64,000 nucleotides of DNA, from the NCBI RefSeq assembly GCF_001679785.1, contig NZ_CP016286.1:558001-622000 (forward strand). Direction: 5' to 3'. Positions within the stretch are counted from its first letter, which is position 1. Each line of letters starts with the position of its first letter. Position numbers and translations under genes: made by a program. Positions 1 through 64,000 of this stretch are shown piece by piece. The DNA comes from Rhizobium leguminosarum (GTDB taxonomy: Bacteria > Pseudomonadota > Alphaproteobacteria > Rhizobiales > Rhizobiaceae). Under the pieces are notes generated by a model. The model ran no database searches and had not been told where the DNA came from. It saw nothing but the letters and a program-made list of their open reading frames with translations.

Positions 1-444
1 TTCGAGTCCGGAGCGATCGTCTTTCATATCGGCGAGCGCCATCCGGGCCTGTTGCCGGACGATGCGAATGCCCGGGCACGCGCGCTCACATGGATGTTTG
101 CCGCGCTCAACACCGTGGAACCGCCGATCTTCGACCGCGCTCTCGTCACGATCCTCGAGCGCGACAAGCCTTGGTACGACCAGCGCCTTTCTGCCCTCGA
201 GGCCAGCATCCGGAAACGGCTGGACGATCTGTCCCGTCGCCTTGGCGATGCCGACTGGCTCGATGGTGCGTTCAGCGCCGGTGACCTGCTGATGGTGACG
301 GTGCTTCTCAGGTTGAAAGGATCAGGCATACTGGAGGAATATCCGAACCTCTCCGCCTATGTCGCCCGGGCCGAAGCGCGGCCGGCATACAAGCGTGCTT
401 TCGCGGCTCAATTGGCGGTTTTCACCGCCGCATCGGACGGCTGA
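1..444 (+). CDS. Glutathione S-transferase, 3' part (5' end outside window)
   Basis: The reading frame is open from base 1 and ends at 444, giving the last 147 residues. The first visible residues (FESGAIVFHIGERHPGLLPD) match the end of the thioredoxin-like N-terminal domain of GSTs, where the E-S pair contacts the gamma-glutamyl group of glutathione. The remainder is the all-helical C-terminal domain, with the usual late pattern LS-Y--R---RPA-K-A near the end. GSTs conjugate glutathione to electrophiles or act as peroxidases in the cytoplasm. The catalytic Ser/Cys/Tyr lies in the missing N-terminus, so the class cannot be assigned. A TTG at 52 is an internal codon, not the start. Confidence 0.85.
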   Translation, partial: FESGAIVFHIGERHPGLLPDDANARARALTWMFAALNTVEPPIFDRALVTILERDKPWYDQRLSALEASIRKRLDDLSRRLGDADWLDGAFSAGDLLMVTVLLRLKGSGILEEYPNLSAYVARAEARPAYKRAFAAQLAVFTAASDG

Positions 445-512
445 CGAAGGTCGGTTCTGGTCGTGACCCTGGATCGCCGATTACTCTGAGACCGCTTGCT
501 AAATAAATTGGA

Positions 513-550
513 GCGGCAAGGTCTCTGTGTAAACTTCCAGACCTTGCCGC
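513..550. terminator. Perfect 12-bp inverted repeat between GST and aldehyde dehydrogenase remnant
   Basis: GCGGCAAGGTCT at 513-524 is exactly mirrored by AGACCTTGCCGC at 539-550 across a 14-nt loop. It lies about 70 bp after the GST stop and just beyond the 3' end of the minus-strand aldehyde dehydrogenase remnant. It could therefore serve as a shared terminator for convergent genes. There is no clear T-run on either side, so termination is inferred only from shape and position. Confidence 0.5.
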
Positions 551-575
551 GGCTGTTCTTCGGGATAATAGTGCT

Positions 576-856
576 TCAGAACGGGTAGCGGCGCTCCAAC
601 GTCTGCACCGTGATCCAGCGCAAATCCGTGAACTCGGCGATACCCGCTTTTCCGCCAACGCGCCCAATTCCAGCCGCCTTTACACCACCAAGGGGCATTT
701 GTGCCTCGTCATATACCGGTGGGATCGTTCATGTGGCAGATACCTGTATCGATGCGGCCCGCAACCTCCTGCACGCTCGTGCAACATCACGACCAAAGAC
801 GGCTGCAGACAACCCTACTCGGTATCATTGGCGAGGATGGCAGCCTCATCTACCCT
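576..856 (-). pseudogene. Decayed aromatic (vanillin/benzaldehyde-type) aldehyde dehydrogenase, C-terminal remnant
   Basis: Read on the minus strand, this stretch encodes in broken frames the C-terminus of an aldehyde dehydrogenase: VDEAAILANDTE, then GLSAAVFGRDVARA, then VAGRIDTGICHMNDPT, then YDEAQMPLGGVKAAGIGR and EFTDLRWITVQ, ending RRYPF-stop at 576-578. The order and wording match the tail of vanillin/benzaldehyde dehydrogenases. At least three indels are needed to join the pieces: a damaged codon after NDTE, a disrupted stretch around 780, and an extra G in the ACCGGTATAT segment near 716. The N-terminal two thirds, including the catalytic Cys, are absent. This is a clear gene relic, not a coding gene. 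Confidence 0.8.
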
Positions 857-917
857 AGATCGAGATCGCAGGTTGTTCTTTCTTCACGGAATCCGGGGGC
901 GCCAACGACTTTCCGGC

Positions 918-2141
918 TTAGCTCGTCGGCCCGGACGGCGTCGCTTCGAGCTTGAAGGTTACGCGGATGACCTTGTCGAGCCATTCACCCTTTCCGTCAT
1001 TCTGCAGGCCAAGTCCAAGGGCCAGACGATCCAGCTCCGCAGTGCCGGCAACGATGGCCCGTCCCGCCCCGTCGCGATGCATCGTAAACGGGACCGACAC
1101 GGGCACCGTCACACCGCGGACAAGGGCATTGCCCTTGCCGAAATAGGCCTCGCCCGCCGTTTCGAAATGGTCGAGCACAACCTCGACCAGCGGATGGGTG
1201 GCCGTCTGCAGGCCGTCGTCGCCGCCGATATTGGGCCTGACGAATGAATTATCGAAATCGATGGAGGCGGCATCTATGGCAATCCGCGCCTTGGCGGCGC
1301 CAAGATTGTCCGGATCGAATTCGATGAATGCGTCCCATTTTCCGATCGTGCCGGCAGTCGGCGTTCCGGAAAAATTGATCGTGTAGGTCAGTGCAGACTT
1401 CGTTTTATCGATCACCCAGCTGGATGGCGATGCTTCAGTCGATCCAAGGTCCGCGGCATTGACGGATGCAGTGCCGCCCGTTCTGGAGATCAACAGTCCG
1501 CCGCCGATAAAGCACAGTGCCAGAACGACGGAGACCAGCACGCCGATTGCGGAGGAGGGCATCCGGCGCAGCCAGCCGACAGGTATCATTCGCGAAAAGG
1601 ACGGCATCCGGTCGATCACCGAATGCTTGAGCGCCCCGGCCACATGCAGAACCAGAAGCAACCCGAAACCATAGGCCAGAATGACATGCGCATTCTCGGA
1701 CGCTGCCTCAACCGTTGCGCGCATCCAGACCGGAATGGGCAGATGTGGCCAGACCAGGGTATCGGAGAGAAACAGAAGGGTGGGAATGCCTGTAGAGGAC
1801 GCCGACACCAGCAGCCAGCCGGTCAAAGGCACGACCAGCATCAGCGCATAGAACAGTGCATGGACGATGCTGGCCGCGACCTGTTCCGCCCGTCTCATCG
1901 GCGCATGCGCGGGCGGCGTGTGGAACAGGCGCCAGGCGATGCGGGCGATCGTCAAGGTTAGGACCGCGATGCCGAACGTCTTGTGCCACTGGAACATCGC
2001 AAAACGCAGCGTATCTGGAACGCTCTCCACGCGGCTCATCAGAAAACCCATGGCAAGCTGGGTCAGGATGAGCGCAGCGATGAGCCAGTGCAGAATCATT
2101 GCACCCATACTGTAGGCCCGGACCGAATGTGTAGCTGACAT
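918..2141 (-). CDS. Cytochrome b561 fused to a C-terminal YceI domain
   Basis: The protein has 407 residues. Residues 1-190 form a bacterial cytochrome b561 domain: four hydrophobic helices starting MGAMILHWLIAALILTQLAMG, with haem-ligand-type His residues (HWL near 18, WHK near 53, VHAL near 93, VLH near 164). A fifth hydrophobic segment near 195-215 leads into a YceI-like lipocalin-fold domain (about residues 240-400, SSWVIDKTKSALTYTINFSG onward). The domain should lie in the periplasm and bind a polyprenoid such as a quinone. The fusion suggests that electron transfer in the membrane is linked to the ligand in the YceI pocket. It lies downstream of a free YceI gene on the same strand. Confidence 0.88.
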   Translation of the reverse strand: MSATHSVRAYSMGAMILHWLIAALILTQLAMGFLMSRVESVPDTLRFAMFQWHKTFGIAVLTLTIARIAWRLFHTPPAHAPMRRAEQVAASIVHALFYALMLVVPLTGWLLVSASSTGIPTLLFLSDTLVWPHLPIPVWMRATVEAASENAHVILAYGFGLLLVLHVAGALKHSVIDRMPSFSRMIPVGWLRRMPSSAIGVLVSVVLALCFIGGGLLISRTGGTASVNAADLGSTEASPSSWVIDKTKSALTYTINFSGTPTAGTIGKWDAFIEFDPDNLGAAKARIAIDAASIDFDNSFVRPNIGGDDGLQTATHPLVEVVLDHFETAGEAYFGKGNALVRGVTVPVSVPFTMHRDGAGRAIVAGTAELDRLALGLGLQNDGKGEWLDKVIRVTFKLEATPSGPTS

Positions 2142-2178
2142 GGGTGACTTCCAGTCGTCTCAATGGGAACGCAAAAGA

Positions 2179-2213
2179 GCCGGCGCAACCCGACGATGTC
2201 GGGCTGCACCGGC
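2179..2213 (-). terminator. Nested hairpin with T-run between yceI and b561-yceI genes
   Basis: On the minus strand GCCGG pairs with CCGGC at the outside and CCCGAC pairs with GTCGGG inside, with a 3-nt loop. The structure is followed on that strand by CTCTTTTGC. This has the form of an intrinsic terminator or attenuator after the YceI gene at 2223-2831. It would reduce read-through into the fusion gene starting at 2141. Confidence 0.6.
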
Positions 2214-2222
2214 AACGAACAC

Positions 2223-2831
2223 CTACTGAGCGACGAACTCGGTTTCGATCGTCAGTTTGACGTCGTCGCTGACAGGACCGACCAAAGCGGCAACGCCGAA
2301 ATCGGAGCGCTTGATCACGCCGGTTGCTGAAAAGCCGACGGTCGGCTTCTTGGACATCGGGTGCGGGTTGAGCGCTGCGTTCAGGGTAACGTCGAGCGTG
2401 ACGGGCTTGGTGACGCCGTGGAACGTCAGGTCACCGGTGACGGTTCCGGTCTTGCCGTCCTTGACGTCGATGGCCGTGGAAACGAAAGTGATCTCGCTGA
2501 ACTTGGCCGCATCAAAGAACATCTCACCGGCAATCTCTGCATCAAAGCTCTTGTCGCTTGCCGGATAGTTTGTGCTGACCGAAGCCGGATCGATGGTTGC
2601 CGACAGTTTCGACTTCGTAACGTCCGCAGGGTCGAGCTCGAGCGTCGCGGAAATCTTGTCGAAGCGGCCGATATAGTTGGAAAGGCCAAAATGGACGACG
2701 CTCCACAGAACGTTGGTATGGGTCACATCCGCCCGGTAGGTGCCGGCAGGAACATCGATCGTCTGCGCATATGCAGTGGAGGACGCAAGTGCCAGGACAC
2801 CGGCAACGAGGGCGGACTTAATGGAAAACAT
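2223..2831 (-). CDS. YceI family periplasmic protein
   Basis: The protein has 202 residues. The start at 2831 is chosen because AAGGA lies about 8 nt upstream and because it opens a good signal peptide (MFSIKSALVAGVLALASSTAYA, cleavage near residue 22-23). An upstream in-frame start would add an unconvincing Cys/Arg-rich extension. The mature part follows the YceI pattern: GTYRADVTHTNVLWSVVHFG, YIGRFDKISATLELDP, GDLTFHGVTKPVTLDV and GFSATGVIKRSDFGV. YceI proteins form a long beta-barrel that holds a polyisoprenoid lipid in the periplasm. It is the probable partner of the b561-YceI fusion just downstream. Confidence 0.93.
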   Translation of the reverse strand: MFSIKSALVAGVLALASSTAYAQTIDVPAGTYRADVTHTNVLWSVVHFGLSNYIGRFDKISATLELDPADVTKSKLSATIDPASVSTNYPASDKSFDAEIAGEMFFDAAKFSEITFVSTAIDVKDGKTGTVTGDLTFHGVTKPVTLDVTLNAALNPHPMSKKPTVGFSATGVIKRSDFGVAALVGPVSDDVKLTIETEFVAQ

Positions 2832-2997
2832 CGCTGATCCTTGAATTGTTTTGACAGCACATTGCGTGCAGCGTTTCCCTAGCGGGTGCTCAGCCCTCCC
2901 GAAACAGCGACGAACTGTTCGACATTTGTTGACAATCACTTGAAGTACGATAAGCCTATGTTTATAAAAGACAAATTCACGAGATCAAGGAGGAGCA

Positions 2998-3150
2998 ATG
3001 AAAAGTGAGGACGGCGTGATCGCCGTTTTTGCGCTGCTTTTGTGAGAAACGGTCCGCGTCAGCCGCTGGCCGGACTTCAAGCCTGACATGCCAGTGCAAC
3101 CTGCTGTCATTGCCATCACCAAAGTGGGCGATGGCAAGATTGCCGTCTGA
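2998..3150 (+). other. Possible small ORF with strong ribosome site and one in-frame TGA
   Basis: An AAGGAGG ribosome-binding site sits 4-10 bases before the ATG at 2998. The frame reads MKSEDGVIAVFALLL, then TGA at 3043, then continues open as ETVRVSRWPDFKPDM and PVQPAVIAITKVGDGKIAV to a TGA at 3148. It is either a 15-residue peptide or a 50-codon gene broken by one nonsense change. The rest of the 428-bp gap 2832-3259 holds the presumed promoter of the YceI gene and nothing else I can name. Confidence 0.3.
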
Positions 3151-3259
3151 CGGCATCACTCAGCGTCGACCCGCAATGAAAGGCTGTGGCTGCCAGCTAG
3201 CTGTGAAGACCAGTTAGTGTGCCGGGATGAGCGCATCATTCCGGCCCTTTGTTCGACAC

Positions 3260-5569
<2,310 letters not shown>

Positions 5570-5761
5570 CTCTTCGCCTTGTCCCTCATGTGATTCGCGC
5601 GCCGCTCGCTCGAACCTGACCTAGAGAATCATGGGTGATTCGCCTTGTCCAGAGGCAAAGGTAAAAATCCGTTAACTATTTATAATCTTGGGTTTTTCGA
5701 GGTGATTCGAGGTGCTGGGCGACCGGCCGCCGAATTTCTCCTGGTGGCGGGTCGAATCAAA

Positions 5762-8410
5762 TTACCCTTTAAGCGTGCGCTCGACGATGTCGCGCACGTC
5801 GGTCGAAAGATCGGACGCCCGCTCGATCTCGATCAGCGCCGAGCGGGCGTGATCGGCACGTACGGGTTCGAGCGACCGCCAGGAGCGCATCGAGGTGAGG
5901 AGGCGGGCGGCAAGCTGCGGGTTGCGCCCGTCAATATCGAGAATCTGATCCGCGAGGAAGCGATAGCCTTCGCCGTCGGCGCGGCCGAATCCGGTCGGGT
6001 TGGCAAAGGCGAAGGTGCCGACCAGCGACCGCATCCGGTTCGGATTGGTGCGCTTGAAAAGCGGATCGTCCATCAGGGCGTGGACCCGTCCCAGGGTTTT
6101 TGCGCCCGGAATGCCGGCCTGGATCGCGAACCATTTGTCGATGACGAGCGCATTTTCCGCGAAGCGGTCACGGAAGGTGGCGAGCGCCTCGCTCGTCTCC
6201 GCGCTGTCGGGAAAACGATGGGCGAGAATCGTCAGCGCATGGCTGAGATCGGTCATATTGTTGGCCGCATCGAAGGCGGCCTTGGCGCGGGCCGGCGTCT
6301 CTTCGGCATGCGAGAGGTAGGTGAGGGCGCTATTGCGCAGCGCCCGCAAGCCGGCGCTTTTCGCATCCGGGTTGAAATCACCTGATGTCGTCATCGCTGC
6401 GTAGAGGCCGGCAAAGACATCCTTTCCGGCATCGGCGATCTGTTTCAGGACCGCCTGCCGGCCGGCATGGATGGCATCGGGATCGTTGTTGCCGCCAAGT
6501 TCGCGGGCGATATCGGATTCGCTCGGCAGAGCCAGCGCCTGGGCGCGGAAGGCGGGCTCGAGGCTCTCGTCGGCGGCGGCAGCAATCAGCGTCTCGACGA
6601 AGGTCGCCTCGCAGATCACAGGCTTGCCCTCGCGGGCGTCGCGTGCCGCTTTCAGCAGGTTCGGCAGCGCCAGATCGGTCAATGCCTGCCAGCGGGCGAA
6701 ATGATCGGTCTCATGGCGGGCGAGATGGGCAAGATCGGCCGGGCTCTGATCGAAATGCAGGTTGATCGGCGCCGAGAAGCTGCGGTTGATCGAAACGACC
6801 GGCCGCGAGCCAACGCCATGGAACACGGCCGTCTGCGTGCGGCCTGTGAGATGCAGCACCTCGCCGGCATATTCCGCGCCGTCGACCGAGGTAGGCTCGA
6901 TCTTGTCGCCGTTTTCGCCAAACAGCGCGAGGCTGAGCGGAATATGCATCGGCTCCTTGCTCGGCTGGCCGGGCGTTGCCGGAATCATCTGTTCGAGCGA
7001 CAGGGTGAAGCTGCCGGCCGCCGCATCATAGCTGCCCGATGCGGTGACGAGCGGCGTGCCGGCCTGATGGTACCAGAGCGAAAATTGCGTGAGGTCGCGC
7101 CCGCTTGCATCCTCGAAGCATTTGACGAAATCCTCGATCGTCACGGCCTCACCGTCATGGCGGTCGAAATAGAGGTCCATGCCCTTCTTGAAGCCGCCCT
7201 TGCCAAGCAGCGTCGCGATCATGCGCGTGACTTCGCTGCCCTTTTCGTAGACGGTCGTCGTGTAGAAATTATTGATCTCGCGATATGTCGTCGGCCGCAC
7301 CGGATGGGCGAGCGGGCCGCCGTCCTCCGGGAACTGCTCCGATTTCAGGTGGCGCACTTCGGCGATGCGCTTGACGGCGCGCGAGCGCTGGTCGGAAGAG
7401 AATTCGTGGTCGCGATAGACCGTCAGGCCTTCCTTGAGGCACAGCTGGAACCAGTCGCGGCAGGTGATGCGGTTGCCGGTCCAGTTGTGGAAATATTCAT
7501 GCGCGATGATCGTTTCGATATTGGCATAGTCAGCATCGGTCGCGGTTTCGGGATCGGCAAGGACGTATTTGTCGTTGAAGACGTTGAGGCCCTTGTTCTC
7601 CATCGCGCCCATGTTGAAGTCGGAGACGGCGACGATCATGAAGATATCGAGATCGTATTCGCGGCCGAACCTCTCCTCGTCCCACTTCATCGAGCGTTTC
7701 AGCGCGTCCATGGCATAGGCGGCGCGCGGCTCCTTGCCGTGCTCGATATAGATTTTCAGTACCACCTCACGGCCGGACATGGTCGTGAACGTGTCTTCGA
7801 CGACGCCGAGATCGCCGGCGACGAGCGCGAAGAGATAGCTGGGCTTCGGATGCGGATCGAACCAGGCGGCGAAATGCTTGCCGGGGCCGTAGCCGGCGCC
7901 GCCGAGGAAGTTGCCGTTCGACAAAAGCAGCGGGTTGGCGTCCTTGTCGGCGATGATATTGACCGTGAACGGCGCAAGCACATCGGGCCGGTCGGGGAAA
8001 TATGTGATGCGGCGGAAACCCTCCGCCTCGCATTGCGTGCAGTAGATGCCGCCGGTGCGGTAAAGGCCCATCAGCTTGGTATTGGCCTCAGGATTGATGA
8101 CGGTGGTGATCGTCAGTTCGAAGGGCGCGCTCTCCGGCAGGTCGCGCACCGTCAGGCTTTCCGCTGTTGCGTCGTAACGCGAAGGGTCCAGGTCCACCTG
8201 GTCCAACAGCAGCCCCGACAGCGTCAGTTCGTCGCCGTCGAGAACGATCGGCGCTGCCGGATCGGTGCCCGGGCGACGATGAAAGATCAGACGCGCCTCG
8301 ACCTTTGTCTCCGTCGGGTCGAGTTCGAAGGTCAGGTCCACACGTTCCAGCACGAAGTCGGTGGGACGGTAATCTGCCAGATGAATGACCTGGCCGGTAT
8401 CTGTTCGCAT
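5762..8410 (-). CDS. pepN: Aminopeptidase N (M1 family zinc metallopeptidase)
   Basis: The protein has 882 residues, the usual length of bacterial PepN. The exopeptidase substrate motif GAMENKG is at 268-274. The zinc site is H304-E305-x-x-H308 in HEYFHNWTGNRIT, with the third ligand E327 in LCLKEGLT, exactly the HExxH-x18-E spacing. The N-terminal beta domain begins DFVLERVDLTFELDPTETKV and the C-terminal half is the helical PepN domain. It removes N-terminal residues from peptides in the cytoplasm. It stands alone, with about 190 bp to the kinase downstream. Confidence 0.97.
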   Translation of the reverse strand: MRTDTGQVIHLADYRPTDFVLERVDLTFELDPTETKVEARLIFHRRPGTDPAAPIVLDGDELTLSGLLLDQVDLDPSRYDATAESLTVRDLPESAPFELTITTVINPEANTKLMGLYRTGGIYCTQCEAEGFRRITYFPDRPDVLAPFTVNIIADKDANPLLLSNGNFLGGAGYGPGKHFAAWFDPHPKPSYLFALVAGDLGVVEDTFTTMSGREVVLKIYIEHGKEPRAAYAMDALKRSMKWDEERFGREYDLDIFMIVAVSDFNMGAMENKGLNVFNDKYVLADPETATDADYANIETIIAHEYFHNWTGNRITCRDWFQLCLKEGLTVYRDHEFSSDQRSRAVKRIAEVRHLKSEQFPEDGGPLAHPVRPTTYREINNFYTTTVYEKGSEVTRMIATLLGKGGFKKGMDLYFDRHDGEAVTIEDFVKCFEDASGRDLTQFSLWYHQAGTPLVTASGSYDAAAGSFTLSLEQMIPATPGQPSKEPMHIPLSLALFGENGDKIEPTSVDGAEYAGEVLHLTGRTQTAVFHGVGSRPVVSINRSFSAPINLHFDQSPADLAHLARHETDHFARWQALTDLALPNLLKAARDAREGKPVICEATFVETLIAAAADESLEPAFRAQALALPSESDIARELGGNNDPDAIHAGRQAVLKQIADAGKDVFAGLYAAMTTSGDFNPDAKSAGLRALRNSALTYLSHAEETPARAKAAFDAANNMTDLSHALTILAHRFPDSAETSEALATFRDRFAENALVIDKWFAIQAGIPGAKTLGRVHALMDDPLFKRTNPNRMRSLVGTFAFANPTGFGRADGEGYRFLADQILDIDGRNPQLAARLLTSMRSWRSLEPVRADHARSALIEIERASDLSTDVRDIVERTLKG

Positions 8411-8523
8411 GGTGTTTCCTGAAGACCGTTATTTGATAACCGCGGAATACAGAGGCGGGCGCACTCTGCCATAAATTTTGCCGGGGATGATTACATTAAA
8501 GTCTGAACTAAACTTAAAGCAAA

Positions 8524-8552
8524 TTGCCCGCGAACACCAAGTTCGCGGGCAA
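8524..8552 (-). terminator. Intrinsic terminator of the chemoreceptor gene
   Basis: TTGCCCGCGAAC at 8524-8535 and GTTCGCGGGCAA at 8541-8552 form a perfect 12-bp stem with a 5-nt loop. On the minus strand the stem is followed by TTTGCTTTAAGTTTAG. It lies about 45 bp after the stop of the minus-strand receptor gene. Confidence 0.8.
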
Positions 8553-8598
8553 AATATCTTATCGGAAACGGATGAACGCCGCTGCGAAGAGATGGTTG

Positions 8599-9705
8599 CT
8601 ACTTCAGGTTGAGTGCAGCCTTGATCGTCGCGTCGTTTTCCGTCTGCTGCACGACGACGCCGTACCAGCCGAGCCCGTCGTAATCCTCGTAGCCGAGGGT
8701 GCGCGCGAAGGCGACGATCGAGCCGTTATTGTCGTAATAGCTGCCTTTCGCCTGGCCGGACGGATTGGCGAGCGCAAAATGGGAAAAGAGCAAGGCGGGA
8801 TTGGTGGTGGCGATGACCCGGCTCTTGCCGTCGAGCAGCATGACGGTCGTTTTTTCCGCCAGCTGCGGTGGCAGGTTCGCCTCTTTCTCGACGATCGCCT
8901 GGCCCTGGTTCTGCCAGTCGAAATAGACGCCGAGCGTCCCGACCAGCCGCCCGTCGAGCTTGCCCTCTTCGCGGATGCCTGTGGCGTAAACGAGCGCATG
9001 CCTGGCGTCGTGGAGCGGGCTCGCTTTGACGTCGTCGACAATATAAGCATCGCCGGAGGAGCAGGTCGACGCCGCGCGGAACCACGGTTCGCCGGCAAGG
9101 CTCGTGCCGACGATCTTGCGCTGGAACTTGGGATTGGCGGATGCGATCACCTTGCCAGAGTGATCGGTCATGACGAGATCGAGGTAGACGGTGTAGAAGC
9201 GGTTGATGGCGCCAAGACGCTCCGCCGCAAAGGCGACGGTTTCCCGGCCGGGTTCCTGCAGCGCCTGCCAAAGTGCCGGGTCCGTCGCCCACCAGCGCAC
9301 ATCGGCCGTGCGCTCGAAAAGGTTGCGGACGATGAGCTGCACCAGCGTCTGCGCCAGATCGGTGAGGCGAACGCCCTCCATCTCCTCGACCAGCGAATCG
9401 GCCATGGCGCGGCTGAGGCCGATGCGGCCGAGCACGTTACTCTCGAACCTTCCGGTAATATCGGTTGCGATCTGTGCCAGCCGCTGCACTTCGTTGGCAA
9501 CGACGGCGAAGCCCTTTCCGGTCTCGCCGGCTCTGGCTGCCTCGATCAGCGCATTGATCGCCAGCAGCTTGATCTGCTTGACGATGTGGGTGTTGTCGGC
9601 GCTGAAGCGCTCGAGGTCGGTGCTGATGCCGTCGGTGACGACGCGCATGGAGCGCGGTGTCGCATTCTGCGACTGGGCAATGGTTTCGGCGCTAAGCGGC
9701 TTCAT
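8599..9705 (-). CDS. Soluble chemoreceptor-like protein: N-terminal MCP signalling tip, C-terminal Cache-like sensor
   Basis: The protein has 368 residues, and the order of domains is reversed from a normal receptor. Residues about 10-90 carry the conserved MCP hairpin-tip sequence ([20 protein letters not shown] and [15 protein letters not shown]). After a linker, residues about 160-340 look like a Cache/PAS-like sensory domain ([37 protein letters not shown], and a second half with [15 protein letters not shown]). There is no transmembrane segment, so it should be cytoplasmic. ATG at 9705 is preferred over the TTG one codon upstream because AGGA lies 8 nt before it. The ligand is unknown. 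Confidence 0.8.
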
Positions 9706-10054
9706 CAAATGAGATCCTGGAAGGAGCGGGCAATTGTTTGTGCGGTGAAGAAAAATTTCGAGATCAGCGATAGAAAACGATGCTTGCCTATGGTTTTCAA
9801 TTGGTTAACGCCGAGCGCCGGGAGATGAACATTTTGGGGGTGAATGGCTCAAAAAGAGAAATTTCAGCGCGGTGGCGTGCATGCAGCATGGTTCAGCCCG
9901 CAGCTGACGGCGATTCTGTGATTCTCCCATGTTTGCTTGCGGTTTTTTCGCCAATCGGTTTTTTCTTTCGCTACGATGGGTGACGTCACCTGCTGCGTTC
10001 CCGAGTCGAACGCGTCTCCCCGTTCCGGTTAAGTCAGTATCAAGAGCCAGGATC
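9706..10054. other. Intergenic region with a 12-bp perfect palindrome
   Basis: This is 349 bp between the divergent chemoreceptor and DMT exporter genes. No convincing gene was found. The palindrome GGTGACGTCACC at 9979-9990 lies about 65 bp before the exporter start and could be an operator. The frame of the exporter extends upstream to 9929 but the added residues are low-complexity and lack a ribosome site. Confidence 0.4.
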
Positions 10055-10993
10055 ATGCACTCGGTTCTCAGAAACCCGATGAGAGGCATTGCGCTGAAAG
10101 TCTCGTCGGTCGTGGTCTTCCTGGCCATGCAGACCTTCATCAAGCTGGCGGGCTCGGACATCCCGCCGGGTCAGGTCACCTTCTGCAGGTCGTTCTTCGC
10201 GCTTTTCCCGATCATGGCCTATTTGGCCTATAACAGGCAGTTGCGCGCCGCCTTCTACACCGTCAATCCAATCGGTCACCTGAAGCGCGGCACGATCGGC
10301 ATCTTGTCGATGGCTTTCGGTTTCTACGGCCTGCTGCATCTGCCGCTGCCGGAGGCGATCGCGCTCGGCTATGCGCTGCCGCTCGTCGCCGTCATCTTCG
10401 CTGCCGTTTTTCTCGGCGAGACCGTGCGCATCTATCGCTGGAGCGCCGTCCTGGTCGGCATCGTCGGCGTCGCCATCGTTTCCTGGCCCAAACTCACGCT
10501 GTTTCGCGAGGGCGGCATGGAAGCAGAACAGGCTGTCGGCGCGCTCTGCGTGCTGCTCTCGGCCGTTCTCGGCGGCGTGGCGATGATCCAGGTGCGCCGC
10601 CTCGTCGAGGAAGAGAAGACGGCGACGATCGTGCTCTATTTCTCGATCACCGCCTCGGTCTTCTCGCTGGCTTCTCTTCCCTTCGGCTGGCTCATCCTGG
10701 CATGGCCGACGGCGCTCTATCTGATCGCCGCCGGCTTTTGCGGCGGCGTCGCGCAGATCCTGCTGACGGAAAGTTACCGCCATGCCGACGTTTCCACCAT
10801 CGCGCCGTTCGAATATACGTCGATCCTGCTCGGCGGCATTGTCGCCTACTTCGTCTTCGGCGACGTGCCGAGCGTGACCATGTTGATCGGTACCGTCATC
10901 GTCGTCGCCGCCGGCATCTTCATCATCTATCGCGAGCATCAGCTGGGCATCGAGCAGAGAGAGGCGCGCAAGGCCACGACGCCGCAAGCCTGA
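10055..10993 (+). CDS. DMT superfamily transporter (two EamA domains)
   Basis: The protein has 312 residues, the normal length for 10-TMS drug/metabolite transporters. The start at 10055 (MHSVLRNPMRGIALKVSSVVVFLAMQ) follows a CCAGGATC ribosome site. The two repeats are about residues 10-145 (with PLPEAIALGYALPLVAVIFAAVFLGE) and 155-295 (with ESYRHADVSTIAPFEYTSILLGGIVAYFVF). These signatures define the RhaT/EamA exporter family of inner-membrane permeases. Substrate is unknown. Confidence 0.88.
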   Translation: MHSVLRNPMRGIALKVSSVVVFLAMQTFIKLAGSDIPPGQVTFCRSFFALFPIMAYLAYNRQLRAAFYTVNPIGHLKRGTIGILSMAFGFYGLLHLPLPEAIALGYALPLVAVIFAAVFLGETVRIYRWSAVLVGIVGVAIVSWPKLTLFREGGMEAEQAVGALCVLLSAVLGGVAMIQVRRLVEEEKTATIVLYFSITASVFSLASLPFGWLILAWPTALYLIAAGFCGGVAQILLTESYRHADVSTIAPFEYTSILLGGIVAYFVFGDVPSVTMLIGTVIVVAAGIFIIYREHQLGIEQREARKATTPQA

Positions 10994-11170
10994 CGCCTGC
11001 AAGCGCATGTTTATCAAGGTTTTAACGCAGAGATTGCGGCGGCTTGAAACTTGCGCTCAAAGAGTGAAAACAATGGCGAATTCTTGGGATATCGTCGGGC
11101 TGGGGAATATGATTGTTGAACATGAGAGACTATCATTTATTCCAAGCTGTGCATGTCTGAATGGCCGCTG

Positions 11171-11239
11171 ATGCCGGAGGAGCTCTCGGTGTCGTTGCTC
11201 CGAACGCTGGCCGGCGAGCGGGGGTGGAGAAAAGCATAA
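11171..11239 (+). CDS. Possible 22-residue leader ORF overlapping the next start (TAATG)
   Basis: ATG at 11171 opens MPEELSVSLLRTLAGERGWR followed by KA and a TAA at 11237-11239, which shares its last base with the ATG of the next gene (ATAATGG). This overlap is typical of translational coupling. Evidence is only the overlap and an open short frame; coding is unproven. Confidence 0.25.
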   Translation: MPEELSVSLLRTLAGERGWRKA

Positions 11240-12111
11240 TGGCATTCACAGCGGAGCAATTGGTGGGGAACTCTTCCTTTCTGATGAGCATTCGCTTTTT
11301 GGCTGGGCAGATGCGCGGCATGTTCGATGCCGGTCCGCGGCTGGCGCGGCTGCTTGCCTCCCATCAACGCTGGCTACTGACCCAGACTGCCTATGCCCTC
11401 CACCTGGAATATGATCCGCGCGACCCGACCTCGGGTTTCACCGCCGTTCGGCTGACCGGGCGCATTACCGCGCATAAGGTGGCGAGCCGCAACACCGTGC
11501 TCGCTTTCATCGAAGAACTCTATACCTACCGGTTCATAACCCACACGCCCGGCGACGAGCGGCGGCGGCCACGTCATTTCGAGCCGGCTGACGTCAGCCA
11601 TCAGGGGATGTTTGCCTGGCTTATTTCCAATCTCGGCGCGCTCGACCTGCTCGACGGCGGTCAAAGGGCAGCCTTTTTCCAGGCAAATCCATCACTGATG
11701 CGGCTCATTCAGCCGCGCATTGCCCGCCATTGCCTCGAGGATGCCGCCTGGCGCGAGCCGCCTGAGCAGGTAGCGCTGTTCCTCTGGACGGAAGCCGGCG
11801 GCCTCGTCGTCGACAACTTCATCGCCCGGATGGATATGGCAAGCAGCGAGCCGGGCAGATTGCCCGTCGGCCGTGTCGAAACCCGTGCGCTCGCTGCCGA
11901 TTTCATGATGTCGCGCACCCATCTGCAGCGGCTGCTGGCAAAAGCGGCGCAACGCGGCTGCGTCGGCTGGCAGGACGAGCCGCGCAAGACGCACCTTTGG
12001 ATATCGCGGGATTTCGTCGAGGAATATTGCGCCTGGCAGGCGGTCAAGTTCGCCTATGTCGACGAAGCCTTCGAATGGGCGAAGGCCCAGCTCGAGGAAA
12101 TGGCCATCTGA
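11239..12111 (+). CDS. Unrecognised protein with two winged-helix-like segments
   Basis: The protein has 290 residues from the ATG at 11239, which has GGAGA 9-13 nt upstream; an in-frame ATG at 11161 would add 26 low-complexity residues. I do not recognise the family. The N-terminal third (RFLAGQMRGMFDAGPRLARL through ASRNTVLAFIEELYTYRFIT) looks like a MarR-type helix bundle. The C-terminal part (ETRALAADFMMSRTHLQRLL, AKAAQRGCVGWQDEP, HLWISRDF) reads like a second helix-turn-helix with a beta wing. A DNA-binding regulator is a reasonable guess. No membrane segment or catalytic motif is visible. Confidence 0.6.
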   Translation: MAFTAEQLVGNSSFLMSIRFLAGQMRGMFDAGPRLARLLASHQRWLLTQTAYALHLEYDPRDPTSGFTAVRLTGRITAHKVASRNTVLAFIEELYTYRFITHTPGDERRRPRHFEPADVSHQGMFAWLISNLGALDLLDGGQRAAFFQANPSLMRLIQPRIARHCLEDAAWREPPEQVALFLWTEAGGLVVDNFIARMDMASSEPGRLPVGRVETRALAADFMMSRTHLQRLLAKAAQRGCVGWQDEPRKTHLWISRDFVEEYCAWQAVKFAYVDEAFEWAKAQLEEMAI

Positions 12112-12113
12112 CC

Positions 12114-12207
12114 AGAGCACTTCCAGCAAAAGTGCGCAGCGGTTTTGCGTCCGGAATGCGCGAAAACAAAGAGATAGAGCATTTCCATGACTCGGAAATG
12201 TTCTAGA
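12114..12207. repeat. Rhizobial intergenic mosaic repeat (RIME-like), copy 1
   Basis: The sequence runs from AGAGCACTTCCAGCAAAAG through GCGGTTTTGCGTCCGGAATG to AGAGCATTTCC and GGAAATGTTCTAGA. The same order of blocks (AGAGCA-TTCCAG-AAAAG, GCGGTTTT, GCG-AAAAC, then AGAGC) recurs at 53982-54107 and 57119-57222. The second half can fold back on itself (AGAGCATTTCC with GGAAATGTTCT). Confidence 0.75.
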
Positions 12208-12361
12208 GAACGATCGCCGCTGTACCTGCGCCAATGCGGGATCCGGTATCGGCCGGCTTGACCGAAAGCTCGCGCTCATATTCCCGCGCGGCGCAGACGG
12301 CAACGCGGATATGTTCGAATGTTTCGATGTTGCGCAGAAGCGATATCAGGATCGTCGACAT
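12203..12361 (-). CDS. Small hypothetical protein, 52 residues
   Basis: On the minus strand ATG at 12361 opens MSTILISLLRNIETFEHIRV followed by AVCAAREYERELSVKPAD and ends at a TAG inside the edge of the adjacent repeat. The amphipathic first half (LISLLRNIETFEHIRVA) and the AAREYERE stretch look like real protein. The ribosome site is weak (AAGAG). Function unknown. Confidence 0.45.
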   Translation of the reverse strand: MSTILISLLRNIETFEHIRVAVCAAREYERELSVKPADTGSRIGAGTAAIVL

Positions 12362-12399
12362 GTTGGGGTACTCTTGATACGAAGGGCAGGCGAAGCGCC

Positions 12400-12458
12400 T
12401 ACAGCGCTGGGCGTCTTTTTAGGACGCGCAAAGGACGCTGCGACACGTTGAATTCCTG
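12400..12458. repeat. Short hairpin-rich element resembling a dispersed rhizobial repeat
   Basis: The stretch CTACAGCGCTGGGCGTC, TTTTTAGGACGCGC, AAAGGACGCTGCGACACG, TTGAATTCCTGC resembles, from memory, a dispersed rhizobial intergenic sequence of the form tacagcg...gcgtcc...ggacgcgcaaaggacgctgta. The internal arms GCGTC and GACGC can pair. Only one copy is in this window, so the repeat call is inference. Confidence 0.4.
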
Positions 12459-12459
12459 C

Positions 12460-12651
12460 TCAATATTGCTGGAAGTCCGAAAAAATGGCGTTCGGGCGCG
12501 CCGTGCGGCTGTTGACGCCGGTGCCGCGCGCAATCATCTGTTCGTTCGTGGCAAAGCCGAAACGGCTGTAGCCTTGAGTGGAACGAACCTGGTCGCCGGC
12601 GAGGCGAAGGGTTTCAAACCCGCTATGGATAGGACGAAAACGCTTGTTCAT
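12460..12651 (-). CDS. Small hypothetical protein, 63 residues
   Basis: On the minus strand, ATG at 12651 is preceded by CCAAGGCC and opens MNKRFRPIHSGFETLRLAGD, ending FSDFQQY-stop. The composition is that of a basic, soluble protein with GYSRFGFATNEQMIA in the middle. I do not recognise it. An in-frame start 18 codons upstream is possible but lacks a ribosome site. It shares an intergenic repeat-rich zone with the 52-residue ORF. Confidence 0.4.
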   Translation of the reverse strand: MNKRFRPIHSGFETLRLAGDQVRSTQGYSRFGFATNEQMIARGTGVNSRTARPNAIFSDFQQY

Positions 12652-12782
12652 GGCCTTGGTTCCTGTGATTCCTCCCAAGACACAGCTGATATTGCGATGC
12701 AGCATAGATTCCGCAATGCATCACGGCGGGATGCAGCCATGCGAAAAGCGCATGGATTGATTCACAAATTATTCAACTTTGG

Positions 12783-13685
12783 CTAATTTCTAAGCAAAGA
12801 GAGGGACTTAAGCTTCGCTTGAAAGGCGAGCAGGTCGTTCCAGGCCAGCCGCTTGTTTACAGGTGCGGTTAACAGATCCTGCGGATGCAGGCTGGCTATG
12901 GCAGGAATGACACAGTCCGCAACGGCAATCTCCTTCCAACGGCCGCGCAACCCGTGAATCGTGTCGTTTTCGCCAAAGAAGAAGCGCGCCGAAAAATTGC
13001 CGAGCAGCAGGATCGCCTTCGGTTCGGCAAGCGCGATCTGCCGCTCGATGAAGGGTCGGCAGATGTCCATTTCCGCCGCCGAGGGCGCACGATTGCCAGG
13101 TGGTCGCCAGGGGATGACCTGCGTCAACAGAACGCTCGAGCGCGTCAGTCCGATCGCCGCCAGCATCTTGTCGAACAGCTGGCCGGATTTTCCCGAGAAG
13201 GGCATGCCCTCGCGATCGTCTTCGGCGCTCGGCGCCGAACCGATCACCATGATCCCGCTTTCTGCATCGCCGCTGGCAAAGATGGTCGAGCGGGCACTGT
13301 GCTTGAGGTTGCAGCCGCTGAAGGCTTCGATCGCGGTCTTGAGCTCGACGAGCGAGCGCGCGGTCTCGGCGACGAAGCGCGCCTGCTGCACTGCCTCGCC
13401 GTCCGGGATTGCCGGTTGCGGACCGGACGCCGCGCGTTCGGCAGGCGCTGGGCGCACCGCTGCATTCGGGCGCACCTGTGCCTGACCTGGGGCAGGGCGT
13501 TCCCTAGTGGCGGGACGTTGCTGCTGCGCCTGAGCCGCCGCCGGGCGGCGGGCGGCCTTCATCGCCTCGAACTCGGCGAAGCGGTCGATCGCCTCTTCCT
13601 CCAGCAGCCATTCCACACCGGCATCGGCATGGAAATGCAGAAGCGCTGCGAGCTCGGCTGGGGAAAGGTCGTTGGCGGAGATCAT
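12783..13685 (-). CDS. Uracil-DNA glycosylase, family-4-like, with incomplete Fe-S ligand set
   Basis: The protein has 300 residues; ATG at 13685 opens MISANDLSPAELAALLHFHA. A Pro/Ala/Gln-rich linker (about 60-110) joins this to the catalytic domain. The family-4-type motifs are IMVIGSAPSAEDDREGMPFSG (water-activating region) and SLHPQDLL (DNA-intercalation motif). The enzyme removes uracil from DNA in base excision repair. Family 4 enzymes normally hold a 4Fe-4S cluster by four Cys. Here only GCNLKHSAR and DICRPF keep a Cys at the expected places; the first Cys of the N-terminal pair and the fourth are missing. It follows the Hsp70-like gene by about 70 bp on the same strand. Confidence 0.85.
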   Translation of the reverse strand: MISANDLSPAELAALLHFHADAGVEWLLEEEAIDRFAEFEAMKAARRPAAAQAQQQRPATRERPAPGQAQVRPNAAVRPAPAERAASGPQPAIPDGEAVQQARFVAETARSLVELKTAIEAFSGCNLKHSARSTIFASGDAESGIMVIGSAPSAEDDREGMPFSGKSGQLFDKMLAAIGLTRSSVLLTQVIPWRPPGNRAPSAAEMDICRPFIERQIALAEPKAILLLGNFSARFFFGENDTIHGLRGRWKEIAVADCVIPAIASLHPQDLLTAPVNKRLAWNDLLAFQAKLKSLSLLRN

Positions 13686-13754
13686 ACGGGCAAGCTTAGC
13701 GGAGTGATAGAGGCATTGAAAGGGCACACGGCCGATTGCCCGTCCTCGTCTGCT

Positions 13755-15047
13755 CTATTGCACAGTCCATTGCGCGATGTCGTCGCGTTCGCCGATCAGC
13801 GCCAGGCCATGGGCGATCGACAACAGCTCGCCACCGCTTTCGATCCGGTCGCGCTCGAAGCGTTCGGTAAAGATGCGGCGCACCGCCGGCACGAAGGAGG
13901 TGCCACCAGTTAGGAACACCTTGTCGATCTCCGACGGTTTCGTCTCTGTCTTGTCGAGCACGTCGTCGAGCGCGCCTTCGATGCGGGCGAGATCATCGGC
14001 GATCCAGCCTTCGAAGTCGCTCCGCTTGATGCTGCGATGTCCGCTGCGGCCAAGCGGCGCGAAATCGAAAGGCGCCTCTTCTGCGGCCGAGAGCGCCATC
14101 TTCGTCGCCGACACCGCCTGATAGAGCGGGTAGCCCTCGTCATGATCGATCAGGTCGATGAAGATTTCGAGCTTTTCCGGTTCCAGGCTAGTGCGCACCA
14201 GCTTCTTCAGATCCTCGAATTCGCGCGTCGTCTTAAAGATCGACAGCTGGTTCCAGCGGCCGAAGCTGGAATAGTAGTTGGACGGCACTTCGAGGATCTT
14301 GTCGAAGCTTTTGAAATGGCTGCCCTTGCCGATCAGCGGCGCGACGATGTTGTCGATCATCCTGTAGTCGAAATGGTCGCCGGCGACGCCGACCCCGGAA
14401 TGGCCGATCGGCGTTGCCGTCAGCCTGCCGGCGACGGTCTCGAAGCGGATCAGCGAATAGTCGGTGGTACCGCCGCCGAAATCGGCGACCAGCACGGTGG
14501 CGTCCTGCTTCAGGTTCTGCGCGAAGTAGAACGCGGCGGCGACCGGCTCGTAGACATAGTGGATTTCGGGAAAGCCGAAGCGCGACAGCGCCGCGTTATA
14601 GCGCTCGGTCGCCAGCGCCGGATCGGGGCTGGCGCCGGCAAAGTGCACCGGCCGGCCAGTGACGATGCGACCGACATCCGAAGGCCAGTTGTCACCGGCA
14701 TAATTGCGCAGCCGCCGCACGAAGATCTCCATCAGGTCTTCGAAATTATGCCGCTTGGCGAAAATCAGCGTGCCTTGGAACAGCGCGCTCGCCGCAAAGG
14801 TCTTGATCGACTGCAGAAAGCGACATTCGCCGGGATTGTCGATGAATTGGCGGATCGCCGCATGGCCGGCCTCCACCTTCAGCGCCGAAGCGCCGAGCTG
14901 GGCATCCTTCATGAAGGAAAGCGCCGTGCGCATGCTGTCGGCCGTACCCTCCGTGCTCGTGAACGCCATCGAGCGCGTCGCCCCGCCATCCGCCATGGCG
15001 AGAACCGTATTCGTCGTGCCGAAGTCGAAACCCAGCGCCTGAGCCAT
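13755..15047 (-). CDS. yegD: Hsp70 family protein, nucleotide-binding domain only (YegD-like)
   Basis: The protein has 430 residues. It starts MAQALGFDFGTTNTVLAMAD, the phosphate-1 loop of actin/Hsp70 ATPases. VLVADFGGGTTDYSLIRFE is phosphate-2 and VFLTGGTSFVPAVRRIF the adenosine loop. The C-terminal substrate-binding domain of DnaK is absent, as in E. coli YegD and its relatives. It is probably a cytoplasmic ATPase of unknown client. DnaJ/GrpE partners are not adjacent. Confidence 0.9.
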   Translation of the reverse strand: MAQALGFDFGTTNTVLAMADGGATRSMAFTSTEGTADSMRTALSFMKDAQLGASALKVEAGHAAIRQFIDNPGECRFLQSIKTFAASALFQGTLIFAKRHNFEDLMEIFVRRLRNYAGDNWPSDVGRIVTGRPVHFAGASPDPALATERYNAALSRFGFPEIHYVYEPVAAAFYFAQNLKQDATVLVADFGGGTTDYSLIRFETVAGRLTATPIGHSGVGVAGDHFDYRMIDNIVAPLIGKGSHFKSFDKILEVPSNYYSSFGRWNQLSIFKTTREFEDLKKLVRTSLEPEKLEIFIDLIDHDEGYPLYQAVSATKMALSAAEEAPFDFAPLGRSGHRSIKRSDFEGWIADDLARIEGALDDVLDKTETKPSEIDKVFLTGGTSFVPAVRRIFTERFERDRIESGGELLSIAHGLALIGERDDIAQWTVQ

Positions 15048-15207
15048 GCCCGCACCTCTTCATGCCGATTGTTATTGGAGACGGAGCATCGCTCCGCGAA
15101 GGTCGCGCAGGAGCGCGCCCGGAATCAGGAGGGCGGGTGATGCCACAGGGGCGTGACACATTCAAGGGGGATTGAAGGCTCCTATGCCGCGCAGACACGC
15201 TGCTGTT

Positions 15208-15237
15208 TCCCTCTTCCTTCGCCGGAGAGAAGAGGGA
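15208..15237 (-). terminator. Hairpin downstream of the RND efflux operon
   Basis: TCCCTCTTC at 15208-15216 and GAAGAGGGA at 15229-15237 form a perfect 9-bp stem with a 12-nt loop, about 45 bp after the stop of the pump gene. No T-run follows, so function as a terminator is inferred from position. Confidence 0.4.
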
Positions 15238-15280
15238 GGTCGAAAGGTAAATCGGCAATGCCGAGGCTTGCAGGCGCCCT

Positions 15281-18200
15281 TTACTCGGCGGCCATCGCCC
15301 TTGCCTCTTCCAGCGCCGGCTCCTCGACCTTGTTGTGGCCGATCAGGCGGCCAAGGAAGTTTCCGAAGCGGTCCATCTCGACGAAGATGACCGGGGTGAT
15401 GAAGAGCGTCAGCATCTGCGAGACGATCAGGCCGCCGACGACAGCGATGCCGAGCGGCTGGCGCAGTTCCGAGCTTGCGCCGGTGCCGAGCGCGATCGGC
15501 AGGGCGCCGAGCAGGGCGCAGAAGGTCGTCATCATGATCGGCCGGAAGCGTCGCACGCAGGCTTCGTGGATCGCCACCGTCGCCTTTTCGCCGGTCGTGC
15601 GCATGGTCTCCACCGCCACGTCGATCATCATGATCGCGTTCTTCTTGACGATGCCGATCAGCATCAGCAGGCCGATAAGGGCGATGATCGACAGGTCGAA
15701 ACCCATAATATCAAGCGCCAGCAGCGCACCGAATGCCGCCGCAGGCAAACCGGAGAGAATGGTGAGCGGGTGGATGAAGCTCTCGTAGAGCACGCCGAGC
15801 ACGACATAGATGGTCAGCACCGCCGCCAGGATGAGGTATGGCGTATTGCCCTGAGACTGCTCGAAAATCTCAGCTGTACCGCCATAGGAGGTGAAAACGT
15901 CGGCCGGCATGCTGATTTCCGTCTTGATCTGGTCGATCGCTGCCGTGGCATTGCTCAGCGATACGCCTTCCGGCAGGTTGAAGGAAACGGTGGTCGAGAC
16001 GAGCTGGCCCGTCTGGTTGATTGTCACAGGGCCGACCGTGCGCTCGACATGCGCGAAGTTTGAAAGCGGCACCAGGCTGCCATTGGCCGAGGCGACACGG
16101 ATTTCCGAGAGCTTCTGGTCATCCCAGGGCTTGCTCGTGTCGTATTCGACGATGACGTCGTAGCTGTCGCCGGTCGACTGGATTTCCGCCGCTGCATATC
16201 CGCTGAAGGATTCCTGCAGCGTCGTGCGCAGCGTGTCGTTGTCGACCCCGTAGGCGGCTGCCCGCTCGGTATCGATGACGATATTGGCCTGCAGCGCGTT
16301 GTTCTGGGCGTCCGAGGTCACGTCGGTGAAGAGGCGATCCTTGTGCATCGCCGCTTGGATCTTGCCGGCCCACAGGTTGGTCTGATCAGCACTCAGCGCC
16401 TGCACCACCAGCTGATATTGGCTGGCGGTCTGGCGGCCGCCGAATCGCAGGCTCTGGTTCGGTGTCACGAAGGCCTGCAGGCCGGGGATCTTGTTGATCG
16501 CCGTGCGCAGCTCGCGCAGCGTCTGGTCAAGCGGCGGACGGTCCTTCTTGTCCTTGAGTTCGACGAACATCGAGCCGTTGTTTTGCGGCTTGTTCGGGTT
16601 GCCGCCAATCGTCGACATTACGTGGTTGACCGCCGGGTTGGCCTTGACGGCGGCTGCTGCCTGCTGCTGCAGCGCCTCCATGGCGGAATAGGAAATGTCC
16701 TGCCGGGCCTGCGTGCTGATCGTCAGGCGGCCGATATCTTCCTGTGGGAAGAAGCTCGTCGGCAGCGTCATGAAGAAATAGATCGTCAGTGCCACCGAGC
16801 CGAGGAAAACGCCGAGGATTATGATGCGATGCTGAAGGCACCAGCCGACCGCCCTGTCATAGCCGCGCAGCGTCCGTTCGAAGCCGGCATCGAAGATGCG
16901 GATGATGAGGGGCGGGCGGCTCTGGTGGTTGGACAGACGCGAGGCGAGCATCGGCGTCACGGTCAGCGAGACGATTGCCGAGGAGATGATCGCAATCGCA
17001 ACCACCATGCCGAATTCGTTGAACACGCGGCCGACAACGCCGCCCATCAGCAGGATCGGGATGAAGACCGCGATCAACGAAACCGACATGGAAATGATGG
17101 TGTAGCTGACTTCGCCCGCACCCTTGATCGCCGCTTCCCGCACGGGCATGCCTTCCTCGACATGGCGCAGGATGTTCTCGAGCATGACGATGGCGTCATC
17201 CACCACGAGCCCCACCGCGAGCGTCAGCCCGAGCAGCGAGATGTTGTCGATGCTGTAGCCGAGCACATACATCATGCCGAAGGTCGAGATCAGCGACAGC
17301 GGAACTGCAAGCCCGGGAATGATCGTTGCTGTCGCATGGCCGGTAAAGAGGTAGATGACGAGAACGACGAGGCCGATCGTGAGCAGCAGCGTGAACTTCA
17401 CGTCGGAGATGGCATCGCGAATCGGCTTTGCGGCGTCATTCATGACGACCGTGTTGACGGAGGCCGGGATTTCGGCGTGAAGCTGCGGCAGCTTGGCGTT
17501 GATCGCATCGACGACATCGACCGTATTGGCATCCGGCTGACGCTGGATGGCGAGGATAATGCCACGCTGGCCATCATACCAGCTGCCGGTATACTGGTTC
17601 TCGACACTGTCTTGCACATCGGCAATATCGCCGAGGTGGATCGGCGCGCCGTTCGGATTGGCAATGACGAGCGAACGGAATTGTTCGGCGCTGGTGCGCT
17701 GCGTGTTCGCCGTGATGGTCATGCTCTGCGAATTGTTCTGCAGCGTTCCCACAGGCTGCTGGCTGTTGGCGGCAGCAAGTGCCTTGTTGACGGTGTCGAT
17801 GCCGATGCCGCGGGTCAAAAGCTTGTTGGGATCGACCTCGACGCGCACGGCATAGGCCTGCGCACCGTAGACGCTGACCTGGGCAACGCCGGGAAGCGTC
17901 GAAAGCGACGGCGAGATGATGTTCTCGGCGATGTCGTCAAGCTTGCTGCGCGGCATGGTGTTGCTCTGCACCGAGAGCAACATGACAGGCGCATCGGCGG
18001 GGTTCGTCTTGCGATAACTCGGCGGCGTCGTCAGATTGTCGGGCAGTTGCCGGGTGGCATGCGAAATCGCCGCCTGCACGTCGGCTGCGGCCGCATCGAT
18101 ATTACGACTGAGGTCGAACTGCAGCACGATGCTGGTGCTGCCGAGCGAACTGGAGGCGCTGATTTCGGTGATCCCGGGAATGGTCTCGAACTGCTTGATC

Positions 18201-18397
18201 AGCGGCGTCGAAACCGAGGTCGCCATCGTCTGCGGCGAGGCACCGCTCAACTGTGCCGAAACGTTGATGGTGGGAAAGTCGACCTGCGGTAGCGCTGCGA
18301 CGGGTACGAGCTGATAACCGGCAAGACCGGCCAGAATGACGCCGGTCGCAAGCAGCGTCGTCGCGACGGGGCGCTGGATACAGAAATTCGGGATCAT
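15281..18397 (-). CDS. RND efflux pump inner-membrane subunit (HAE1 / MdtB-MdtC type)
   Basis: The protein has 1038 residues, the family's standard length. It starts MIPNFCIQRPVATTLLATG, with the first of 12 TM helices, and has two large periplasmic loops. TM4 carries the proton-relay Asp pair in TLAVGLVVDDAIVMLEN, and the GxxxGKR-like C-half motif appears as LIGIVKKNAIMMID. The overall wording is nearest the MdtB/MdtC branch. It exports amphiphilic compounds as a trimer with a membrane-fusion protein and an outer-membrane channel. The start overlaps the adaptor gene stop by 4 bp (ATGA), so the two are co-translated. No TolC-like gene lies nearby. Confidence 0.95.
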   Translation of the reverse strand: MIPNFCIQRPVATTLLATGVILAGLAGYQLVPVAALPQVDFPTINVSAQLSGASPQTMATSVSTPLIKQFETIPGITEISASSSLGSTSIVLQFDLSRNIDAAAADVQAAISHATRQLPDNLTTPPSYRKTNPADAPVMLLSVQSNTMPRSKLDDIAENIISPSLSTLPGVAQVSVYGAQAYAVRVEVDPNKLLTRGIGIDTVNKALAAANSQQPVGTLQNNSQSMTITANTQRTSAEQFRSLVIANPNGAPIHLGDIADVQDSVENQYTGSWYDGQRGIILAIQRQPDANTVDVVDAINAKLPQLHAEIPASVNTVVMNDAAKPIRDAISDVKFTLLLTIGLVVLVIYLFTGHATATIIPGLAVPLSLISTFGMMYVLGYSIDNISLLGLTLAVGLVVDDAIVMLENILRHVEEGMPVREAAIKGAGEVSYTIISMSVSLIAVFIPILLMGGVVGRVFNEFGMVVAIAIISSAIVSLTVTPMLASRLSNHQSRPPLIIRIFDAGFERTLRGYDRAVGWCLQHRIIILGVFLGSVALTIYFFMTLPTSFFPQEDIGRLTISTQARQDISYSAMEALQQQAAAAVKANPAVNHVMSTIGGNPNKPQNNGSMFVELKDKKDRPPLDQTLRELRTAINKIPGLQAFVTPNQSLRFGGRQTASQYQLVVQALSADQTNLWAGKIQAAMHKDRLFTDVTSDAQNNALQANIVIDTERAAAYGVDNDTLRTTLQESFSGYAAAEIQSTGDSYDVIVEYDTSKPWDDQKLSEIRVASANGSLVPLSNFAHVERTVGPVTINQTGQLVSTTVSFNLPEGVSLSNATAAIDQIKTEISMPADVFTSYGGTAEIFEQSQGNTPYLILAAVLTIYVVLGVLYESFIHPLTILSGLPAAAFGALLALDIMGFDLSIIALIGLLMLIGIVKKNAIMMIDVAVETMRTTGEKATVAIHEACVRRFRPIMMTTFCALLGALPIALGTGASSELRQPLGIAVVGGLIVSQMLTLFITPVIFVEMDRFGNFLGRLIGHNKVEEPALEEARAMAAE

Positions 18398-19701
18398 TGC
18401 TGAGCTCCCACCGCGATTGTCTCGGAGGGCTGCTGTTGCCGAGGCTCTTCCGCGGAGGCGACATCAAGCGCCTTTTCGTCGAACTGCTCGTTGATCGCCT
18501 GCTGGTCGCTGAGCTGGCCCTGGCCCTCGACGACGACGTGATCGCCTGCCTGAAGACCCGATTCTATGGCGGTGAAGCCGCCATTTGCGCGGGCAACGGT
18601 GACGGCCGTCAGATGCGATTTGCCGTCCTTGGCGACGAAGGCGAAGAAACCCTCCGGGCCGGGGCTGACGGCAACCGTCGGCACCACCACCTGCTGTTCG
18701 TCATTGTTGAAATGCACGACGATGTTGACCGACTGGCCGGGCCAGAGCGCGCCGGAGGCATTCTCGAATTTCGCCTTGGCGAGGATCGTGCCCGAGGCGG
18801 TGTCGACCGTGTTGTCGTAGAAGCTGATCTCGCCCTTTCGGACTTGCCCCTTGGTGGAATTGGGGGCGGTGCTGACTTCGACCGGACCGCTTGCCAAAGC
18901 GCTCTTCAGCTCCCGCAGGTAGCGTTCTTGCAGGTGGAATTTCACATAGATCGGGTCGTATTTCGCAATGGTGACGATTGCCGAGCCGGCATTGAGGAAG
19001 GCGCCCTTGCTGACGGCGATATCGCCAAGCCGGCCATCGAAGGGGGCGCGGATGTCGGTGTGCTCCAGCAGGATCTGGTCGGAGGCCAGCGACGCCTTGT
19101 CGGCATCGACCGTGGCTGCGGCGGTATCGCGGGCGGCGACCGCCTGGTCGAGGCTCTGCTGAGTGCCGGCCTTCTCGTTGAAGAGGTCCTGCGCGCGCGT
19201 CAATGCGGTCTCGGCTTCCGAAAGGGTTGCCGCGTCGCGCACGATCATCGCATTGTCCTTCTCGACGGTCGCCTTGGCCGTCCGGTCGTCCAGCTTGGCG
19301 ATCAGGTCGCCGGCTTTCACGGTCGCCCCATCCTGCGCATCGATGCTGACGATCAAGCCCTGTTCCTGTGCGGCAATCGTCGTATTGTCATCGGCATCGG
19401 CCCAGCCGGTCGCCGTCACATCCATCGGCAGCGTCGTTTTCACGGCGGCGACGGTCTTGACGACGGTCGGGCCGCCGCCGCCGCGTCTGCGCCCGCCGCC
19501 CTGATGTTGGCCACCGTCTTGCGCCTGATTGGCCTGCTGATCGGCTTGCGCCTGCTGCCCGCCGTCATTGCCGCCGGCCGGCTGCTTGATGAACTGCGAG
19601 AGGTAGGGAATGCGGGAGGCATAAGGGACCAGATTCCCGAATTGCCAGACGCCGATGGCGGCAATCGCGATAACGCTGACGGTGATCCAAAATTTCTTCA
19701 T
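18394..19701 (-). CDS. RND pump periplasmic adaptor (HlyD/MdtA family)
   Basis: The protein has 435 residues. An N-terminal membrane anchor (KKFWITVSVIAIAAIGVWQFG) precedes an unusual Gln/Gly/Arg-rich spacer (about 45-75, QAQADQQANQAQDGGQHQGG type). The lipoyl half-motifs (AQEQGLIVSIDAQDGATVKAGDLIAKLDD and DIRAPFDGRLGDIAVSKGAF), the alpha-hairpin (about 145-215, Ala-rich) and the beta-barrel follow in the usual order. It bridges the pump at 15281-18397 and an outer-membrane channel. The ATGA overlap with the pump gene marks an operon. Confidence 0.93.
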   Translation of the reverse strand: MKKFWITVSVIAIAAIGVWQFGNLVPYASRIPYLSQFIKQPAGGNDGGQQAQADQQANQAQDGGQHQGGGRRRGGGGPTVVKTVAAVKTTLPMDVTATGWADADDNTTIAAQEQGLIVSIDAQDGATVKAGDLIAKLDDRTAKATVEKDNAMIVRDAATLSEAETALTRAQDLFNEKAGTQQSLDQAVAARDTAAATVDADKASLASDQILLEHTDIRAPFDGRLGDIAVSKGAFLNAGSAIVTIAKYDPIYVKFHLQERYLRELKSALASGPVEVSTAPNSTKGQVRKGEISFYDNTVDTASGTILAKAKFENASGALWPGQSVNIVVHFNNDEQQVVVPTVAVSPGPEGFFAFVAKDGKSHLTAVTVARANGGFTAIESGLQAGDHVVVEGQGQLSDQQAINEQFDEKALDVASAEEPRQQQPSETIAVGAQQ

Positions 19702-19832
19702 GGGCGGGAACCGGTCTTGAGCAAGGTTGCAAACTTTATGCTCTGATTGAGCTGCTTATATTGCGGCGCAAAAAGGACATAATTCCCGGTGTGCGATCAC
19801 TAAGTGGTTATAATGGCTTAAAATTTTGTAAT

Positions 19833-19850
19833 GAATATTCCGTAATATTC
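19833..19850. promoter_or_regulatory. AT-rich inverted repeat upstream of the RND operon
   Basis: GAATATT-CCGT-AATATTC is a perfect 7-bp inverted repeat in an AT-rich 290-bp spacer between the RND adaptor and the phosphotransferase. Its position about 130 bp before the adaptor start fits an operator for a pump repressor or an upstream promoter element. No local regulator gene of the TetR type is present. Confidence 0.4.
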
Positions 19851-19990
19851 AAATTATACTAATATAGATCCAGTGTAGTCCGATGCCGTCCGACGGCGGC
19901 GGCGAGGGTTGGTTCGCCAGATGACGATGCCGACCCGTATGCCGTCCATCGCGCGGAAGAACACGGAAAAACGAGAGAAGGCAAGTCGTC

Positions 19991-20869
19991 ATGACTGAGT
20001 TGGATGCCAGCGAATTTCGCTCTCTGATCGTAAGCCTATTTCCTGAACTCACGGCCTCCGTCTTCAAGCTGGCGGCGAAGGGCTGGGATTCGCTTGCCGT
20101 CGACGTCGATGACACGTTGATCTTCAAGTTTCCCCGCCATTCAAGTGCGGAAAGAGCGCTTGTGAAGGAAGCCGCCTTGCTCGACATCATTCGGCCGTCG
20201 CTGTCGATGGCGGTTCCCGACATGCGCATTCACGACGGGCCCCCGATCTTCTCCAGCCATGCCAAGCTCGACGGCGAACATCTCATTGCCGAAGATTACG
20301 ATGCGCTTGGCGAACGCGATCGTCAGCGCCTCGCGGAAGATCTCGCGCGTTTTTACGCCGAGTTGCATGTGCTCGATGCCGATCGCATACGGTCCGCAGG
20401 TGCCGGTTCTGTCCAGCCATGGCAATCGCCCGAGACGGTGCGAGCGAAGGCTTTGCCGCTGCTGTCGCCTGAGATCAAGAGTTTTGCGCAGGCCATTATT
20501 TCCGATTTCGAAGCCTTGCCGCCCGATCCCTACGGCAACATCTACGGCTTCTTCGACGGTCATGGCTGGAACATGGCTTTCGACCATGCGCAGAGGAAGC
20601 TCAACGGAATTTACGATTTCGCCGATTCCGGCTTTGGCCCGCTGCACCAGGAATTCATCTACTCGAACTTCATCTCGCCCGATCTGACCGCACGCATCGT
20701 ATCGGCCTATGAAATGCTGACCGGACGCAAGCTCGAGCGCCGGCGCATTGCGATCCTGACGGGTTTCCATCGTCTTTCCGAGCTCGCTGAACTGGCGGAC
20801 GATCCGGCGAACGTCGAGCAGATGATCCGAAGCGTGGCGACATGGGCGGCGGCAGCCCACGTCGGCTGA
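19991..20869 (+). CDS. Aminoglycoside-phosphotransferase-fold kinase
   Basis: The protein has 292 residues. It contains the APH/choline-kinase layout: LIFKFPRH (ATP-lysine strand) near 42-50, then the catalytic loop as FFDGHGWNMAFD (near 193-204) and the metal-binding IYDFADSGFGP (near 212-222). The loop departs from the usual HGDxxxxN by reading GHGWN, with the catalytic Asp possibly the residue before GHG. Members phosphorylate small molecules (antibiotics, sugars, amino alcohols). Nothing nearby indicates the substrate. It converges with the SDR gene 9 bp away. Confidence 0.85.
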   Translation: MTELDASEFRSLIVSLFPELTASVFKLAAKGWDSLAVDVDDTLIFKFPRHSSAERALVKEAALLDIIRPSLSMAVPDMRIHDGPPIFSSHAKLDGEHLIAEDYDALGERDRQRLAEDLARFYAELHVLDADRIRSAGAGSVQPWQSPETVRAKALPLLSPEIKSFAQAIISDFEALPPDPYGNIYGFFDGHGWNMAFDHAQRKLNGIYDFADSGFGPLHQEFIYSNFISPDLTARIVSAYEMLTGRKLERRRIAILTGFHRLSELAELADDPANVEQMIRSVATWAAAAHVG

Positions 20870-20878
20870 GAAGGAATG

Positions 20879-21667
20879 TCAGACGGATCGTGCCGCGCCG
20901 CCGTCGCAGCGGATGAGCGAGCCGGTGATGTAGCTTGCCGGTTGACTGCACAGGAAGGCAGCCGTTGCTGCGAATTCCTCCACCCTGCCGTAGCGGCCGA
21001 CTGGAATGCGCGCTTCCTTGTCGGTGCGGATCTCCTCGAGGCTCTTGCCGGTCCGCTTTGCCGCAGCTCCGTCGAGATCGTCGAGCCGCGCCGTCAGGAT
21101 ACTGCCCGGCAAGAGCAGGTTGGTGGTGACGCCGAAGCCCGCCACTTCGGAGGCAAGCGTCTTGCTCCAGCCGGCAAGGGCCGGGCGCAGCGTATTCGAC
21201 AGCGCCAGATTGGCGATTGGTTCGATCACGCCGGATGAGGCAACCGTCAGGATGCGGCCCCAGCCCTGCGCCTTCATGCCAGGCAGCAGCGCATTGGTGA
21301 GCGTGATCACGCGAGCGACCATGGAGAGGAAATAGCTTTCGAGTTTTTCGCCCGTCATGTCCTCCGTAGTACCGGGCGTCGGCCCGCCGGTATTGTTGAC
21401 GAGAATATCGAGACCGCCGAACTTCTCCTTCACCGCCGTCGTCGTCATCTCGACGAAGCGTTCGTCCCCGAGATCGGCCCAGATCCAGTCGGCCCGGCCT
21501 TTGCCTTCGCCATTGATTGCCTTGCAATTGGCCTCCAGCTGTTCGCCGCTACGCCCGCAGAGCAGCACGTTTGCGCCTTCACGCGCCAGCGCCACGGCGA
21601 TGCCGAGACCGAGACCGCGCGAGGAGGCGAGGACGAGTGCCCGTTTGCCCTTGATGCCGAGATCCAT
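20879..21667 (-). CDS. Short-chain dehydrogenase/reductase lacking the usual catalytic Tyr
   Basis: The protein has 262 residues. Start ATG 21667 follows GGAGGACAATC; the frame remains open far upstream but that part is antisense to the ETF-QO gene and is rejected. The cofactor site is SSRGLGLGIA (residues about 15-24), followed by NNTGGP. The active-site region reads VASSGVIEPIANLALSNTLR then PALAGWSKTL. The Ser and the Lys are present, but the position four residues before Lys is Ala instead of Tyr. A subgroup annotated as 3-oxoacyl-ACP-reductase-like shows this substitution. The chemistry is uncertain. Confidence 0.85.
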   Translation of the reverse strand: MDLGIKGKRALVLASSRGLGLGIAVALAREGANVLLCGRSGEQLEANCKAINGEGKGRADWIWADLGDERFVEMTTTAVKEKFGGLDILVNNTGGPTPGTTEDMTGEKLESYFLSMVARVITLTNALLPGMKAQGWGRILTVASSGVIEPIANLALSNTLRPALAGWSKTLASEVAGFGVTTNLLLPGSILTARLDDLDGAAAKRTGKSLEEIRTDKEARIPVGRYGRVEEFAATAAFLCSQPASYITGSLIRCDGGAARSV

Positions 21668-21755
21668 GATTGTCCTCCGATAGCTTTGAGCGATGTATAA
21701 GGCGCAAGCGGCGGAAAAGGAAAGGGCATGCGACCGGTTCGGCAGCGTTTGATAA

Positions 21756-21773
21756 TTGACGTTGACGTAAGCG
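21756..21773. promoter_or_regulatory. MerR/LiuR-like palindromic box upstream of ETF-QO
   Basis: TTGACGTTGACGTAAGCG resembles the TTTACGTTnACGTAAA type of palindrome used by LiuR, a MerR-family regulator of branched-chain amino-acid breakdown in proteobacteria. ETF-QO is a frequent member of that regulon. It lies about 150 bp before the ETF-QO start and about 90 bp before the SDR start. The match is by eye and from memory. Confidence 0.4.
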
Positions 21774-21919
21774 TTATGTAATTCTGTTTCCCGAGGCGTC
21801 ATCATTGTGCGAATTGGAAGATTGGCTGTCGTATCCCGGCTCGACAATGCTTTCTCGTTTTGACAAGAAAGTGCCATGACGGGGATGACGGCCGCGTGCC
21901 GCCAAGCGGAGACGAGTGA

Positions 21920-23584
21920 ATGACCGAGACGACTGAGCTGCCCGAACGCGAGAGCATGGAATTCGACGTTGTGATCGTCGGCGCCGGTCCGGCTGGTCTG
22001 TCGGCGGCGATCCGGCTGAAGCAGGTCAATCCGGAACTGTCGGTCGTCGTGCTGGAGAAGGGCGCGGAAGTCGGCGCGCATATCCTCTCGGGCGCCGTGG
22101 TCGATCCGATCGGCATTGACCGGCTGCTGCCCGGCTGGCGTGACGAGGCCGATCATCCGTTCAAAACCAAGGTCAGCGCCGATCACTTTCTGGTGCTCGG
22201 TCCGGCCGGCTCTGTTCGCCTGCCGAATGTTCTGATGCCGCCATTGATGAACAATCACGGCAACTACATCGTCTCGCTCGGAAATGTCTGTCGCTGGCTG
22301 GCGACCAAGGCCGAAGAACTCGGCGTCGAGATCTATCCGGGTTTTGCCGCAACCGAAGTGCTCTACAATGACCAGGGTGCGGTCATCGGGGTCGCCACCG
22401 GCGATATGGGCATCGAGAAGGACGGCGAGCCCGGCCCGAACTATACCCGCGGCATGGAACTGCTCGGCAAATATACCCTGATCGGTGAGGGCGTGCGCGG
22501 CTCGCTCGCCAAGCAGTTGATCGCCAAGTTCGATCTGCAGAAAGACCGCGAGCCGCAGAAATTCGGCATCGGCCTCAAGGAACTCTGGCAGGTCAAGCCG
22601 GAAAACCACAGGCCGGGCCTGGTGCAGCACTCCTTCGGCTGGCCGCTCGGCATGAAGACCGGCGGCGGCTCTTTCCTCTATCACCTGGAAGACAATCTGG
22701 TCGCCGTCGGCTTCGTCGTCCACCTCAATTATAAGAACCCCTATCTCTATCCCTTCGAGGAATTCCAGCGCTTCAAGACCCATCCGGCCATCCGCACCAC
22801 CTTCGAGGGCGGCAAGCGCCTGTCCTATGGCGCCCGCGCCATCACCGAGGGCGGCTATCAGTCGGTGCCGAAGCTGACCTTCCCCGGCGGGGCGCTGATC
22901 GGCTGTTCGGCCGGTCTCGTCAACGTGCCGCGCATCAAGGGCAGCCACAATGCGGTGCTGTCGGGCATGCTGGCCGCCGAGAAGATCGTCGCCGCGATCG
23001 CGACCGGCCGCAGCCATGACGAGGTGGCCGAGATCGAGAATGAATGGCGCAAGGGCGACATCGGCAAGGATTTGAAGCGGGTGCGCAACGTCAAGCCGCT
23101 ATGGTCGAAGTTCGGCACCGCACTCGGCGTGGCGCTCGGCGGCTTCGACATGTGGACCAACCAGCTGCTCGGCTTCTCCGTCTTCGGCACGCTGAAGCAT
23201 GGCAAGACGGATGCTGAGAGCCTGGAGCCGGCGTCGCAGCACAAGCCGATCGCCTATCCCAAACCCGATGGCGTCTTGACCTTCGATCGCCTCTCCTCGG
23301 TGTTCCTGTCGAACACCAATCACGAGGAAGACCAGCCGGTGCATCTGCAGGTCAAGGACATGGCGCTGCAGAAGCGTTCGGAACACGACATCTATGCCGG
23401 TCCGTCGACACGTTACTGTCCGGCCGGCGTCTATGAATGGGTGGAAAAGGACGGCGAAGAGGTCTTCGTCATCAACGCCCAGAACTGCGTGCACTGCAAG
23501 ACCTGCGACATCAAGGACCCCAACCAGAACATCAACTGGGTGCCGCCGCAGGGCGGCGAGGGGCCGGTCTATCCGAATATGTGA
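21920..23584 (+). CDS. etfD: Electron transfer flavoprotein-ubiquinone oxidoreductase
   Basis: The protein has 554 residues, the standard length. The FAD site is FDVVIVGAGPAGLSAAIRLK at residues about 14-33. The C-terminal 4Fe-4S ligands are Cys 500 (CPAGVYEW) and Cys 523, 526, 529 (NCVHCKTCDIKDP), followed by the conserved INWVPPQGGEGPVYPNM end. The enzyme takes electrons from ETF, which is fed by acyl-CoA and amino-acid dehydrogenases, and passes them to ubiquinone at the inner membrane. A GGAGACGAGTGA ribosome site precedes the ATG. The upstream LiuR-like box fits control with amino-acid or fatty-acid degradation. Confidence 0.97.
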   Translation: MTETTELPERESMEFDVVIVGAGPAGLSAAIRLKQVNPELSVVVLEKGAEVGAHILSGAVVDPIGIDRLLPGWRDEADHPFKTKVSADHFLVLGPAGSVRLPNVLMPPLMNNHGNYIVSLGNVCRWLATKAEELGVEIYPGFAATEVLYNDQGAVIGVATGDMGIEKDGEPGPNYTRGMELLGKYTLIGEGVRGSLAKQLIAKFDLQKDREPQKFGIGLKELWQVKPENHRPGLVQHSFGWPLGMKTGGGSFLYHLEDNLVAVGFVVHLNYKNPYLYPFEEFQRFKTHPAIRTTFEGGKRLSYGARAITEGGYQSVPKLTFPGGALIGCSAGLVNVPRIKGSHNAVLSGMLAAEKIVAAIATGRSHDEVAEIENEWRKGDIGKDLKRVRNVKPLWSKFGTALGVALGGFDMWTNQLLGFSVFGTLKHGKTDAESLEPASQHKPIAYPKPDGVLTFDRLSSVFLSNTNHEEDQPVHLQVKDMALQKRSEHDIYAGPSTRYCPAGVYEWVEKDGEEVFVINAQNCVHCKTCDIKDPNQNINWVPPQGGEGPVYPNM

Positions 23585-23692
23585 TGCGGATTATCCCCAC
23601 CGCGACAATTCTTGCGTGCTGACGCCTTCGTGATCGCCTTCTGCCGGAGGCTGTTAGCCGTTCGTTAACCATAATTTCCTTAGCTTGCGACA

Positions 23693-25333
23693 TCAAGTTG
23701 ACGCACTAAGGACACATTCATGACGATCTCCCGCCGGGGCTTTCTGATCGCTCTGCCGCTTTTCGTGGCCGGCTGCTCTTCGACCGGTCTGAACAGCCAG
23801 ACGAATTATGCCGCACTTCCGGACGAAAAATTCCCGTTGAAGCAGGTGCCGATCGACAAGATCAAGCCGGAGCTCCGCCGCCAGGAAGTGGCCTACGAAA
23901 CCGCGCATGCCGCCGGCACCGTGATCGTCGATACACCCGCCCGCCGCGCCTATTACGTCCTCGGCGGCGGCAGGGCGATGCGTTATGGCGTCGGTGTCGG
24001 CCGCGAGGGGCTGGCCTTTGCCGGTAACGCCTATATCGGCCGCAAAGCCGAGTGGCCGAGCTGGACGCCCACCGAAAACATGCAGCGCCGCGAAGAGCGC
24101 TATCGCAAGCTCGCCGGCGGCATGCCGGGCGGCCCGAACAACCCGCTCGGTGCGCGGGCGATGTATCTCTATCGCGGTGGCAACGACACGCATTTCCGCA
24201 TTCATGGCACCAACCAGCCGCAATCGATTGGTCTTGCCATGTCGAGCGGCTGTGTCCGCATGATGAACCACGACGTGATCGACCTCTATAGCCGAGTCGA
24301 AGTCGGCGCCAGGGTCGTCGTCATCCAGGCCTGATGTGTCCGCTCGAAGCTCGGTAACGACGCCCTCTCCATTGAAAAAGCCGCCGCAGCGATGGCTGCA
24401 GGCGGCTTTTCCGTCAGCTTTGGTTTTGGATTTCAGTGGCGTGGCGATACCTGTCGAAAGCGCCACGCCGATGCCGGTGATCACGGCGGCGCTGATTTCC
24501 GTCATGCCGATCGCTTCGCCAAGCAGCAAGCCGCCGCCAAGCGTCGCGAGCACCGGCGTCAGCGCCGTAAAGGCGGCGGCCTGAGTTCCGCCGAGTGTTC
24601 TGACGGCGGTGCCGTAGGCCACCATGGCGACGAGGCCGGAAAGGACGCCCTGGCTCAGCACCTGCAGGCCGATCTCCGGGAGAGTAGCCTCTGGCAGCGA
24701 GACGCCGAAGATGAGGGCAAGCGCGCCCATGATCAGGAAAGACCAGACGGCGATCAGGGCGCTCGCCTGCACGGCTGTCAGACCGGAGCGGCGGAAGCCA
24801 TGCGTATAGCTTGCCCAGAGAATGGCGCCGGCCGGCAGTAGCACGAAGCTCGTCCATGGCAGCGAGGCGTCCGCGAGGCTGCGCGTGAGCAGGATCAGCA
24901 CGCCGGCGACGATCGCAACGAGCCCCGCGATGCGGGTGCCGTCAGGTCTTTCGCGAAACAGCACAATGCCGATCAGCGCCGCAGCGAGCGGCATGGAGCC
25001 ACCGAGCAGTATGCCTGAGGAGGCCGCCGGCGTGGAATGGATTGCCAGCGTCGTCAGCAGGAAGAAGACGGCGCCGGAACCGGACACCATAATCGCCAGC
25101 AGGTGAAGCGGCAGGGCCTTCGGCAGCAGTCCCGTCTTCAGCCAGACAGGCGAAAGCACCAGCGCCGGAATTCCGAAGCGGATCAGCCCGATATCGATCG
25201 AGCCGAGCGGTGTTGCGGCGCTGTGGCGGGTGACGAGAAACCATGTCGCCCAAATCAGCACGGTAACAATGCCGCCAGCATAACCCAGTAGCTGCGACGG
25301 CGACTTGTCGTTTGTAAATGCAATGGTGGTCAT
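23693..25333 (-). CDS. EamA/DMT exporter whose ORF has lost its normal stop and runs antisense through the L,D-transpeptidase gene
   Basis: The first about 305 residues (25333 to about 24415) are a complete 10-TMS EamA exporter. It starts MTTIAFTNDKSPSQLLGYAG and has repeat motifs STPAASSGILLGGSMPLAAALIG and TQAAAFTALTPVLATLGGGLLLGE. Instead of stopping, the frame continues through the terminator at 24376-24410 and across the whole opposite gene to 23693, adding about 240 Asp/His/Arg-rich residues that do not look like protein. The other two frames stop at once near 24415-24445, so a one-base indel or a mutated stop at the natural end is likely. An Lrp gene diverges upstream, the classic regulator/exporter arrangement for amino-acid efflux. 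Confidence 0.75.
   Translation of the reverse strand: MTTIAFTNDKSPSQLLGYAGGIVTVLIWATWFLVTRHSAATPLGSIDIGLIRFGIPALVLSPVWLKTGLLPKALPLHLLAIMVSGSGAVFFLLTTLAIHSTPAASSGILLGGSMPLAAALIGIVLFRERPDGTRIAGLVAIVAGVLILLTRSLADASLPWTSFVLLPAGAILWASYTHGFRRSGLTAVQASALIAVWSFLIMGALALIFGVSLPEATLPEIGLQVLSQGVLSGLVAMVAYGTAVRTLGGTQAAAFTALTPVLATLGGGLLLGEAIGMTEISAAVITGIGVALSTGIATPLKSKTKADGKAACSHRCGGFFNGEGVVTELRADTSGLDDDDPGADFDSAIEVDHVVVHHADTAARHGKTNRLRLVGAMNAEMRVVATAIEIHRPRTERVVRAARHAAGELAIALFAALHVFGGRPARPLGFAADIGVTGKGQPLAADTDAITHRPAAAEDVIGAAGGCIDDHGAGGMRGFVGHFLAAELRLDLVDRHLLQREFFVRKCGIIRLAVQTGRRAAGHEKRQSDQKAPAGDRHECVLSAST
23720..24334 (+). CDS. L,D-transpeptidase (YkuD domain), lipoprotein or Tat-type signal
   Basis: The protein has 204 residues. 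The N-terminus MTISRRGFLIALPLFVAGCS has a twin-arginine-like start and a lipobox with Cys 19, so it is probably exported and lipid-anchored. The YkuD catalytic motif is HGTNQPQSIGLAMSSGCVRM, with His 162 and catalytic Cys 178. Such enzymes make 3-3 peptidoglycan crosslinks or attach proteins to peptidoglycan. Rhizobiales carry many paralogues linked to polar growth. The stop at 24334 is followed by a strong bidirectional terminator at 24376-24410. Confidence 0.95.
   Translation: MTISRRGFLIALPLFVAGCSSTGLNSQTNYAALPDEKFPLKQVPIDKIKPELRRQEVAYETAHAAGTVIVDTPARRAYYVLGGGRAMRYGVGVGREGLAFAGNAYIGRKAEWPSWTPTENMQRREERYRKLAGGMPGGPNNPLGARAMYLYRGGNDTHFRIHGTNQPQSIGLAMSSGCVRMMNHDVIDLYSRVEVGARVVVIQA
24376..24410. 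terminator. Strong bidirectional intrinsic terminator
   Basis: AAAAGCCGCC at 24376-24385 and GGCGGCTTTT at 24401-24410 form a perfect 10-bp arm pair. The loop itself pairs (GCAGC with GCTGC), giving a near-continuous 15-bp stem with A-run and T-run on the two sides. It lies between the convergent L,D-transpeptidase and EamA genes. Confidence 0.9.
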
Positions 25334-25448
25334 CGTCTCAATCCTTTCTTCCGTCCGGAACTTGTCCGGTTGAAGAAAAGATTAGCGCCAGAGGCCGAGG
25401 CATGTCCTTGCTATCTATGGCTCTCAAATGATGCTATGCGCAATCTCC

Positions 25449-25485
25449 TGCCAATTAGTGCCAACTGGGATCGCAGAAATGCCAA
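25449..25485. promoter_or_regulatory. Three phased TGCCAA direct repeats at the Lrp gene start
   Basis: TGCCAA occurs at 25449-25454, 25459-25464 and 25480-25485, spaced 10 and 21 bp, so all lie on one face of the helix. The third overlaps the start codon of the Lrp gene. This fits binding of an oligomeric Lrp protein for autoregulation and control of the divergent exporter. Confidence 0.45.
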
Positions 25486-25952
25486 ATCTCGATAAATTCG
25501 ATATCGCCATCCTGAAGTGCCTGCAGGAGGATGCGCGCGCTACCAATGTCGAGATCGCCGAGAAGGTGAACCTTTCGCCGTCGCCCTGCCTGCGCCGCAT
25601 CCGCAATCTCGAACGGTCCGGCATCATCCGCGGTTACACCGCGGATATCGACCGCAAGGAGGTCGGTCTCGGCCTCACTGTCTTCGTCGAATTCAAGGTC
25701 GTCCATCACAGCCGCGAGAATTCCGAGGCGCAGCAAAAGGCGCTGCTCGCCATCCCCGAGATCGTCTCCTGCTTCCTGATTTCGGGTACCGCCGATTTCC
25801 TCGCTGAAGTGGTGGTGGAGGATCTCGCCGCCTATGAACGGCTTCTGACCGAAACGCTGTTGACCCTGCCGAATGTCAGCGACATCCGCTCGAACTTCGC
25901 CATCCGCAGCATCAAGACGCACGGGCCGTTGAAGCTGCCCGAGGGAAAATAA
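25479..25952 (+). CDS. Lrp/AsnC family transcriptional regulator
   Basis: The protein has 157 residues. ATG at 25479 (MPNLDKFDIAILKCLQEDAR) is the family-typical start; an upstream ATG would add 17 non-conserved residues. The helix-turn-helix is NVEIAEKVNLSPSPCLRRIRNLE, and the C-terminal RAM domain (about 68-150) contains VSCFLISGTADFLAEVVVED, the effector-binding motif. Lrp proteins sense amino acids. It diverges from the EamA exporter, which is probably its target. Confidence 0.95.
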   Translation: MPNLDKFDIAILKCLQEDARATNVEIAEKVNLSPSPCLRRIRNLERSGIIRGYTADIDRKEVGLGLTVFVEFKVVHHSRENSEAQQKALLAIPEIVSCFLISGTADFLAEVVVEDLAAYERLLTETLLTLPNVSDIRSNFAIRSIKTHGPLKLPEGK

Positions 25953-25980
25953 TTCCCCTCGGGCTTGAGGCTTGCGTGTT

Positions 25981-27354
25981 CTACAGCAGCGTCCCGCTGA
26001 GGATGAGCAGCGCCACCGAGAAGTAGATGACGAGCCCGGTGACGTCGACCAGCGTGGCGACGAAGGGGGCCGAGGCGCTGGCCGGATCGAGCCGGAGCTT
26101 CTGCAGCACGAAGGGCAGCATCGAACCGCAGATCGAGCCGAAGGTGACGATCCCGATCAGGGCGGCAAACACCGTGACGGCGACCATCTGCCAGTGCGGG
26201 CCGTAGTCGTAGAGCCCGGCCGACTGCCAGAAGACGATGCGGATGAAGCCGACGAGGCCGAGGATCGCGCCGAGCACGATGCCCGTCGGCAGTTCGCGCA
26301 AAAGCACCTTCCACCAGTCCGAGAGCTTCAGCTCGCCGAGTGCCAGCGCCCGGATGATCAGCGACGTCGCCTGCGAACCGGAATTGCCGCCCGAGCTCAT
26401 GATCAGCGGGATGAACAGCGTCAGCACCACGGCCTTTTCCAGCTCGCCTTCGAAATGCTGCATGGCGCTTGCCGTCAGCATCTCGCCGAGGAACAGGGCT
26501 GCGAGCCAGCCGGCGCGCTTGCGGATCATGCCGGCGAAGCTGATCTTCATGTAGGGCTGGCCGAGCGCCTCCATGCCGCCGAACTTCTGGGCCGCTTCCG
26601 TCGTGTCTGAGATCATCGTGTCGATCACGTCGTCGACGGTGACGATGCCGAGCATCTGCCCCTGTTCGTCGGTGACGGGCAGGGCGAGCAGATCGTGCTT
26701 GCGGATCAGCCGGGCGACGTCCTCCTGCTTCATCAGCGGATCGGCCGAAACCGGCGCGCCCTTCTGTGCCACCGAGAGGATAGAAGCCTCCGGTTCGCCG
26801 GTGATGAGGCGACGCAGCGTCACCACATGCAGCAGCGCATGGCTGACCTCGTCGAGCACATAGATGGCGTAGACGGTCTCGCGCGAGCGTTCGACCTGAC
26901 GCACATGGTCGAGTGTGCGGGCGACGGTCCAGCTATCAGGCACGCTGACGAACTCCGTCGTCATGATGCCGCCGGCCGTGCGCGGCGGATAGCCCATCAG
27001 GTGCTGGATGGCAATGCGCACCGGTTCGTCGAGGCTGGAGAACAGCCGGGCACGGGTCTCGCCGTCGAGTTCGAGCAGCACGTCGGCGACGCGGTCGTTC
27101 GACATGCCGTGCAGCAGCCGTGCGGCATCCTCGGCGCTGATCAGCGCAAGGATCTGTGCGGCGTTGCGAAGCTCCGGCCGGTCCAGGATGTTGACCGCAT
27201 AGTCCAGCGGCATGCCGCATAGAATACGCCCGGCGTCCTGGATGCTCAGAGCGTTCAATGATTCGACGCGTTCGGCGATCGTTGCGCCGCGGCTGTTGTT
27301 GATGAAGGCACGGGCGGCATGGCCTGCCCGAAGAGGGAAGCGATTGATGTTCAT
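25981..27354 (-). CDS. mgtE: Magnesium transporter MgtE
   Basis: The protein has 457 residues. The N domain (about 25-130, MgtE_N repeats such as EDAARLLHGMSNDRVADVLLEL) is followed by two CBS domains (about 135-260, ending GIVTVDDVIDTM), a plug helix and five TM helices. The selectivity motif region IPLIMSSGGNSGSQ is present near 345. The CBS/N domains close the channel when cytoplasmic Mg2+ is high. The upstream 313-bp spacer may hold a leader (see 27355-27667). Confidence 0.95.
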   Translation of the reverse strand: MNINRFPLRAGHAARAFINNSRGATIAERVESLNALSIQDAGRILCGMPLDYAVNILDRPELRNAAQILALISAEDAARLLHGMSNDRVADVLLELDGETRARLFSSLDEPVRIAIQHLMGYPPRTAGGIMTTEFVSVPDSWTVARTLDHVRQVERSRETVYAIYVLDEVSHALLHVVTLRRLITGEPEASILSVAQKGAPVSADPLMKQEDVARLIRKHDLLALPVTDEQGQMLGIVTVDDVIDTMISDTTEAAQKFGGMEALGQPYMKISFAGMIRKRAGWLAALFLGEMLTASAMQHFEGELEKAVVLTLFIPLIMSSGGNSGSQATSLIIRALALGELKLSDWWKVLLRELPTGIVLGAILGLVGFIRIVFWQSAGLYDYGPHWQMVAVTVFAALIGIVTFGSICGSMLPFVLQKLRLDPASASAPFVATLVDVTGLVIYFSVALLILSGTLL

Positions 27355-27667
27355 TTGAGGCTCGCCTTTCCGTCGATCCGCCGTAGCGTCCGATCGGGCG
27401 AGCCGACAGGAGTCGGTCAGCGCACGAGGGCCGCGTACGGCAAAGGCAATCGACTGCTACTGTCGCTTGGCATCGTTATGATGGCTCCGTTGAAATCCGT
27501 GGCCGACGAGTGTCACCCACGTGAATGCTAGGTGGTCCCGGACGCGGAAAAAGTCAAGCGGGATAAATGCTTAACGCCAGAATGCCGCACCCCACGATGC
27601 GGCATTCCAGGCGGGTATGGTTTGTATGATCTTGGGGTCCCAGAATACCGGCCTGCTGGCGGCGATC
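27355..27667. other. Long spacer upstream of mgtE with hairpins; no gene seen
   Basis: No coding frame is convincing. Visible structure includes CCGAC-AGGA-GTCGG at 27403-27416 near the mgtE start and the terminator-like stem at 27580-27607. Mg2+ transporter genes often have regulatory leaders, but I could not match the known M-box or other Mg2+-sensing RNA consensus here. Confidence 0.35.
27580..27607. terminator. Perfect 10-bp hairpin after the quinone reductase-like gene
   Basis: GAATGCCGCA at 27580-27589 pairs exactly with TGCGGCATTC at 27598-27607 over an 8-nt loop, about 60 bp beyond the stop of the minus-strand oxidoreductase. T-runs are weak on both sides. Confidence 0.55.
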
Positions 27668-28681
27668 TCAGAATCCTGCAAGCACCGCCTTGCCCTTCAT
27701 CCTGCCGCTTTCGACCATGGCATGCGCCGTCTTGAGGTTCGCCGCATTGATCGGCCCGACGATTTCTGAAAGCGTGGTGCGGATCTTTCCGGCGTCGACG
27801 AGCTCGGAAATCTTGTTCAGCAGCTTGTGCTGCTCGATCATGTCAGGCGTGCCGTAGAGCGGGCGGGTGAACATCAGCTCCCAATGGACGGAGACGGCCT
27901 TGCGCTTGAAGGGCACGATGTCGAGCGTCTTCGGATCGTCGATCAATGCGAAGCGGCCCTGCGGTGCAATCGCTTCGACGATGTCGCCGATATGGCTATC
28001 GGTATTGGTGGTAGAGAATATGAATCCCGGCGCGCCTATGCCGAGCGCTGCCACCTGCGGCGCGATCGGCCTGGAATGGTCGACGACATGATGCGCGCCG
28101 AGTTCCTTTACCCAGTCCTGCGTTTCCGGCCGCGAGGCCGTGGCGATCACCGTCAGGTCGGTCAATGCCCGGGCGATCTGAATGGCGATCGAGCCGACGC
28201 CGCCAGCGCCGCCGATGATCAGGATGGATCGTCCCGCTCCCGAAACCGCGTCCTGCACCTTCAGCCGGTCGAACAGCGCTTCGTAGGCAGTGATCGAGGT
28301 CAGCGGCAGGGCGGCCGCGGCAGCGAAATCGAGGCTCTTCGGTTTGCCGCCGACGATGCGCTCGTCGACGAGATGGAATTCGGCATTGCTGCCCGGGCGG
28401 CTGATGACCCCGGAGTAGAACACCTCGTCGCCCGGCCTGAACAGGGTGACATCGGCGCCGATGGCCTTGACGATGCCGGCGGCATCCCAGCCGAGCACCT
28501 TGAGTTCGTCCGTGGGCGGCGCGGAATGGGCGCGCACCTTCACGTCGACGGGATTGACCGAAACGGCTTTGATTTCGACGAGCAGATCGTGTCCCCCAGC
28601 CTCCGGCATCGGCAGCTCGACATCGATCAGCGAGGTTTCGGCGGAGATCGGTTGTGGCGTTTTATAGGCGACGGCGCGCAT
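27668..28681 (-). CDS. Zinc-type alcohol dehydrogenase family / quinone oxidoreductase-like enzyme
   Basis: The protein has 337 residues from ATG 28681 (MRAVAYKTPQPISAETSLID). The GroES-like domain (about 25-120) carries VSVNPVDVKVR and GWDAAGIVKAIG. The Rossmann domain has ILIIGGAGGVGSIAIQIARA (about 152-171). It lacks the structural-zinc Cys cluster, as in MDR quinone/enone reductases of the ZADH-like group. It should use NADPH to reduce quinones or electrophilic enones. It diverges from an HxlR regulator with an N-terminal Cys, an arrangement common for electrophile- and quinone-responsive reductases. Confidence 0.92.
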   Translation of the reverse strand: MRAVAYKTPQPISAETSLIDVELPMPEAGGHDLLVEIKAVSVNPVDVKVRAHSAPPTDELKVLGWDAAGIVKAIGADVTLFRPGDEVFYSGVISRPGSNAEFHLVDERIVGGKPKSLDFAAAAALPLTSITAYEALFDRLKVQDAVSGAGRSILIIGGAGGVGSIAIQIARALTDLTVIATASRPETQDWVKELGAHHVVDHSRPIAPQVAALGIGAPGFIFSTTNTDSHIGDIVEAIAPQGRFALIDDPKTLDIVPFKRKAVSVHWELMFTRPLYGTPDMIEQHKLLNKISELVDAGKIRTTLSEIVGPINAANLKTAHAMVESGRMKGKAVLAGF

Positions 28682-28755
28682 GGGAAACTCCTGTGTTCGT
28701 TGCACGGAAGGTAGATGCGCACTAAGTTCTGACAACGCAAGAATGCACAAATTCT

Positions 28756-28778
28756 GTACGTAGTACCCAAAAGGATAC
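28756..28778. promoter_or_regulatory. Candidate HxlR operator between divergent genes
   Basis: Within the 103-bp divergent spacer lie GTAC-GTA-GTAC at 28756-28766 and the overlapping inverted repeat GTACCC-AAAA-GGATAC at 28763-28778 (5 of 6 positions paired). HxlR proteins bind short GTAC-containing palindromes. The repeat ends 7 bp before the HxlR start codon, which fits autorepression. Confidence 0.5.
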
Positions 28779-28784
28779 CGTAAA

Positions 28785-29189
28785 ATGTCATTGCCACGCG
28801 CCAAGCTCATCCAGAATTTCCCCGGCTGCCCGGTCGAAGCGACGCTGACTTACCTCGACGGGAAGTGGAAGGGCGTGATCCTCTTTCATCTGATGCAAGG
28901 AACCCTCCGCTTCAATGAATTGCGGCGTAAGCTGCCGGCCGTGACCCAACGCATGCTGACCAAGCAGCTGCGGGAACTGGAAGAATCCGGCCTGGTATCA
29001 CGCACCGTCTATCCGGTCGTGCCGCCGAGGGTCGAATATGCAATGACGCCGCTCGGCATGACGCTCAAGCCCGTCATCCAGGCGTTGGCAGCCTGGGGTG
29101 ACGATTATGTCTTCTGCAGCCCGGAAGGCCGTGAACTGCGCCTGGCTTCAGACGGCCTGCGTGCTCCGGTCGCGGCGCTCGAGGCGTAG
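28785..29189 (+). CDS. HxlR family winged-helix regulator, redox-Cys type
   Basis: The protein has 134 residues. FPGCPVEATLTYLDGKWKGV is the HxlR signature with a single N-terminal Cys near residue 15, the position used for thiol sensing in YodB/HypR/QorR-type members. The helix-turn-helix is LRFNELRRKLPAVTQRMLTK and the wing is SRTVYPVVPPRVEYAMTPLG. It probably represses the divergent quinone reductase-like gene and itself until oxidised or alkylated. Its 3' end overlaps the convergent MFS gene by 42 bp. Confidence 0.93.
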   Translation: MSLPRAKLIQNFPGCPVEATLTYLDGKWKGVILFHLMQGTLRFNELRRKLPAVTQRMLTKQLRELEESGLVSRTVYPVVPPRVEYAMTPLGMTLKPVIQALAAWGDDYVFCSPEGRELRLASDGLRAPVAALEA

Positions 29190-30392
29190 CGAGGCTGCAA
29201 AGACGAACAGGCCGAGGAAGGATAGTGCTGCGCCGACATAACCGGTCGCCGCAAAACCGTAACCTCCGGCGATGACGAGGCCGCCGAGCCAGGCGCCGAT
29301 CGCATTGGCGATGTTGAAGGCGGAATGGTTGGAGGCGGCCGCAAGCGTCTGCGCGTCGGCGGCAACATCCATCAGCCGCGTCTGCAGCGCCGGGCCGGCG
29401 GCAAAGCCGCAGCCGACGAGGAAGACGGAAAGCCCAAGCAAATAGGGGTTGGCGGCGGTCAGCGAGAAGGTGGTCAGCACCACGATATTATAGATGAGCG
29501 ACCCGCCGATCGTGCCGAGCAGCGATTTGTCGGCGAGCCACGAGCCGATGAAATTGCCTGCATTCATGCCGACGCCGAAGAGGACCAGCATGATCGGAAC
29601 GGCCGTTTCCGGCAGCATCGCCACCTCAGTCGTCGTCGAGGCGATATAGCTGAACATCGCGAACATGCCGCCGTAACCGACAGCGGCGATGCCGAGCGTC
29701 AGCCACACCTGCGGTCGGCGGAAGGCGCCGAGTTCGCGCAGGAAGCCCGCTTCCGCGGAAACCCGGTCCTTCGGAACGTAGAACCAGATCAGCACCACGG
29801 TCAGCAGGCCGAGCACGCCGACCGAGAAAAACGCCACCTGCCAGTCGAGCGACTGGCCGAAGAATGTCGTCAACGGCGTGCCGAGAAGTGTCGCAACGGT
29901 CAGGCCGAGCATGACGCGGCCAACAGCACGGGCGCGGCGATGCGCCGGCACCATCGAGGCGGCGACAAGCGCCGCGACGCCGAAATAGGCGCCGTGCGGC
30001 AGGCCGCTGACGAAGCGCAGCAGCGTAAAGCTTTCGAAGGTCGGCGCCATGGCGCTCGATATATTGCCGGCGGCAAAGATCAGCATCAGCGTCAAAAGCA
30101 GCGTGCGGCGCGCCATCTTTGCGGCGAGCACGGCAATGACAGGTGCGCCGACGACGACGCCGAGCGCATAGGCGCTGATGACGTAACCGGCCTGCGGCGT
30201 CGTGACCGAAAAGGTTTCGGCGACATTGGGCAGCAGCCCCATGATCGCGAATTCGCCAGTGCCTATGCCGAAGCCGCCGCAGGCGAGCGCCAGCTGGACC
30301 AGCGCCACGGTCATTGCCGATGGCAGCGCTTGATCCTGGCTATCAATGGAGTTCCGGCTATCGACTGAAATATTGGCGGCAATCTCACTCAC
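29148..30392 (-). CDS. MFS efflux transporter (AraJ/YdhP-like)
   Basis: GTG at 30392 is chosen as start because GAGGAGCT lies just upstream; earlier in-frame codons add a Pro/Ala-rich stretch without a ribosome site. The protein has about 414 residues and 12 TM helices. It includes GTGEFAIMGLLPNVAETFSV in TM1 and GALGVVVGAPVIAVLAAKMARR-type wording (motif A region), typical of the DHA1 sugar/drug exporters AraJ and YdhP. Substrate unknown. The divergent spacer to the lipid kinase carries two matching palindromes. The 3' end overlaps the HxlR gene by 42 bp. Confidence 0.92.
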   Translation of the reverse strand: MSEIAANISVDSRNSIDSQDQALPSAMTVALVQLALACGGFGIGTGEFAIMGLLPNVAETFSVTTPQAGYVISAYALGVVVGAPVIAVLAAKMARRTLLLTLMLIFAAGNISSAMAPTFESFTLLRFVSGLPHGAYFGVAALVAASMVPAHRRARAVGRVMLGLTVATLLGTPLTTFFGQSLDWQVAFFSVGVLGLLTVVLIWFYVPKDRVSAEAGFLRELGAFRRPQVWLTLGIAAVGYGGMFAMFSYIASTTTEVAMLPETAVPIMLVLFGVGMNAGNFIGSWLADKSLLGTIGGSLIYNIVVLTTFSLTAANPYLLGLSVFLVGCGFAAGPALQTRLMDVAADAQTLAAASNHSAFNIANAIGAWLGGLVIAGGYGFAATGYVGAALSFLGLFVFAASLRLERRDRSTQAV

Positions 30393-30531
30393 GAGAGCTC
30401 CTCGAGGCGGTTTCTGCTTGGCAATGGCCTCTGGCGCAGGCGCGGCCGCAAGCCGATCGGTGGAAATGGCGGGAGGTGGAGACGATGTCTCCGATAGACC
30501 ATCTATCCGTGAGGCCTGGGCTGCCGTCGAG

Positions 30532-30588
30532 TGCATTTTTTGCAGTGCAGCGTCCTGCTATGTGCATACGTCTATTGCAATTTTTGCA
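30532..30588. promoter_or_regulatory. Two near-identical 13-bp operators 44 bp apart
   Basis: TGCATTTTTTGCA at 30532-30544 and TGCAATTTTTGCA at 30576-30588 differ by one base, are each near-perfect inverted repeats, and sit 44 bp apart (about four helix turns). Between them lie TGCAGTGCA and TGTGCAT fragments of the same type. They occupy the divergent spacer between the MFS gene and the lipid kinase. A looping repressor or activator is a reasonable inference. Confidence 0.55.
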
Positions 30589-30692
30589 TTTCTGCCCTTT
30601 GTCAGGAAAGTAGGTTGCGCTTGAAATCGGCGATACCGCAACCATCTCAGGGGCAGGGCAGGAGCATTTCCGCGCCAGGGACGGGAGCTCTT

Positions 30693-31637
30693 ATGAAGCT
30701 TGTAGGCTTTTTCAATCGCGACGGCGGGACCTTCAAGACCACCGACATGCTGGCCTATGAAAAAAGGGCGGAGGCGGCTTTCCGCGAAGCGGGGCACGAT
30801 TTCGACGCCATCGTCTTCTCAGGAAAGGAAATCATTCCTGCGATGGAGCGGGCGGCCAAGCGCGACGATATCGACGGGATCGTCGCCGGCGGCGGCGACG
30901 GCACGATTTCGGCGGCGGCATCGATTGCCTGGAAGAACGGAATTGCGCTCGGCGTCGTGCCTGCCGGCACGATGAACCTATTTGCCCGCTCGCTGCGTGT
31001 GCCGCTCGATATCTGGCAGGCGCTCGATGTGCTTGCCTCCGGCGAGGTCGACAATGTCGATATCGCCAGCGCCAACGGCCGGCCCTTCATCCACCAGTTT
31101 TCCGCCGGCCTGCATGCCCGCATGGTGCGCTACCGCAACGCCTACAGCTATCGGTCCCGGCTGGGCAAGATACGGGCGAGCACCAAGGCGGCTTTGGGCG
31201 TCATCTTCAACCCGCCTGAATTCGAGGTCGAGTTCGAGGCGATCGGCATGCGCGAGCGCCGCAGGGTGTCGGCCATATCAGTCTCCAACAATCCCTTCGG
31301 TGAGAACGCGCTGCTCTACGCCGATAATTTGAGGAGCGGCGAGCTCGGATTCTATACGGCAAATCCGTTGAAACCCCTCGGTGTCGCCCGTCTCGCCATC
31401 GACATGCTGCGCGGCAAGGTCCGGGAGAATGCCGATGTCATGGTGATGCATCCGGCCGAAGTGCACCTGCACTTCCCGAAACTGCGCTCCAAGGCGAATT
31501 GCGTCATGGACGGCGAGCTGCTGCCGCTCGAACGCGACGTCTCTATCCGGCTGCATCCGGGCGAATTGAAGGTTCTCGTCAAACAGGGGCTCGCCGCTCA
31601 AGTGAATGCGGACGAACGCCGCGAGCCCGCTGCGTAA
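30693..31637 (+). CDS. Diacylglycerol/lipid kinase family protein (DAGK catalytic domain)
   Basis: The protein has 314 residues; ATG 30693 follows CGGGAGCTCTT. The nucleotide-binding motif is IVAGGGDGTISAAASIAWKN (about 68-87), followed by LGVVPAGTMNLFARSL, both hallmarks of the DagK/YegS/sphingosine-kinase fold. The C-terminal beta-sandwich domain ends near CVMDGELLPLE. It probably phosphorylates a lipid hydroxyl at the membrane. The last codons (PAA-stop) lie inside a 17-bp tandem repeat. Confidence 0.9.
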   Translation: MKLVGFFNRDGGTFKTTDMLAYEKRAEAAFREAGHDFDAIVFSGKEIIPAMERAAKRDDIDGIVAGGGDGTISAAASIAWKNGIALGVVPAGTMNLFARSLRVPLDIWQALDVLASGEVDNVDIASANGRPFIHQFSAGLHARMVRYRNAYSYRSRLGKIRASTKAALGVIFNPPEFEVEFEAIGMRERRRVSAISVSNNPFGENALLYADNLRSGELGFYTANPLKPLGVARLAIDMLRGKVRENADVMVMHPAEVHLHFPKLRSKANCVMDGELLPLERDVSIRLHPGELKVLVKQGLAAQVNADERREPAA

Positions 31638-31679
31638 GTCGGCCCGCTGCGTAAGCCGGCCGGCTGCGTAGGTCGGCAC
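31629..31679. repeat. Three tandem 17-bp repeats at the 3' end of the lipid kinase gene
   Basis: The units are GCTGCGTAAGTCGGCCC, GCTGCGTAAGCCGGCCG and GCTGCGTAGGTCGGCAC, placed end to end. The first contains the TAA stop of the kinase gene. Because 17 is not a multiple of 3, changes in copy number would not extend the protein. Confidence 0.85.
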
Positions 31680-31689
31680 CCGCGTAATT

Positions 31690-33042
31690 TCAGAGCCGCG
31701 GCAGATAAGTGCGGTAGTCGAAATCCGAGACGGTGCGCAGATGCGCAAGCGCTTCCTTGCGCTTGGTGTCGCCATAGAGCGCCTGATAACGCGCGCCGAA
31801 GATATCGGCGATGAAGGGCGAGGTGCGGAAGGTCTCGACGGCGCTGAGGAAATCATGCGTCAGTCGCGTCGTATTCGCAGGTATGTGCGAGGGCGTCGTC
31901 TCTTCGCCGGGGTCGAGTTCTCCATCGAGACCGGTGAGCATGCCGCCGAGGATCGCCGCCAGCAGCAGATAGGGGTTGACGTCGGCGCCGGCGACGCGGT
32001 GTTCGATGCGTGCGGCCGGCCCATCCTTGTCGGGGATGCGGATCGCCGTGCCGCGATGGCCGCTGCCCCAGGTCAGATCGACAGGCGCAAACGAGCCCGG
32101 CTGGAAGCGGCGGTAGGAATTGGCGAAGGGAGCGAAGATCAGCTGCGCTGCGCGCATGGTGTCGAGCAGGCCTGATATCACCGATTTGATGAGCTTCGGC
32201 TCGCCGCCCTTGGCATCGAGGATGTTGCGGCCTTGCCCGTCGATGATGCTCGCATGCACATGCAGGCCGGAGCCGGCATGTTCGGAATAGGGCTTGGCCA
32301 TGCAGGTCGATTTCAGCCCGTGGCGGCGTGCTGCCTGTTCGGCGATGCGCTTGAGATAGAGGCAATCGTCGGCAGCTGCCAGCGCATCCGCGCGGTGCAG
32401 CAGGTTGACCTCGAACTGGCCCGGACCGAATTCCGCCGTCGTTGCATCCGCCGGCAGGTCCTGCGCCTTCGCATAGGCCCTCAGGGTCTGCAAATAGCCA
32501 TCGAGCGCGTCGACGGCGCTCATGTCGTAGAGCTGGAAACCGTTCGGTTCGCCGCGATAGGTGAGGCTTTCAGGCGGGCAGGGACGACCGGTCTCGCGCC
32601 AGTCTCCCGACATCACGTAAAATTCCAGCTCGGTGGCGACGACGGGCGTCAGCCCGCGCGCCGCATAGCGCTCCAGCACCGAAGCGAGGATGGCGCGTGG
32701 ATCCATGAAGCTCGGGCTGCCGTCGAATTCATGCATGGTGGCGAGCACCTGCATCGAACCCTCGGGCGCCCAGGGCATCGGCGCCAGGCTGCGCCGGTCG
32801 GGGATGACTTTGCCGTCGGGATCGCCGATCGTCAGCGACAGGCCGGTGATATCGTCATTGTCGTCGCCCCAGATGTCGAGCGATTGCGTCGAGGTCGGCA
32901 GGCGGATGTCACCGGCCCAGACCTTGTCTGCGGCGCCGGGCGGAAGCTGCTTGCCGCGCAGGTCGCCGTTCATGCCGACGATCAGGATCTCGAAACGCGG
33001 GTCACCGTTGTCGGCCTTGCCGTCCATCCTGTCGCTCGCCAT
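31690..33042 (-). CDS. Glutamine synthetase family protein (gamma-glutamyl-polyamine synthetase type)
   Basis: The protein has 450 residues from ATG 33042; a TTG at 33072 is possible but only AAGGCC stands close to the ATG. GS-family motifs are ATELEFYVM (metal-binding Glu residues), EFGPGQFEVNL, SGLHVHAS (ammonia/His loop), APVDLTWGSGHRG and AARIEHRVAGADVNPYLLLAA. The adenylylation Tyr loop of true GlnA is not evident and the N-terminal domain starts FEILIVGMNGDLRGK. Such proteins (PuuA/SpuI/GlnT) ligate glutamate to putrescine or other amines. The divergent aminotransferase makes polyamine use the likely role. Confidence 0.88.
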   Translation of the reverse strand: MASDRMDGKADNGDPRFEILIVGMNGDLRGKQLPPGAADKVWAGDIRLPTSTQSLDIWGDDNDDITGLSLTIGDPDGKVIPDRRSLAPMPWAPEGSMQVLATMHEFDGSPSFMDPRAILASVLERYAARGLTPVVATELEFYVMSGDWRETGRPCPPESLTYRGEPNGFQLYDMSAVDALDGYLQTLRAYAKAQDLPADATTAEFGPGQFEVNLLHRADALAAADDCLYLKRIAEQAARRHGLKSTCMAKPYSEHAGSGLHVHASIIDGQGRNILDAKGGEPKLIKSVISGLLDTMRAAQLIFAPFANSYRRFQPGSFAPVDLTWGSGHRGTAIRIPDKDGPAARIEHRVAGADVNPYLLLAAILGGMLTGLDGELDPGEETTPSHIPANTTRLTHDFLSAVETFRTSPFIADIFGARYQALYGDTKRKEALAHLRTVSDFDYRTYLPRL

Positions 33043-33124
33043 GGCCTTGAAAATCCTCCGGGACAAGGCCAAGCTCCTATCTCATCGACATCAGCCTTTC
33101 AATCCGCGAGGGTCTTTACCAATC

Positions 33125-34492
33125 ATGCCCGATACTTACCCGCCCTCGAATCTTGCCGCGATCGACGCCGCGCACCACCTGCACCCCTTCGCCGACATGA
33201 AGAAGCTGAATGCCGAGGGCGCGCGCATCATCCAGCGCGGCGAGGGCGTCTACATCTTCGACAATCACGGCAGGAAATATCTCGATGGCTTCGCCGGCCT
33301 CTGGTGCGTCAATATCGGTTATGGCCGCCGGGAGATCGCCGATGCCGCCACCAGGCAGATGAATGAGCTGCCCTATTACAACACCTTCTTCGGCACGACC
33401 TCGACGCCGGCGACGCTGTTGGCGCAGAAGGTCACATCCCATGCCGGCGAGCGGTTCAACCACATCTTCTTCACCGGCTCCGGCTCGGAGGCGAACGACA
33501 CCTGGTTCCGCATGGCCCGGGTCTACTGGAGCGCCGTCGGCAAGCCGTCCAAGAAGGTCGTCATATCGAGGAGGAACGGCTATCACGGTTCGACCGTCGC
33601 CGGCGCCAGCCTCGGCGGCATGAAATACATGCATGAGCAGGGCGACCTGCCGATCCCGGGCATCGTCCATATCGGCCAGCCCTATTGGTACGGCGAGGGC
33701 GGCGATCTCTCGCCCGCCGAATTCGGTCTCAAGGTTGCCCGCGAGCTCGAAGCGAAGATCGACGAACTCGGCGAGGAGAATGTCGCCGCCTTCGTCGCCG
33801 AGCCGGTGCAGGGGGCTGCCGGCGTCATCATCCCGCCCGAGACCTACTGGCCGGAGATCGACCGCATCTGCAAGGCGCGCAATATCCTGCTGGTGACCGA
33901 CGAGGTGATCTGCGGTTTCGGCCGACTGGGCGCCTGGTTCGGCCACCAGTATTTCGGTGTCGAACCCGATCTGGCGCCGATCGCCAAAGGGCTTTCCTCC
34001 GGCTACCTGCCGATCGGCGGCGTGCTCGTCAGCGACCGCATCGCCGATGTGCTGATCAACGAGGTGGGCGACTTCAACCACGGCTTCACCTATTCCGGCC
34101 ACCCGGTCTGCGCTGCCGCAGCCCTCGAAAACCTGCGCATCATCGAGGAGGAAAGACTGGTCGAACGCGTGCGCGACGATATCGGCCCCTATTTCGGCAA
34201 GGCCTGGGCAGCGCTCGCAGACCATGATTTGGTCGGCGAAGCCGTCAGCATCGGTCTGATGGGCGGCCTGCAGCTTGTTGCCGAAAAGAGCACGCGCACC
34301 CGTTATGCCAAGCCCGATCAGGTCGGTGCGCTGGTGCGCAATCACGCGCTGGCGAACGGTCTGGTGCTGCGCGCCACCGGCGACCGCATGCTCGCCTCGC
34401 CGCCTCTCGTCATCAGCCACGCCGAGGTGGACGAGATGGCGAGGATTACCAGGCTGGCGCTGGATTTGGCCTGGAAGGAGCTGAAATCCTGA
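33125..34492 (+). CDS. Class III aminotransferase (putrescine/omega-amino acid:pyruvate type)
   Basis: The protein has 455 residues. ATG 33125 opens MPDTYPPSNLAAIDAAHHLH; the frame upstream is antisense to the GS-like gene. The PLP-binding features are FTGSGSEANDTWFRMARVYW, RRNGYHGSTVAGASLGG, LVTDEVICGFGRLG (Asp pairing with the pyridine N) and PIAKGLSSGYLPIGG (Schiff-base Lys). These match SpuC-like putrescine-pyruvate transaminases. The last 33 bp form part of a 56-bp direct repeat that recurs at 35249-35304. Confidence 0.93.
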   Translation: MPDTYPPSNLAAIDAAHHLHPFADMKKLNAEGARIIQRGEGVYIFDNHGRKYLDGFAGLWCVNIGYGRREIADAATRQMNELPYYNTFFGTTSTPATLLAQKVTSHAGERFNHIFFTGSGSEANDTWFRMARVYWSAVGKPSKKVVISRRNGYHGSTVAGASLGGMKYMHEQGDLPIPGIVHIGQPYWYGEGGDLSPAEFGLKVARELEAKIDELGEENVAAFVAEPVQGAAGVIIPPETYWPEIDRICKARNILLVTDEVICGFGRLGAWFGHQYFGVEPDLAPIAKGLSSGYLPIGGVLVSDRIADVLINEVGDFNHGFTYSGHPVCAAAALENLRIIEEERLVERVRDDIGPYFGKAWAALADHDLVGEAVSIGLMGGLQLVAEKSTRTRYAKPDQVGALVRNHALANGLVLRATGDRMLASPPLVISHAEVDEMARITRLALDLAWKELKS

Positions 34493-34515
34493 TTGTGCTC
34501 AGTCCGGCTGGTTGA
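34460..34515. repeat. Left copy of a 56-bp direct repeat flanking a toxin-antitoxin cassette
   Basis: This copy holds the last 33 bp of the aminotransferase gene (33 bp to the stop at 34492) plus 23 bp that match the 3' end of the glycosyltransferase gene at 35288. The identical 56 bp occur at 35249-35304. The intact junction would have had the two convergent stop codons only 6 bp apart. The 733 bp between the copies (34516-35248) hold the toxin-antitoxin genes. Confidence 0.95.
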
Positions 34516-34561
34516 ACCGGCCACAGGCAAAGCCTTATCTGTCTAGCGAAAGCCTTCGGGC

Positions 34562-34863
34562 CTAAAGCTCAAAATCCTGCGGCTTGATATCTTCGGCGCC
34601 GTGTTTCACGCGTAGGACCACGATGCGGTCGCGATAGGAGCGGTAATAGACGCAGCGGTTCCGATAGGGCAGGCCGCGCAGGCCTTCCGCAATGTGGTCG
34701 CGGGAGATCCGGTGAAGTCCACTTCGGCGATCCAGGCGATCTTCGCGGTCAGATCGGCCAGGAACTCCTGCGCGTAGTGGGGGCTGCTTTCGGCGATATA
34801 GCGCCGAATATTCCGCAGATCCTCAATGGCGGATGGAGCGATAATCAGACGTTTCGGTTTGAT
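34562..34863 (-). pseudogene. Broken RelE/ParE-family toxin
   Basis: On the minus strand the frame after the antitoxin reads IKPKRLIIAPSAIEDLRNI, RRYIAESSPHYAQEFLADL and TAKIAWIAEVDFTG, then shifts. One missing base near 34713 moves the rest to another frame: SRDHIAEGLRGLPYRNRC, VYYRSYRDRIVVLRVKHG, AEDIKPQDFEL-stop. The order matches ParE toxins end to end. There is also no ATG, GTG or TTG at the start (the codon in the expected place is ATC). The toxin is therefore dead twice over. Confidence 0.85.
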
Positions 34864-34867
34864 GGCC

Positions 34868-35119
34868 CTAGCTTTCGTTCATGACGTCTTTGAGGAGATC
34901 CGCGCCGGTAGCGTATTCCTTGCCGAGGCCGGCTTCGATCTCGGCGTCCGCCGCATGAATGTCCTTACGCAGCACCTGCATTTTCAGCTCGTGGTCGGCG
35001 AGCATACGGATGCCTGCCCGCACGGCCTCGGTTTCGGTGCCGAACCGGCCATTGCGGACAAGATCCGATAGGATCCCGTCATAGGTATCGCCAAGGGAAA
35101 AGGTTTTTGCCCGTGCCAT
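34868..35119 (-). CDS. parD: ParD-like antitoxin (ribbon-helix-helix), intact
   Basis: The protein has 83 residues. FSLGDTYDGILSDLVRNGRF, GTETEAVRAGIRMLADHE is the ParD/CopG DNA-binding N-terminus, followed by an acidic toxin-binding tail (DIHAADAEIEAGLG). It precedes the broken ParE-like toxin. A good promoter overlaps two TACAATA repeats 20-50 bp upstream. The cassette is bounded by 56-bp direct repeats. Confidence 0.88.
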   Translation of the reverse strand: MARAKTFSLGDTYDGILSDLVRNGRFGTETEAVRAGIRMLADHELKMQVLRKDIHAADAEIEAGLGKEYATGADLLKDVMNES

Positions 35120-35140
35120 GTAAATTTACTCCCTGCTCTT

Positions 35141-35171
35141 ACTATATGACAAATACAATACTTTTACAATA
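35141..35171 (-). promoter_or_regulatory. Promoter and operator of the parD cassette
   Basis: On the minus strand TTGTAA (35169-35164) and TATAGT (35146-35141) are separated by exactly 17 bp. Two direct repeats TATTGTA (plus-strand TACAATA at 35154-35160 and 35165-35171, 11 bp apart) overlap the -35 and spacer, as expected for antitoxin autorepression. Confidence 0.6.
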
Positions 35172-35248
35172 TTCGAACATGCTAGATATGGCCAACGAGC
35201 CGATGGCTCAGGGCCTCCGAGCACAGTGAATGAAATAACGAAACTGAC

Positions 35249-35304
35249 CTGGATTTGGCCTGGAAGGAGCTGAAATCCTGATTGTGCTCAGTCCGGCTGG
35301 TTGA
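35249..35304. repeat. Right copy of the 56-bp direct repeat
   Basis: This is identical to 34460-34515. It contains a copy of the last codons of the aminotransferase (no longer in use) joined to the true 3' end of the glycosyltransferase gene whose stop is at 35288-35290. Confidence 0.95.
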
Positions 35305-36775
35305 CCCAGGCATAGCCGAAACGATAGCTGTCGCCGCCGCGCCCATAGACATAGGGCACGTCGATCACCGACGCCTGCGGTGCGGACACGGCGAGATTGG
35401 TCTGCAGCCATTCAGCCATGGCCGGTGGAAGTGCTTCGCTTCCCCCTTTCTGCGGGAGGAGCCACACCAGGAGAAGCGGTCGCCGGCTGGTAAGATCCGG
35501 ATTGAAGCCGGGATAGTCCACGGAGAGGATCGGCACACCGGGAATATCCTGCCTGAGATTGCCGGCAAGCAGGCTGTCGTCCGCAAGGATCGCGGCCGGT
35601 TCGGCTTGTTTGCGCAAGGTTTCCTGCATGCCGGCATAAGGCCTGTTCAGCCGCTCGTAATGACCGGTGAAGCGTGCAGTCGCAACGCTCCCGTAAAGGG
35701 CCGCCGGCACGCCGATCATGATGGCGGCGAGGATGGGTATAAAACGCCGGAACGCTCTGTCTGTCGTGACGCCTGCGGCCTCGATTTTCAGGCAGAAATA
35801 GAGCGGCAGGATGAAGAGCATCGGCACCAGCCAGCGATCCTTGATGCCGGCCGCACCGCCGAAGACGATCAGAAGCAGAATGCCGGCCAAGAAGACGAGC
35901 ATCATCCGCTCGAGAAGCCGCGTCCATTGCGAGCCGGAGCCGAGTGCCGGACGAAGGCTCTTGCCGAAGACGAGCGCGAACACGGTCACGGTCAATGCGG
36001 CAAAGCTGATGGTGGCGAGGGCGAGCGAACTGACGCCCATGGCCACCTGCGTGAGATAGCTCGCATCGCCGCTCGCGGTCATCTTCTCCAGGGTGCGTGC
36101 GGTGGCGAAATCGAGATTGTCCTTCAGCCAGAACAGATGCGGCAGGGTGATGACGAGCGCCACGACAGCTGTCAGCACCAGCCGCCAATCGAAGATCCGT
36201 GGCCGCAGGCGCGCATCCGAAAGCGCGGCGATCAGGGCTGCCGCCGGCAGGATCGCGAAATTATATTTGGAAAGCAGGCCGAAACCGATGCCGATGCCTG
36301 CGATCAGATAGGAGGCAAGGCTCGGCTGCTTCAGGCTGCGGATAAAGCCGTAGAAGAAGATGCTGGCCGAGAAGAACACCGCGACCGTGTGCGTCAGGTC
36401 GCGCTGCATCTCGAAAGCCATCTGCGGGATCGTCAGCAGTCCGAGCGTGGCGATCGCTACCAGCACCTTGTCGCGCAGCACGAGCCGCGCCGTCAGGCCG
36501 TACAGCAGATAGGAGATAAAGAGCAGCAGGTTCTTGACCACAGAAAGGGCGGTCAGAGAGACGCCGGCAAACTGGAAGACCGTGTATTGCAGCCAGTTGT
36601 AGAACGGCGGCTGCGGGCCATAGCCGGCGGCAAGCCATTGCGAGCGGAAGGCCTGTTCGGCCTCGTCGAGATCGAGCGAATGCGAGGTTGCGAGCCGCAC
36701 GCCGACCTGAAGCGCGAAATAGGTGGCCAGCAGGGCGAAGATCCAACCGATGTCACGACGGCTGCTCTCGGTCAT
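35288..36775 (-). CDS. Membrane glycosyltransferase of the ArnT/PMT type (Rgt-like), paralogue A
   Basis: The protein has 495 residues and about 10-12 TM helices, belonging to the GT39/GT83 fold of polyprenyl-phosphate-sugar-dependent transferases. The catalytic-type acidic motif [11 protein letters not shown] is at 33-43, in the first periplasmic loop. [16 protein letters not shown] and RDLTHTVAVFF follow. It shares the same plan as 36777-38276 and 39443-40936. In R. leguminosarum, RgtA/B/C of this type add galacturonic acid to the LPS core from dodecaprenyl-phosphate-GalA, and RgtD to lipid A. Which Rgt this is cannot be told by eye. It starts 1 bp after the previous stop (TAACATG). Confidence 0.85.
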   Translation of the reverse strand: MTESSRRDIGWIFALLATYFALQVGVRLATSHSLDLDEAEQAFRSQWLAAGYGPQPPFYNWLQYTVFQFAGVSLTALSVVKNLLLFISYLLYGLTARLVLRDKVLVAIATLGLLTIPQMAFEMQRDLTHTVAVFFSASIFFYGFIRSLKQPSLASYLIAGIGIGFGLLSKYNFAILPAAALIAALSDARLRPRIFDWRLVLTAVVALVITLPHLFWLKDNLDFATARTLEKMTASGDASYLTQVAMGVSSLALATISFAALTVTVFALVFGKSLRPALGSGSQWTRLLERMMLVFLAGILLLIVFGGAAGIKDRWLVPMLFILPLYFCLKIEAAGVTTDRAFRRFIPILAAIMIGVPAALYGSVATARFTGHYERLNRPYAGMQETLRKQAEPAAILADDSLLAGNLRQDIPGVPILSVDYPGFNPDLTSRRPLLLVWLLPQKGGSEALPPAMAEWLQTNLAVSAPQASVIDVPYVYGRGGDSYRFGYAWVNQPD

Positions 36776-36776
36776 G

Positions 36777-38276
36777 TTATCTGGTCTCCGGCCGAACCCA
36801 GGCGTAGCCGAGCGCGAAATTGTCGCCCTGACGGCCGAAATAATAAGGAAGCGACAGCGAGCCGATCTCCTGCAGCGCGATATCAGCCGCCGTCAGCGCA
36901 GAGGAAAAACGCTCCGGCATGACCGCATCGGCAGCAGTCGCCGTCTTCTTGCCGCGCCAGACGATCAGCACTGGCCCCTTGGCCTCGGCATAGGCCGGAA
37001 TGCCCGGTGTCGGAAAATCCGGGATCACCACCGGCACATCGGGAAATTGCAGCCGCATGTTTCCGCCGATATAGGTGTCGGAAGCGATGACTAGAGCCGG
37101 TTGCACCTGTCGGGTCATCTCGCGCGAAAAACCCGCCATCGGCACATTCGGCCGGCTGTAAGTGCCGATCAGCCCGGCGCCGACGACACGAAAGCCGAGG
37201 GCGATCAGCACGCAGGCCATCAGCACCGGCAACACCGGCCGGAAGCGGCGCAGCCCGGCGGAAAGATCGAGCCCGGCCGCCTGCATTTTCGCCAGGAAAT
37301 AGATCGGCAGCACTAGCAGGAAGGGGTCGAGCCAGCGCTCGCGCACCGTGGTGGAGCCGGTGAACAGCACGATGAGAGCAATGCCGGCGAGACTTGCGAG
37401 CATCATCCGCTCCATCATCCCAGTCCAGCGGTTGCTCGCCGAAAGTGCCCGGACGAAATCCCGGCGGAAGGTGGCGGCGAAGATCACCACCGGCAGCGCC
37501 GCAAAGGCGATGATGGCGACGAAAAAGGCGAGAAGACCTTTGCCGATCCGCACGGCGCCGGCGGGTTCGCTGCCGGCGGCCATCTTGACCAGAGTGTCGG
37601 AGGAGGCGAATGCGAGATTGCCCTGCAGCCAGATCGCGTGCGGCAGGACGATGACGAGCGCAACAGCGACTGCGGCCAGCATGCGCCAATCGAGCGCCCG
37701 GCGGCGCCATTCGGCGTCGGGCAGGATGGCGATCAAGGCGACGACAGGCATCAGCGCGAAGTTATATTTCGAGATCAGCCCGATGCCGGTCGCAAGTCCG
37801 AGCAGCAGGTAGCTCGCCATATCCGGCCGGTCGAGCGTGCGGAAGAAGCCGTAGAGAAACAGCGAGCTGGCAAAGAGCAGCGCCGTCGTGTGGGTCAGAT
37901 CCTGCTGGGCCATGTAGGAGACCTGAGGCAGGGTGATCAGCGCCAACATGCCGACGGCGGCAAGCGCCTCGTCCTTCAGCGCGCGCCGCCCGGCAAGGCC
38001 ATAGAAGAGATAGGACAGGAACAGCAGGATGTTCTTCGGAACGATCAGCGCGCCGATCGACATGCCCGTCACCGAAACGACGGCATATTGCATCCAGTTG
38101 TAGAAGGGCGGCTGCGGGCCGTAGCCCGCCAGCAGATATTGCGAGAAGAAGGATTGCTCCGCCTCGTCTAGCTCCAGCGAATGCGGAAGGACGATGCGCA
38201 GCACGATGTTGAGCACGAAATAGGCTGCAAGCAGCAGGCCCGCGGTTTTGATCGTCCTCGTCGCGCGCTCCAGCAT
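36777..38276 (-). CDS. Membrane glycosyltransferase of the ArnT/PMT type (Rgt-like), paralogue B
   Basis: The protein has 499 residues and the same topology as its neighbour, with [18 protein letters not shown] and [20 protein letters not shown] near the N-terminus. The periplasmic C-terminal region has [20 protein letters not shown], also found in paralogue C. It should act at the periplasmic face using a lipid-linked uronic acid or aminosugar. It lies 12 bp after the GT2 gene and couples to paralogue A through a 1-bp spacing. Confidence 0.85.
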
Positions 38277-38288
38277 CGTGCTGCCGGC

Positions 38289-39305
38289 TTAGGCTTGGCT
38301 TTGATCGTCGAAGATCTGCCGAACGATATAATTCGGAGAGGCATCGTCGCGGTAATAGGTGCGCGCGATCATTTCCGCCAGGATGCCGGTGGTGATCATC
38401 TGCACCGACGACAGCAGCAGTACCACGCCGACCATCAGCATCGGTCGCGTACCGATGTCGTTGCCCAGGATGAACTTGTCGAAGCCGAGATAGAGCAGGA
38501 TCAGCATGGCGAGCGCGCCGAGGCCGAGACCCAGCGAACCGAAGAAATGCCCCGGCCGCGCCTTGTAGCGCATGAAGAACATCACCGAAAGCAGATCGAG
38601 GATCACGCGGAAGGTACGCGAAATGCCGTATTTCGAAACGCCGTGCTCGCGGGCATGATGGGTAACGGCCATCTCGCCGATGCGCGAGCTCGGGACGACC
38701 CCGGCGACCCAGGCGGGGATGAAGCGGTGCATCTCGCCCATCAGCTTCACCTGCTTGATGATCGAGGCACGGTAGATCTTCAGGCTGCAGCCGTAATCAT
38801 GCAGCTTGACGCCGGTGATGCGGCCGATCAGGTAGTTGGCGCACCAGGAGGGGATCTTGCGCAGGAACAGGCCGTCCTTGCGGTTCTTGCGCCAGCCGAC
38901 CAAGAGGTCGAGTTCACGCCGTTCCAGCTCGGATACCATCGAAGGAATGTCCTTCGGATCGTTTTGCAAGTCGCCGTCCATCGTCGCGATCAGGCGGCCA
39001 CGGGCGGTATCGATGCCGGCCTGCATGGCGGCTGTCTGGCCGAAGTTGCGCTGCAGTTCGACGATCCTGAGCGCCAGCCCCTCGCGTCCGACATACTGGC
39101 GGGCGTTGACAAGCGTCGCATCCGTGCTGCCGTCATCGACGAGGATCAGCTCCCAGCGATGGGGGTAGCTGACCATCGCAGCCGCGACACGCTCGACAAG
39201 CGGGCCGACGCTTTGCTCTTCGTTGAAAATGGGCACGACCAGCGACAGTTCGAGCGATTGTACCGGATCATTCGTACCGCGAATGGGCTCTACGGTTGTC
39301 TGCAA
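38289..39305 (-). CDS. rgtE: ArnC/DPM1-like polyprenyl-phosphate glycosyltransferase (RgtE-like)
   Basis: The protein has 338 residues. The GT2 domain has LSLVVPIFNEEQSVGPLVER, LILVDDGSTDATL and ATMDGDLQNDPKDIPSM (DXD-type metal site), with two C-terminal TM helices. This is the ArnC/dolichol-phosphate-mannose-synthase design. Placed among three ArnT-like transferases in a rhizobial genome, it matches RgtE, which makes dodecaprenyl-phosphate-galacturonic acid as donor for the Rgt enzymes. The symbol is by context and family, not by alignment. Confidence 0.82.
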   Translation of the reverse strand: MQTTVEPIRGTNDPVQSLELSLVVPIFNEEQSVGPLVERVAAAMVSYPHRWELILVDDGSTDATLVNARQYVGREGLALRIVELQRNFGQTAAMQAGIDTARGRLIATMDGDLQNDPKDIPSMVSELERRELDLLVGWRKNRKDGLFLRKIPSWCANYLIGRITGVKLHDYGCSLKIYRASIIKQVKLMGEMHRFIPAWVAGVVPSSRIGEMAVTHHAREHGVSKYGISRTFRVILDLLSVMFFMRYKARPGHFFGSLGLGLGALAMLILLYLGFDKFILGNDIGTRPMLMVGVVLLLSSVQMITTGILAEMIARTYYRDDASPNYIVRQIFDDQSQA

Positions 39306-39442
39306 CTTTCATCTCCAAAAGGCCGGACGGCCGAGCAATTTTTAATGCCGCCGCCGCACTTGCGGAAGGCTACTACATGAAGTGTCCGCCGGTTGCCAGC
39401 GGGCAATGCCGGTTTCCCGCAATCGGCGGATCTTCCGGGGCG

Positions 39443-40936
39443 CTATTTCGCGCCGCCTTCCACCCAGGAGTAGCCAATGGAGAAGCTGCGTTTGCCGTCA
39501 CCGAAGAGATAGGGCAGCGTCAGCGTCTTCAACTCTTGCAGGTGAATGCCCGATCTCACGAGGTCATTGGCAAAACCGGGGGAAATTGTCGGATCATCTG
39601 CGGTCTCGCCGCGCCAGATAACCAGCACCGGCCCCTTTGCGTCAGCATATTCGGGAACCCCGGATCCGGGGAAGAACGGGATCACCACGGGAACGTCGGG
39701 AAATCTCAGGCGCATGTTGCCGGCAACGAACTTGGTTCCCGCCACGATGAGAACCGGCTTGCGGGTCGCGGTCAATTCAGCCACGTAGCCGGAAAAGGGT
39801 ACATTCGTTCTCGTGTAAGTGCCGATATATTGAATGCCGACGATCCGGAAGAGAAGGATCGACAGGATGACGACCATGAAGACCGGCACCACGGGCCGGA
39901 AGCGCGCAAGGCCGGCGGACAGATCGAGGTCTGCGGTTTCCAGTTTCAGGAACAGATAGATCAGCAGGACGAGCAGGCAGGGGTCGAGCCAGCGCTCGTG
40001 GATATCGCTCGCACCGGCGAAGAGGACGATGCCGACGAAGGCGAGCAGGCTGATGACCATCATCCGCTCGATCACCCGGATCATCGGGCTGGTAGCGGAG
40101 AGCGCGCGAAAAAAGTCGCGCCGGAAGGCGGCAGCGATGAGAACGATCGGCAGTGCGACGAAGCCGAGGACGGCGATCACGAGAGACAGCAGCCCTTGCC
40201 CGATGCGGGGCAGGCCAGCGGGGGCCAAGTCTTCGGCGGTCATCCGCTCCAGCGTCGGCGCAGAGGCGCTGGCGAGATTGTCAGGCAGCCAGAGCGCATG
40301 CGGCAGCACGATCAGAATGGCGAGCACGGCCGCCGGCAGCAAACGCCAGTCGATAAGACGGCTGCGCCATTCCCGCTCTGGCAGCACGGCGATGAGAGCG
40401 GCAAATGGCAGGATGGCGAAATTATACTTCGAGATGAGCCCGATGCCGGTGGCTATGCCGATGATCAGATAGCTCCAGATCGACGGCTTGCGCAGCGTGC
40501 GGAAAAAACCGAAGAGGAAGAGCGAGGTCGCAAACAGCAGGGCAACCGTATGGGTCAGTTCGCGTTGCGCCATCAGGCCGACCTGCGGCAGGGTAATCAG
40601 GCTCAGCATGGCGACGGCTGCGAGCGAACGGTTCTTCAGCACCTCGCGGGCAGCAAGCCCGTAGAAGAGATAGCAGCCGAAGAGAATGATGTTCTTCGGC
40701 ACCGAGAGCACCCACATCGATATGCCGGTCACCGAGACGATGGCATATTGGATCCAGTTGTAGAACGGCGGCTGCGGACCGTAGCCGGCAAGCAGGTATT
40801 GCGAGTAGAAGGATTGCTCCGCCTCGTCGAGATCGAGCGTATGAGGCAATGCGATGCGGAGCGCGATGTTCAGCAGGAAATAGACTGCCAGAAACAGGCT
40901 TGCGCTCGTAATGCTTCTGGTAATGCGTTTCAACAT
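39443..40936 (-). CDS. Membrane glycosyltransferase of the ArnT/PMT type (Rgt-like), paralogue C
   Basis: The protein has 497 residues, with [20 protein letters not shown] near residue 31 and [20 protein letters not shown] after it. It is the first gene of the four-gene minus-strand run (C, GT2, B, A) and is closest in wording to paralogue B. It probably transfers a polyprenyl-phosphate-linked sugar to LPS core or lipid A. A 137-bp gap separates it from the GT2 gene, so an internal promoter is possible. Confidence 0.85.
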
Positions 40937-41120
40937 CGATCTCCAAGTCAGGCCGGCAAGGCGTTGTTATTTTTCGGTCGTCCGCGGGGATCGTCGGCCT
41001 TAAGGCGATCTCGCCGCCGTTGCCGGCAACTCCGCCGTTGTGCGCAACCTTCATTTCTCCTAAAACGCCTGGCGACGGAACCGAGGCCTATGCCGACGCC
41101 AAGCGAGGAATGCCTACTAC

Positions 41121-42083
41121 ATGAAGAGTTCGATCGTTGAAAGCCGGCAGTCCTGGTTTATGCGCAATCGCATGACCGTTCTGACGGTCGTCATTGTCGC
41201 AGCCTATGGCCTCTTCATCCAATGGTTCTGGGGCTGGCCCGTCATCATCAGCCAATGGGCCGATGTCGGCGCGGGTCCCGTGATCGCTGCGCTCGTACTG
41301 CTGACGAGCACCTATTTCCTGCGCACCTGGCGCATCTATGATTATTTTCCGAAGGAAACGGCCGGCCGGTTTGCGACCCTCTTCCGCGTCACGCAGATCC
41401 ATAATCTGCTGAACATCATGCTGCCTTTCCGAACCGGCGAAACCAGCTTTCCGCTGTTGATGCGCACCGAATTCGGCATTCAGCTGACGCGCGGAACCTC
41501 GGCGCTGTTCGTCATGCGGCTGCTCGACCTGCACGCGCTTCTGGCCGCCGCCGGCATCGGCTTTGCAGTCGCTTCAGCCGATGCCGCTGTTGCCTGGTCG
41601 CTCTGGACTGTCTTCCTGCTGCTGCCGGTCGCGGCCTTCGCCGCCCGCAAGCCGCTGCTGCGCCTAGCCGCCAGACTGCTGCCGAACAAGGCGCAGAAAT
41701 TCGTCGCCGAGATCGAAAACGGCTTGCCGCTCGATGCCGTCGCCTTTGCGCGTGCTTGGGCGATGACCATCGTCAACTGGCTGGTGAAGGTGATGGTGCT
41801 CGCATGGGCGCTCGGCCTGATGGGCGTGCTGCCGATGGCGGCAAGCTTCGGCGGCGCGCTCGGCGGCGAGCTCTCCTCCGTGCTACCGATGCATGCGCCA
41901 GGCGGCGTCGGCACCTATCCGGCCGGCATTACCGCCGGCGCCATCGCCTTGGGCGCCTCCAGCGAGCGGCTGGCCCTTGCCGCGCTGGCGCAGGCGAGCG
42001 TCAATGCCCATTTGCTGATCATTGTCTCGGCGCTGACGGGAACTGCGATCTCACTACCGCTCGGACGTCGTGGCAAGCTCTGA
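41121..42083 (+). CDS. Flippase-like integral membrane protein (lysylphosphatidylglycerol-synthase TM / UPF0104 family)
   Basis: The protein has 320 residues and about eight hydrophobic helices. The family motifs IHNLLNIMLPFRTGE (near 95-109) and MHAPGGVGTYPAGIT (near 257-271) are visible, the latter being the conserved PGGxG-x-E/P loop of the LPG synthetase transmembrane domain family. It diverges from the Rgt-like operon. It is plausible that it moves or supplies the lipid-linked sugar donor, but this is inference. The last 30 bp overlap the convergent sigma-factor gene. Confidence 0.78.
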   Translation: MKSSIVESRQSWFMRNRMTVLTVVIVAAYGLFIQWFWGWPVIISQWADVGAGPVIAALVLLTSTYFLRTWRIYDYFPKETAGRFATLFRVTQIHNLLNIMLPFRTGETSFPLLMRTEFGIQLTRGTSALFVMRLLDLHALLAAAGIGFAVASADAAVAWSLWTVFLLLPVAAFAARKPLLRLAARLLPNKAQKFVAEIENGLPLDAVAFARAWAMTIVNWLVKVMVLAWALGLMGVLPMAASFGGALGGELSSVLPMHAPGGVGTYPAGITAGAIALGASSERLALAALAQASVNAHLLIIVSALTGTAISLPLGRRGKL

Positions 42084-43292
42084 AATCCGCTTTCTCAGAA
42101 ACGCCTGCTCCGGCTCCTGCCGGCAGAGCGACAGCGCCGTTTGATAGGCCGCGATTGCCTCTTGCCTCCGGCCGAGACGGCGCAGGAAATCGGCGCGCGC
42201 CGAATGGACGAGGTGATAGGCCTGCAGCTCCCGGCGTCCCAGAATGCTATCGATCAGGTCCAGCCCCTTCGCTGGCCCTTCGGCCATCGCAATCGCCACG
42301 GCGCGGTTGAGCTCGACGATTGGAGAGGGCTGCGCCGCCAGCAGCAGATCGTAATAGAAGGCGATCCGCCGCCAGTCGGTCTCTTCGGCAGCCGGCGCCC
42401 TGGCATGCTCGGCGGCGATCGCCGCCTGCAGCGTATAGGTGCCGATCTCTCCCGCTTCCATCGCCGCGGCGAGCAGCGCCAGGCCTTCCGTAATCTTCGC
42501 ATGATCCCAGAGCGAGCGGTCCTGATCGGCAAGCAGCACCAGCGATCCGTCTCCGACGCGGCGGGCGGTACGGCGGGAATCCTGCAGCAGCATCAAGGCC
42601 AGCAGGCCGGAGACGTCGGGATGCGGCAGCAGCGCCAGAAGCAGTCGCGCCAGACGGATCGCTTCTGCGGTCAGGTCGGCGCGGACCACCTCCTCGCCCG
42701 AAGAGGCCGAATAGCCCTCGTTGAAGACGAGGTAGATGACGTGCAGCACCCGGTCGAGTCGCGGCGGCAGCGCCTCGCGGCCCGGCACCTCGTAGGGGAT
42801 CTTCGCGGCCCGGATCCTGCCTTTGGCGCGCACGATCCGCTGGGCCACCGTCGGCGCCGGAATGAGGAAGGCATGGGCGATCTCTTCGGTGGTCAGCCCG
42901 CAGATTTCCCTCAGCGCCATCGCCATCTGCGCATCGGCCGGGATGAGCGGATGGCAGCAGGTGAAGATCAGCCGCAGCATGTCGTCCTCGATCGGTTCCA
43001 TGTCGCCGATCTCCGTTGCATCGGGCGTGTAGAGGCTGTCTTCGATATGATGCTGCGAAGCATCGAAACGCGCCCGCCGTCGGATCGTGTCGATCGCCTT
43101 GAAACGCCCCGTCGAAACGAGCCAGGCGAAGGGATTGCCGGGAATACCGTCCGTCGGCCATGTCCGGGCGGCGGCGGTAAAGGCGTCGTGAAGCGCCTCC
43201 TCCGCCCGGTCGAAATCGCCGAGCAGACGGATCAGCGTCGCCAGCACCCGGCGCGACTGAGTTCGGTAGATTTCTTCGATGACGCTTTCCAA
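42054..43292 (-). CDS. ECF42-type RNA polymerase sigma factor with C-terminal extension
   Basis: The protein has 412 residues, much longer than standard ECF sigma factors. Region 2 is RVLATLIRLLGDFDRAEEAL, FTAAARTWPTDGIPGNPFAWL and AIDTIRRRAR; region 4 is MALREICGLTTEEIAHAFLI and PAPTVAQRIVRAKGRIR. The about 230-residue C-terminal extension contains the ECF42 hallmark VIYLVFNEGYSASSG and a TPR-like end (DFLRRLGRRQEAIAAYQTAL). ECF42 sigma factors lie beside DGPF/YCII genes, as here with three, and have no anti-sigma factor. It is last in the operon, 9 bp after the first DGPF gene. Confidence 0.93.
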   Translation of the reverse strand: MESVIEEIYRTQSRRVLATLIRLLGDFDRAEEALHDAFTAAARTWPTDGIPGNPFAWLVSTGRFKAIDTIRRRARFDASQHHIEDSLYTPDATEIGDMEPIEDDMLRLIFTCCHPLIPADAQMAMALREICGLTTEEIAHAFLIPAPTVAQRIVRAKGRIRAAKIPYEVPGREALPPRLDRVLHVIYLVFNEGYSASSGEEVVRADLTAEAIRLARLLLALLPHPDVSGLLALMLLQDSRRTARRVGDGSLVLLADQDRSLWDHAKITEGLALLAAAMEAGEIGTYTLQAAIAAEHARAPAAEETDWRRIAFYYDLLLAAQPSPIVELNRAVAIAMAEGPAKGLDLIDSILGRRELQAYHLVHSARADFLRRLGRRQEAIAAYQTALSLCRQEPEQAFLRKRISELATTSER

Positions 43293-43301
43293 TCAGGCAC
43301 C

Positions 43302-43661
43302 TCAGTCTGGCAGGGTCAGCGTCCGCACGGGCCTCAGTTCGACCGCGCCGTAACGGGCCGACGGGATTCGCCCGGCGATCTCTTTTGCCTTGACCATGTC
43401 GGGCGCCTCGATGACGTAGAAGCCGGCCAGATGCTCCTTCGTTTCGACATAGGGACCGTCCGTGGCGGAGAGCGTGTTGTTGCGAACGCGCAGCACGGTC
43501 GCCGTGTCAGGCATCTCCAAGGCATCGGAGTGGATCATGATGCCTTCGCGGCTCAGCTCCTCATCGAAAGCGAAATGCGCTTTGATAAGTTCGGCGGTTT
43601 CATCAGGCGTCAGCGTTCCGTCCGTGTCGGTGCTGTTATAAATCAGGCAGATGTAGCGCAT
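43302..43661 (-). CDS. YCII/DGPF-domain protein 1
   Basis: The protein has 119 residues. It starts MRYICLIYNSTDTDGTL and has LSATDGPYVETKEHLAGFYV, a DGPY variant of the DGPF signature, then ARYGAVELRPV. YCII-like proteins form small ferredoxin-like dimers of unknown chemistry (some are lactone or chloro-compound enzymes). It lies in the ECF42 operon between protein 2 (2 bp away) and the sigma factor. Confidence 0.9.
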   Translation of the reverse strand: MRYICLIYNSTDTDGTLTPDETAELIKAHFAFDEELSREGIMIHSDALEMPDTATVLRVRNNTLSATDGPYVETKEHLAGFYVIEAPDMVKAKEIAGRIPSARYGAVELRPVRTLTLPD

Positions 43662-43663
43662 CG

Positions 43664-44023
43664 CTATTTCCCATCCTCAATGGAGTAAGTCGGGCGCACT
43701 TCGATCGAGCAATATTTGAGGATCGGAAAACTCGACACGATCGTCTTCGCCTCCTCGATAGTCTCGGCTTCGATCAGCAAAAAACCGCCGAGGTGCTCTT
43801 TGATTTCGGCAAATGGGCCATCGGTCGCAAAGGCTTCGCCATTGCGCAGGCGGACCGTGATCGCCGTTGACGGTTCATGCAAGGCGAGCGCCACCAGCAG
43901 ATGACCGCTCTCGCGCCAGCGATTGTCGCTGGTGATGCACTCCTGTGTGAGCGCATCCCATTCGGTCTGAGGGACCAGCTTGCTTTTTTCCGTGTCGAAC
44001 CAGATCTGGCATAGAAATTTCAT
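43664..44023 (-). CDS. YCII/DGPF-domain protein 2
   Basis: The protein has 119 residues from ATG 44023 (MKFLCQIWFDTEKSKLVPQT), which is preceded by AGGAGAGACCA. The signature is FATDGPFAEIKEHLGGFLLI and the end is KYCSIEVRP. An upstream extension of 28 codons is not conserved and overlaps protein 3. It is the middle gene of the DGPF trio. Confidence 0.9.
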   Translation of the reverse strand: MKFLCQIWFDTEKSKLVPQTEWDALTQECITSDNRWRESGHLLVALALHEPSTAITVRLRNGEAFATDGPFAEIKEHLGGFLLIEAETIEEAKTIVSSFPILKYCSIEVRPTYSIEDGK

Positions 44024-44033
44024 TGGTCTCTCC

Positions 44034-44390
44034 TCATTTAGCTCCGAATTCGTGGATTGGCCGCACCTCGATCGCGCCGAGCCTGGCGAGTGGGATACCC
44101 GCGGCAATGCGGATCGCTTCGTTGAGATCCTTGGCCTCGATCAGGATGAAGCCGCCGAGCGCCTCCTTCGTCTCGGCGAAGGGACCGTCCGTCACCGACA
44201 TCTCGCCATTGCGCACCCGTACGGTCACCGCCGATTTTGGCGGCTGCAACGCCTGGGCGACGATCATATGCCCGCTTTCGACGAGGTCCTCGTCATAGTT
44301 CAAGGAATTAGTGTCGAGTTCGGTCTTCTCCTCTTGCGTCATGGCGTCGAGTACCCCGCCATCGAACCAGACCTGACAGAGATATTTCAT
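44034..44390 (-). CDS. YCII/DGPF-domain protein 3 (first gene of the ECF42 operon)
   Basis: The protein has 118 residues from ATG 44390 (MKYLCQVWFDGGVLDAMTQE). The signature is SVTDGPFAETKEALGGFILI and the end is LGAIEVRPIHE. It is closest to protein 2. An ECF42-like promoter (TGTCGA-17-CGTC on the minus strand, 44452 to 44426) ends about 35 bp upstream. The trio and sigma factor are therefore likely autoregulated. Confidence 0.9.
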   Translation of the reverse strand: MKYLCQVWFDGGVLDAMTQEEKTELDTNSLNYDEDLVESGHMIVAQALQPPKSAVTVRVRNGEMSVTDGPFAETKEALGGFILIEAKDLNEAIRIAAGIPLARLGAIEVRPIHEFGAK

Positions 44391-44425
44391 CGCGGCAGCC
44401 TCCTCGCCCTGTTCCCATAAACATG

Positions 44426-44452
44426 GACGAACGACCTGCATGCATTTCGACA
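44426..44452 (-). promoter_or_regulatory. ECF42-like promoter for the DGPF-sigma operon
   Basis: On the minus strand TGTCGA (44452-44447) is followed after exactly 17 bp by CGTC (44429-44426). The published ECF42 promoter, as I recall it from Streptomyces work, has TGTCGA at -35 and CG[A/T]C at -10. The start codon of DGPF protein 3 lies 36 bp downstream. Confidence 0.6.
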
Positions 44453-44481
44453 GCGCCGCGAAAAAAATTGTGCGGACGAGG

Positions 44482-44508
44482 TGTCGAAATAGCAAGGCAG
44501 CACTCGAC
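44482..44508 (+). promoter_or_regulatory. ECF42-like promoter for the small membrane protein
   Basis: TGTCGA at 44482-44487 is followed after exactly 17 bp by CGAC at 44505-44508, the same architecture as the minus-strand promoter 30 bp away. The ATG of the 72-residue membrane protein lies 35 bp downstream, a fitting distance. Confidence 0.55.
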
Positions 44509-44542
44509 AAGGCTTCATCGAAACCTGTCGAGGAGAATGGAA

Positions 44543-44761
44543 ATGAGCATTCTTGAAATCGCTCTGGCAAGCCAGATCTGGGCACGTCGCCACGAGAAGC
44601 GTCAGCTGGTAGTACCCGACGATGCCGATGTGCTGAAGGTTCTCCTGCGCATCGCTTTCGTCGTGATGGCCTTCACGCTGCTGATATCAGGGCTGAATCT
44701 TGCCGCCGGTAGGCCGCAGATGCTGGCCGCGGGCTCGGCGCCTGTCGTGACGGGCAGATGA
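44543..44761 (+). CDS. Small single-pass membrane protein, probable ECF42 regulon member
   Basis: The protein has 72 residues. ATG 44543 has GAGGAG about 7-12 nt upstream; the ATG two codons earlier is too close to it. One clear TM helix runs about 32-54 (LLRIAFVVMAFTLLISGLNL), with a charged N-terminal part (WARRHEKRQLVVPDDADV). I do not recognise a family. Its divergent placement against the DGPF-ECF42 operon and the matching promoter suggest it is switched on by that sigma factor. It converges with amn, 9 bp away. Confidence 0.65.
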   Translation: MSILEIALASQIWARRHEKRQLVVPDDADVLKVLLRIAFVVMAFTLLISGLNLAAGRPQMLAAGSAPVVTGR

Positions 44762-44770
44762 GGAAACGGC

Positions 44771-46273
44771 CTATTGGAAGGCCGTTTCGAAGAAGCTGCG
44801 CAGCTTGCGCGAATGCAGCGCTTCCTTCGGCATGGCGGCAAGCTTCTGGACGGCGCGGATGCCGATCTGCAGATGCTGGTTGACCTGCGTGCGGTAGAAG
44901 GCCGTTGCCATGCCCGGCAGCTTCAATTCGCCGTGCAGCGGTTTGTCGGAGACGCAGAGCAGCGTGCCATAGGGCACGCGGAAGCGGAAGCCGTTGGCGG
45001 CGATCGTTGCCGATTCCATGTCGAGCGCGATCGCGCGCGCCTGGGAGAGCCGCTTCACCGGTCCGCGCTGGTCGCGCAGTTCCCAGTTGCGGTTGTCGAT
45101 CGTACCGACGGTGCCGGTGCGCATGATGCGCTTCAACTCGAAACCTTCATAGCCGGTGATTTCGGCAACGGCGGCTTCGAGCGCCACCTGCACTTCGGCC
45201 AGCGCCGGGATCGGCACCCAGACCGGCAGGTCGTCGTCGAGGACATGGTCCTCACGCATATAGGCATGGGCGAGAACATAGTCGCCGAGCCGCTGGCTGT
45301 TGCGAAGACCGGCGCAGTGGCCGAGCATCAGCCAGGCATGCGGGCGCAGCACGGCGACATGGTCGGTGATCGTCTTGGCGTTGGAGGGGCCGACGCCGAT
45401 ATTGATCATGGTGATCCCGGCATGGCCCTTCTTCTTCAGATGGTAGGCCGGCATTTGCGGCAGGCGGGTGAGAGCGGCATCCGTTTCCGGCGCGTTCGAG
45501 CCGGGCAGGGTGACGACATTACCGGGCTCGACGAAGGCAGTATAGCCGTCGCCGCCCTCCGCCATCAGCTTGCGCGCCCAGCCGCAGAATTCGTCGATAT
45601 AGAACTGGTAGTTGGTGAACAGCACGAAATTCTGGAAATGCTCGGCATGCGTCGCCGTATAGTGCGACAGCCGGGCGAGCGAATAGTCGATGCGTTGTGC
45701 GGTAAACGGCGCCAGCGGCGAGGGCTCTCCCGGCGGCGGGATATATTCGCCGTTGGCGATCTCGTCGTCGGTGGTGTTGAGGTCGGGCGTGTCGAAGATA
45801 TCGCGCATCGGAACGTCTATGAAGGCGTTGGTCGATGCTTCCACATGTGCACCTTCGCCGAAGGCGAAGTGGAGCGGGATCGGCGTCGACGATTCTGAGA
45901 CGACGATCGGAACATTATGGCTCTTCATCAGCAGCGACAGCTGCTCCGTGAGGTAATGCTTGAAGAGCTTCGGCCGGGTCACGGTCGTCGTGTAGATGCC
46001 AGGTGCCGTGACATGACCGTAGGAAAGCCGCGAATCGACATGACCGTAGCTTGTCGTCTCGATGCTGACCTGCGGATAAAATGCGCGGTACCGCGAGGAG
46101 ATCGGAGCGCCCTGCGCAAGTTCGCTGAAGCTCTCGATCAGGAAGGCCGTGTTGCGCTCATAAAGCGCTGTCAGCGTCTCGACCGCCTTAGCGGGATCAT
46201 CGAAGCTCTGAGGCTGGAAAGGCGGAGGAGAGGATATGTCGAGGGGCGACAAAAGGGAGATTCGTTTGTTCAT
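44771..46273 (-). CDS. amn: AMP nucleosidase
   Basis: The protein has 500 residues, the typical length. The N-terminal Amn domain (to about 200) includes YPQVSIETTSYGHVDSRLSY and GHVTAPGIYTTTVTRPKLFK. The phosphorylase-fold domain has TMINIGVGPSNAKTITDHVA, LMLGHCAGLRNSQRLGDYVL and ALDMESATIAANGFRFRVPY, which includes the Glu that holds the ribose. It cleaves AMP to adenine and ribose 5-phosphate in the cytoplasm. Confidence 0.96.
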   Translation of the reverse strand: MNKRISLLSPLDISSPPPFQPQSFDDPAKAVETLTALYERNTAFLIESFSELAQGAPISSRYRAFYPQVSIETTSYGHVDSRLSYGHVTAPGIYTTTVTRPKLFKHYLTEQLSLLMKSHNVPIVVSESSTPIPLHFAFGEGAHVEASTNAFIDVPMRDIFDTPDLNTTDDEIANGEYIPPPGEPSPLAPFTAQRIDYSLARLSHYTATHAEHFQNFVLFTNYQFYIDEFCGWARKLMAEGGDGYTAFVEPGNVVTLPGSNAPETDAALTRLPQMPAYHLKKKGHAGITMINIGVGPSNAKTITDHVAVLRPHAWLMLGHCAGLRNSQRLGDYVLAHAYMREDHVLDDDLPVWVPIPALAEVQVALEAAVAEITGYEGFELKRIMRTGTVGTIDNRNWELRDQRGPVKRLSQARAIALDMESATIAANGFRFRVPYGTLLCVSDKPLHGELKLPGMATAFYRTQVNQHLQIGIRAVQKLAAMPKEALHSRKLRSFFETAFQ

Positions 46274-46420
46274 GAGGCATTATAGAGAGTTGTTCTTGAC
46301 AAGCAAACGACGCGCGCCGGCGGATTCCGATTTTTTATACTCCTGCCTGCCCGGTGCGAATGCCTGTCGCCCAACCTGCGCAGCGGTTTTGAGCCAACGA
46401 CATGCATAAATCAAAGACTT

Positions 46421-46442
46421 AAAGCGCATCGCGATGCGCTTT
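46421..46442. repeat. 22-bp perfect palindrome, terminator-like
   Basis: AAAGCGCATCG is followed directly by its exact reverse complement CGATGCGCTTT. It sits 2 bp past the stop of the minus-strand small membrane protein. This palindrome resembles the core of dispersed rhizobial repeats and could end transcription of the small gene. Confidence 0.7.
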
Positions 46443-46444
46443 AG

Positions 46445-46624
46445 TCACCGCACCGAGGGCGCGCAGAAGGTGCCGTTTCTCTCGAGGCAGGTATAGCTCG
46501 CCCCGAAATGCGACTGCGCGCCGCCGCCGCCATCGTGCACCACGACTGCCGAAAACGTGACCGCAAAGATCGCCGCAAACAGCGTGATGATGCTGAGGCG
46601 TCTTGCCAGAATATAGTGGTTCAT
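46445..46624 (-). CDS. Small membrane or secreted protein, 59 residues
   Basis: ATG 46624 follows GGCAAGGCA and opens MNHYILARRLSIITLFAAIF followed by AVTFSAVVVHDGGGG. This is one hydrophobic helix or an uncleaved signal, with a short Cys-containing tail (YTCLERNGTFCAPSVR). The two tail Cys could form a disulfide outside the membrane. The family is not recognised. The frame extends 7 codons upstream without a better ribosome site. Confidence 0.55.
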   Translation of the reverse strand: MNHYILARRLSIITLFAAIFAVTFSAVVVHDGGGGAQSHFGASYTCLERNGTFCAPSVR

Positions 46625-46835
46625 TGCCTTGCCCCCGATACGCAACTCTATCGTGACATGAGTTTTGCCATGCGGCGGCTGAATGAGTGCTGAGATACCG
46701 GTTCATCCGCCGTTCAGCTTGTCGGGCCGGCTCGGGCCGGTCGCCAAGGGTTTCGAGGCATGCCGGCTTCGACATGCTTGGCGTTTTGGATGATGCTGCA
46801 CAGGTGCGTTGCGGTACGCTTATAAGTTGGTTCGG

Positions 46836-47133
46836 CTATTCTTCGGCCGCCCAATCCCGCGCGGTATGGATCACACGCAAGATGACGACGCTTTCGCGTC
46901 CCGCGATCGACCGCAGCTCATAGGAAATTTGTGTAGGGGAGCGGGGTGAGCGACTTTTCATAAGTGCCAGTTATTCGCCCTGGCCGACCGGTTGCAAATT
47001 CGCCAAGTTTCTTGCCGGCATCCTCGATGGCGTCCACGACCCTTTCGGCCGCATCGGGGTTGTCCTTTGCGATTTAATGCAGAATTTCCAGATTATCCTG
47101 ATGTGCTTGCTTCGACCGAAGAACCGGCCTCAT
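46836..47133 (-). pseudogene. Broken ParE-family toxin
   Basis: ATG 47133 overlaps the antitoxin stop (ATGA), the usual TA arrangement. The frame reads MRPVLRSKQAHQDNLEILH, then a TAA where family members have Tyr, then IAKDNPDAAERVVDAIED and AGKKLGEFATGRPGRITG. Near 46909 an extra A shifts the frame; the corrected reading continues PYTISYELRSIAGRESV, VILRVIHTARDWAAEE-stop. One nonsense change and one insertion make it non-functional. Confidence 0.85.
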
Positions 47134-47399
47134 CCGCGCGGGGTCTTCCTACGCTTGGCATCCGCGATGACCTTACGCATTTCGGCGACAGCCTGATCGT
47201 GCGGGATAACACGCCCGGCTTCCGCATCGGCCATGCCGCGCTTGATACCCTCGATGATTTCAAGCTCGCGCTCCACATAGGCCGCTACGGCCTCGCCGGC
47301 GAGGAATGATTTGCCGCGTTGCGTGTCGGCCGCAATCCTGTCGAGCTTTTCTTTTACGTCGGGGCGGACCCGAATTGTCATGGTCCTGCTGCCGGCCAT
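47130..47399 (-). CDS. CopG/RHH-type antitoxin, intact
   Basis: The protein has 89 residues from ATG 47399 (MAGSRTMTIRVRPDVKEKLD). The ribbon-helix-helix N-terminus continues with RIAADTQRGKSFLAGEAVAA, followed by an alpha-helical toxin-neutralising tail (IKRGMADAEAGRVIPHDQAV). It is followed by a dead ParE-like toxin. An AGGAG site is 10 nt upstream and a palindromic operator lies just before it. It is unrelated in sequence to the parD at 34868. Confidence 0.88.
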   Translation of the reverse strand: MAGSRTMTIRVRPDVKEKLDRIAADTQRGKSFLAGEAVAAYVERELEIIEGIKRGMADAEAGRVIPHDQAVAEMRKVIADAKRRKTPRG

Positions 47400-47411
47400 T
47401 TCGAAAACTCC

Positions 47412-47439
47412 TGTGTTGAGCTGTGTACACTCTAACACA
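47412..47439. promoter_or_regulatory. Nested palindromic operator of the second antitoxin
   Basis: TGTGTT (47412-47417) and AACACA (47434-47439) enclose the perfect palindrome GTGTACAC (47423-47430). It lies 13-40 bp upstream of the antitoxin start, as expected for RHH autorepression. Confidence 0.5.
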
Positions 47440-47476
47440 TCCCGGCCGTTACCCGCTATCCGCCCCCCGCGTTCTC

Positions 47477-47815
47477 TCAGAGCCGCGTCCAGGTCTGAGA
47501 CTTGCAGAGGATCTTCATCACGCAGCCCTGCATCCTCAGCGAATTGCCGGAAACCTTGCCTGAGCCGCTATAGGTCTTTTCGGCGGCCGGGTCGGTGATC
47601 TCGCCGGCATAGCTGCCGCCGGTTCCTGCAAGCGTGCCGATCTTCCGGCCGGCATATTTACCGGTCTTCAGTGTCACGCAGTAACTGCCGCCGCAGGATG
47701 CGATCACCGCCGTATCGCCGGCAGCCGTCTTCCAGTTGCCGACGATCGGCTCATCGGCATGCGCGATACCCGCGGTCACTGTTATGACGCCGGCGAGAAC
47801 GAAGCTGCGGATCAT
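47477..47815 (-). CDS. DUF2147-like secreted protein
   Basis: The protein has 112 residues. ATG 47815 follows GGAGGATAAG and opens a signal peptide MIRSFVLAGVITVTAGIAHA. The mature part starts DEPIVGNWKTAAGDTAVI, with SCGGSYCVTLKTGKYAGR and MQGCVMKILCKSQTWTRL, the short beta-rich DUF2147 pattern with two Cys pairs. It is periplasmic and of unknown function. Confidence 0.85.
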   Translation of the reverse strand: MIRSFVLAGVITVTAGIAHADEPIVGNWKTAAGDTAVIASCGGSYCVTLKTGKYAGRKIGTLAGTGGSYAGEITDPAAEKTYSGSGKVSGNSLRMQGCVMKILCKSQTWTRL

Positions 47816-48149
47816 CTTATCCTCCATGATGTTCTTGATCGCCGCGAAAATAACTGACGCGAACGTAAAGGTAAATAAGGTCAATCGTTATCATGCTGAC
47901 TGGCTGAAAAACGCGAGAAAAAGCCGTGCGGCGAGCTTTCAAAGATACCGCCTGCTAATTTCATGATGAACGATCCGTTTATTTTCAAATCTGAATCTTT
48001 CGTAAAATCCGCTCGAAAATCCTTAATTCGCAAGGGATCCGATGTTTAACGAAAATCCAATTTTACCAAGTGTTTGCACTTTGTTTGTCTCAAATTAATC
48101 ATGCATTTTAGGCGTTTTTTGAAAGCCGTTTGGCATAGTGAACCCATCA
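47816..48149. other. AT-rich intergenic region, promoter zone for DUF2147 and Sel1 genes
   Basis: No gene was seen. The stretch 47940-48130 is clearly AT-rich relative to its surroundings. It should hold the divergent promoters, including that of the structured leader of the Sel1-repeat gene. No -35/-10 pair stood out. Confidence 0.3.
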
Positions 48150-48235
48150 AACGAGCGGGGCAAACCCGCCGGACCGAAAGGGCCGCAAGCCGCAAACAGA
48201 CGGCAAGGCCTAGAGGTAAAACAGGGTCAGTCATA
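48150..48235 (+). promoter_or_regulatory. Structured leader of the Sel1 gene, c-di-GMP-I (GEMM)-like motif
   Basis: The leader contains GGGGCAAACCC, a GAAA tetraloop closed by ACC/GGG (CCGGACCGAAAGGGCC), CCGCAAGCC, then GGCAAGGCCTAGAGGTA and AGGGTCAGTC, ending 24 bp before the ATG. The order GGCAAACC - GAAA hairpin - CGCAA(a)GCC - GGCCTA - GGTA resembles the class I cyclic-di-GMP riboswitch. The second half fits less well, so another structured RNA is possible. A covariance search is needed to decide. Confidence 0.35.
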
Positions 48236-48259
48236 AACAGGCTAACAGGGATAAAACCG

Positions 48260-48529
48260 ATGGCACGCTTTGAAATGCACAATGCTGAAACGGCCACCAT
48301 GGGTGGCGACAACAACAGCGCCGATGTCTTCTGCGAAATGGGTCTGATGTATGCGACCGGCCGCGGCTGCGAAGTCGATCTCGTCGCAGCCCACAAATGG
48401 CTGAACATCGCCGCAATCAAGGGCAACGACCGCGCCGCCGAGCTTCGTGCCGACGTGGCCGCCGCCATGGACAAGATGCAGCTCGCAGCAGCGCTACGCG
48501 CCGCCCGCGAGTGGATGACGGTTCACTAG
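48260..48529 (+). CDS. Small Sel1-repeat protein
   Basis: The protein has 89 residues. ATG 48260 follows AGGGATAAAACCG. The body holds one to two Sel1-like repeats: NSADVFCEMGLMYATGRGCE and VDLVAAHKWLNIAAIKGNDR, AAELRADVAAAM. Sel1 repeats are alpha/alpha superhelices for protein contacts. No signal peptide is visible. A conserved-looking structured leader precedes it and a group II intron begins 13 bp after its stop. Confidence 0.85.
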   Translation: MARFEMHNAETATMGGDNNSADVFCEMGLMYATGRGCEVDLVAAHKWLNIAAIKGNDRAAELRADVAAAMDKMQLAAALRAAREWMTVH

Positions 48530-49034
48530 CCCGCTTTTCTCAGTGCGCCCCGACGGCGCGTAACACCAGTGGAGGAAGGTTCCACCCAGATAATTGTCGA
48601 TAGGTCTGGTAGCTGACGAGCGGCTTGGCAGGGTAACCGGCCGGGCCGAAGCCTCGTGACAAAGGCCGCCTTGGGCGGTTGAGCAATCCAGTGGGCCGTA
48701 ACGAGTGTGAAGCCTGAGCAGGCCTCGAAAGTGAAGATGCGGATGCCGACCCTCCTGAGATTAGGGGAAGGCAGCACGAGCGGGGAAGAAATCGACGAGC
48801 GCACCCGCTCGATTCGCCGGGGTAGTGGGCACGGCACGCTGGAAAGGTGGTGCGGGTAATCGGGGGAGACCCGTCCCGGGCGAGGGTAGCGGCCTCAACG
48901 GCGTGCTTGGCACGCCGGTCTGGAGCGGGAGTCGGACAGGGTCATACTACTGCTGAGGCCGGGTAATGCCGGTGGAGGGAAGGCCCCTGACTTCTGGTGT
49001 GCTTTTGACGATGATGAGGTGGAGGTGATTGGCG

Positions 49035-50357
49035 ATGAGCCTGCAAACGCCTGATAAGATCCGGACTCTTCAGAGGAAGCTGTATCGTAAAGCGAAGGCG
49101 GAGCCTGCCTTCCGCTTTTACGCTCTCTACGACAAGATCTGTCGCGACGACATTCTGTACCATGCCTATCGGCTAGCCCGCTCCAATGCTGGTTCGCCGG
49201 GCGTCGACGGCGTGACGTTCGCGCGGATCGAGGCGGCGGGAGCGCAGGAGTGGCTGGCGGGACTGCGCGAGGAACTCGTTTCGAAAACGTATCGGCCCCA
49301 ACTGGTACGACGGGTCATGCTACCAAAGCCTGGAGGTGGAGAAAGGCCGCTCGGTATTCCGACTATTCGGGATCGTGTCGTCCAGACTGCCGCCAAGCTG
49401 GTGCTTGAACCGATCTTCGAGGCGGATTTCGAGGATAGCGCCTATGGCTATCGCCCCAATCGGGGTGGTGGTCAGGCGGTCAAGGAGGTGCACCGGCTAA
49501 TATGCCGGGGTTACACCGATGTGGTCGACGCTGATTTGTCGGGATATTTCGACTCGATTCCGCACGCGGACCTTCTACGATCCGTGGCCCGCAGGGTCGT
49601 CGACAGGCATGTGCTGCATCTTATCAAGATGTGGCTGAAAGCGCCTGTTGAAGAACGGGATGGCGACGGCAAGCGGCGCATGAGTGGTGGTCGCAACGCA
49701 ACGAGCGGAACGCCTCAGGGCGGTGTCGCGAGTCCGATGCTGGCCAACATCTACATGAACCGTTTCCTGAAGCATTGGCGGCAGACCGCACGGGGAGAAG
49801 CGTTCCAAGCCCACGTCGTTTCCTACGCCGACGACTTCGTCATCCTCAGCCGTGGTTATGCGGAAGAGGCTCTGTCGTGGACGCGGCTGGTTATGGCGAA
49901 GCTCGGGCTCACCCTCAATGAGGCGAAAACCTCGGTGAGGAATGCACGACAGGAGCATTTCGACTTCCTTGGCTATAGCTTTGGCCCCGAGCATTTTCGC
50001 AAGGATGGTCATTGGTATCTGGGCGCAAGCCCATCTCGGAAAAGTGTCCAGCGGCTCAAGAAAAAGGTGAGCGATTTGCTCGTGCCCGGTGAGATGGGGA
50101 CATGGCCCGACGTGCGGAACCGGCTCAACCGCCTTTTGCGCGGCTGGTCGACCTACTTCGGTTATGGCTCCCGCCTTCCGGCATATCGGGCGGTCGACAA
50201 CCATGTTTACGAGCGTGTGCGAAACTTCCTCACGCGGCGGCACAAGGTGGCAGGGCGCGGGTCGCACCGTTTCTCCGATGACTATGTCTTTGGAGAGGGC
50301 GGTGTGCTGCGCCTTCGACGCGTCCACATCGGGCCACCTCCGAGAGCTATGCGGTGA
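49035..50357 (+). CDS. ltrA: Group II intron-encoded protein (reverse transcriptase/maturase)
   Basis: The protein has 440 residues; ATG 49035 follows GGAGG by 9 nt. RT blocks include GSPGVDGVTF, LPKPGGGERPLGIPTIRDRV, EDSAYGYRPNRGG, DADLSGYFDSIPH, SGTPQGGVASPMLANIYMN and the catalytic YADD at 264-267. The maturase (X) domain is RLNRLLRGWSTYFGYGSRLP. No HNH endonuclease domain follows, which is common in bacterial intron classes that use nicked or single-stranded targets. It splices the intron RNA and copies it into DNA. Confidence 0.96.
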   Translation: MSLQTPDKIRTLQRKLYRKAKAEPAFRFYALYDKICRDDILYHAYRLARSNAGSPGVDGVTFARIEAAGAQEWLAGLREELVSKTYRPQLVRRVMLPKPGGGERPLGIPTIRDRVVQTAAKLVLEPIFEADFEDSAYGYRPNRGGGQAVKEVHRLICRGYTDVVDADLSGYFDSIPHADLLRSVARRVVDRHVLHLIKMWLKAPVEERDGDGKRRMSGGRNATSGTPQGGVASPMLANIYMNRFLKHWRQTARGEAFQAHVVSYADDFVILSRGYAEEALSWTRLVMAKLGLTLNEAKTSVRNARQEHFDFLGYSFGPEHFRKDGHWYLGASPSRKSVQRLKKKVSDLLVPGEMGTWPDVRNRLNRLLRGWSTYFGYGSRLPAYRAVDNHVYERVRNFLTRRHKVAGRGSHRFSDDYVFGEGGVLRLRRVHIGPPPRAMR

Positions 50358-50369
50358 AGCCAGTCGGAA

Positions 50370-50400
50370 AGCCGGATGCCGGAAATCGGCACGTCCGGTT
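50370..50400 (+). ncRNA. Group II intron domain V
   Basis: AGCCGGATGCCG-GAAAT-CGGCACGTCCGGTT has the catalytic AGC triad, the two-base bulge (CG in GCACGTCC) and the GAAA-type terminal loop of domain V. It lies 12 nt after the ORF stop. Confidence 0.92.
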
Positions 50401-50456
50401 TGACGAGCGGGGACAGGAAACGGGACTCATGTCACCGCGCCTGTCCTCGACTCTAC

Positions 50457-50618
50457 CAGCGTCACTGGTATTGATTGGGTGCGCTGTCGGCTGGCGTTGC
50501 GTGCACACCGAGGACGCGGGCGGTCGCCGCCGCGATGTTGGGCGTTTTGTCTGGTCCGGCGATGTATCCTCTGTCGTTGGCGGGAAGGGCTCGGGTCCGT
50601 GCGCGGCGACAAACAAGG
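50457..50618. other. Fragment between the intron and the IS, origin unresolved
   Basis: No complete gene is present. On the minus strand one frame reads ANDRGYIAGPDKTPNIAAAT and ARVLGVHATPADSAPNQYQ then stops, which looks protein-like. It could be the tail of a gene cut by the insertions. I could not name it. Confidence 0.3.
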
Positions 50619-52473
50619 TGAGACTCGTATTGCCTCACCCAAGAGTGTTCCCGGAGAATAATGCCGTTGCCTCACTCGGATGTTCTCGAATGCCTCACGG
50701 GTTGTTACGATCTTGTCCCCGCACCTGGTGCAAGGTGACGGAGGTAGCGAAGCCGCTCGCGAGCGCGCCCTCAATAGCGCTGTAGCGAGCGGGCGGCTTC
50801 GCGGGCGTTCATCATGTTTTCCGCGGGTTGTCGAAGGCCAACCTGGCGGTAAGAGCCTCACTGCACGACCTCTACGTTTTGCGTCTGCCGCGCGGCATCG
50901 GCGAATGGCCCGAACACCAGCGCATTGGCCTGTGTACTGCGCCAGATCTTCATTCGACGCTGCACGGTCCGAATGAGGCCGTCGGGATACACGCCGGGGT
51001 ATTTGACCTGCAAGCGTTCAAGCAACTCTCGCGAAGTTCGCCAAGGCTCCGCCTCGAACCAATCCTCGAGTTCGGCAGTGACGGCGAGTAGAGGATCGGG
51101 CCTCCGCCGCTCTCGCTTGGCCGCTGGCTTGGAGCGGGCAGTCGGTTTCACTTCACCACCACGCCAAGCAATCCGTAAGCCAGACAGAAAGTCTTCGAGC
51201 GGTAATGCCTCGCCGTCGGTGGCAGGCGGACCATCAGGCTTGTCAGCAATTTCGACCAATCTCTCTTGTGCCAGCCGTATGTCGCGGAGCAGCCGAACCG
51301 GATCGAGCGTCAGGTACATCGCCTTGAGCCGAAGGCATGTATCCTCCGGCGTGCGTGCGTCGTCAAGCAGCCGCTGATAAGGCGTGGCGGGACGATGATA
51401 GCGCTTGATCACCTTGGCTCCGTCACGGTGCTTTTCTTTCAGCTTGAATGATGGCTGAAAGAAATTCACGAACAACCGCATTGAGGAATAAAGCTTGGCC
51501 AGCTCCCGGGTGGCTCGCAGCCCCTCGAAGCGTCGGTATCCAACGATCTTGCGCACGATCGCGCCATTCTTCTGCTCGACAAATGCCTGGTCGTTCTTTC
51601 GGTAGGGGCGGCAACGGGTGAGTTCGATATTATCTCGCAAGCAATACTCATGAACGCTCTCGTTCATGAACACACTGTCGTTGTCGGTGTCGAAGCCCAG
51701 CAGCGGGAACGGCAGCAACTTGCGCAGTTCGGTCAACGCAGTGATCAGTACCGTTTGCTCGCGAACCAGCAGCGGCGCGCATTCCGTCCAGCCCGTGGCT
51801 ATATCGGTCAACACCAGCGTTTGCGAGAAGGCACCTCTCGCGTACGGGCCGGAATGAGAAACGAGATCAGCCTCGACAAAGCCGGGTGCGGGGTCATCCC
51901 AATCCGAGAACGTTCGAACGGGAACACTACGCCGAATCGCCGTTGATCCTTTCCGGCGCCGCGGACCCGTGGCGCTCGCTTTAATCTCCTTGAGGACTCG
52001 ATCAATCGTCGCTGGGCTCATCGTCAAGAGTTGCCGGCGCGTCTCGCTATTCATATCGCCATGTCCATGACGTTCCATCGCTTCGATCAGTGTTGGCAAC
52101 AGGGGGTGTAGTCGCTTGCCGCAAATTCGATCCGACGCCTCCCAAACAACGACGAGCGCCGCCCGCACGTCATCGCCGTAAACCCGGCGCCCTGGCCGAG
52201 GACCACCCTTCGCCGGTTCGCGTTCTCCTCGCAGCAGTCGCATCGCATGCTTGCGATGAAAGCCCGTGAGCGCCACGAACTCGTCCAACATCCTCGCCTT
52301 CTCGGCCCGCCCGCCTAACACATAGCGACAACTGATCGCCGCCACCAATTCCACACGTGTCGCCATGCTTACCTTCCTCATCAAAGCTCCCGAGGTTGAT
52401 TCGTCGGGAGCAATTTAGATGAGGCAATAACCCATTCTCAGGGAGCAGTTCAGGCGAGGCAATGCGCGTCTCA
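50619..52473. mobile_element. ISNCY-type insertion sequence with imperfect terminal repeats
   Basis: The left end TGAGACTCGTATTGCCTCAC and the inverted right end TGAGACGCGCATTGCCTCGC match at 16-17 of 20 positions. Similarity continues inward (GTTCCCGGAGAAT against CTCCCTGAGAAT, then TTGCCTCA on both sides). Each end thus has at least two TTGCCTC boxes, presumably transposase sites. Length is about 1.86 kb with one transposase gene. No clear target duplication was found, so the exact ends may differ by a few bases. Confidence 0.8.
50858..52366 (-). CDS. DDE transposase/integrase-core protein (ISNCY family)
   Basis: The protein has 502 residues. ATG 52366 (MATRVELVAAISCRYVLGGR) has AGGAAGG 7 nt upstream. 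The N-terminal HTH region precedes an rve-type catalytic core with Asp in APGFVEADLVSHSG, Asp in LLGFDTDNDSVFMNE and Glu in NDQAFVEQKNGAIVRK (DDE). The C-terminus is basic. It looks complete and potentially active. Confidence 0.9.
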   Translation of the reverse strand: MATRVELVAAISCRYVLGGRAEKARMLDEFVALTGFHRKHAMRLLRGEREPAKGGPRPGRRVYGDDVRAALVVVWEASDRICGKRLHPLLPTLIEAMERHGHGDMNSETRRQLLTMSPATIDRVLKEIKASATGPRRRKGSTAIRRSVPVRTFSDWDDPAPGFVEADLVSHSGPYARGAFSQTLVLTDIATGWTECAPLLVREQTVLITALTELRKLLPFPLLGFDTDNDSVFMNESVHEYCLRDNIELTRCRPYRKNDQAFVEQKNGAIVRKIVGYRRFEGLRATRELAKLYSSMRLFVNFFQPSFKLKEKHRDGAKVIKRYHRPATPYQRLLDDARTPEDTCLRLKAMYLTLDPVRLLRDIRLAQERLVEIADKPDGPPATDGEALPLEDFLSGLRIAWRGGEVKPTARSKPAAKRERRRPDPLLAVTAELEDWFEAEPWRTSRELLERLQVKYPGVYPDGLIRTVQRRMKIWRSTQANALVFGPFADAARQTQNVEVVQ

Positions 52474-52504
52474 TCCTGATCGTCGCGCTATAGGTCCGGC
52501 GGCA

Positions 52505-53887
52505 TCATCGGGCCGCGGCGCATATTCGGGCGTGAGCCAGGGCAAATTCCTCGGCATATGGGCAGGCCGAAGCCATCGCCACCTTGATGCGGCGGACGGA
52601 GATGCGGACCTGGGCGCCGATCTTCAAGAGCTTCAATCGGATCGTGCCGCAGGTGGCATCGGCAAGGCGGCTACCGGTGAGGCCGAGGCGGCGTAGCGCA
52701 CAGATCAGCACATAGGCCAAGGATGCAAACCAGAGCCGCAACTGATTGGCGCGCATGGTGTGGGCGCTGGTGCGGTCGGCATAGAGATCGAGCTGGCATT
52801 CCTTGATGCGGTTCTCCATATCGCCACGGGCGCAGTAAAGCTCCTCGTAAAGCGGTTGTGCCGCCCAGTATTCCGGTTCCAGCGAGGTGACGATGAAGCG
52901 CGGATTGGCCCCCGCCATCGTCCATTCGGCCTTGGCCACCACCCGCCGCCGGCATGACCAGCTGCCCTTCGTCGACCACAGGAAGTCGCGGAAGACGCGG
53001 GCAGCCTGGCCGCTTGCCTTGGCCGCAAGGCTCGCTTCCTCCAGGGCCTCGGCGATCTTCTTTTCCAACCGCTTGTTGCGGGCAAGGCCAAAGACATAGT
53101 CGACGCCGTTTGCCTCGCACCAGTCCATCAGTTCGTCGCGGGCAAAGCCGGAATCGGCCCGCAGGATGATGCGCACGTTGGGCCAGCGCGCGCGGATCTG
53201 CTTGACGATCCGCCCGACCTCCTCGACCGCGCCGGCGCTGGCGTCGATATTGGAGCGTCGCAGCTTGGCCGAAAGCAGATGCCGGCCGCAAAAGATGTAG
53301 AGCGGCAAATAGCAATAGCCGTCATAATAGCCGTGGAAGAACCGCCCTTCCTGATGGCCGTGCAGCGGATCGTCGGTGGCGTCGAGATCGAGCACGATCT
53401 CCTCCGGCGGCCTGTCGTGTGCGTCCACGAACAGCTCCACGAATAGCGCTTCCAGCGCCCCTGCGTCATAGGCGATCTTATGATAGCGCGTCGGCGCGCC
53501 GGGGCGGCCGTGCTCCAGCCGGTTCAACGTGGATTTGCCGGCAAGCACCGCACAGTCTTGTCGCTTCGGCGTCAGCCGCTCCGACAGCAGCGCAAGTACC
53601 GGGTCGTGGCGCAGCGTGTCGTGATCGTCGACATCCTCATAGCCCAGCGCGATCGCTGCAATGCGCTGCCCGACCAGCGTGCGCATGCTGTGGACCGTGC
53701 ACTTGCGATCGCGGCCATCAATGAAGCAGCCGGCCACCCGGTCGAATAGCCCGATGGCCCCATCGACGTGGCGAAGCAGCAGCGCACCGGCATCCGAGGT
53801 GATCGCGCCGCCGTCAAAACCAGCGATAACTTTGTGGCCGTCGAAGCCTTTAAATCCGAACTGCGCGGAGATACAGTGTGTTTGCAT
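52505..53887 (-). CDS. IS1380-family transposase
   Basis: The protein has 460 residues. It starts MQTHCISAQFGFKGFDGHKV; then FDGGAITSDAGALLLRHVD is typical of the IS1380 family DDE_Tnp_1 group. Catalytic Asp/Glu candidates are in IVLDLDATDDPLHGHQEG, IILRADSGFARDELM and CARGDMENRIKE. It appears full-length. Its start codon and ribosome site lie inside a long hairpin at 53884-53956. Only 31 bp separate its stop from the neighbouring ISNCY end, and I could not find the matching left terminal repeat, so the element may be truncated. Confidence 0.92.
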   Translation of the reverse strand: MQTHCISAQFGFKGFDGHKVIAGFDGGAITSDAGALLLRHVDGAIGLFDRVAGCFIDGRDRKCTVHSMRTLVGQRIAAIALGYEDVDDHDTLRHDPVLALLSERLTPKRQDCAVLAGKSTLNRLEHGRPGAPTRYHKIAYDAGALEALFVELFVDAHDRPPEEIVLDLDATDDPLHGHQEGRFFHGYYDGYCYLPLYIFCGRHLLSAKLRRSNIDASAGAVEEVGRIVKQIRARWPNVRIILRADSGFARDELMDWCEANGVDYVFGLARNKRLEKKIAEALEEASLAAKASGQAARVFRDFLWSTKGSWSCRRRVVAKAEWTMAGANPRFIVTSLEPEYWAAQPLYEELYCARGDMENRIKECQLDLYADRTSAHTMRANQLRLWFASLAYVLICALRRLGLTGSRLADATCGTIRLKLLKIGAQVRISVRRIKVAMASACPYAEEFALAHARICAAAR

Positions 53888-53956
53888 CGGGCCTCCGTAA
53901 CGAATCTGGTAAGCCTTTGTCGTAAAAGCAGTTTCTCAGATTCGCAGGCCCGATGC
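53884..53956. promoter_or_regulatory. Hairpin enclosing the IS1380 transposase start
   Basis: GCATCGGGCCT (53884-53894) pairs with AGGCCCGATGC (53946-53956), and CGAATCTG (53901-53908) pairs with CAGATTCG (53937-53944). The transposase ATG and its GGAGG site are in the first arm. In transcripts entering from outside, the fold would hide the start, a known way for IS elements to limit unwanted expression. Confidence 0.65.
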
Positions 53957-53981
53957 ACCCCTTACTTTGAGAGATTCAGGC

Positions 53982-54107
53982 TAGAGCAATTCCAGGAAAA
54001 GCGCGAAGCGGTTTTCCCAGGGCAAAGCGCGAAGCGCTTTTGCCGGGAATCGCGTAAAAACAAAAAGTTAGAGCGATTCTGCGTTTCCGTGAAAAGCTGA
54101 ACCGCTC
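53982..54107. repeat. Rhizobial intergenic mosaic repeat (RIME-like), copy 2
   Basis: It starts TAGAGCAATTCCAGGAAAAG, with GAAGCGGTTTTCCCAG, GCGTAAAAACAAAAAG and TTAGAGCGATTCTGCG, ending GAACCGCTCTGA. It shares block order with 12114-12207 and 57119-57222 but carries an internal duplication of the GCGAAGCG-TTTT block. It lies at the outer edge of the IS1380 region. Confidence 0.8.
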
Positions 54108-54208
54108 TGACACCGCCTCCGATCAGGAATTAGACAAGAGCAGCAATAACAACCTCAAAAAGAGGGGGCTGGCGGGGCGCTTTGGACGGGGCCGACGCCA
54201 GGAGAACG

Positions 54209-54242
54209 GAACCGCGACCGGATACTCCACCGGCCGCGGTTC
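54209..54242. terminator. Terminator-like hairpin after the class I aminotransferase
   Basis: GAACCGCGACCGG (54209-54221) and CCGGCCGCGGTTC (54230-54242) pair with one mismatch over an 8-nt loop. It lies 6 bp beyond the minus-strand aminotransferase stop. Confidence 0.6.
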
Positions 54243-54248
54243 TTCGTT

Positions 54249-55364
54249 TTATCGGCTGATCTGTTTCAGCACCTGCGGCAGCGCTTCTTCGAGAAGCGCC
54301 ATATCCGCCTCCGGCCCGACGCTGACGCGAATGCAGCGGTTGAGCGGCGCCACACCAGGGATGCGGATGAAAACCCCGCGCTCCATCAATCCGTCGACGA
54401 TCGCCCTGGCATAAGCGCCGTCGCGGCCGGCGTCGATCGCCACGAAATTCGTCGCCGAGGGCAGGGGTTGAAGGCCGTTCGCCCGGGCGATGCCGCCGAT
54501 CCGCTCCCGGCCGGCATGGATTTTCCCGACCACCTCGACGAGATAGGCCTGGTCCTTCAGCGCCGCGAGCGCTGCTGCCGTCGCCAGCCGGTTCATGCCA
54601 AAATGATTGCGGATCTTGTCGAAGGCCTGTGCCGTGCCTGCCGTCGAGATCGCGTATCCGGTGCGTGAGCCGGCAAGTCCGTAGGCTTTGGAGAAGGTGC
54701 GGGTGCGAACGACGTTCGGCAGCTCGATGAGCGAGGAGATCGACGGCAGCGAACCTGCCGGCCCCGTCTCGCTATAGGCCTCGTCGAGCACCATCAGCGT
54801 CGTCTCGGGCAGCGCATGGGCGAAAGCGACGATGCTGTCGGCATCCCACCAGCTTCCCATCGGATTGTCGGGATTGGCGAAATAGACGAGCGGCGCATTC
54901 TCGCGTTTCACCGCATCGAGCAGCCCGTCGAGATCCTCGCGGTCGTTTGCGTACGGAACCGGCACCAGCCGGCCGCCGAAACCGGCGACATGGAAATTGA
55001 AGGTCGGATAGGCGCCGAGTGAGGTAACGACGGGCGCCCCCTGCTCGATCACCAGCCGGACGATCTGGCCGAGCAATTCGTCGATGCCGCTGCCGATGGC
55101 GATATTGGTGGCCGAGACGCCGAGATGGGCGGCGAGCGCTTCCCGGAGCGCGAAATTCTCCGGATCATTGTATTTCCAGATATTGCCGGCCTCCTCGCGC
55201 ATCGCTGCAAAGACGGAAGCCGCTGGGCCGAAGCCGTTCTCATTGGCGCCGATGCGCGCCGAAACGGCAAGTCTGCGCTGGCGCTCGATCGCCTCGGGGC
55301 CGACGAAGGGAACTGTGGAGGGCAGGGCGCTGGCAAGAGGTGTGAAGCGCGAAAAGGCGGACAT
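54249..55364 (-). CDS. Class I/II aminotransferase (histidinol-phosphate aminotransferase-like)
   Basis: The protein has 371 residues from ATG 55364 (MSAFSRFTPLASALPSTVPF). Fold type I PLP features: ANENGFGPAASVFAAMREEA, SGIDELLGQIVRLVIEQGAP, VYFANPDNPMGSWW, LMVLDEAYSETG and the Lys in VRTRTFSKAYGLAGSRTGYA. This resembles HisC and related amino-acid transaminases. It stands alone without other his genes, so it may be a second HisC or an aromatic amino-acid aminotransferase. Confidence 0.9.
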   Translation of the reverse strand: MSAFSRFTPLASALPSTVPFVGPEAIERQRRLAVSARIGANENGFGPAASVFAAMREEAGNIWKYNDPENFALREALAAHLGVSATNIAIGSGIDELLGQIVRLVIEQGAPVVTSLGAYPTFNFHVAGFGGRLVPVPYANDREDLDGLLDAVKRENAPLVYFANPDNPMGSWWDADSIVAFAHALPETTLMVLDEAYSETGPAGSLPSISSLIELPNVVRTRTFSKAYGLAGSRTGYAISTAGTAQAFDKIRNHFGMNRLATAAALAALKDQAYLVEVVGKIHAGRERIGGIARANGLQPLPSATNFVAIDAGRDGAYARAIVDGLMERGVFIRIPGVAPLNRCIRVSVGPEADMALLEEALPQVLKQISR

Positions 55365-55477
55365 GCGAAGGCAGTTTCCCGGACATATTGACAATCGGCG
55401 CAACAATAGGCCCGGGCACGGCCAACGCAAGCAAGATTATTTCCGCAACGGCAGTGACGCGCGTGTCGTCGGCCTGT

Positions 55478-55879
55478 TCACGCGCGGAAGATCGGCGCGC
55501 GCCGGGCGTCGATTGCTTCCATGTTGCCGATCATGAAATCGGTGCGGACGACGCGGCGCAGAACCTCGGGGTCCATGATGTTGATGAACCGCACCCCGAT
55601 GCGTTCTTTGTTGCGGTAGACCTCGGCGCAGCCGATCCGGTAGGCGAGGCCGAGAATGTTGAGATAATAATGTTTCGGCAGACCGGCGGTGGTCGAAACG
55701 ATGAAGGTGGCGCCGCCCTGCGAGATATCGATGATCTCGGCGCTTCGCATCGACACGCCGGTCAGGCACGGGCGGACGGCGACGATGCGGGCGGGTCGCT
55801 TGACGTTGAACTCTTCCCAGCGCAGGTCGTAGACAGCGGATTTGACCGTGGCAAGGTGTGTAGCGCGGAGCATAGTCAT
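55478..55879 (-). CDS. PilZ-domain protein
   Basis: The protein has 133 residues. The PilZ-type features are KRPARIVAVRPCLTG (an RxxxR-like element near residues 28-42), IIDISQGGATFIV (D-[SN]-x-x-G motif, near 49-61) and RIGVRFINI. PilZ domains bind cyclic di-GMP and change motility or exopolysaccharide output. A second PilZ-like gene is at 58427. No operon partner is adjacent. Confidence 0.82.
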   Translation of the reverse strand: MTMLRATHLATVKSAVYDLRWEEFNVKRPARIVAVRPCLTGVSMRSAEIIDISQGGATFIVSTTAGLPKHYYLNILGLAYRIGCAEVYRNKERIGVRFINIMDPEVLRRVVRTDFMIGNMEAIDARRAPIFRA

Positions 55880-56100
55880 TCACATTCTCCGTCAGACAGG
55901 GCACATTTGGGGTCTTGATCACGAGCAAGCTGGTCTTGATCTCATTCAAGCTGGGGTCTTGCTCCAACCAAGGTCACATGAATGTTTTGCACATTCGTCA
56001 AATATAAAATGACAATTTTAACGAGTTTAAACTTTGTTCCCAAGCGGGACGCCTGATGTCCATTATCGGGACATGGGCTTTTCATCTCCAGGCTCCCGTT

Positions 56101-56504
56101 TCAGCCAAAAAATCTGACGGCGAGATATCCGCCGGCGGCAGTCAGCGCCGTCAGAGCCGTGCCCCAGGCCATGTCGTCCAGGCTCGTGGCGAGCGGCCAA
56201 TTGCGAAGCGTGGCGAGATTGGTGATGTCATAAGTGCCATAGGCCGCCAGTCCCAGAATGGCACCGTGGAGAAACGCCGTGGCGATAGAGCCCGCCGACA
56301 GCGCCGGCAGCACGGCAAGCACAACCATCGAGGCGGCGAAGAACAGGTAGAACAAGTGCGCCGACGCCAGATTGGGCGAGGGCAGCCTCAGCGCTCCCAA
56401 CTGGGTCGCGGTAGAAGTTTGCGGGCGATGAGGCCGAGCCATATCCCGTCGCAGATGAGAAGGGTGAGAAAGGTGCCGGCATAGGCGAGCAGTGATGTCT
56501 TCAT
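56101..56504 (-). pseudogene. DUF2177 membrane protein with two close frameshifts
   Basis: ATG 56504 opens MKTSLLAYAGTFLTLLICDG, IWLGLIARK. Then two single-base insertions within about 15 bp (around 56406-56422) shift the frame: removing one C after AAA and one C in GACCCAG restores FYRDQLGALRLPSPNLASAH and the rest of the family sequence (FYLFFAASMVVLAVLPALSA, AYGTYDITNLATLRNWPL). The uncorrected frame stops at 15 residues past the shift. It would otherwise be a four-helix membrane protein of about 130 residues. Confidence 0.78.
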
Positions 56505-56666
56505 CGTCAATCTCCCGAGCTTGGCCTTTCTACGCAGCAAGGGTCGGCCGGATCGCCGCCCCGTTCGATTTCGGCGCAATTTTCCCGAACTCTTTCAATG
56601 GCCGAGCGTTGTGCCTTGATCGATGAAGCACGGCGCGCTTCGAATGACGACAGCGAGGAGTTGAAG

Positions 56667-57113
56667 ATGACCGACGTCAAAATCCCTTGGAAATCATGGG
56701 TCGTGGTCTGCAACGGAGCCAAGGCTCTGATCATGCAGAATGCCGGCGATGCCCAGCTGATGAACCTGAAGGTGCTGGAAACTCTAACGCAGCCGAGCGA
56801 GCCAGACCGCGAGATCGGCGCCGACAAGCCCGGCCGCAGCCATGCCGCCGATGGCTTCAGCCGCAGTGCTGTCGAGGAGACCAACTGGCAGGATCAAGCC
56901 GAAGCCCAATTCCTGAAACAGGTCGCAGAAAGGCTGGATGAGCTGGCGCAGGAAAAGGATGTCCGCCGCATCGTCCTCGTTGCGCCGCCGAAAGCACTCG
57001 GCGCGCTGCGGCCGGCGCTCAGCGCCGATACGCAAGCAGCGATCTCCGTGGAATTGGCGAAGGACTATACCAATATGCCGATCGATGAGATCGAGCGGCA
57101 TCTCGCCGCCTGA
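56667..57113 (+). CDS. Host attachment family protein
   Basis: The protein has 148 residues; ATG 56667 follows GCGAGGAGTTGAAG. WVVVCNGAKALIMQNAG near the start, then FSRSAVEETNWQDQAEAQFL and RIVLVAPPKALGALRPALS are the pattern of the family named for proteins required for host-cell attachment in Agrobacterium. The fold resembles the archaeal peptide-release-factor/RNase-like domain. The true role is not settled. It stands between the broken DUF2177 gene and a repeat element. Confidence 0.88.
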   Translation: MTDVKIPWKSWVVVCNGAKALIMQNAGDAQLMNLKVLETLTQPSEPDREIGADKPGRSHAADGFSRSAVEETNWQDQAEAQFLKQVAERLDELAQEKDVRRIVLVAPPKALGALRPALSADTQAAISVELAKDYTNMPIDEIERHLAA

Positions 57114-57118
57114 ACCGT

Positions 57119-57222
57119 TAGAGCAATTCCAGGAAAAGTGTGAAGCGGTTTTCCGTCCGGCATTGCGTAAAAACAGAAGGCTAGAGCGGTTATGCGCTTC
57201 CCGTGAAGCTGAACCGCTCTAG
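57119..57222. repeat. Rhizobial intergenic mosaic repeat (RIME-like), copy 3
   Basis: It starts AGAGCAATTCCAGGAAAAG, with GAAGCGGTTTTCCGTCCGGC, GCGTAAAAACAGAAGG and CTAGAGCGGTTATGCGCTTC, ending GAACCGCTCTAG. It begins 6 bp after the host-attachment gene stop and can fold into two hairpins (AGAGCGGTT with AACCGCTCT). Confidence 0.85.
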
Positions 57223-57265
57223 CCCAAGCTGAGGGAATGCGGGTCGAGAGGCCCGCGTTTTCGCG

Positions 57266-58132
57266 TCATGCGGACGGTTTCTGCCCGGCAAACAGGTCTT
57301 CATGATCGGCAAAGAGCGCCGCTAGGCGGTCGATGACGATTCTGACCTCCGGCCTTTGCCGTTCGTCGTCATGCGCAACGATCCACATGTCGTAGGTCAG
57401 TTCGTCGATGACAGGACCGGCGCGGACGAGCCTGCTCTCCTGATCGCCGATGAAACAGGGGAGCACGCCGCGGCCGGCACCGCCGCGGATGAGGTAAAAG
57501 AGCATATGCGGCGTGTTCGTCCAGCTGGTGATCCAGGAATCCGGCTGTTCGAACGTCCATTTGTCCGCCGGCGTGATGGCGGTATCGGTGCCGAGCGAGA
57601 TCCAGTTGCAGTTTTTCTCGTCATAGCCGGCCGCCTGATAAGCCGCATGCGCCGCCTTGACCGACCGGCGGATCGCGACGTTGCCGCTCTCCGGCCGGCT
57701 GTGGCGAACGGCGATATGCGCCTCGCGATAGGTGAAATCGACGCTCGTGTCGCAGGTCTTGTAGCACATACGGAAGCTGTCCTTCGGCGTCCAGACGCTT
57801 GCCAGATGGTCGGCGACGAAGCGCGAGGTCCAGCTGTCGGCGGCCGTCGAGACGATCGGCAGCGTCAGCACCTCGCCGCGCCAGTCGGAGATCGCACGCG
57901 CCGCATCCTGCATCAGCCGGACGCGATCGAGCAGCTCCTGCCCGTCCTTGGCGAGCAGATAACCGGTGGGGCCGCGGCTGAAGAGCGAGCGGCCCGTCAC
58001 CCGTTCGAGCGCCAGCATGCGCCGGCCGATCGTCGGTGCGCTGAACCCGGTGCGTGTCGCCGCCGCCGAAAGCCCGCCGCCGGTCGCAACATGGAAGAAA
58101 AGCTGCAGGTCGTCCCAGCTCGCATCTTTCAT
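57266..58132 (-). CDS. LysR family transcriptional regulator
   Basis: The protein has 288 residues. The N-terminal HTH is DDLQLFFHVATGGGLSAAAT, RTGFSAPTIGRRMLALERVT, GRSLFSR, followed by a divergent effector domain. Some positions depart from the LysR norm (GxxxPTIGRR in place of SQPAVSRQ), as in a subgroup common in rhizobia. No divergent target gene is obvious; the neighbour at 58225 is a small unknown gene. Confidence 0.9.
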   Translation of the reverse strand: MKDASWDDLQLFFHVATGGGLSAAATRTGFSAPTIGRRMLALERVTGRSLFSRGPTGYLLAKDGQELLDRVRLMQDAARAISDWRGEVLTLPIVSTAADSWTSRFVADHLASVWTPKDSFRMCYKTCDTSVDFTYREAHIAVRHSRPESGNVAIRRSVKAAHAAYQAAGYDEKNCNWISLGTDTAITPADKWTFEQPDSWITSWTNTPHMLFYLIRGGAGRGVLPCFIGDQESRLVRAGPVIDELTYDMWIVAHDDERQRPEVRIVIDRLAALFADHEDLFAGQKPSA

Positions 58133-58224
58133 GGATGAAAACCCCCTTTCCCCAGCGCCTCTACATCGGAGGGGCGCGAAGGCTTAGCTCAAGTGCCTGA
58201 GCCAAATAGATGGAGGATCGAGCA

Positions 58225-58476
58225 ATGGATCTCAACTGGGTTGTTCTGTTTAGGGAAATCGAAATCGGCAATCGCCGGGTCTGCCATGATCCCTTGGCCG
58301 ATCCGCTCGAGCGTCCGGAATGGCGCGGATTTCTCTGGGCCGTTTCGATCATTGCGCGCCTTGTCGCAAGACGGGATGCAGAAACAAAGGTGCCGGGCCG
58401 CGATGATTTGCGGATCGGAGAAAGCCTCAGGTTTCGAAGTTCAATCGCAACACGTGGTGCAGGAATTCCGGATTGA
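58225..58476 (+). CDS. Small hypothetical protein, 83 residues
   Basis: ATG 58225 has GGAGG 10 nt upstream. The sequence MDLNWVVLFREIEIGNRRVC and HDPLADPLERPEWRGFLWAV has no recognised family. The 3' end overlaps the convergent PilZ gene by 50 bp, and the last 25 residues are Arg/Gly-rich, so the tail may not be conserved. Confidence 0.45.
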   Translation: MDLNWVVLFREIEIGNRRVCHDPLADPLERPEWRGFLWAVSIIARLVARRDAETKVPGRDDLRIGESLRFRSSIATRGAGIPD

Positions 58477-58759
58477 TCAGCATGTTGAAGCTGATCGTCA
58501 CCAATTCGCCTTCACGCTTGACCACTGTCGCGCCGATCTCGTCATGGATGCCGAGGATTTCGAGGAAGAAATGGCTCGGTATTTCCAGGTTCGGGCTGAC
58601 TTCAAGCAATGCGCCGGCAAGCGTGATCGTGCGGATCAGGCAGCGCACCTGGGTCCCGGTGCTGAGGTGATGGCCGACGAAGATGATGTTGCCGGGCCTG
58701 TCGAGATTGAATTCCCTGTAAGCACGTTCCGGCTTGGGGTGTTCTGTGTCGAGGTGCAT
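58427..58759 (-). CDS. PilZ-like domain protein
   Basis: The protein has 110 residues: EFNLDRPGNIIFVGHHLSTG, TQVRCLIRTITLAGALLEVS, then PSHFFLEILGIHDEIGATVV. The layout parallels the PilZ protein at 55478-55879 (DISQGGATFIVS, KHYYLNILGLAYRIGCAEV, NPEFL/DPEVL near the end). The arginines and DxSxxG motif for c-di-GMP binding are largely lost here, so it may no longer bind the nucleotide. Confidence 0.72.
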   Translation of the reverse strand: MHLDTEHPKPERAYREFNLDRPGNIIFVGHHLSTGTQVRCLIRTITLAGALLEVSPNLEIPSHFFLEILGIHDEIGATVVKREGELVTISFNMLINPEFLHHVLRLNFET

Positions 58760-59113
58760 CTGAAAGGCCCTTTTAGCCTCCGCTTGTAATACGACAGGAT
58801 ATTAGCCGAAGAATGCTGACATTTGCTGAAGAACACCGTTAAGATTGAATGCTTATGTGAAGGCCGCGGGAAAATCGCACCGATTTCGTGCAGATTTGCC
58901 CCAAAGCTGCGCATTGCTGAAGCAGATGCGCCATTCTTGACATGTCGGCGGCGTTCGCGCATACAAAGGCCGGTTCGAGGCACCGGCCGCTCGCGGATGA
59001 AAATCCATGGTGAAGTCCTCGTGATCATGGTCACGGCCCTTTGTGCATGCTGACTGACGGCAATGCGAGCTCCCATCCGCAGTCGAAGAGCATGCCTTGC
59101 GAAGGCTCACGCC
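58760..59113. other. Intergenic region, possible 51-residue minus-strand ORF
   Basis: This is 354 bp between divergent genes. ATG 59008 on the minus strand, with GAGG 8 nt upstream, opens MDFHPRAAGASNRPLYARTP and stops at 58853. It has no visible family and could be chance. The rest should hold the divergent promoters of the PilZ-like and glyoxalase-superfamily genes. Confidence 0.25.
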
Positions 59114-59554
59114 ATGACGACGACCTATCCTGCCATTGATGAATTGAAGACCCAGGCCAAGCGCCTGCGCCAGGCGATGAACGATCGCGGCACCACCCTG
59201 ACCCACAGTGCGGCCCTGGAAATGATTGCCCGCCAGCACGGCGTGCGCGATTGGAACACGCTCGCGGCCCTTGCGGCAAAGCCCAATGCCGCTCCAAAGA
59301 CGCCGCTCTTCGTCGGCGCGCATATTCGCGGCCGTTATCTCAATCAGCCGTTCACCGGCGAAGTCCTGGCGCTTTCGGCCCTGCCCGGCGGCGACCTCCA
59401 CAGGATCACCATCCATTTCGACAAGCCGGTGGATGTCGTCACCTTCGAGAGCTTTTCCGCCTTTCGCCAGCGTGTGAACGCGCAGATTGATGCCGACGGT
59501 ATCTCGCCGAGAAAGACCTCGAACGGCGTGCCGCATCTGGTGCTCGATCTATAG
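59114..59554 (+). CDS. Glyoxalase superfamily protein (Glyoxalase_8-like)
   Basis: The protein has 146 residues from ATG 59114 (MTTTYPAIDELKTQAKRLRQ). AMNDRGTTLTHSAALEMIAR, QHGVRDWNTLAALAAK is the N-terminal helical segment found in this group. The C-terminal part (VGAHIRGRYLNQPFTGEVLA, ITIHFDKPVDVVTFESFSAF, RQRVNAQIDADG) is a beta-rich segment. I assign the family from memory of this layout. Enzymatic activity is unknown. Confidence 0.7.
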   Translation: MTTTYPAIDELKTQAKRLRQAMNDRGTTLTHSAALEMIARQHGVRDWNTLAALAAKPNAAPKTPLFVGAHIRGRYLNQPFTGEVLALSALPGGDLHRITIHFDKPVDVVTFESFSAFRQRVNAQIDADGISPRKTSNGVPHLVLDL

Positions 59555-59601
59555 AGCATGATGCCGAAAAGTGTGAGCGGTTTTCGGACAACATCATGCT
59601 C
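59554..59601. repeat. Nested-hairpin repeat at the 3' end of the glyoxalase-family gene
   Basis: GAGCATGATG pairs with CATCATGCTC at the outside and CCGAAAA with TTTTCGG inside. It begins at the last base of the gene's TAG stop. The block AAAAGTGTGAGCGGTTTTCGG relates it to the mosaic repeats at 12114, 53982 and 57119. It may act as a terminator. Confidence 0.75.
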
Positions 59602-59697
59602 TCATTCTTTAATCCAGCTCTCATTCTTTTGAGGCTGTCCGGATAAGCAGGATTCTTAAGCCGGATCGGGTCTCGCCCGCTATCGCACGGATTTCTC

Positions 59698-61064
59698 ATG
59701 ACCGATCTTTCCCAAGGCAATGCCTTTCTCACCGGCTGGCTGCCGGGCGTCTTCATCAAAACGGCGGCTCCGATCGTCGCGATCACCACCGTCAACGGCC
59801 TGTTCACTGTCGTCGACGCCTATTTCCTCGGCGCCTATGTCGGCCCGGACGCACTCTCTGCCGTCAGCCTGATTTTCCCCGGGCTGATGCTGCTGGTCGC
59901 CCTGCAATCGCTGGTCTCGAACGGCATGGCGAGCATCCTCGCCCGCCGGCTCGGCGCCGGCGATCGTCAAGGCGCGCGTCGGGTGTTTGCCGGCGCGCAT
60001 GCGCTGGCGTTCGCCGTTACCCTCATTCTCAATCTGGTCTACTGGACTGTCGGCCGGCAGATCATCGATGCGGGTGCCGCCGGCAATGCCACTGTTGCCG
60101 ATGGCGCCATGCTGTTCATGGGCGCGATGATCGCCTGTGCGCCGGTCGGCTTCTTCCTGTCGCTGCATCTCGACGGATTGCGCTGCGAAGGCAAGATTGG
60201 TTCATGACGCTGGTGACGCTGTCGGCCTCGCTGCTCAACATCCTCGCCAACTGGCTGTTCATGGCGGTGATGCATTGGGGTGTGCTCGGTTCGGCAGCCG
60301 GCTCCATCGCATCGCAATTCGTCTGTCTCGCGGCCGTGCTCGCCTATCGCTGGCGCCGGCCGGCGGCACTGAGGCCTTCCCCGGGGTTGGCTCTTGCCGA
60401 ATGGCGTGGGATCGTCGCTTTCGGCGCGCCGATGAGCCTCGGCTTCATCGGCATATCGCTGGCCTCGGCCGCCATTCTGCTCAATGTCTCGCTCTGGAGC
60501 ACGCATGACTACGTCGCGACTGTTGCCGCCTATGGCATCATCACCCGGATCATGACTTTCACCTATCTGCCGCTGCTTGGCCTCTCCATCGCGCTGCAGA
60601 CGATCGCCGGCAACAATCACGGTGCCGGCCTCGCGCTCCGCGTCGGCCGCAGCCTGCAGATCGCCATGCTCGCAGCCCTCGTCTATTGCACTCTGGTGGA
60701 GATCACCGTCGAACTACTGGCCGGCCGCCTCGGCGCCGTCTTCGTCGCCGATCCGGCGATCATCGCCGAGGTCAGGCGAATTCTGCCCTGGACGATCGGC
60801 GCCTATTTTCTCTTCGGGCAGATGCTGATCCTGTCGTCCTATTTCCAGTCGATCGGCGATGCGCCGCGCGCGGCGATCTTCGGCCTGTCGCGGCCCTATC
60901 TGCTCACCCTGCCGCTCACCTTCCTGCTGCCCTTCGTCTTCGGCGAGCAGGGGATCTGGATGGTGCCGGTCTTTGCCGAGGCAGGCATGTTCATCCTTGC
61001 CTTCCTCGTGCTGTCGCAGAACGCCAAACGCCGCGGCTGGCGCTACGGGCTTCTGCCCGCCTGA
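59698..61064 (+). pseudogene. MATE family efflux transporter split by a one-base frameshift
   Basis: The first frame (59698-60207, 169 residues) encodes MTDLSQGNAFLTGWLPGVFI through LSLHLDGLRCEGKIG, then stops. The second (from 60204, 286 residues) continues MTLVTLSASLLNILANWLFM to the end of the MATE fold. The junction reads ATTGGTTCATGACG where GGTTTCATGACG (one more T) would give the continuous family sequence GKIGFMTLVTL. The stop and restart overlap (ATGA), so two half-proteins could still be made. Full length would be about 455 residues with 12 TM helices. Confidence 0.85.
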
Positions 61065-61108
61065 GACGGAAAAGCCGCGCTAGGGAGCATGGCTTTTGCC
61101 TGGAATCG

Positions 61109-61270
61109 TCATTCTTTGCCTGCCGAAGCGGCCGATGTTGCGGCTTCAGCCTCGTTCAAGGCCTCGGCGCATTCCTGGCAGCAGACCTCGACAGCCTTGC
61201 CGCCAAGCTTGACGGTGATGGTCTCCGCGCCGAGTTCGCAGTCGCAGGCAGCGCATGTTGTCTTCTTCAT
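61109..61270 (-). CDS. Cys-rich 53-residue protein, probable metal-binding
   Basis: ATG 61270 follows GGAGGATCATCAG, a strong ribosome site. The sequence MKKTTCAACDCELGAETITV, KLGGKAVEVCCQECAEALNE has Cys at 6, 9, 11, 30, 31 and 34 (CxxCxC and CCxxC), then an Ala-rich tail. Spacing resembles a small zinc ribbon or a TRASH-like metal-sensing motif. It is downstream of an AraC gene with three N-terminal Cys and on the same strand, 102 bp away. Function not known. Confidence 0.75.
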   Translation of the reverse strand: MKKTTCAACDCELGAETITVKLGGKAVEVCCQECAEALNEAEAATSAASAGKE

Positions 61271-61372
61271 CTGATGATCCTCCAGTTGATCGCCCCAGGA
61301 TCGGGACAGGCTGATAAGATCATCGAAGACGGCATCGGCGCTGTCGAAATCTTTAGCGATCGACCTCGGCTC

Positions 61373-62209
61373 TTACTTCCGCCGCAGCTGTGCCGAGCGC
61401 TGGAATTCGGCCGGAGTCTGCCCGAAGGACTGTTTGAAGGAAGCGCTGAAATGGCTGTGGCTTGAAAAGCCGAGATCGAGACCGAGCGCGGTCAGATCCT
61501 CATACTGGCCGAGCAGATCGAGCGCGCGGGCAAGCCGCAGCCGCAGCTGGTAGCGATAGAGCGGCGTCGCCTCGACCTGTTGGAAGACCTGGGTGAGATA
61601 AACGGGCGAGACGCCCACTTCGGCGGCGATTTCCGAAAGTGTCCAGCGCCGCGCGAGATCGGAAGAAAGCACCAGCTTTGCCCGGTCGACGAGTTTCTGC
61701 CGGCCGGCACTGGCACCCGCCGCATGCGATGTGCGCTCGCCGAGCGAACGGCGCACGAGCGTCAGCGCCAATATTTCCGCTTCCAGCGTTTCGGCGACGT
61801 TGCGGCTGAGACCATGACGTAGGAGCGCAACCAGGGCCTGCGCGCGCGGATCGATCCGTCGGCGCTGGCGGCGGAAGGAAAAGGGCGGGCCGGGCTGCGC
61901 CTGCTCCTTCGGCGTAAGCTCTTCAAGCATGGATTCGTCGATCGCCAGATCGATGCAGGCGTCGCCACCCTCGATAGGGTGGCTGATCCGATATCCCTGA
62001 CCGACATTGAAGAACAAGACCTGATTGGCTTCGGCCACCGTATCATTGCGGCCGACATGCCGCATGAAGACGCCGCGATAGGGATAGACGAGGCTCGTCC
62101 TGTGGGCGCATTCCTCGTCGCTCTTATGACGGCACTCGCCACTGCAGACGATGTCACGAATAGTGACCATCTTCGTTTTCAGAAGCGGTGCCGTTGAGAA
62201 CTGCGACAT
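61373..62209 (-). CDS. AraC family regulator with N-terminal Cys cluster
   Basis: The protein has 278 residues. The C-terminal double HTH is WTLSEIAAEVGVSPVYLTQV, FQQVEATPLYRYQLRLRLAR and LTALGLDLGFSSHSHFSASF, KQSFGQTP. The N-terminal cupin-like sensory half includes RTSLVYPYRGVFMRHVGRND. Near the start Cys 22, Cys 26 and Cys 34 with nearby His 28 and 36 (VCSGECRHKSDEECAH) form a possible metal or redox site. It lies between the Cys-rich mini-protein and a DUF1127 gene, all on the minus strand. Confidence 0.9.
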   Translation of the reverse strand: MSQFSTAPLLKTKMVTIRDIVCSGECRHKSDEECAHRTSLVYPYRGVFMRHVGRNDTVAEANQVLFFNVGQGYRISHPIEGGDACIDLAIDESMLEELTPKEQAQPGPPFSFRRQRRRIDPRAQALVALLRHGLSRNVAETLEAEILALTLVRRSLGERTSHAAGASAGRQKLVDRAKLVLSSDLARRWTLSEIAAEVGVSPVYLTQVFQQVEATPLYRYQLRLRLARALDLLGQYEDLTALGLDLGFSSHSHFSASFKQSFGQTPAEFQRSAQLRRK

Positions 62210-62260
62210 TGCATATTCCGTATCAGACCGGCCAGAACCGACCGTACTTATAACAGCACT

Positions 62261-62488
62261 TTAGTAACGGCTGTAGACATGAACATCGCTTTCCGTCTGC
62301 CCCCTGGAAAGGCCGATATCCTTCAGCTGTTCGTCGGAAAGCTCCATTAACGCATTCCGGTTGCGTCGTTCGTTTATTTTGCGCGCCAGCCAGCGCGCTG
62401 CCGTGATTATGGCAAGGAACAGGCCGGGTCGCGTAAGACGCGAAGAGCGAATATTTCGGGCCGGTATCGTGAAGTTCGGGCTGTGCAT
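62261..62488 (-). CDS. DUF1127 small protein
   Basis: The protein has 75 residues; ATG 62488 follows GGAGGATCACC. The family signature is RNALMELSDEQLKDIGLSRG near residues 44-63, with a basic amphipathic N-terminal helix. Rhizobial and Agrobacterium DUF1127 proteins affect RNA turnover and phosphate or stress physiology. It lies 51 bp upstream of the AraC gene in the same direction and may share its transcript. Confidence 0.9.
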   Translation of the reverse strand: MHSPNFTIPARNIRSSRLTRPGLFLAIITAARWLARKINERRNRNALMELSDEQLKDIGLSRGQTESDVHVYSRY

Positions 62489-62577
62489 GGTGATCCTCCA
62501 TCCGTGTTTGGATGGAGGCAGTGAACCATCAGCGGCGGTTTCGCGCTGTCAGATTATTTAGCGATCGGAGGCGACGC

Positions 62578-63375
62578 TTACGCCTTCAGCAGCCACTCGT
62601 GCTCGGCTGCATTGTGGAATTTCCAGATCCGCTGCGGTCCGGCCATGACGTTGAGGTAGTAGAGGTCGTAGCCATGGCAGGCGGCACAGGGGTGATAGCC
62701 CTTTGGCACCAGCGTCACATCGCCGTCCTCGAGCGCCATTGCCTCGTCGAGCGAGCGATCGTCGGTGTAGACGCGCTGGAAAGCGAAGCCCTGCGGTGGG
62801 TTGAGGCGATGGTAATAGGTCTCTTCCAGGAAGCTCTCGTTCGGCAGGTCGTCCTGGTCGTGCTTGTGCGGCGGATAGGAGGAGGTGTGTCCACCAGGCG
62901 TGATCACCTCGACGACGAGCAGCGAATGCGCCGAGCTGTCGTCTTCCGGCATGATATTGTTGACGTAGCGCACATTCGTGCCCTTGCCGCGCGTCACCTG
63001 CGGATGCGTGCCGGGCGGGATCGCCTTTGCCTGATAGGTGCCGCTGCCGGGTGCGGAGCAGACCGCGAGCTCCAGATCGGTCTCCGCCGTCACCGACCAT
63101 GTCGATTCCATCGGGATATAGAGCGCATGCGGGGCGCCTTCGAACGGGTTCATGCGGCCGCCGAGCGTGCCGAAATCCTTGGTGCCGGCCGATGCCTTGC
63201 CTTTGCCGGTCACCCAGACGAGGCAGACTTCGCGATCGCCCGTCTCTCCCGAGACGGTTTCGCCCGGCTTCATCCGATGCAAATCGAAGCCGACATAGGT
63301 CCAGCCGGCATTTTCCGGGGTGACATGGGTGACGCGGCCATGCGTGCCGGACGGTTTCACCTTGAGGTTGGGCAT
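62578..63375 (-). CDS. iolB: 5-deoxy-glucuronate isomerase
   Basis: The protein has 265 residues from ATG 63375 (MPNLKVKPSGTHGRVTHVTP). The cupin-type IolB pattern includes GETVSGETGDREVCLVWVTG, RMNPFEGAPHALYIP, SYPPHKHDQDDLPNESFLEE (metal-binding His/Glu) and LVPKGYHPCAACHGYDLYYL. It converts 5-deoxyglucuronate to 5-dehydro-2-deoxygluconate in myo-inositol breakdown. It follows iolE in the same direction with a repeat-containing 178-bp spacer. Rhizobial inositol use supports growth in the rhizosphere and competition for nodulation. Confidence 0.96.
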   Translation of the reverse strand: MPNLKVKPSGTHGRVTHVTPENAGWTYVGFDLHRMKPGETVSGETGDREVCLVWVTGKGKASAGTKDFGTLGGRMNPFEGAPHALYIPMESTWSVTAETDLELAVCSAPGSGTYQAKAIPPGTHPQVTRGKGTNVRYVNNIMPEDDSSAHSLLVVEVITPGGHTSSYPPHKHDQDDLPNESFLEETYYHRLNPPQGFAFQRVYTDDRSLDEAMALEDGDVTLVPKGYHPCAACHGYDLYYLNVMAGPQRIWKFHNAAEHEWLLKA

Positions 63376-63404
63376 TAGTGTTTTTCCTCGTAAGTTGGAA
63401 AGTT

Positions 63405-63540
63405 CCCCTCCCCACAAGGGGAGGGATAACCTGCCGTGCTGTCTCGCCCATATTACGGTGTTCCTTTTTGCAAGGTGGCCGTTGTCTGGTGTGGGCGGTG
63501 CCCTAAGTCCCACCCCCTGTGGGGAGGGGTTTGGGAGGGG
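63405..63540. repeat. Two inverted copies of a GC-rich hairpin element between iolE and iolB
   Basis: CCCTCCCC-ACAA-GGGGAGGG (63406-63425) is a perfect 8-bp hairpin. A second copy in the opposite orientation lies at about 63511-63530 (CACCCCCTGTGGGGAGGGG, whose complement reads CCCCTCCCCACAGGGGG). It sits within the presumed iol transcript and may adjust mRNA stability or partial termination. Confidence 0.75.
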
Positions 63541-63553
63541 TCTTTTGTTCCCG

Positions 63554-64000
63554 CTATCCCTTGGGAAAGCCTTCTGTCTCCACGGTATAGCCCGCAGCCG
63601 TCATGACGCGCATCAATTCGGCGTGGCCGATCTCGGCCATTTTCTGCGGCGGGGCCTTGCGCGGATCCTGTTCGGCCTCGACGACAAACCAGCCTTCATA
63701 GCCGTGATCGGCAAGCCGCTGGACGATGGCGCCGAAATCGAGCGAGCCGTCGCCCGGCACCGTGAAGGCGCCAAGTGCCACCGCATCGAGGAAGGACTGC
63801 CGGCTGCGGTCCAGCCCATCCACCACAGGCTTGCGGATGTCCTTGACGTGAACATGGTTGATACGGGCGTGGTGGTTCTCGATGGCGCGGAGCACGTCGC
63901 CGCCGGCAAAGGCCAAATGCCCGGCATCGAGCAGCAGCGGAATGCCTTCGCCCGAATGGCGCATGAAGGCGTCGAGTTCCGGCTCGGTTTCGACGACGGC
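63554..64000 (-). CDS. iolE: myo-Inosose-2 dehydratase, 3' part (5' end outside window)
   Basis: The open frame runs off the right edge; the visible 148 residues include AVVETEPELDAFMRHSGEGI, PLLLDAGHLAFAGGDVLRAI, NHVHVKDIRKPVVDGLDRSR and GSLDFGAIVQRLADHGYEGW, then VVEAEQDP. These are the xylose-isomerase-like TIM-barrel motifs of IolE, with metal-binding Asp/His (DAGH, HVHVKD) and Glu. It dehydrates scyllo-inosose to 3D-trihydroxycyclohexane-1,2-dione. The apparent ATG at 63964 is internal. Confidence 0.93.
   Translation of the reverse strand, partial: AVVETEPELDAFMRHSGEGIPLLLDAGHLAFAGGDVLRAIENHHARINHVHVKDIRKPVVDGLDRSRQSFLDAVALGAFTVPGDGSLDFGAIVQRLADHGYEGWFVVEAEQDPRKAPPQKMAEIGHAELMRVMTAAGYTVETEGFPKG

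Follow-up and report, generated by a model that had tools for sequence, protein, structure and literature searches.

The sigma operon lies on the minus strand of the window, the whole 64,000-nucleotide stretch of Rhizobium leguminosarum DNA that was analysed. Its first gene encodes DGPF/YCII protein c (DGPF_c, 44034-44390; Pfam YCII, 2.2e-23), followed by DGPF/YCII protein b (DGPF_b, 43664-44023; YCII, 9.8e-13), DGPF/YCII protein a (DGPF_a, 43302-43661; YCII, 4.4e-20) and an ECF42-type sigma factor with sigma2, sigma4, DUF6596 and a TPR-like C-terminal extension (42054-43292). An LPG-synthase-like gene on the plus strand borders the operon. A small gene is read divergently on the plus strand (44543-44761). 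It consists of 72 codons plus a stop and has one transmembrane (TM) segment, in agreement with the 72-residue single-pass membrane protein proposed in the initial annotation. R. laguerreae was among the nearest named relatives, and its protein was 96% identical. The start common to the relatives is the ATG at 44543, with an additional in-frame ATG at 44537, and a Shine-Dalgarno-like GAGGAG (44530-44535, plus strand) aligned in the relatives. Furthermore, a 10-bp inverted repeat (44763-44788), putatively terminator-like, is present 3' of the small gene, and the RNA fold z-score for 44755-44800 was -3.99. The small gene therefore looks monocistronic. The repeat overlaps the 3' end of amn (AMP nucleosidase), which lies on the minus strand and is convergent with the small gene.

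Between the start codons at 44390 (minus) and 44543 (plus) lies a spacer of 152 bp. The initial annotation had placed TGTCGA-17-CG(T/A)C motifs on both strands of the spacer, about 35 bp from the start codons, and both were found as described. The minus strand at 44452-44426 reads TGTCGAAATGCATGCAGGTCGTTCGTC and the plus strand at 44482-44508 reads TGTCGAAATAGCAAGGCAGCACTCGAC, each with a 17-bp spacer; the -10 and the ATG are 35 nt apart on the minus strand and 34 nt apart on the plus strand. The former (TGTCGA-17-CGTC) is the putative ECF42-type promoter of the DGPF/sigma operon, and the latter (TGTCGA-17-CGAC) is that of the small gene. The two -35 boxes are separated by an A-tract (44461-44469), which may be UP-element-like.

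The sigma factor was assigned to ECF42 by its domains, C-terminal extension, adjoining YCII genes and promoter motif. The protein of 412 aa matched Sigma70_r2 and Sigma70_r4_2 above the gathering score and DUF6596 at residues 177-277 (1.9e-36), and no sigma3 match was present among the 10 Pfam families listed. In addition, TPR_2 matched at residues 361-390 (7e-6) with 26.2 bits, slightly below the gathering score of 27. Three YCII/DGPF genes adjoin the sigma gene, as is typical of the ECF42 neighbourhood, and the promoter motif is also of the type of this group, for which Liu et al. reportedly gave the consensus TGTCGA / CGWC in 2018. According to the available descriptions, RpoE10 of S. meliloti, Sven_0747 of S. 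venezuelae and ECF-10 of P. putida likewise have a long TPR-bearing C-terminal extension and a YCII/DGPF neighbour. The available text on S. meliloti RpoE10 (ECF42) gives mapped, RpoE10-responsive promoters of the form TGTCGG-17-CGTC upstream of SMc01149 and SMb20475, the mapped start of SMc01149 being the 9th nt past CGTC, and a motif preceding SMc01151-rpoE10 that overlaps the mapped start of this gene, which was itself unresponsive to RpoE10 overexpression (PMC6180224). By analogy with SMc01149, transcripts of our locus would start near 44517 (plus) and 44417 (minus). The CGTC -10 and the distance of 17 bp to the -35 are shared with our locus, while the S. meliloti -35 is TGTCGG. Unlike the RpoE10, Sven_0747 and ECF-10 modules as described there, the present locus has a conserved divergent CGAC promoter motif and a small one-TM gene.

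To assess the conservation of the locus, the sigma factor was sought in 148 genus genomes, and 145 had a match at E 1e-60 or better. The best match was 68-100% identical in 133 genomes and was taken as the orthologue; 12 genomes had a distant paralogue as the best match (E 1e-87 to 1e-97), and three had none. The 133 spacers examined consisted of 25 loci from the small-protein search and 108 further loci. Two to four DGPF genes, mostly three, adjoined the sigma gene in all 133 loci. Both motifs were also present in 133/133 with at most one mismatch, two of the plus motifs having a 16-bp spacer. The motif scan at this threshold located the plus motif in 128 loci and the minus motif in 128 loci; the other five carried about 100 bp of inserted DNA, with both motifs lying further out. 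The -10 was CGAC at the small gene in 127/128 and CGTC at the operon in 127/128, another third base being scored as a mismatch. This consistent difference may set different strengths or a different sigma preference. An A/T run of 7 or more was found between the -35 boxes in 115 of the 133 loci, compared with 181 of 5320 random windows in the same loci, and the overall A+T content between the boxes was not raised (0.51 versus 0.50 after the plus motif).

An intact one-TM ORF followed the plus motif in 131 of the 133 orthologous loci. In L170, an in-frame TGA interrupts the small gene ahead of its membrane segment, with both motifs and the sigma operon retained, and in L206 the small ORF ran off the contig end. 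The ORF was sought 15-60 nt past the motif, one hydrophobic stretch being required and the start nearest to 33 nt being chosen; with this rule it started 30-35 nt past CGAC in the 127 loci that yielded an ORF, one of which (L157) was a mis-hit. When the first suitable ATG was taken instead, the start was mostly 26-35 nt past CGAC among the matches listed. Within the stretch examined, amn was found beyond the small gene in 131 of the 133 loci, the exceptions being L203 and L206. The result showed that head-to-head ECF42-type motifs before DGPF-DGPF-DGPF-sigma and the small gene are kept throughout the genus. The initial annotation had proposed that a co-regulated membrane protein is added to the sigma/DGPF module, and had named lack of conservation of the plus motif or of the small protein in related loci as evidence against it. 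Such a lack was not observed (133/133 and 131/133), and the proposal is supported at the level of sequence conservation.

The 27 named loci, which overlap with genomes of the 148-genome set, all had the order sigma-DGPFx3-small-amn, and 25 of them had exact copies of both motifs. The small-protein BLAST search gave 25/100 genomes, which is an underestimate because BLAST misses the small protein in many genomes with the orthologous sigma. In L179, L181, L185, L188, L195, L197 and L207, the distance from DGPF_c to amn was about 1.5-2 kb, compared with the usual 0.4 kb. Despite this wide gap the small gene stays beside the sigma operon, so that it appears tied to sigma and not to amn. Moreover, the identity of DGPF_b, and also of DGPF_a, among close relatives jumped between about 60% and more than 85%, while amn and the sigma N-terminus stayed above 85%. 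These jumps suggest allele replacement or recombination within the operon.

Of 58 disjoint pairs, 56 gave a dN/dS below 1 for the small ORF; the median was 0.33, and the third codon positions were the most divergent. This substitution pattern showed that the ORF is under purifying selection, as a real gene would be. Among 127 unique sequences, R36 was conserved in 127, L51 in 126 and E5 in 125. The membrane segment begins at R36, and L51 is close to its end. AF2 predicted two helices (residues 3-21 and 27-55), the latter including the TM segment, with a mean pLDDT of 74.7 and block means of 92 and 95 for residues 31-50. The N-terminus is predicted to be cytoplasmic from the positive charges before the TM segment. 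The small protein evolves fast, with a median identity of 72% compared with 95-100% for amn and 88% for DGPF_c (n = 53). Searches found no relative in Pfam, NCBIfam or the PDB. In public annotation it is a hypothetical or transmembrane protein, such as RHE_CH01326 of R. etli CFN 42.

Paralogous ECF42 loci and genomes lacking the orthologous sigma served as controls. For 16 of the at least 17 paralogous ECF42 loci in the genus, the operon-facing motif was present in 14, the divergent motif was present in none, and no small protein was found by BLAST. The source genome contains two ECF42 paralogues, with the operon-facing motif at one and the divergent motif at neither. One of these further ECF42 factors (L282, G000:C1:2766522-2767700), 45% identical, had an operon-facing TGTCGG-17-CGTC, which resembles that of S. 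meliloti RpoE10, and was without the divergent motif. The divergent small gene is not a general feature of ECF42 loci.

The small protein was present in 131 of the 133 genomes carrying the orthologous ECF42. A profile search of 15 genomes of the genus without it gave 0/15, weak matches in three being set aside; the other 12 had no profile match at E 0.01, and the positive controls matched in the same search at E 1e-14 or better (7/7). The best weak match in each of the three genomes (E about 1e-4 to 3e-4) was rejected, as it was antisense to the frame of a ribosomal protein gene, presumably that of S20, and neither the motif nor a match to ECF42, DGPF or amn was present in the surrounding stretch. 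The second weak match in each genome (E 0.003-0.004) lay inside frames of about 360 codons. The distribution across the genus showed that the small gene goes with this ECF42 lineage.

ECF42 was also found outside the genus. Searches gave 31 of 199 genomes for the family (E 1e-100 or better) and 20 of 297 for the order (1e-110), and four genus genomes are common to the two counts. An exact divergent motif with a one-TM ORF was present in three loci from other genera of the family, L224 (64 aa, 36 nt past the motif), L225 (46 aa, 35 nt) and L227 (61 aa, 54 nt), and in L253 (70 aa, 36 nt) from another family. Partial cases were L229 (motif CGTCGA, ORF of 53 aa, 29 nt past the motif), L226 (exact motif, 80-aa ORF starting 73 nt past it), L237 from the genus of L226 (80 aa, -10 CGAT) and L254 (70 aa, -10 CGGC). 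By eye, R36 and L51, 15 residues apart, recurred in L224, L227, L237 and L253, and L226 had K in place of R. In another genus, L228 and L230 kept only the N-terminus of the small gene, without the TM segment. Together with the in-frame stop of L170, these loci indicated that the protein can decay while the sigma factor stays. The divergent gene at the place of the small gene in L250 and L252 encodes a cysteine-rich protein of about 137 aa, which we take to be GFA-like, and in L251 the ORF at this place had no TM segment.

No such small ORF was seen in the other 29 loci (L231-L236, L238-L249, L255-L265), where ORFs were sought only after a plus-facing match and in flanks of about 1.5 kb, so that others could be missed. 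The operon-facing match was present in 14 of these more distant loci. In L245, a plus-facing TGTCGA-17-CGTC at about 3721 was followed by a membrane protein of 127 aa that does not resemble the small protein. The family profile reached proteins of Mesorhizobium (E 2e-11) and Pelagibacterium (2e-7). The expectation that the small protein would stand beside ECF42 loci in other rhizobia thus held for the orthologous loci (131/133) but neither for the paralogues (0/16) nor for the 29 distant loci, where none was seen.

The frequency of the motif depended strongly on how it was defined. The loose form TGTCGA-N15..19-CGWC was over-represented in the whole window, with 10 matches against a mean of 2.14 in shuffles, so that loose matches carry little meaning. 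The loose form with spacers of 16-18 bp gave 571 matches in the 8.57-Mb genome and was likewise uninformative. The only matches to the exact 17-bp form in the window were the two motifs of the spacer and, at 44483-44509, the plus motif read in reverse. The genome search for the motif, as suggested in the initial annotation, gave three matches to the strict form with a 17-bp spacer (TGTCGAA-N15-TCGWC). Two of them are those of this spacer, and the third lies inside a stop-free frame of 696 codons. The remaining 46 of the 49 genome matches had 16- or 18-bp spacers and lay mostly in long frames, which is a weak test. Frame cover separates coding from intergenic motif sites poorly, because the 152-bp spacer itself falls within a stop-free frame of 212 codons, and the frame-cover test was applied only to the third 17-bp match. 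With two strict sites outside the 696-codon frame, the strict regulon may consist entirely of the DGPF proteins and the small protein; this reading covers strict TGTCGA sites and not looser ones such as TGTCGG.

The 152-bp spacer very probably acts as an ECF42 promoter in both directions, and the small protein is very probably a lineage-specific co-regulated component. It is highly probable that the motifs of the small gene and of the operon are ECF42-dependent promoters, and with equally high confidence the small protein is regarded as a component of the module of this ECF42 lineage. The adjoining ECF42 sigma would read both promoters, since the motifs resemble the mapped promoters of S. meliloti RpoE10 and are conserved. 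The lack of response of SMc01151-rpoE10 in S. meliloti counts against this reading. The conservation suggests that the sigma factor switches the operon and the small gene on together, and the small protein would be made whenever sigma is active. Its predicted place is the inner membrane, where the N-terminal helix (residues 3-21) would face the cytoplasm and a short tail would protrude on the outer side. There it might be a membrane-anchored partner feeding back on the sigma/DGPF module, and the cytoplasmic helix or the membrane-proximal turn might touch the sigma factor, its TPR extension or a DGPF protein. A bidirectional ECF42 promoter together with such a feedback partner is, by a modest preference, the best explanation overall.

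A feedback or sensing role of the small protein by itself is proposed tentatively. In the available text of previous studies, no anti-sigma factor is identified near ECF42 genes (PMC6180224, PMC8999054), and the TPR extension of ECF42 probably acts via another protein, the partner not being identified there (PMC6180224, PMC8999054, PMC9023288). That the small gene is tied to a single sigma lineage lends appeal to the idea of a direct partner. However, a review, in the part available, proposes YCII/DGPF proteins as part of ECF42 control (PMC8999054), which counts against a feedback role of the small protein. The role was rated lower because these proteins are already proposed as regulators, and the missing sensor, which the initial annotation had sought in the small protein, need not be this protein. 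The small size of the cytoplasmic part, which has only about 35 residues in this protein and fewer in the relatives of 46-55 aa, also counts against feedback, as does the conservation of the TM-associated residues R36 and L51, which equals or exceeds that of E5. Further points against it are the absence of anti-sigma similarity in the Pfam, NCBIfam and PDB searches and the fast evolution of the small protein. Its decay in L170, L228 and L230 likewise speaks against the favoured explanation.

The small protein might also be a membrane-tethered minimal anti-sigma factor or sensor under the sigma factor's own divergent promoter, forming a new family (E5, R36-x14-L51) in one ECF42 lineage of Rhizobium and some relatives in the order, which is considered rather unlikely. 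The anti-sigma factor CnrY of Cupriavidus metallidurans is bitopic. As described in the available text, CnrY belongs to class II and has two helices, the first binding sigma4 and the second sigma2 (PMC7406223). The small protein is likewise predicted by AF2 to have two helices (3-21 and 27-55), but its second helix is mostly TM, with only about nine cytoplasmic residues. The small-protein profiles A1 and A3 matched no anti-sigma factor among PDB sequences up to E 10, CnrY included. The short cytoplasmic part, the lack of anti-sigma similarity and the conserved TM residues argue against a classical anti-sigma factor.

It is quite possible that the small protein is purely an output, namely an inner-membrane effector produced along with the DGPF proteins under the same stress and without effect on the sigma factor. 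In agreement with this, the strict 17-bp sites of the genome are the two of the spacer and the one in the 696-codon frame, the near-invariant R36 and L51 are in or at the TM segment, and the presumably GFA-like gene at the same place in L250 and L252 looks like an output swap. However, one might expect a free-standing effector to travel, whereas the small protein was absent beside the 16 paralogous ECF42 sigmas and from the sigma-less genomes of the genus (0/15, with the weak matches in three set aside).

It is improbable that the plus motif is a second binding site controlling the sigma operon, serving as a decoy for the sigma factor or as a repressor dyad (TGTCGA-N16-TCGACA). In the window, the plus motif does lie within a perfect inverted repeat and also matches on the minus strand at 44483-44509. 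However, the base completing the dyad varied between loci (A 82, C 37, T 9 of 128), the first base of the -35 drifted too (T 112, C 8, G 7, A 1), and orientation, 17-bp spacing and start-codon distance were all conserved. The dyad was rejected as a regulator site. A chance motif next to an unrelated or spurious ORF is hardly credible, for although the loose motif is common in the genome and open frames are abundant in high-G+C DNA, as around the spacer itself, the dN/dS of 0.33, the near-invariant residues, the absence at paralogues and, as the strongest evidence, the conservation of the motifs in 133/133 orthologous spacers speak against it.

A small hypothetical protein is also described in the regulon of another ECF sigma factor, namely CfrX of Pseudomonas aeruginosa (84 aa) in the SigX regulon (PMC7641640); compared by the available description only, CfrX differs from the small gene in its predicted operon with cmaX and cmpX and in its sigma factor. 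In the portion of the literature covered on ECF42, YCII/DGPF sigma modules and rhizobial small membrane proteins, no description of the small protein was found. The ECF42 module is known, and the added co-regulated membrane protein appears to be new. A small-protein family is defined for which no Pfam or NCBIfam entry was found, and the two predicted promoters are offered for testing the role of the protein. Besides YCII, the small protein would be a concrete second candidate for the partner of ECF42, or an output of the module at the membrane.
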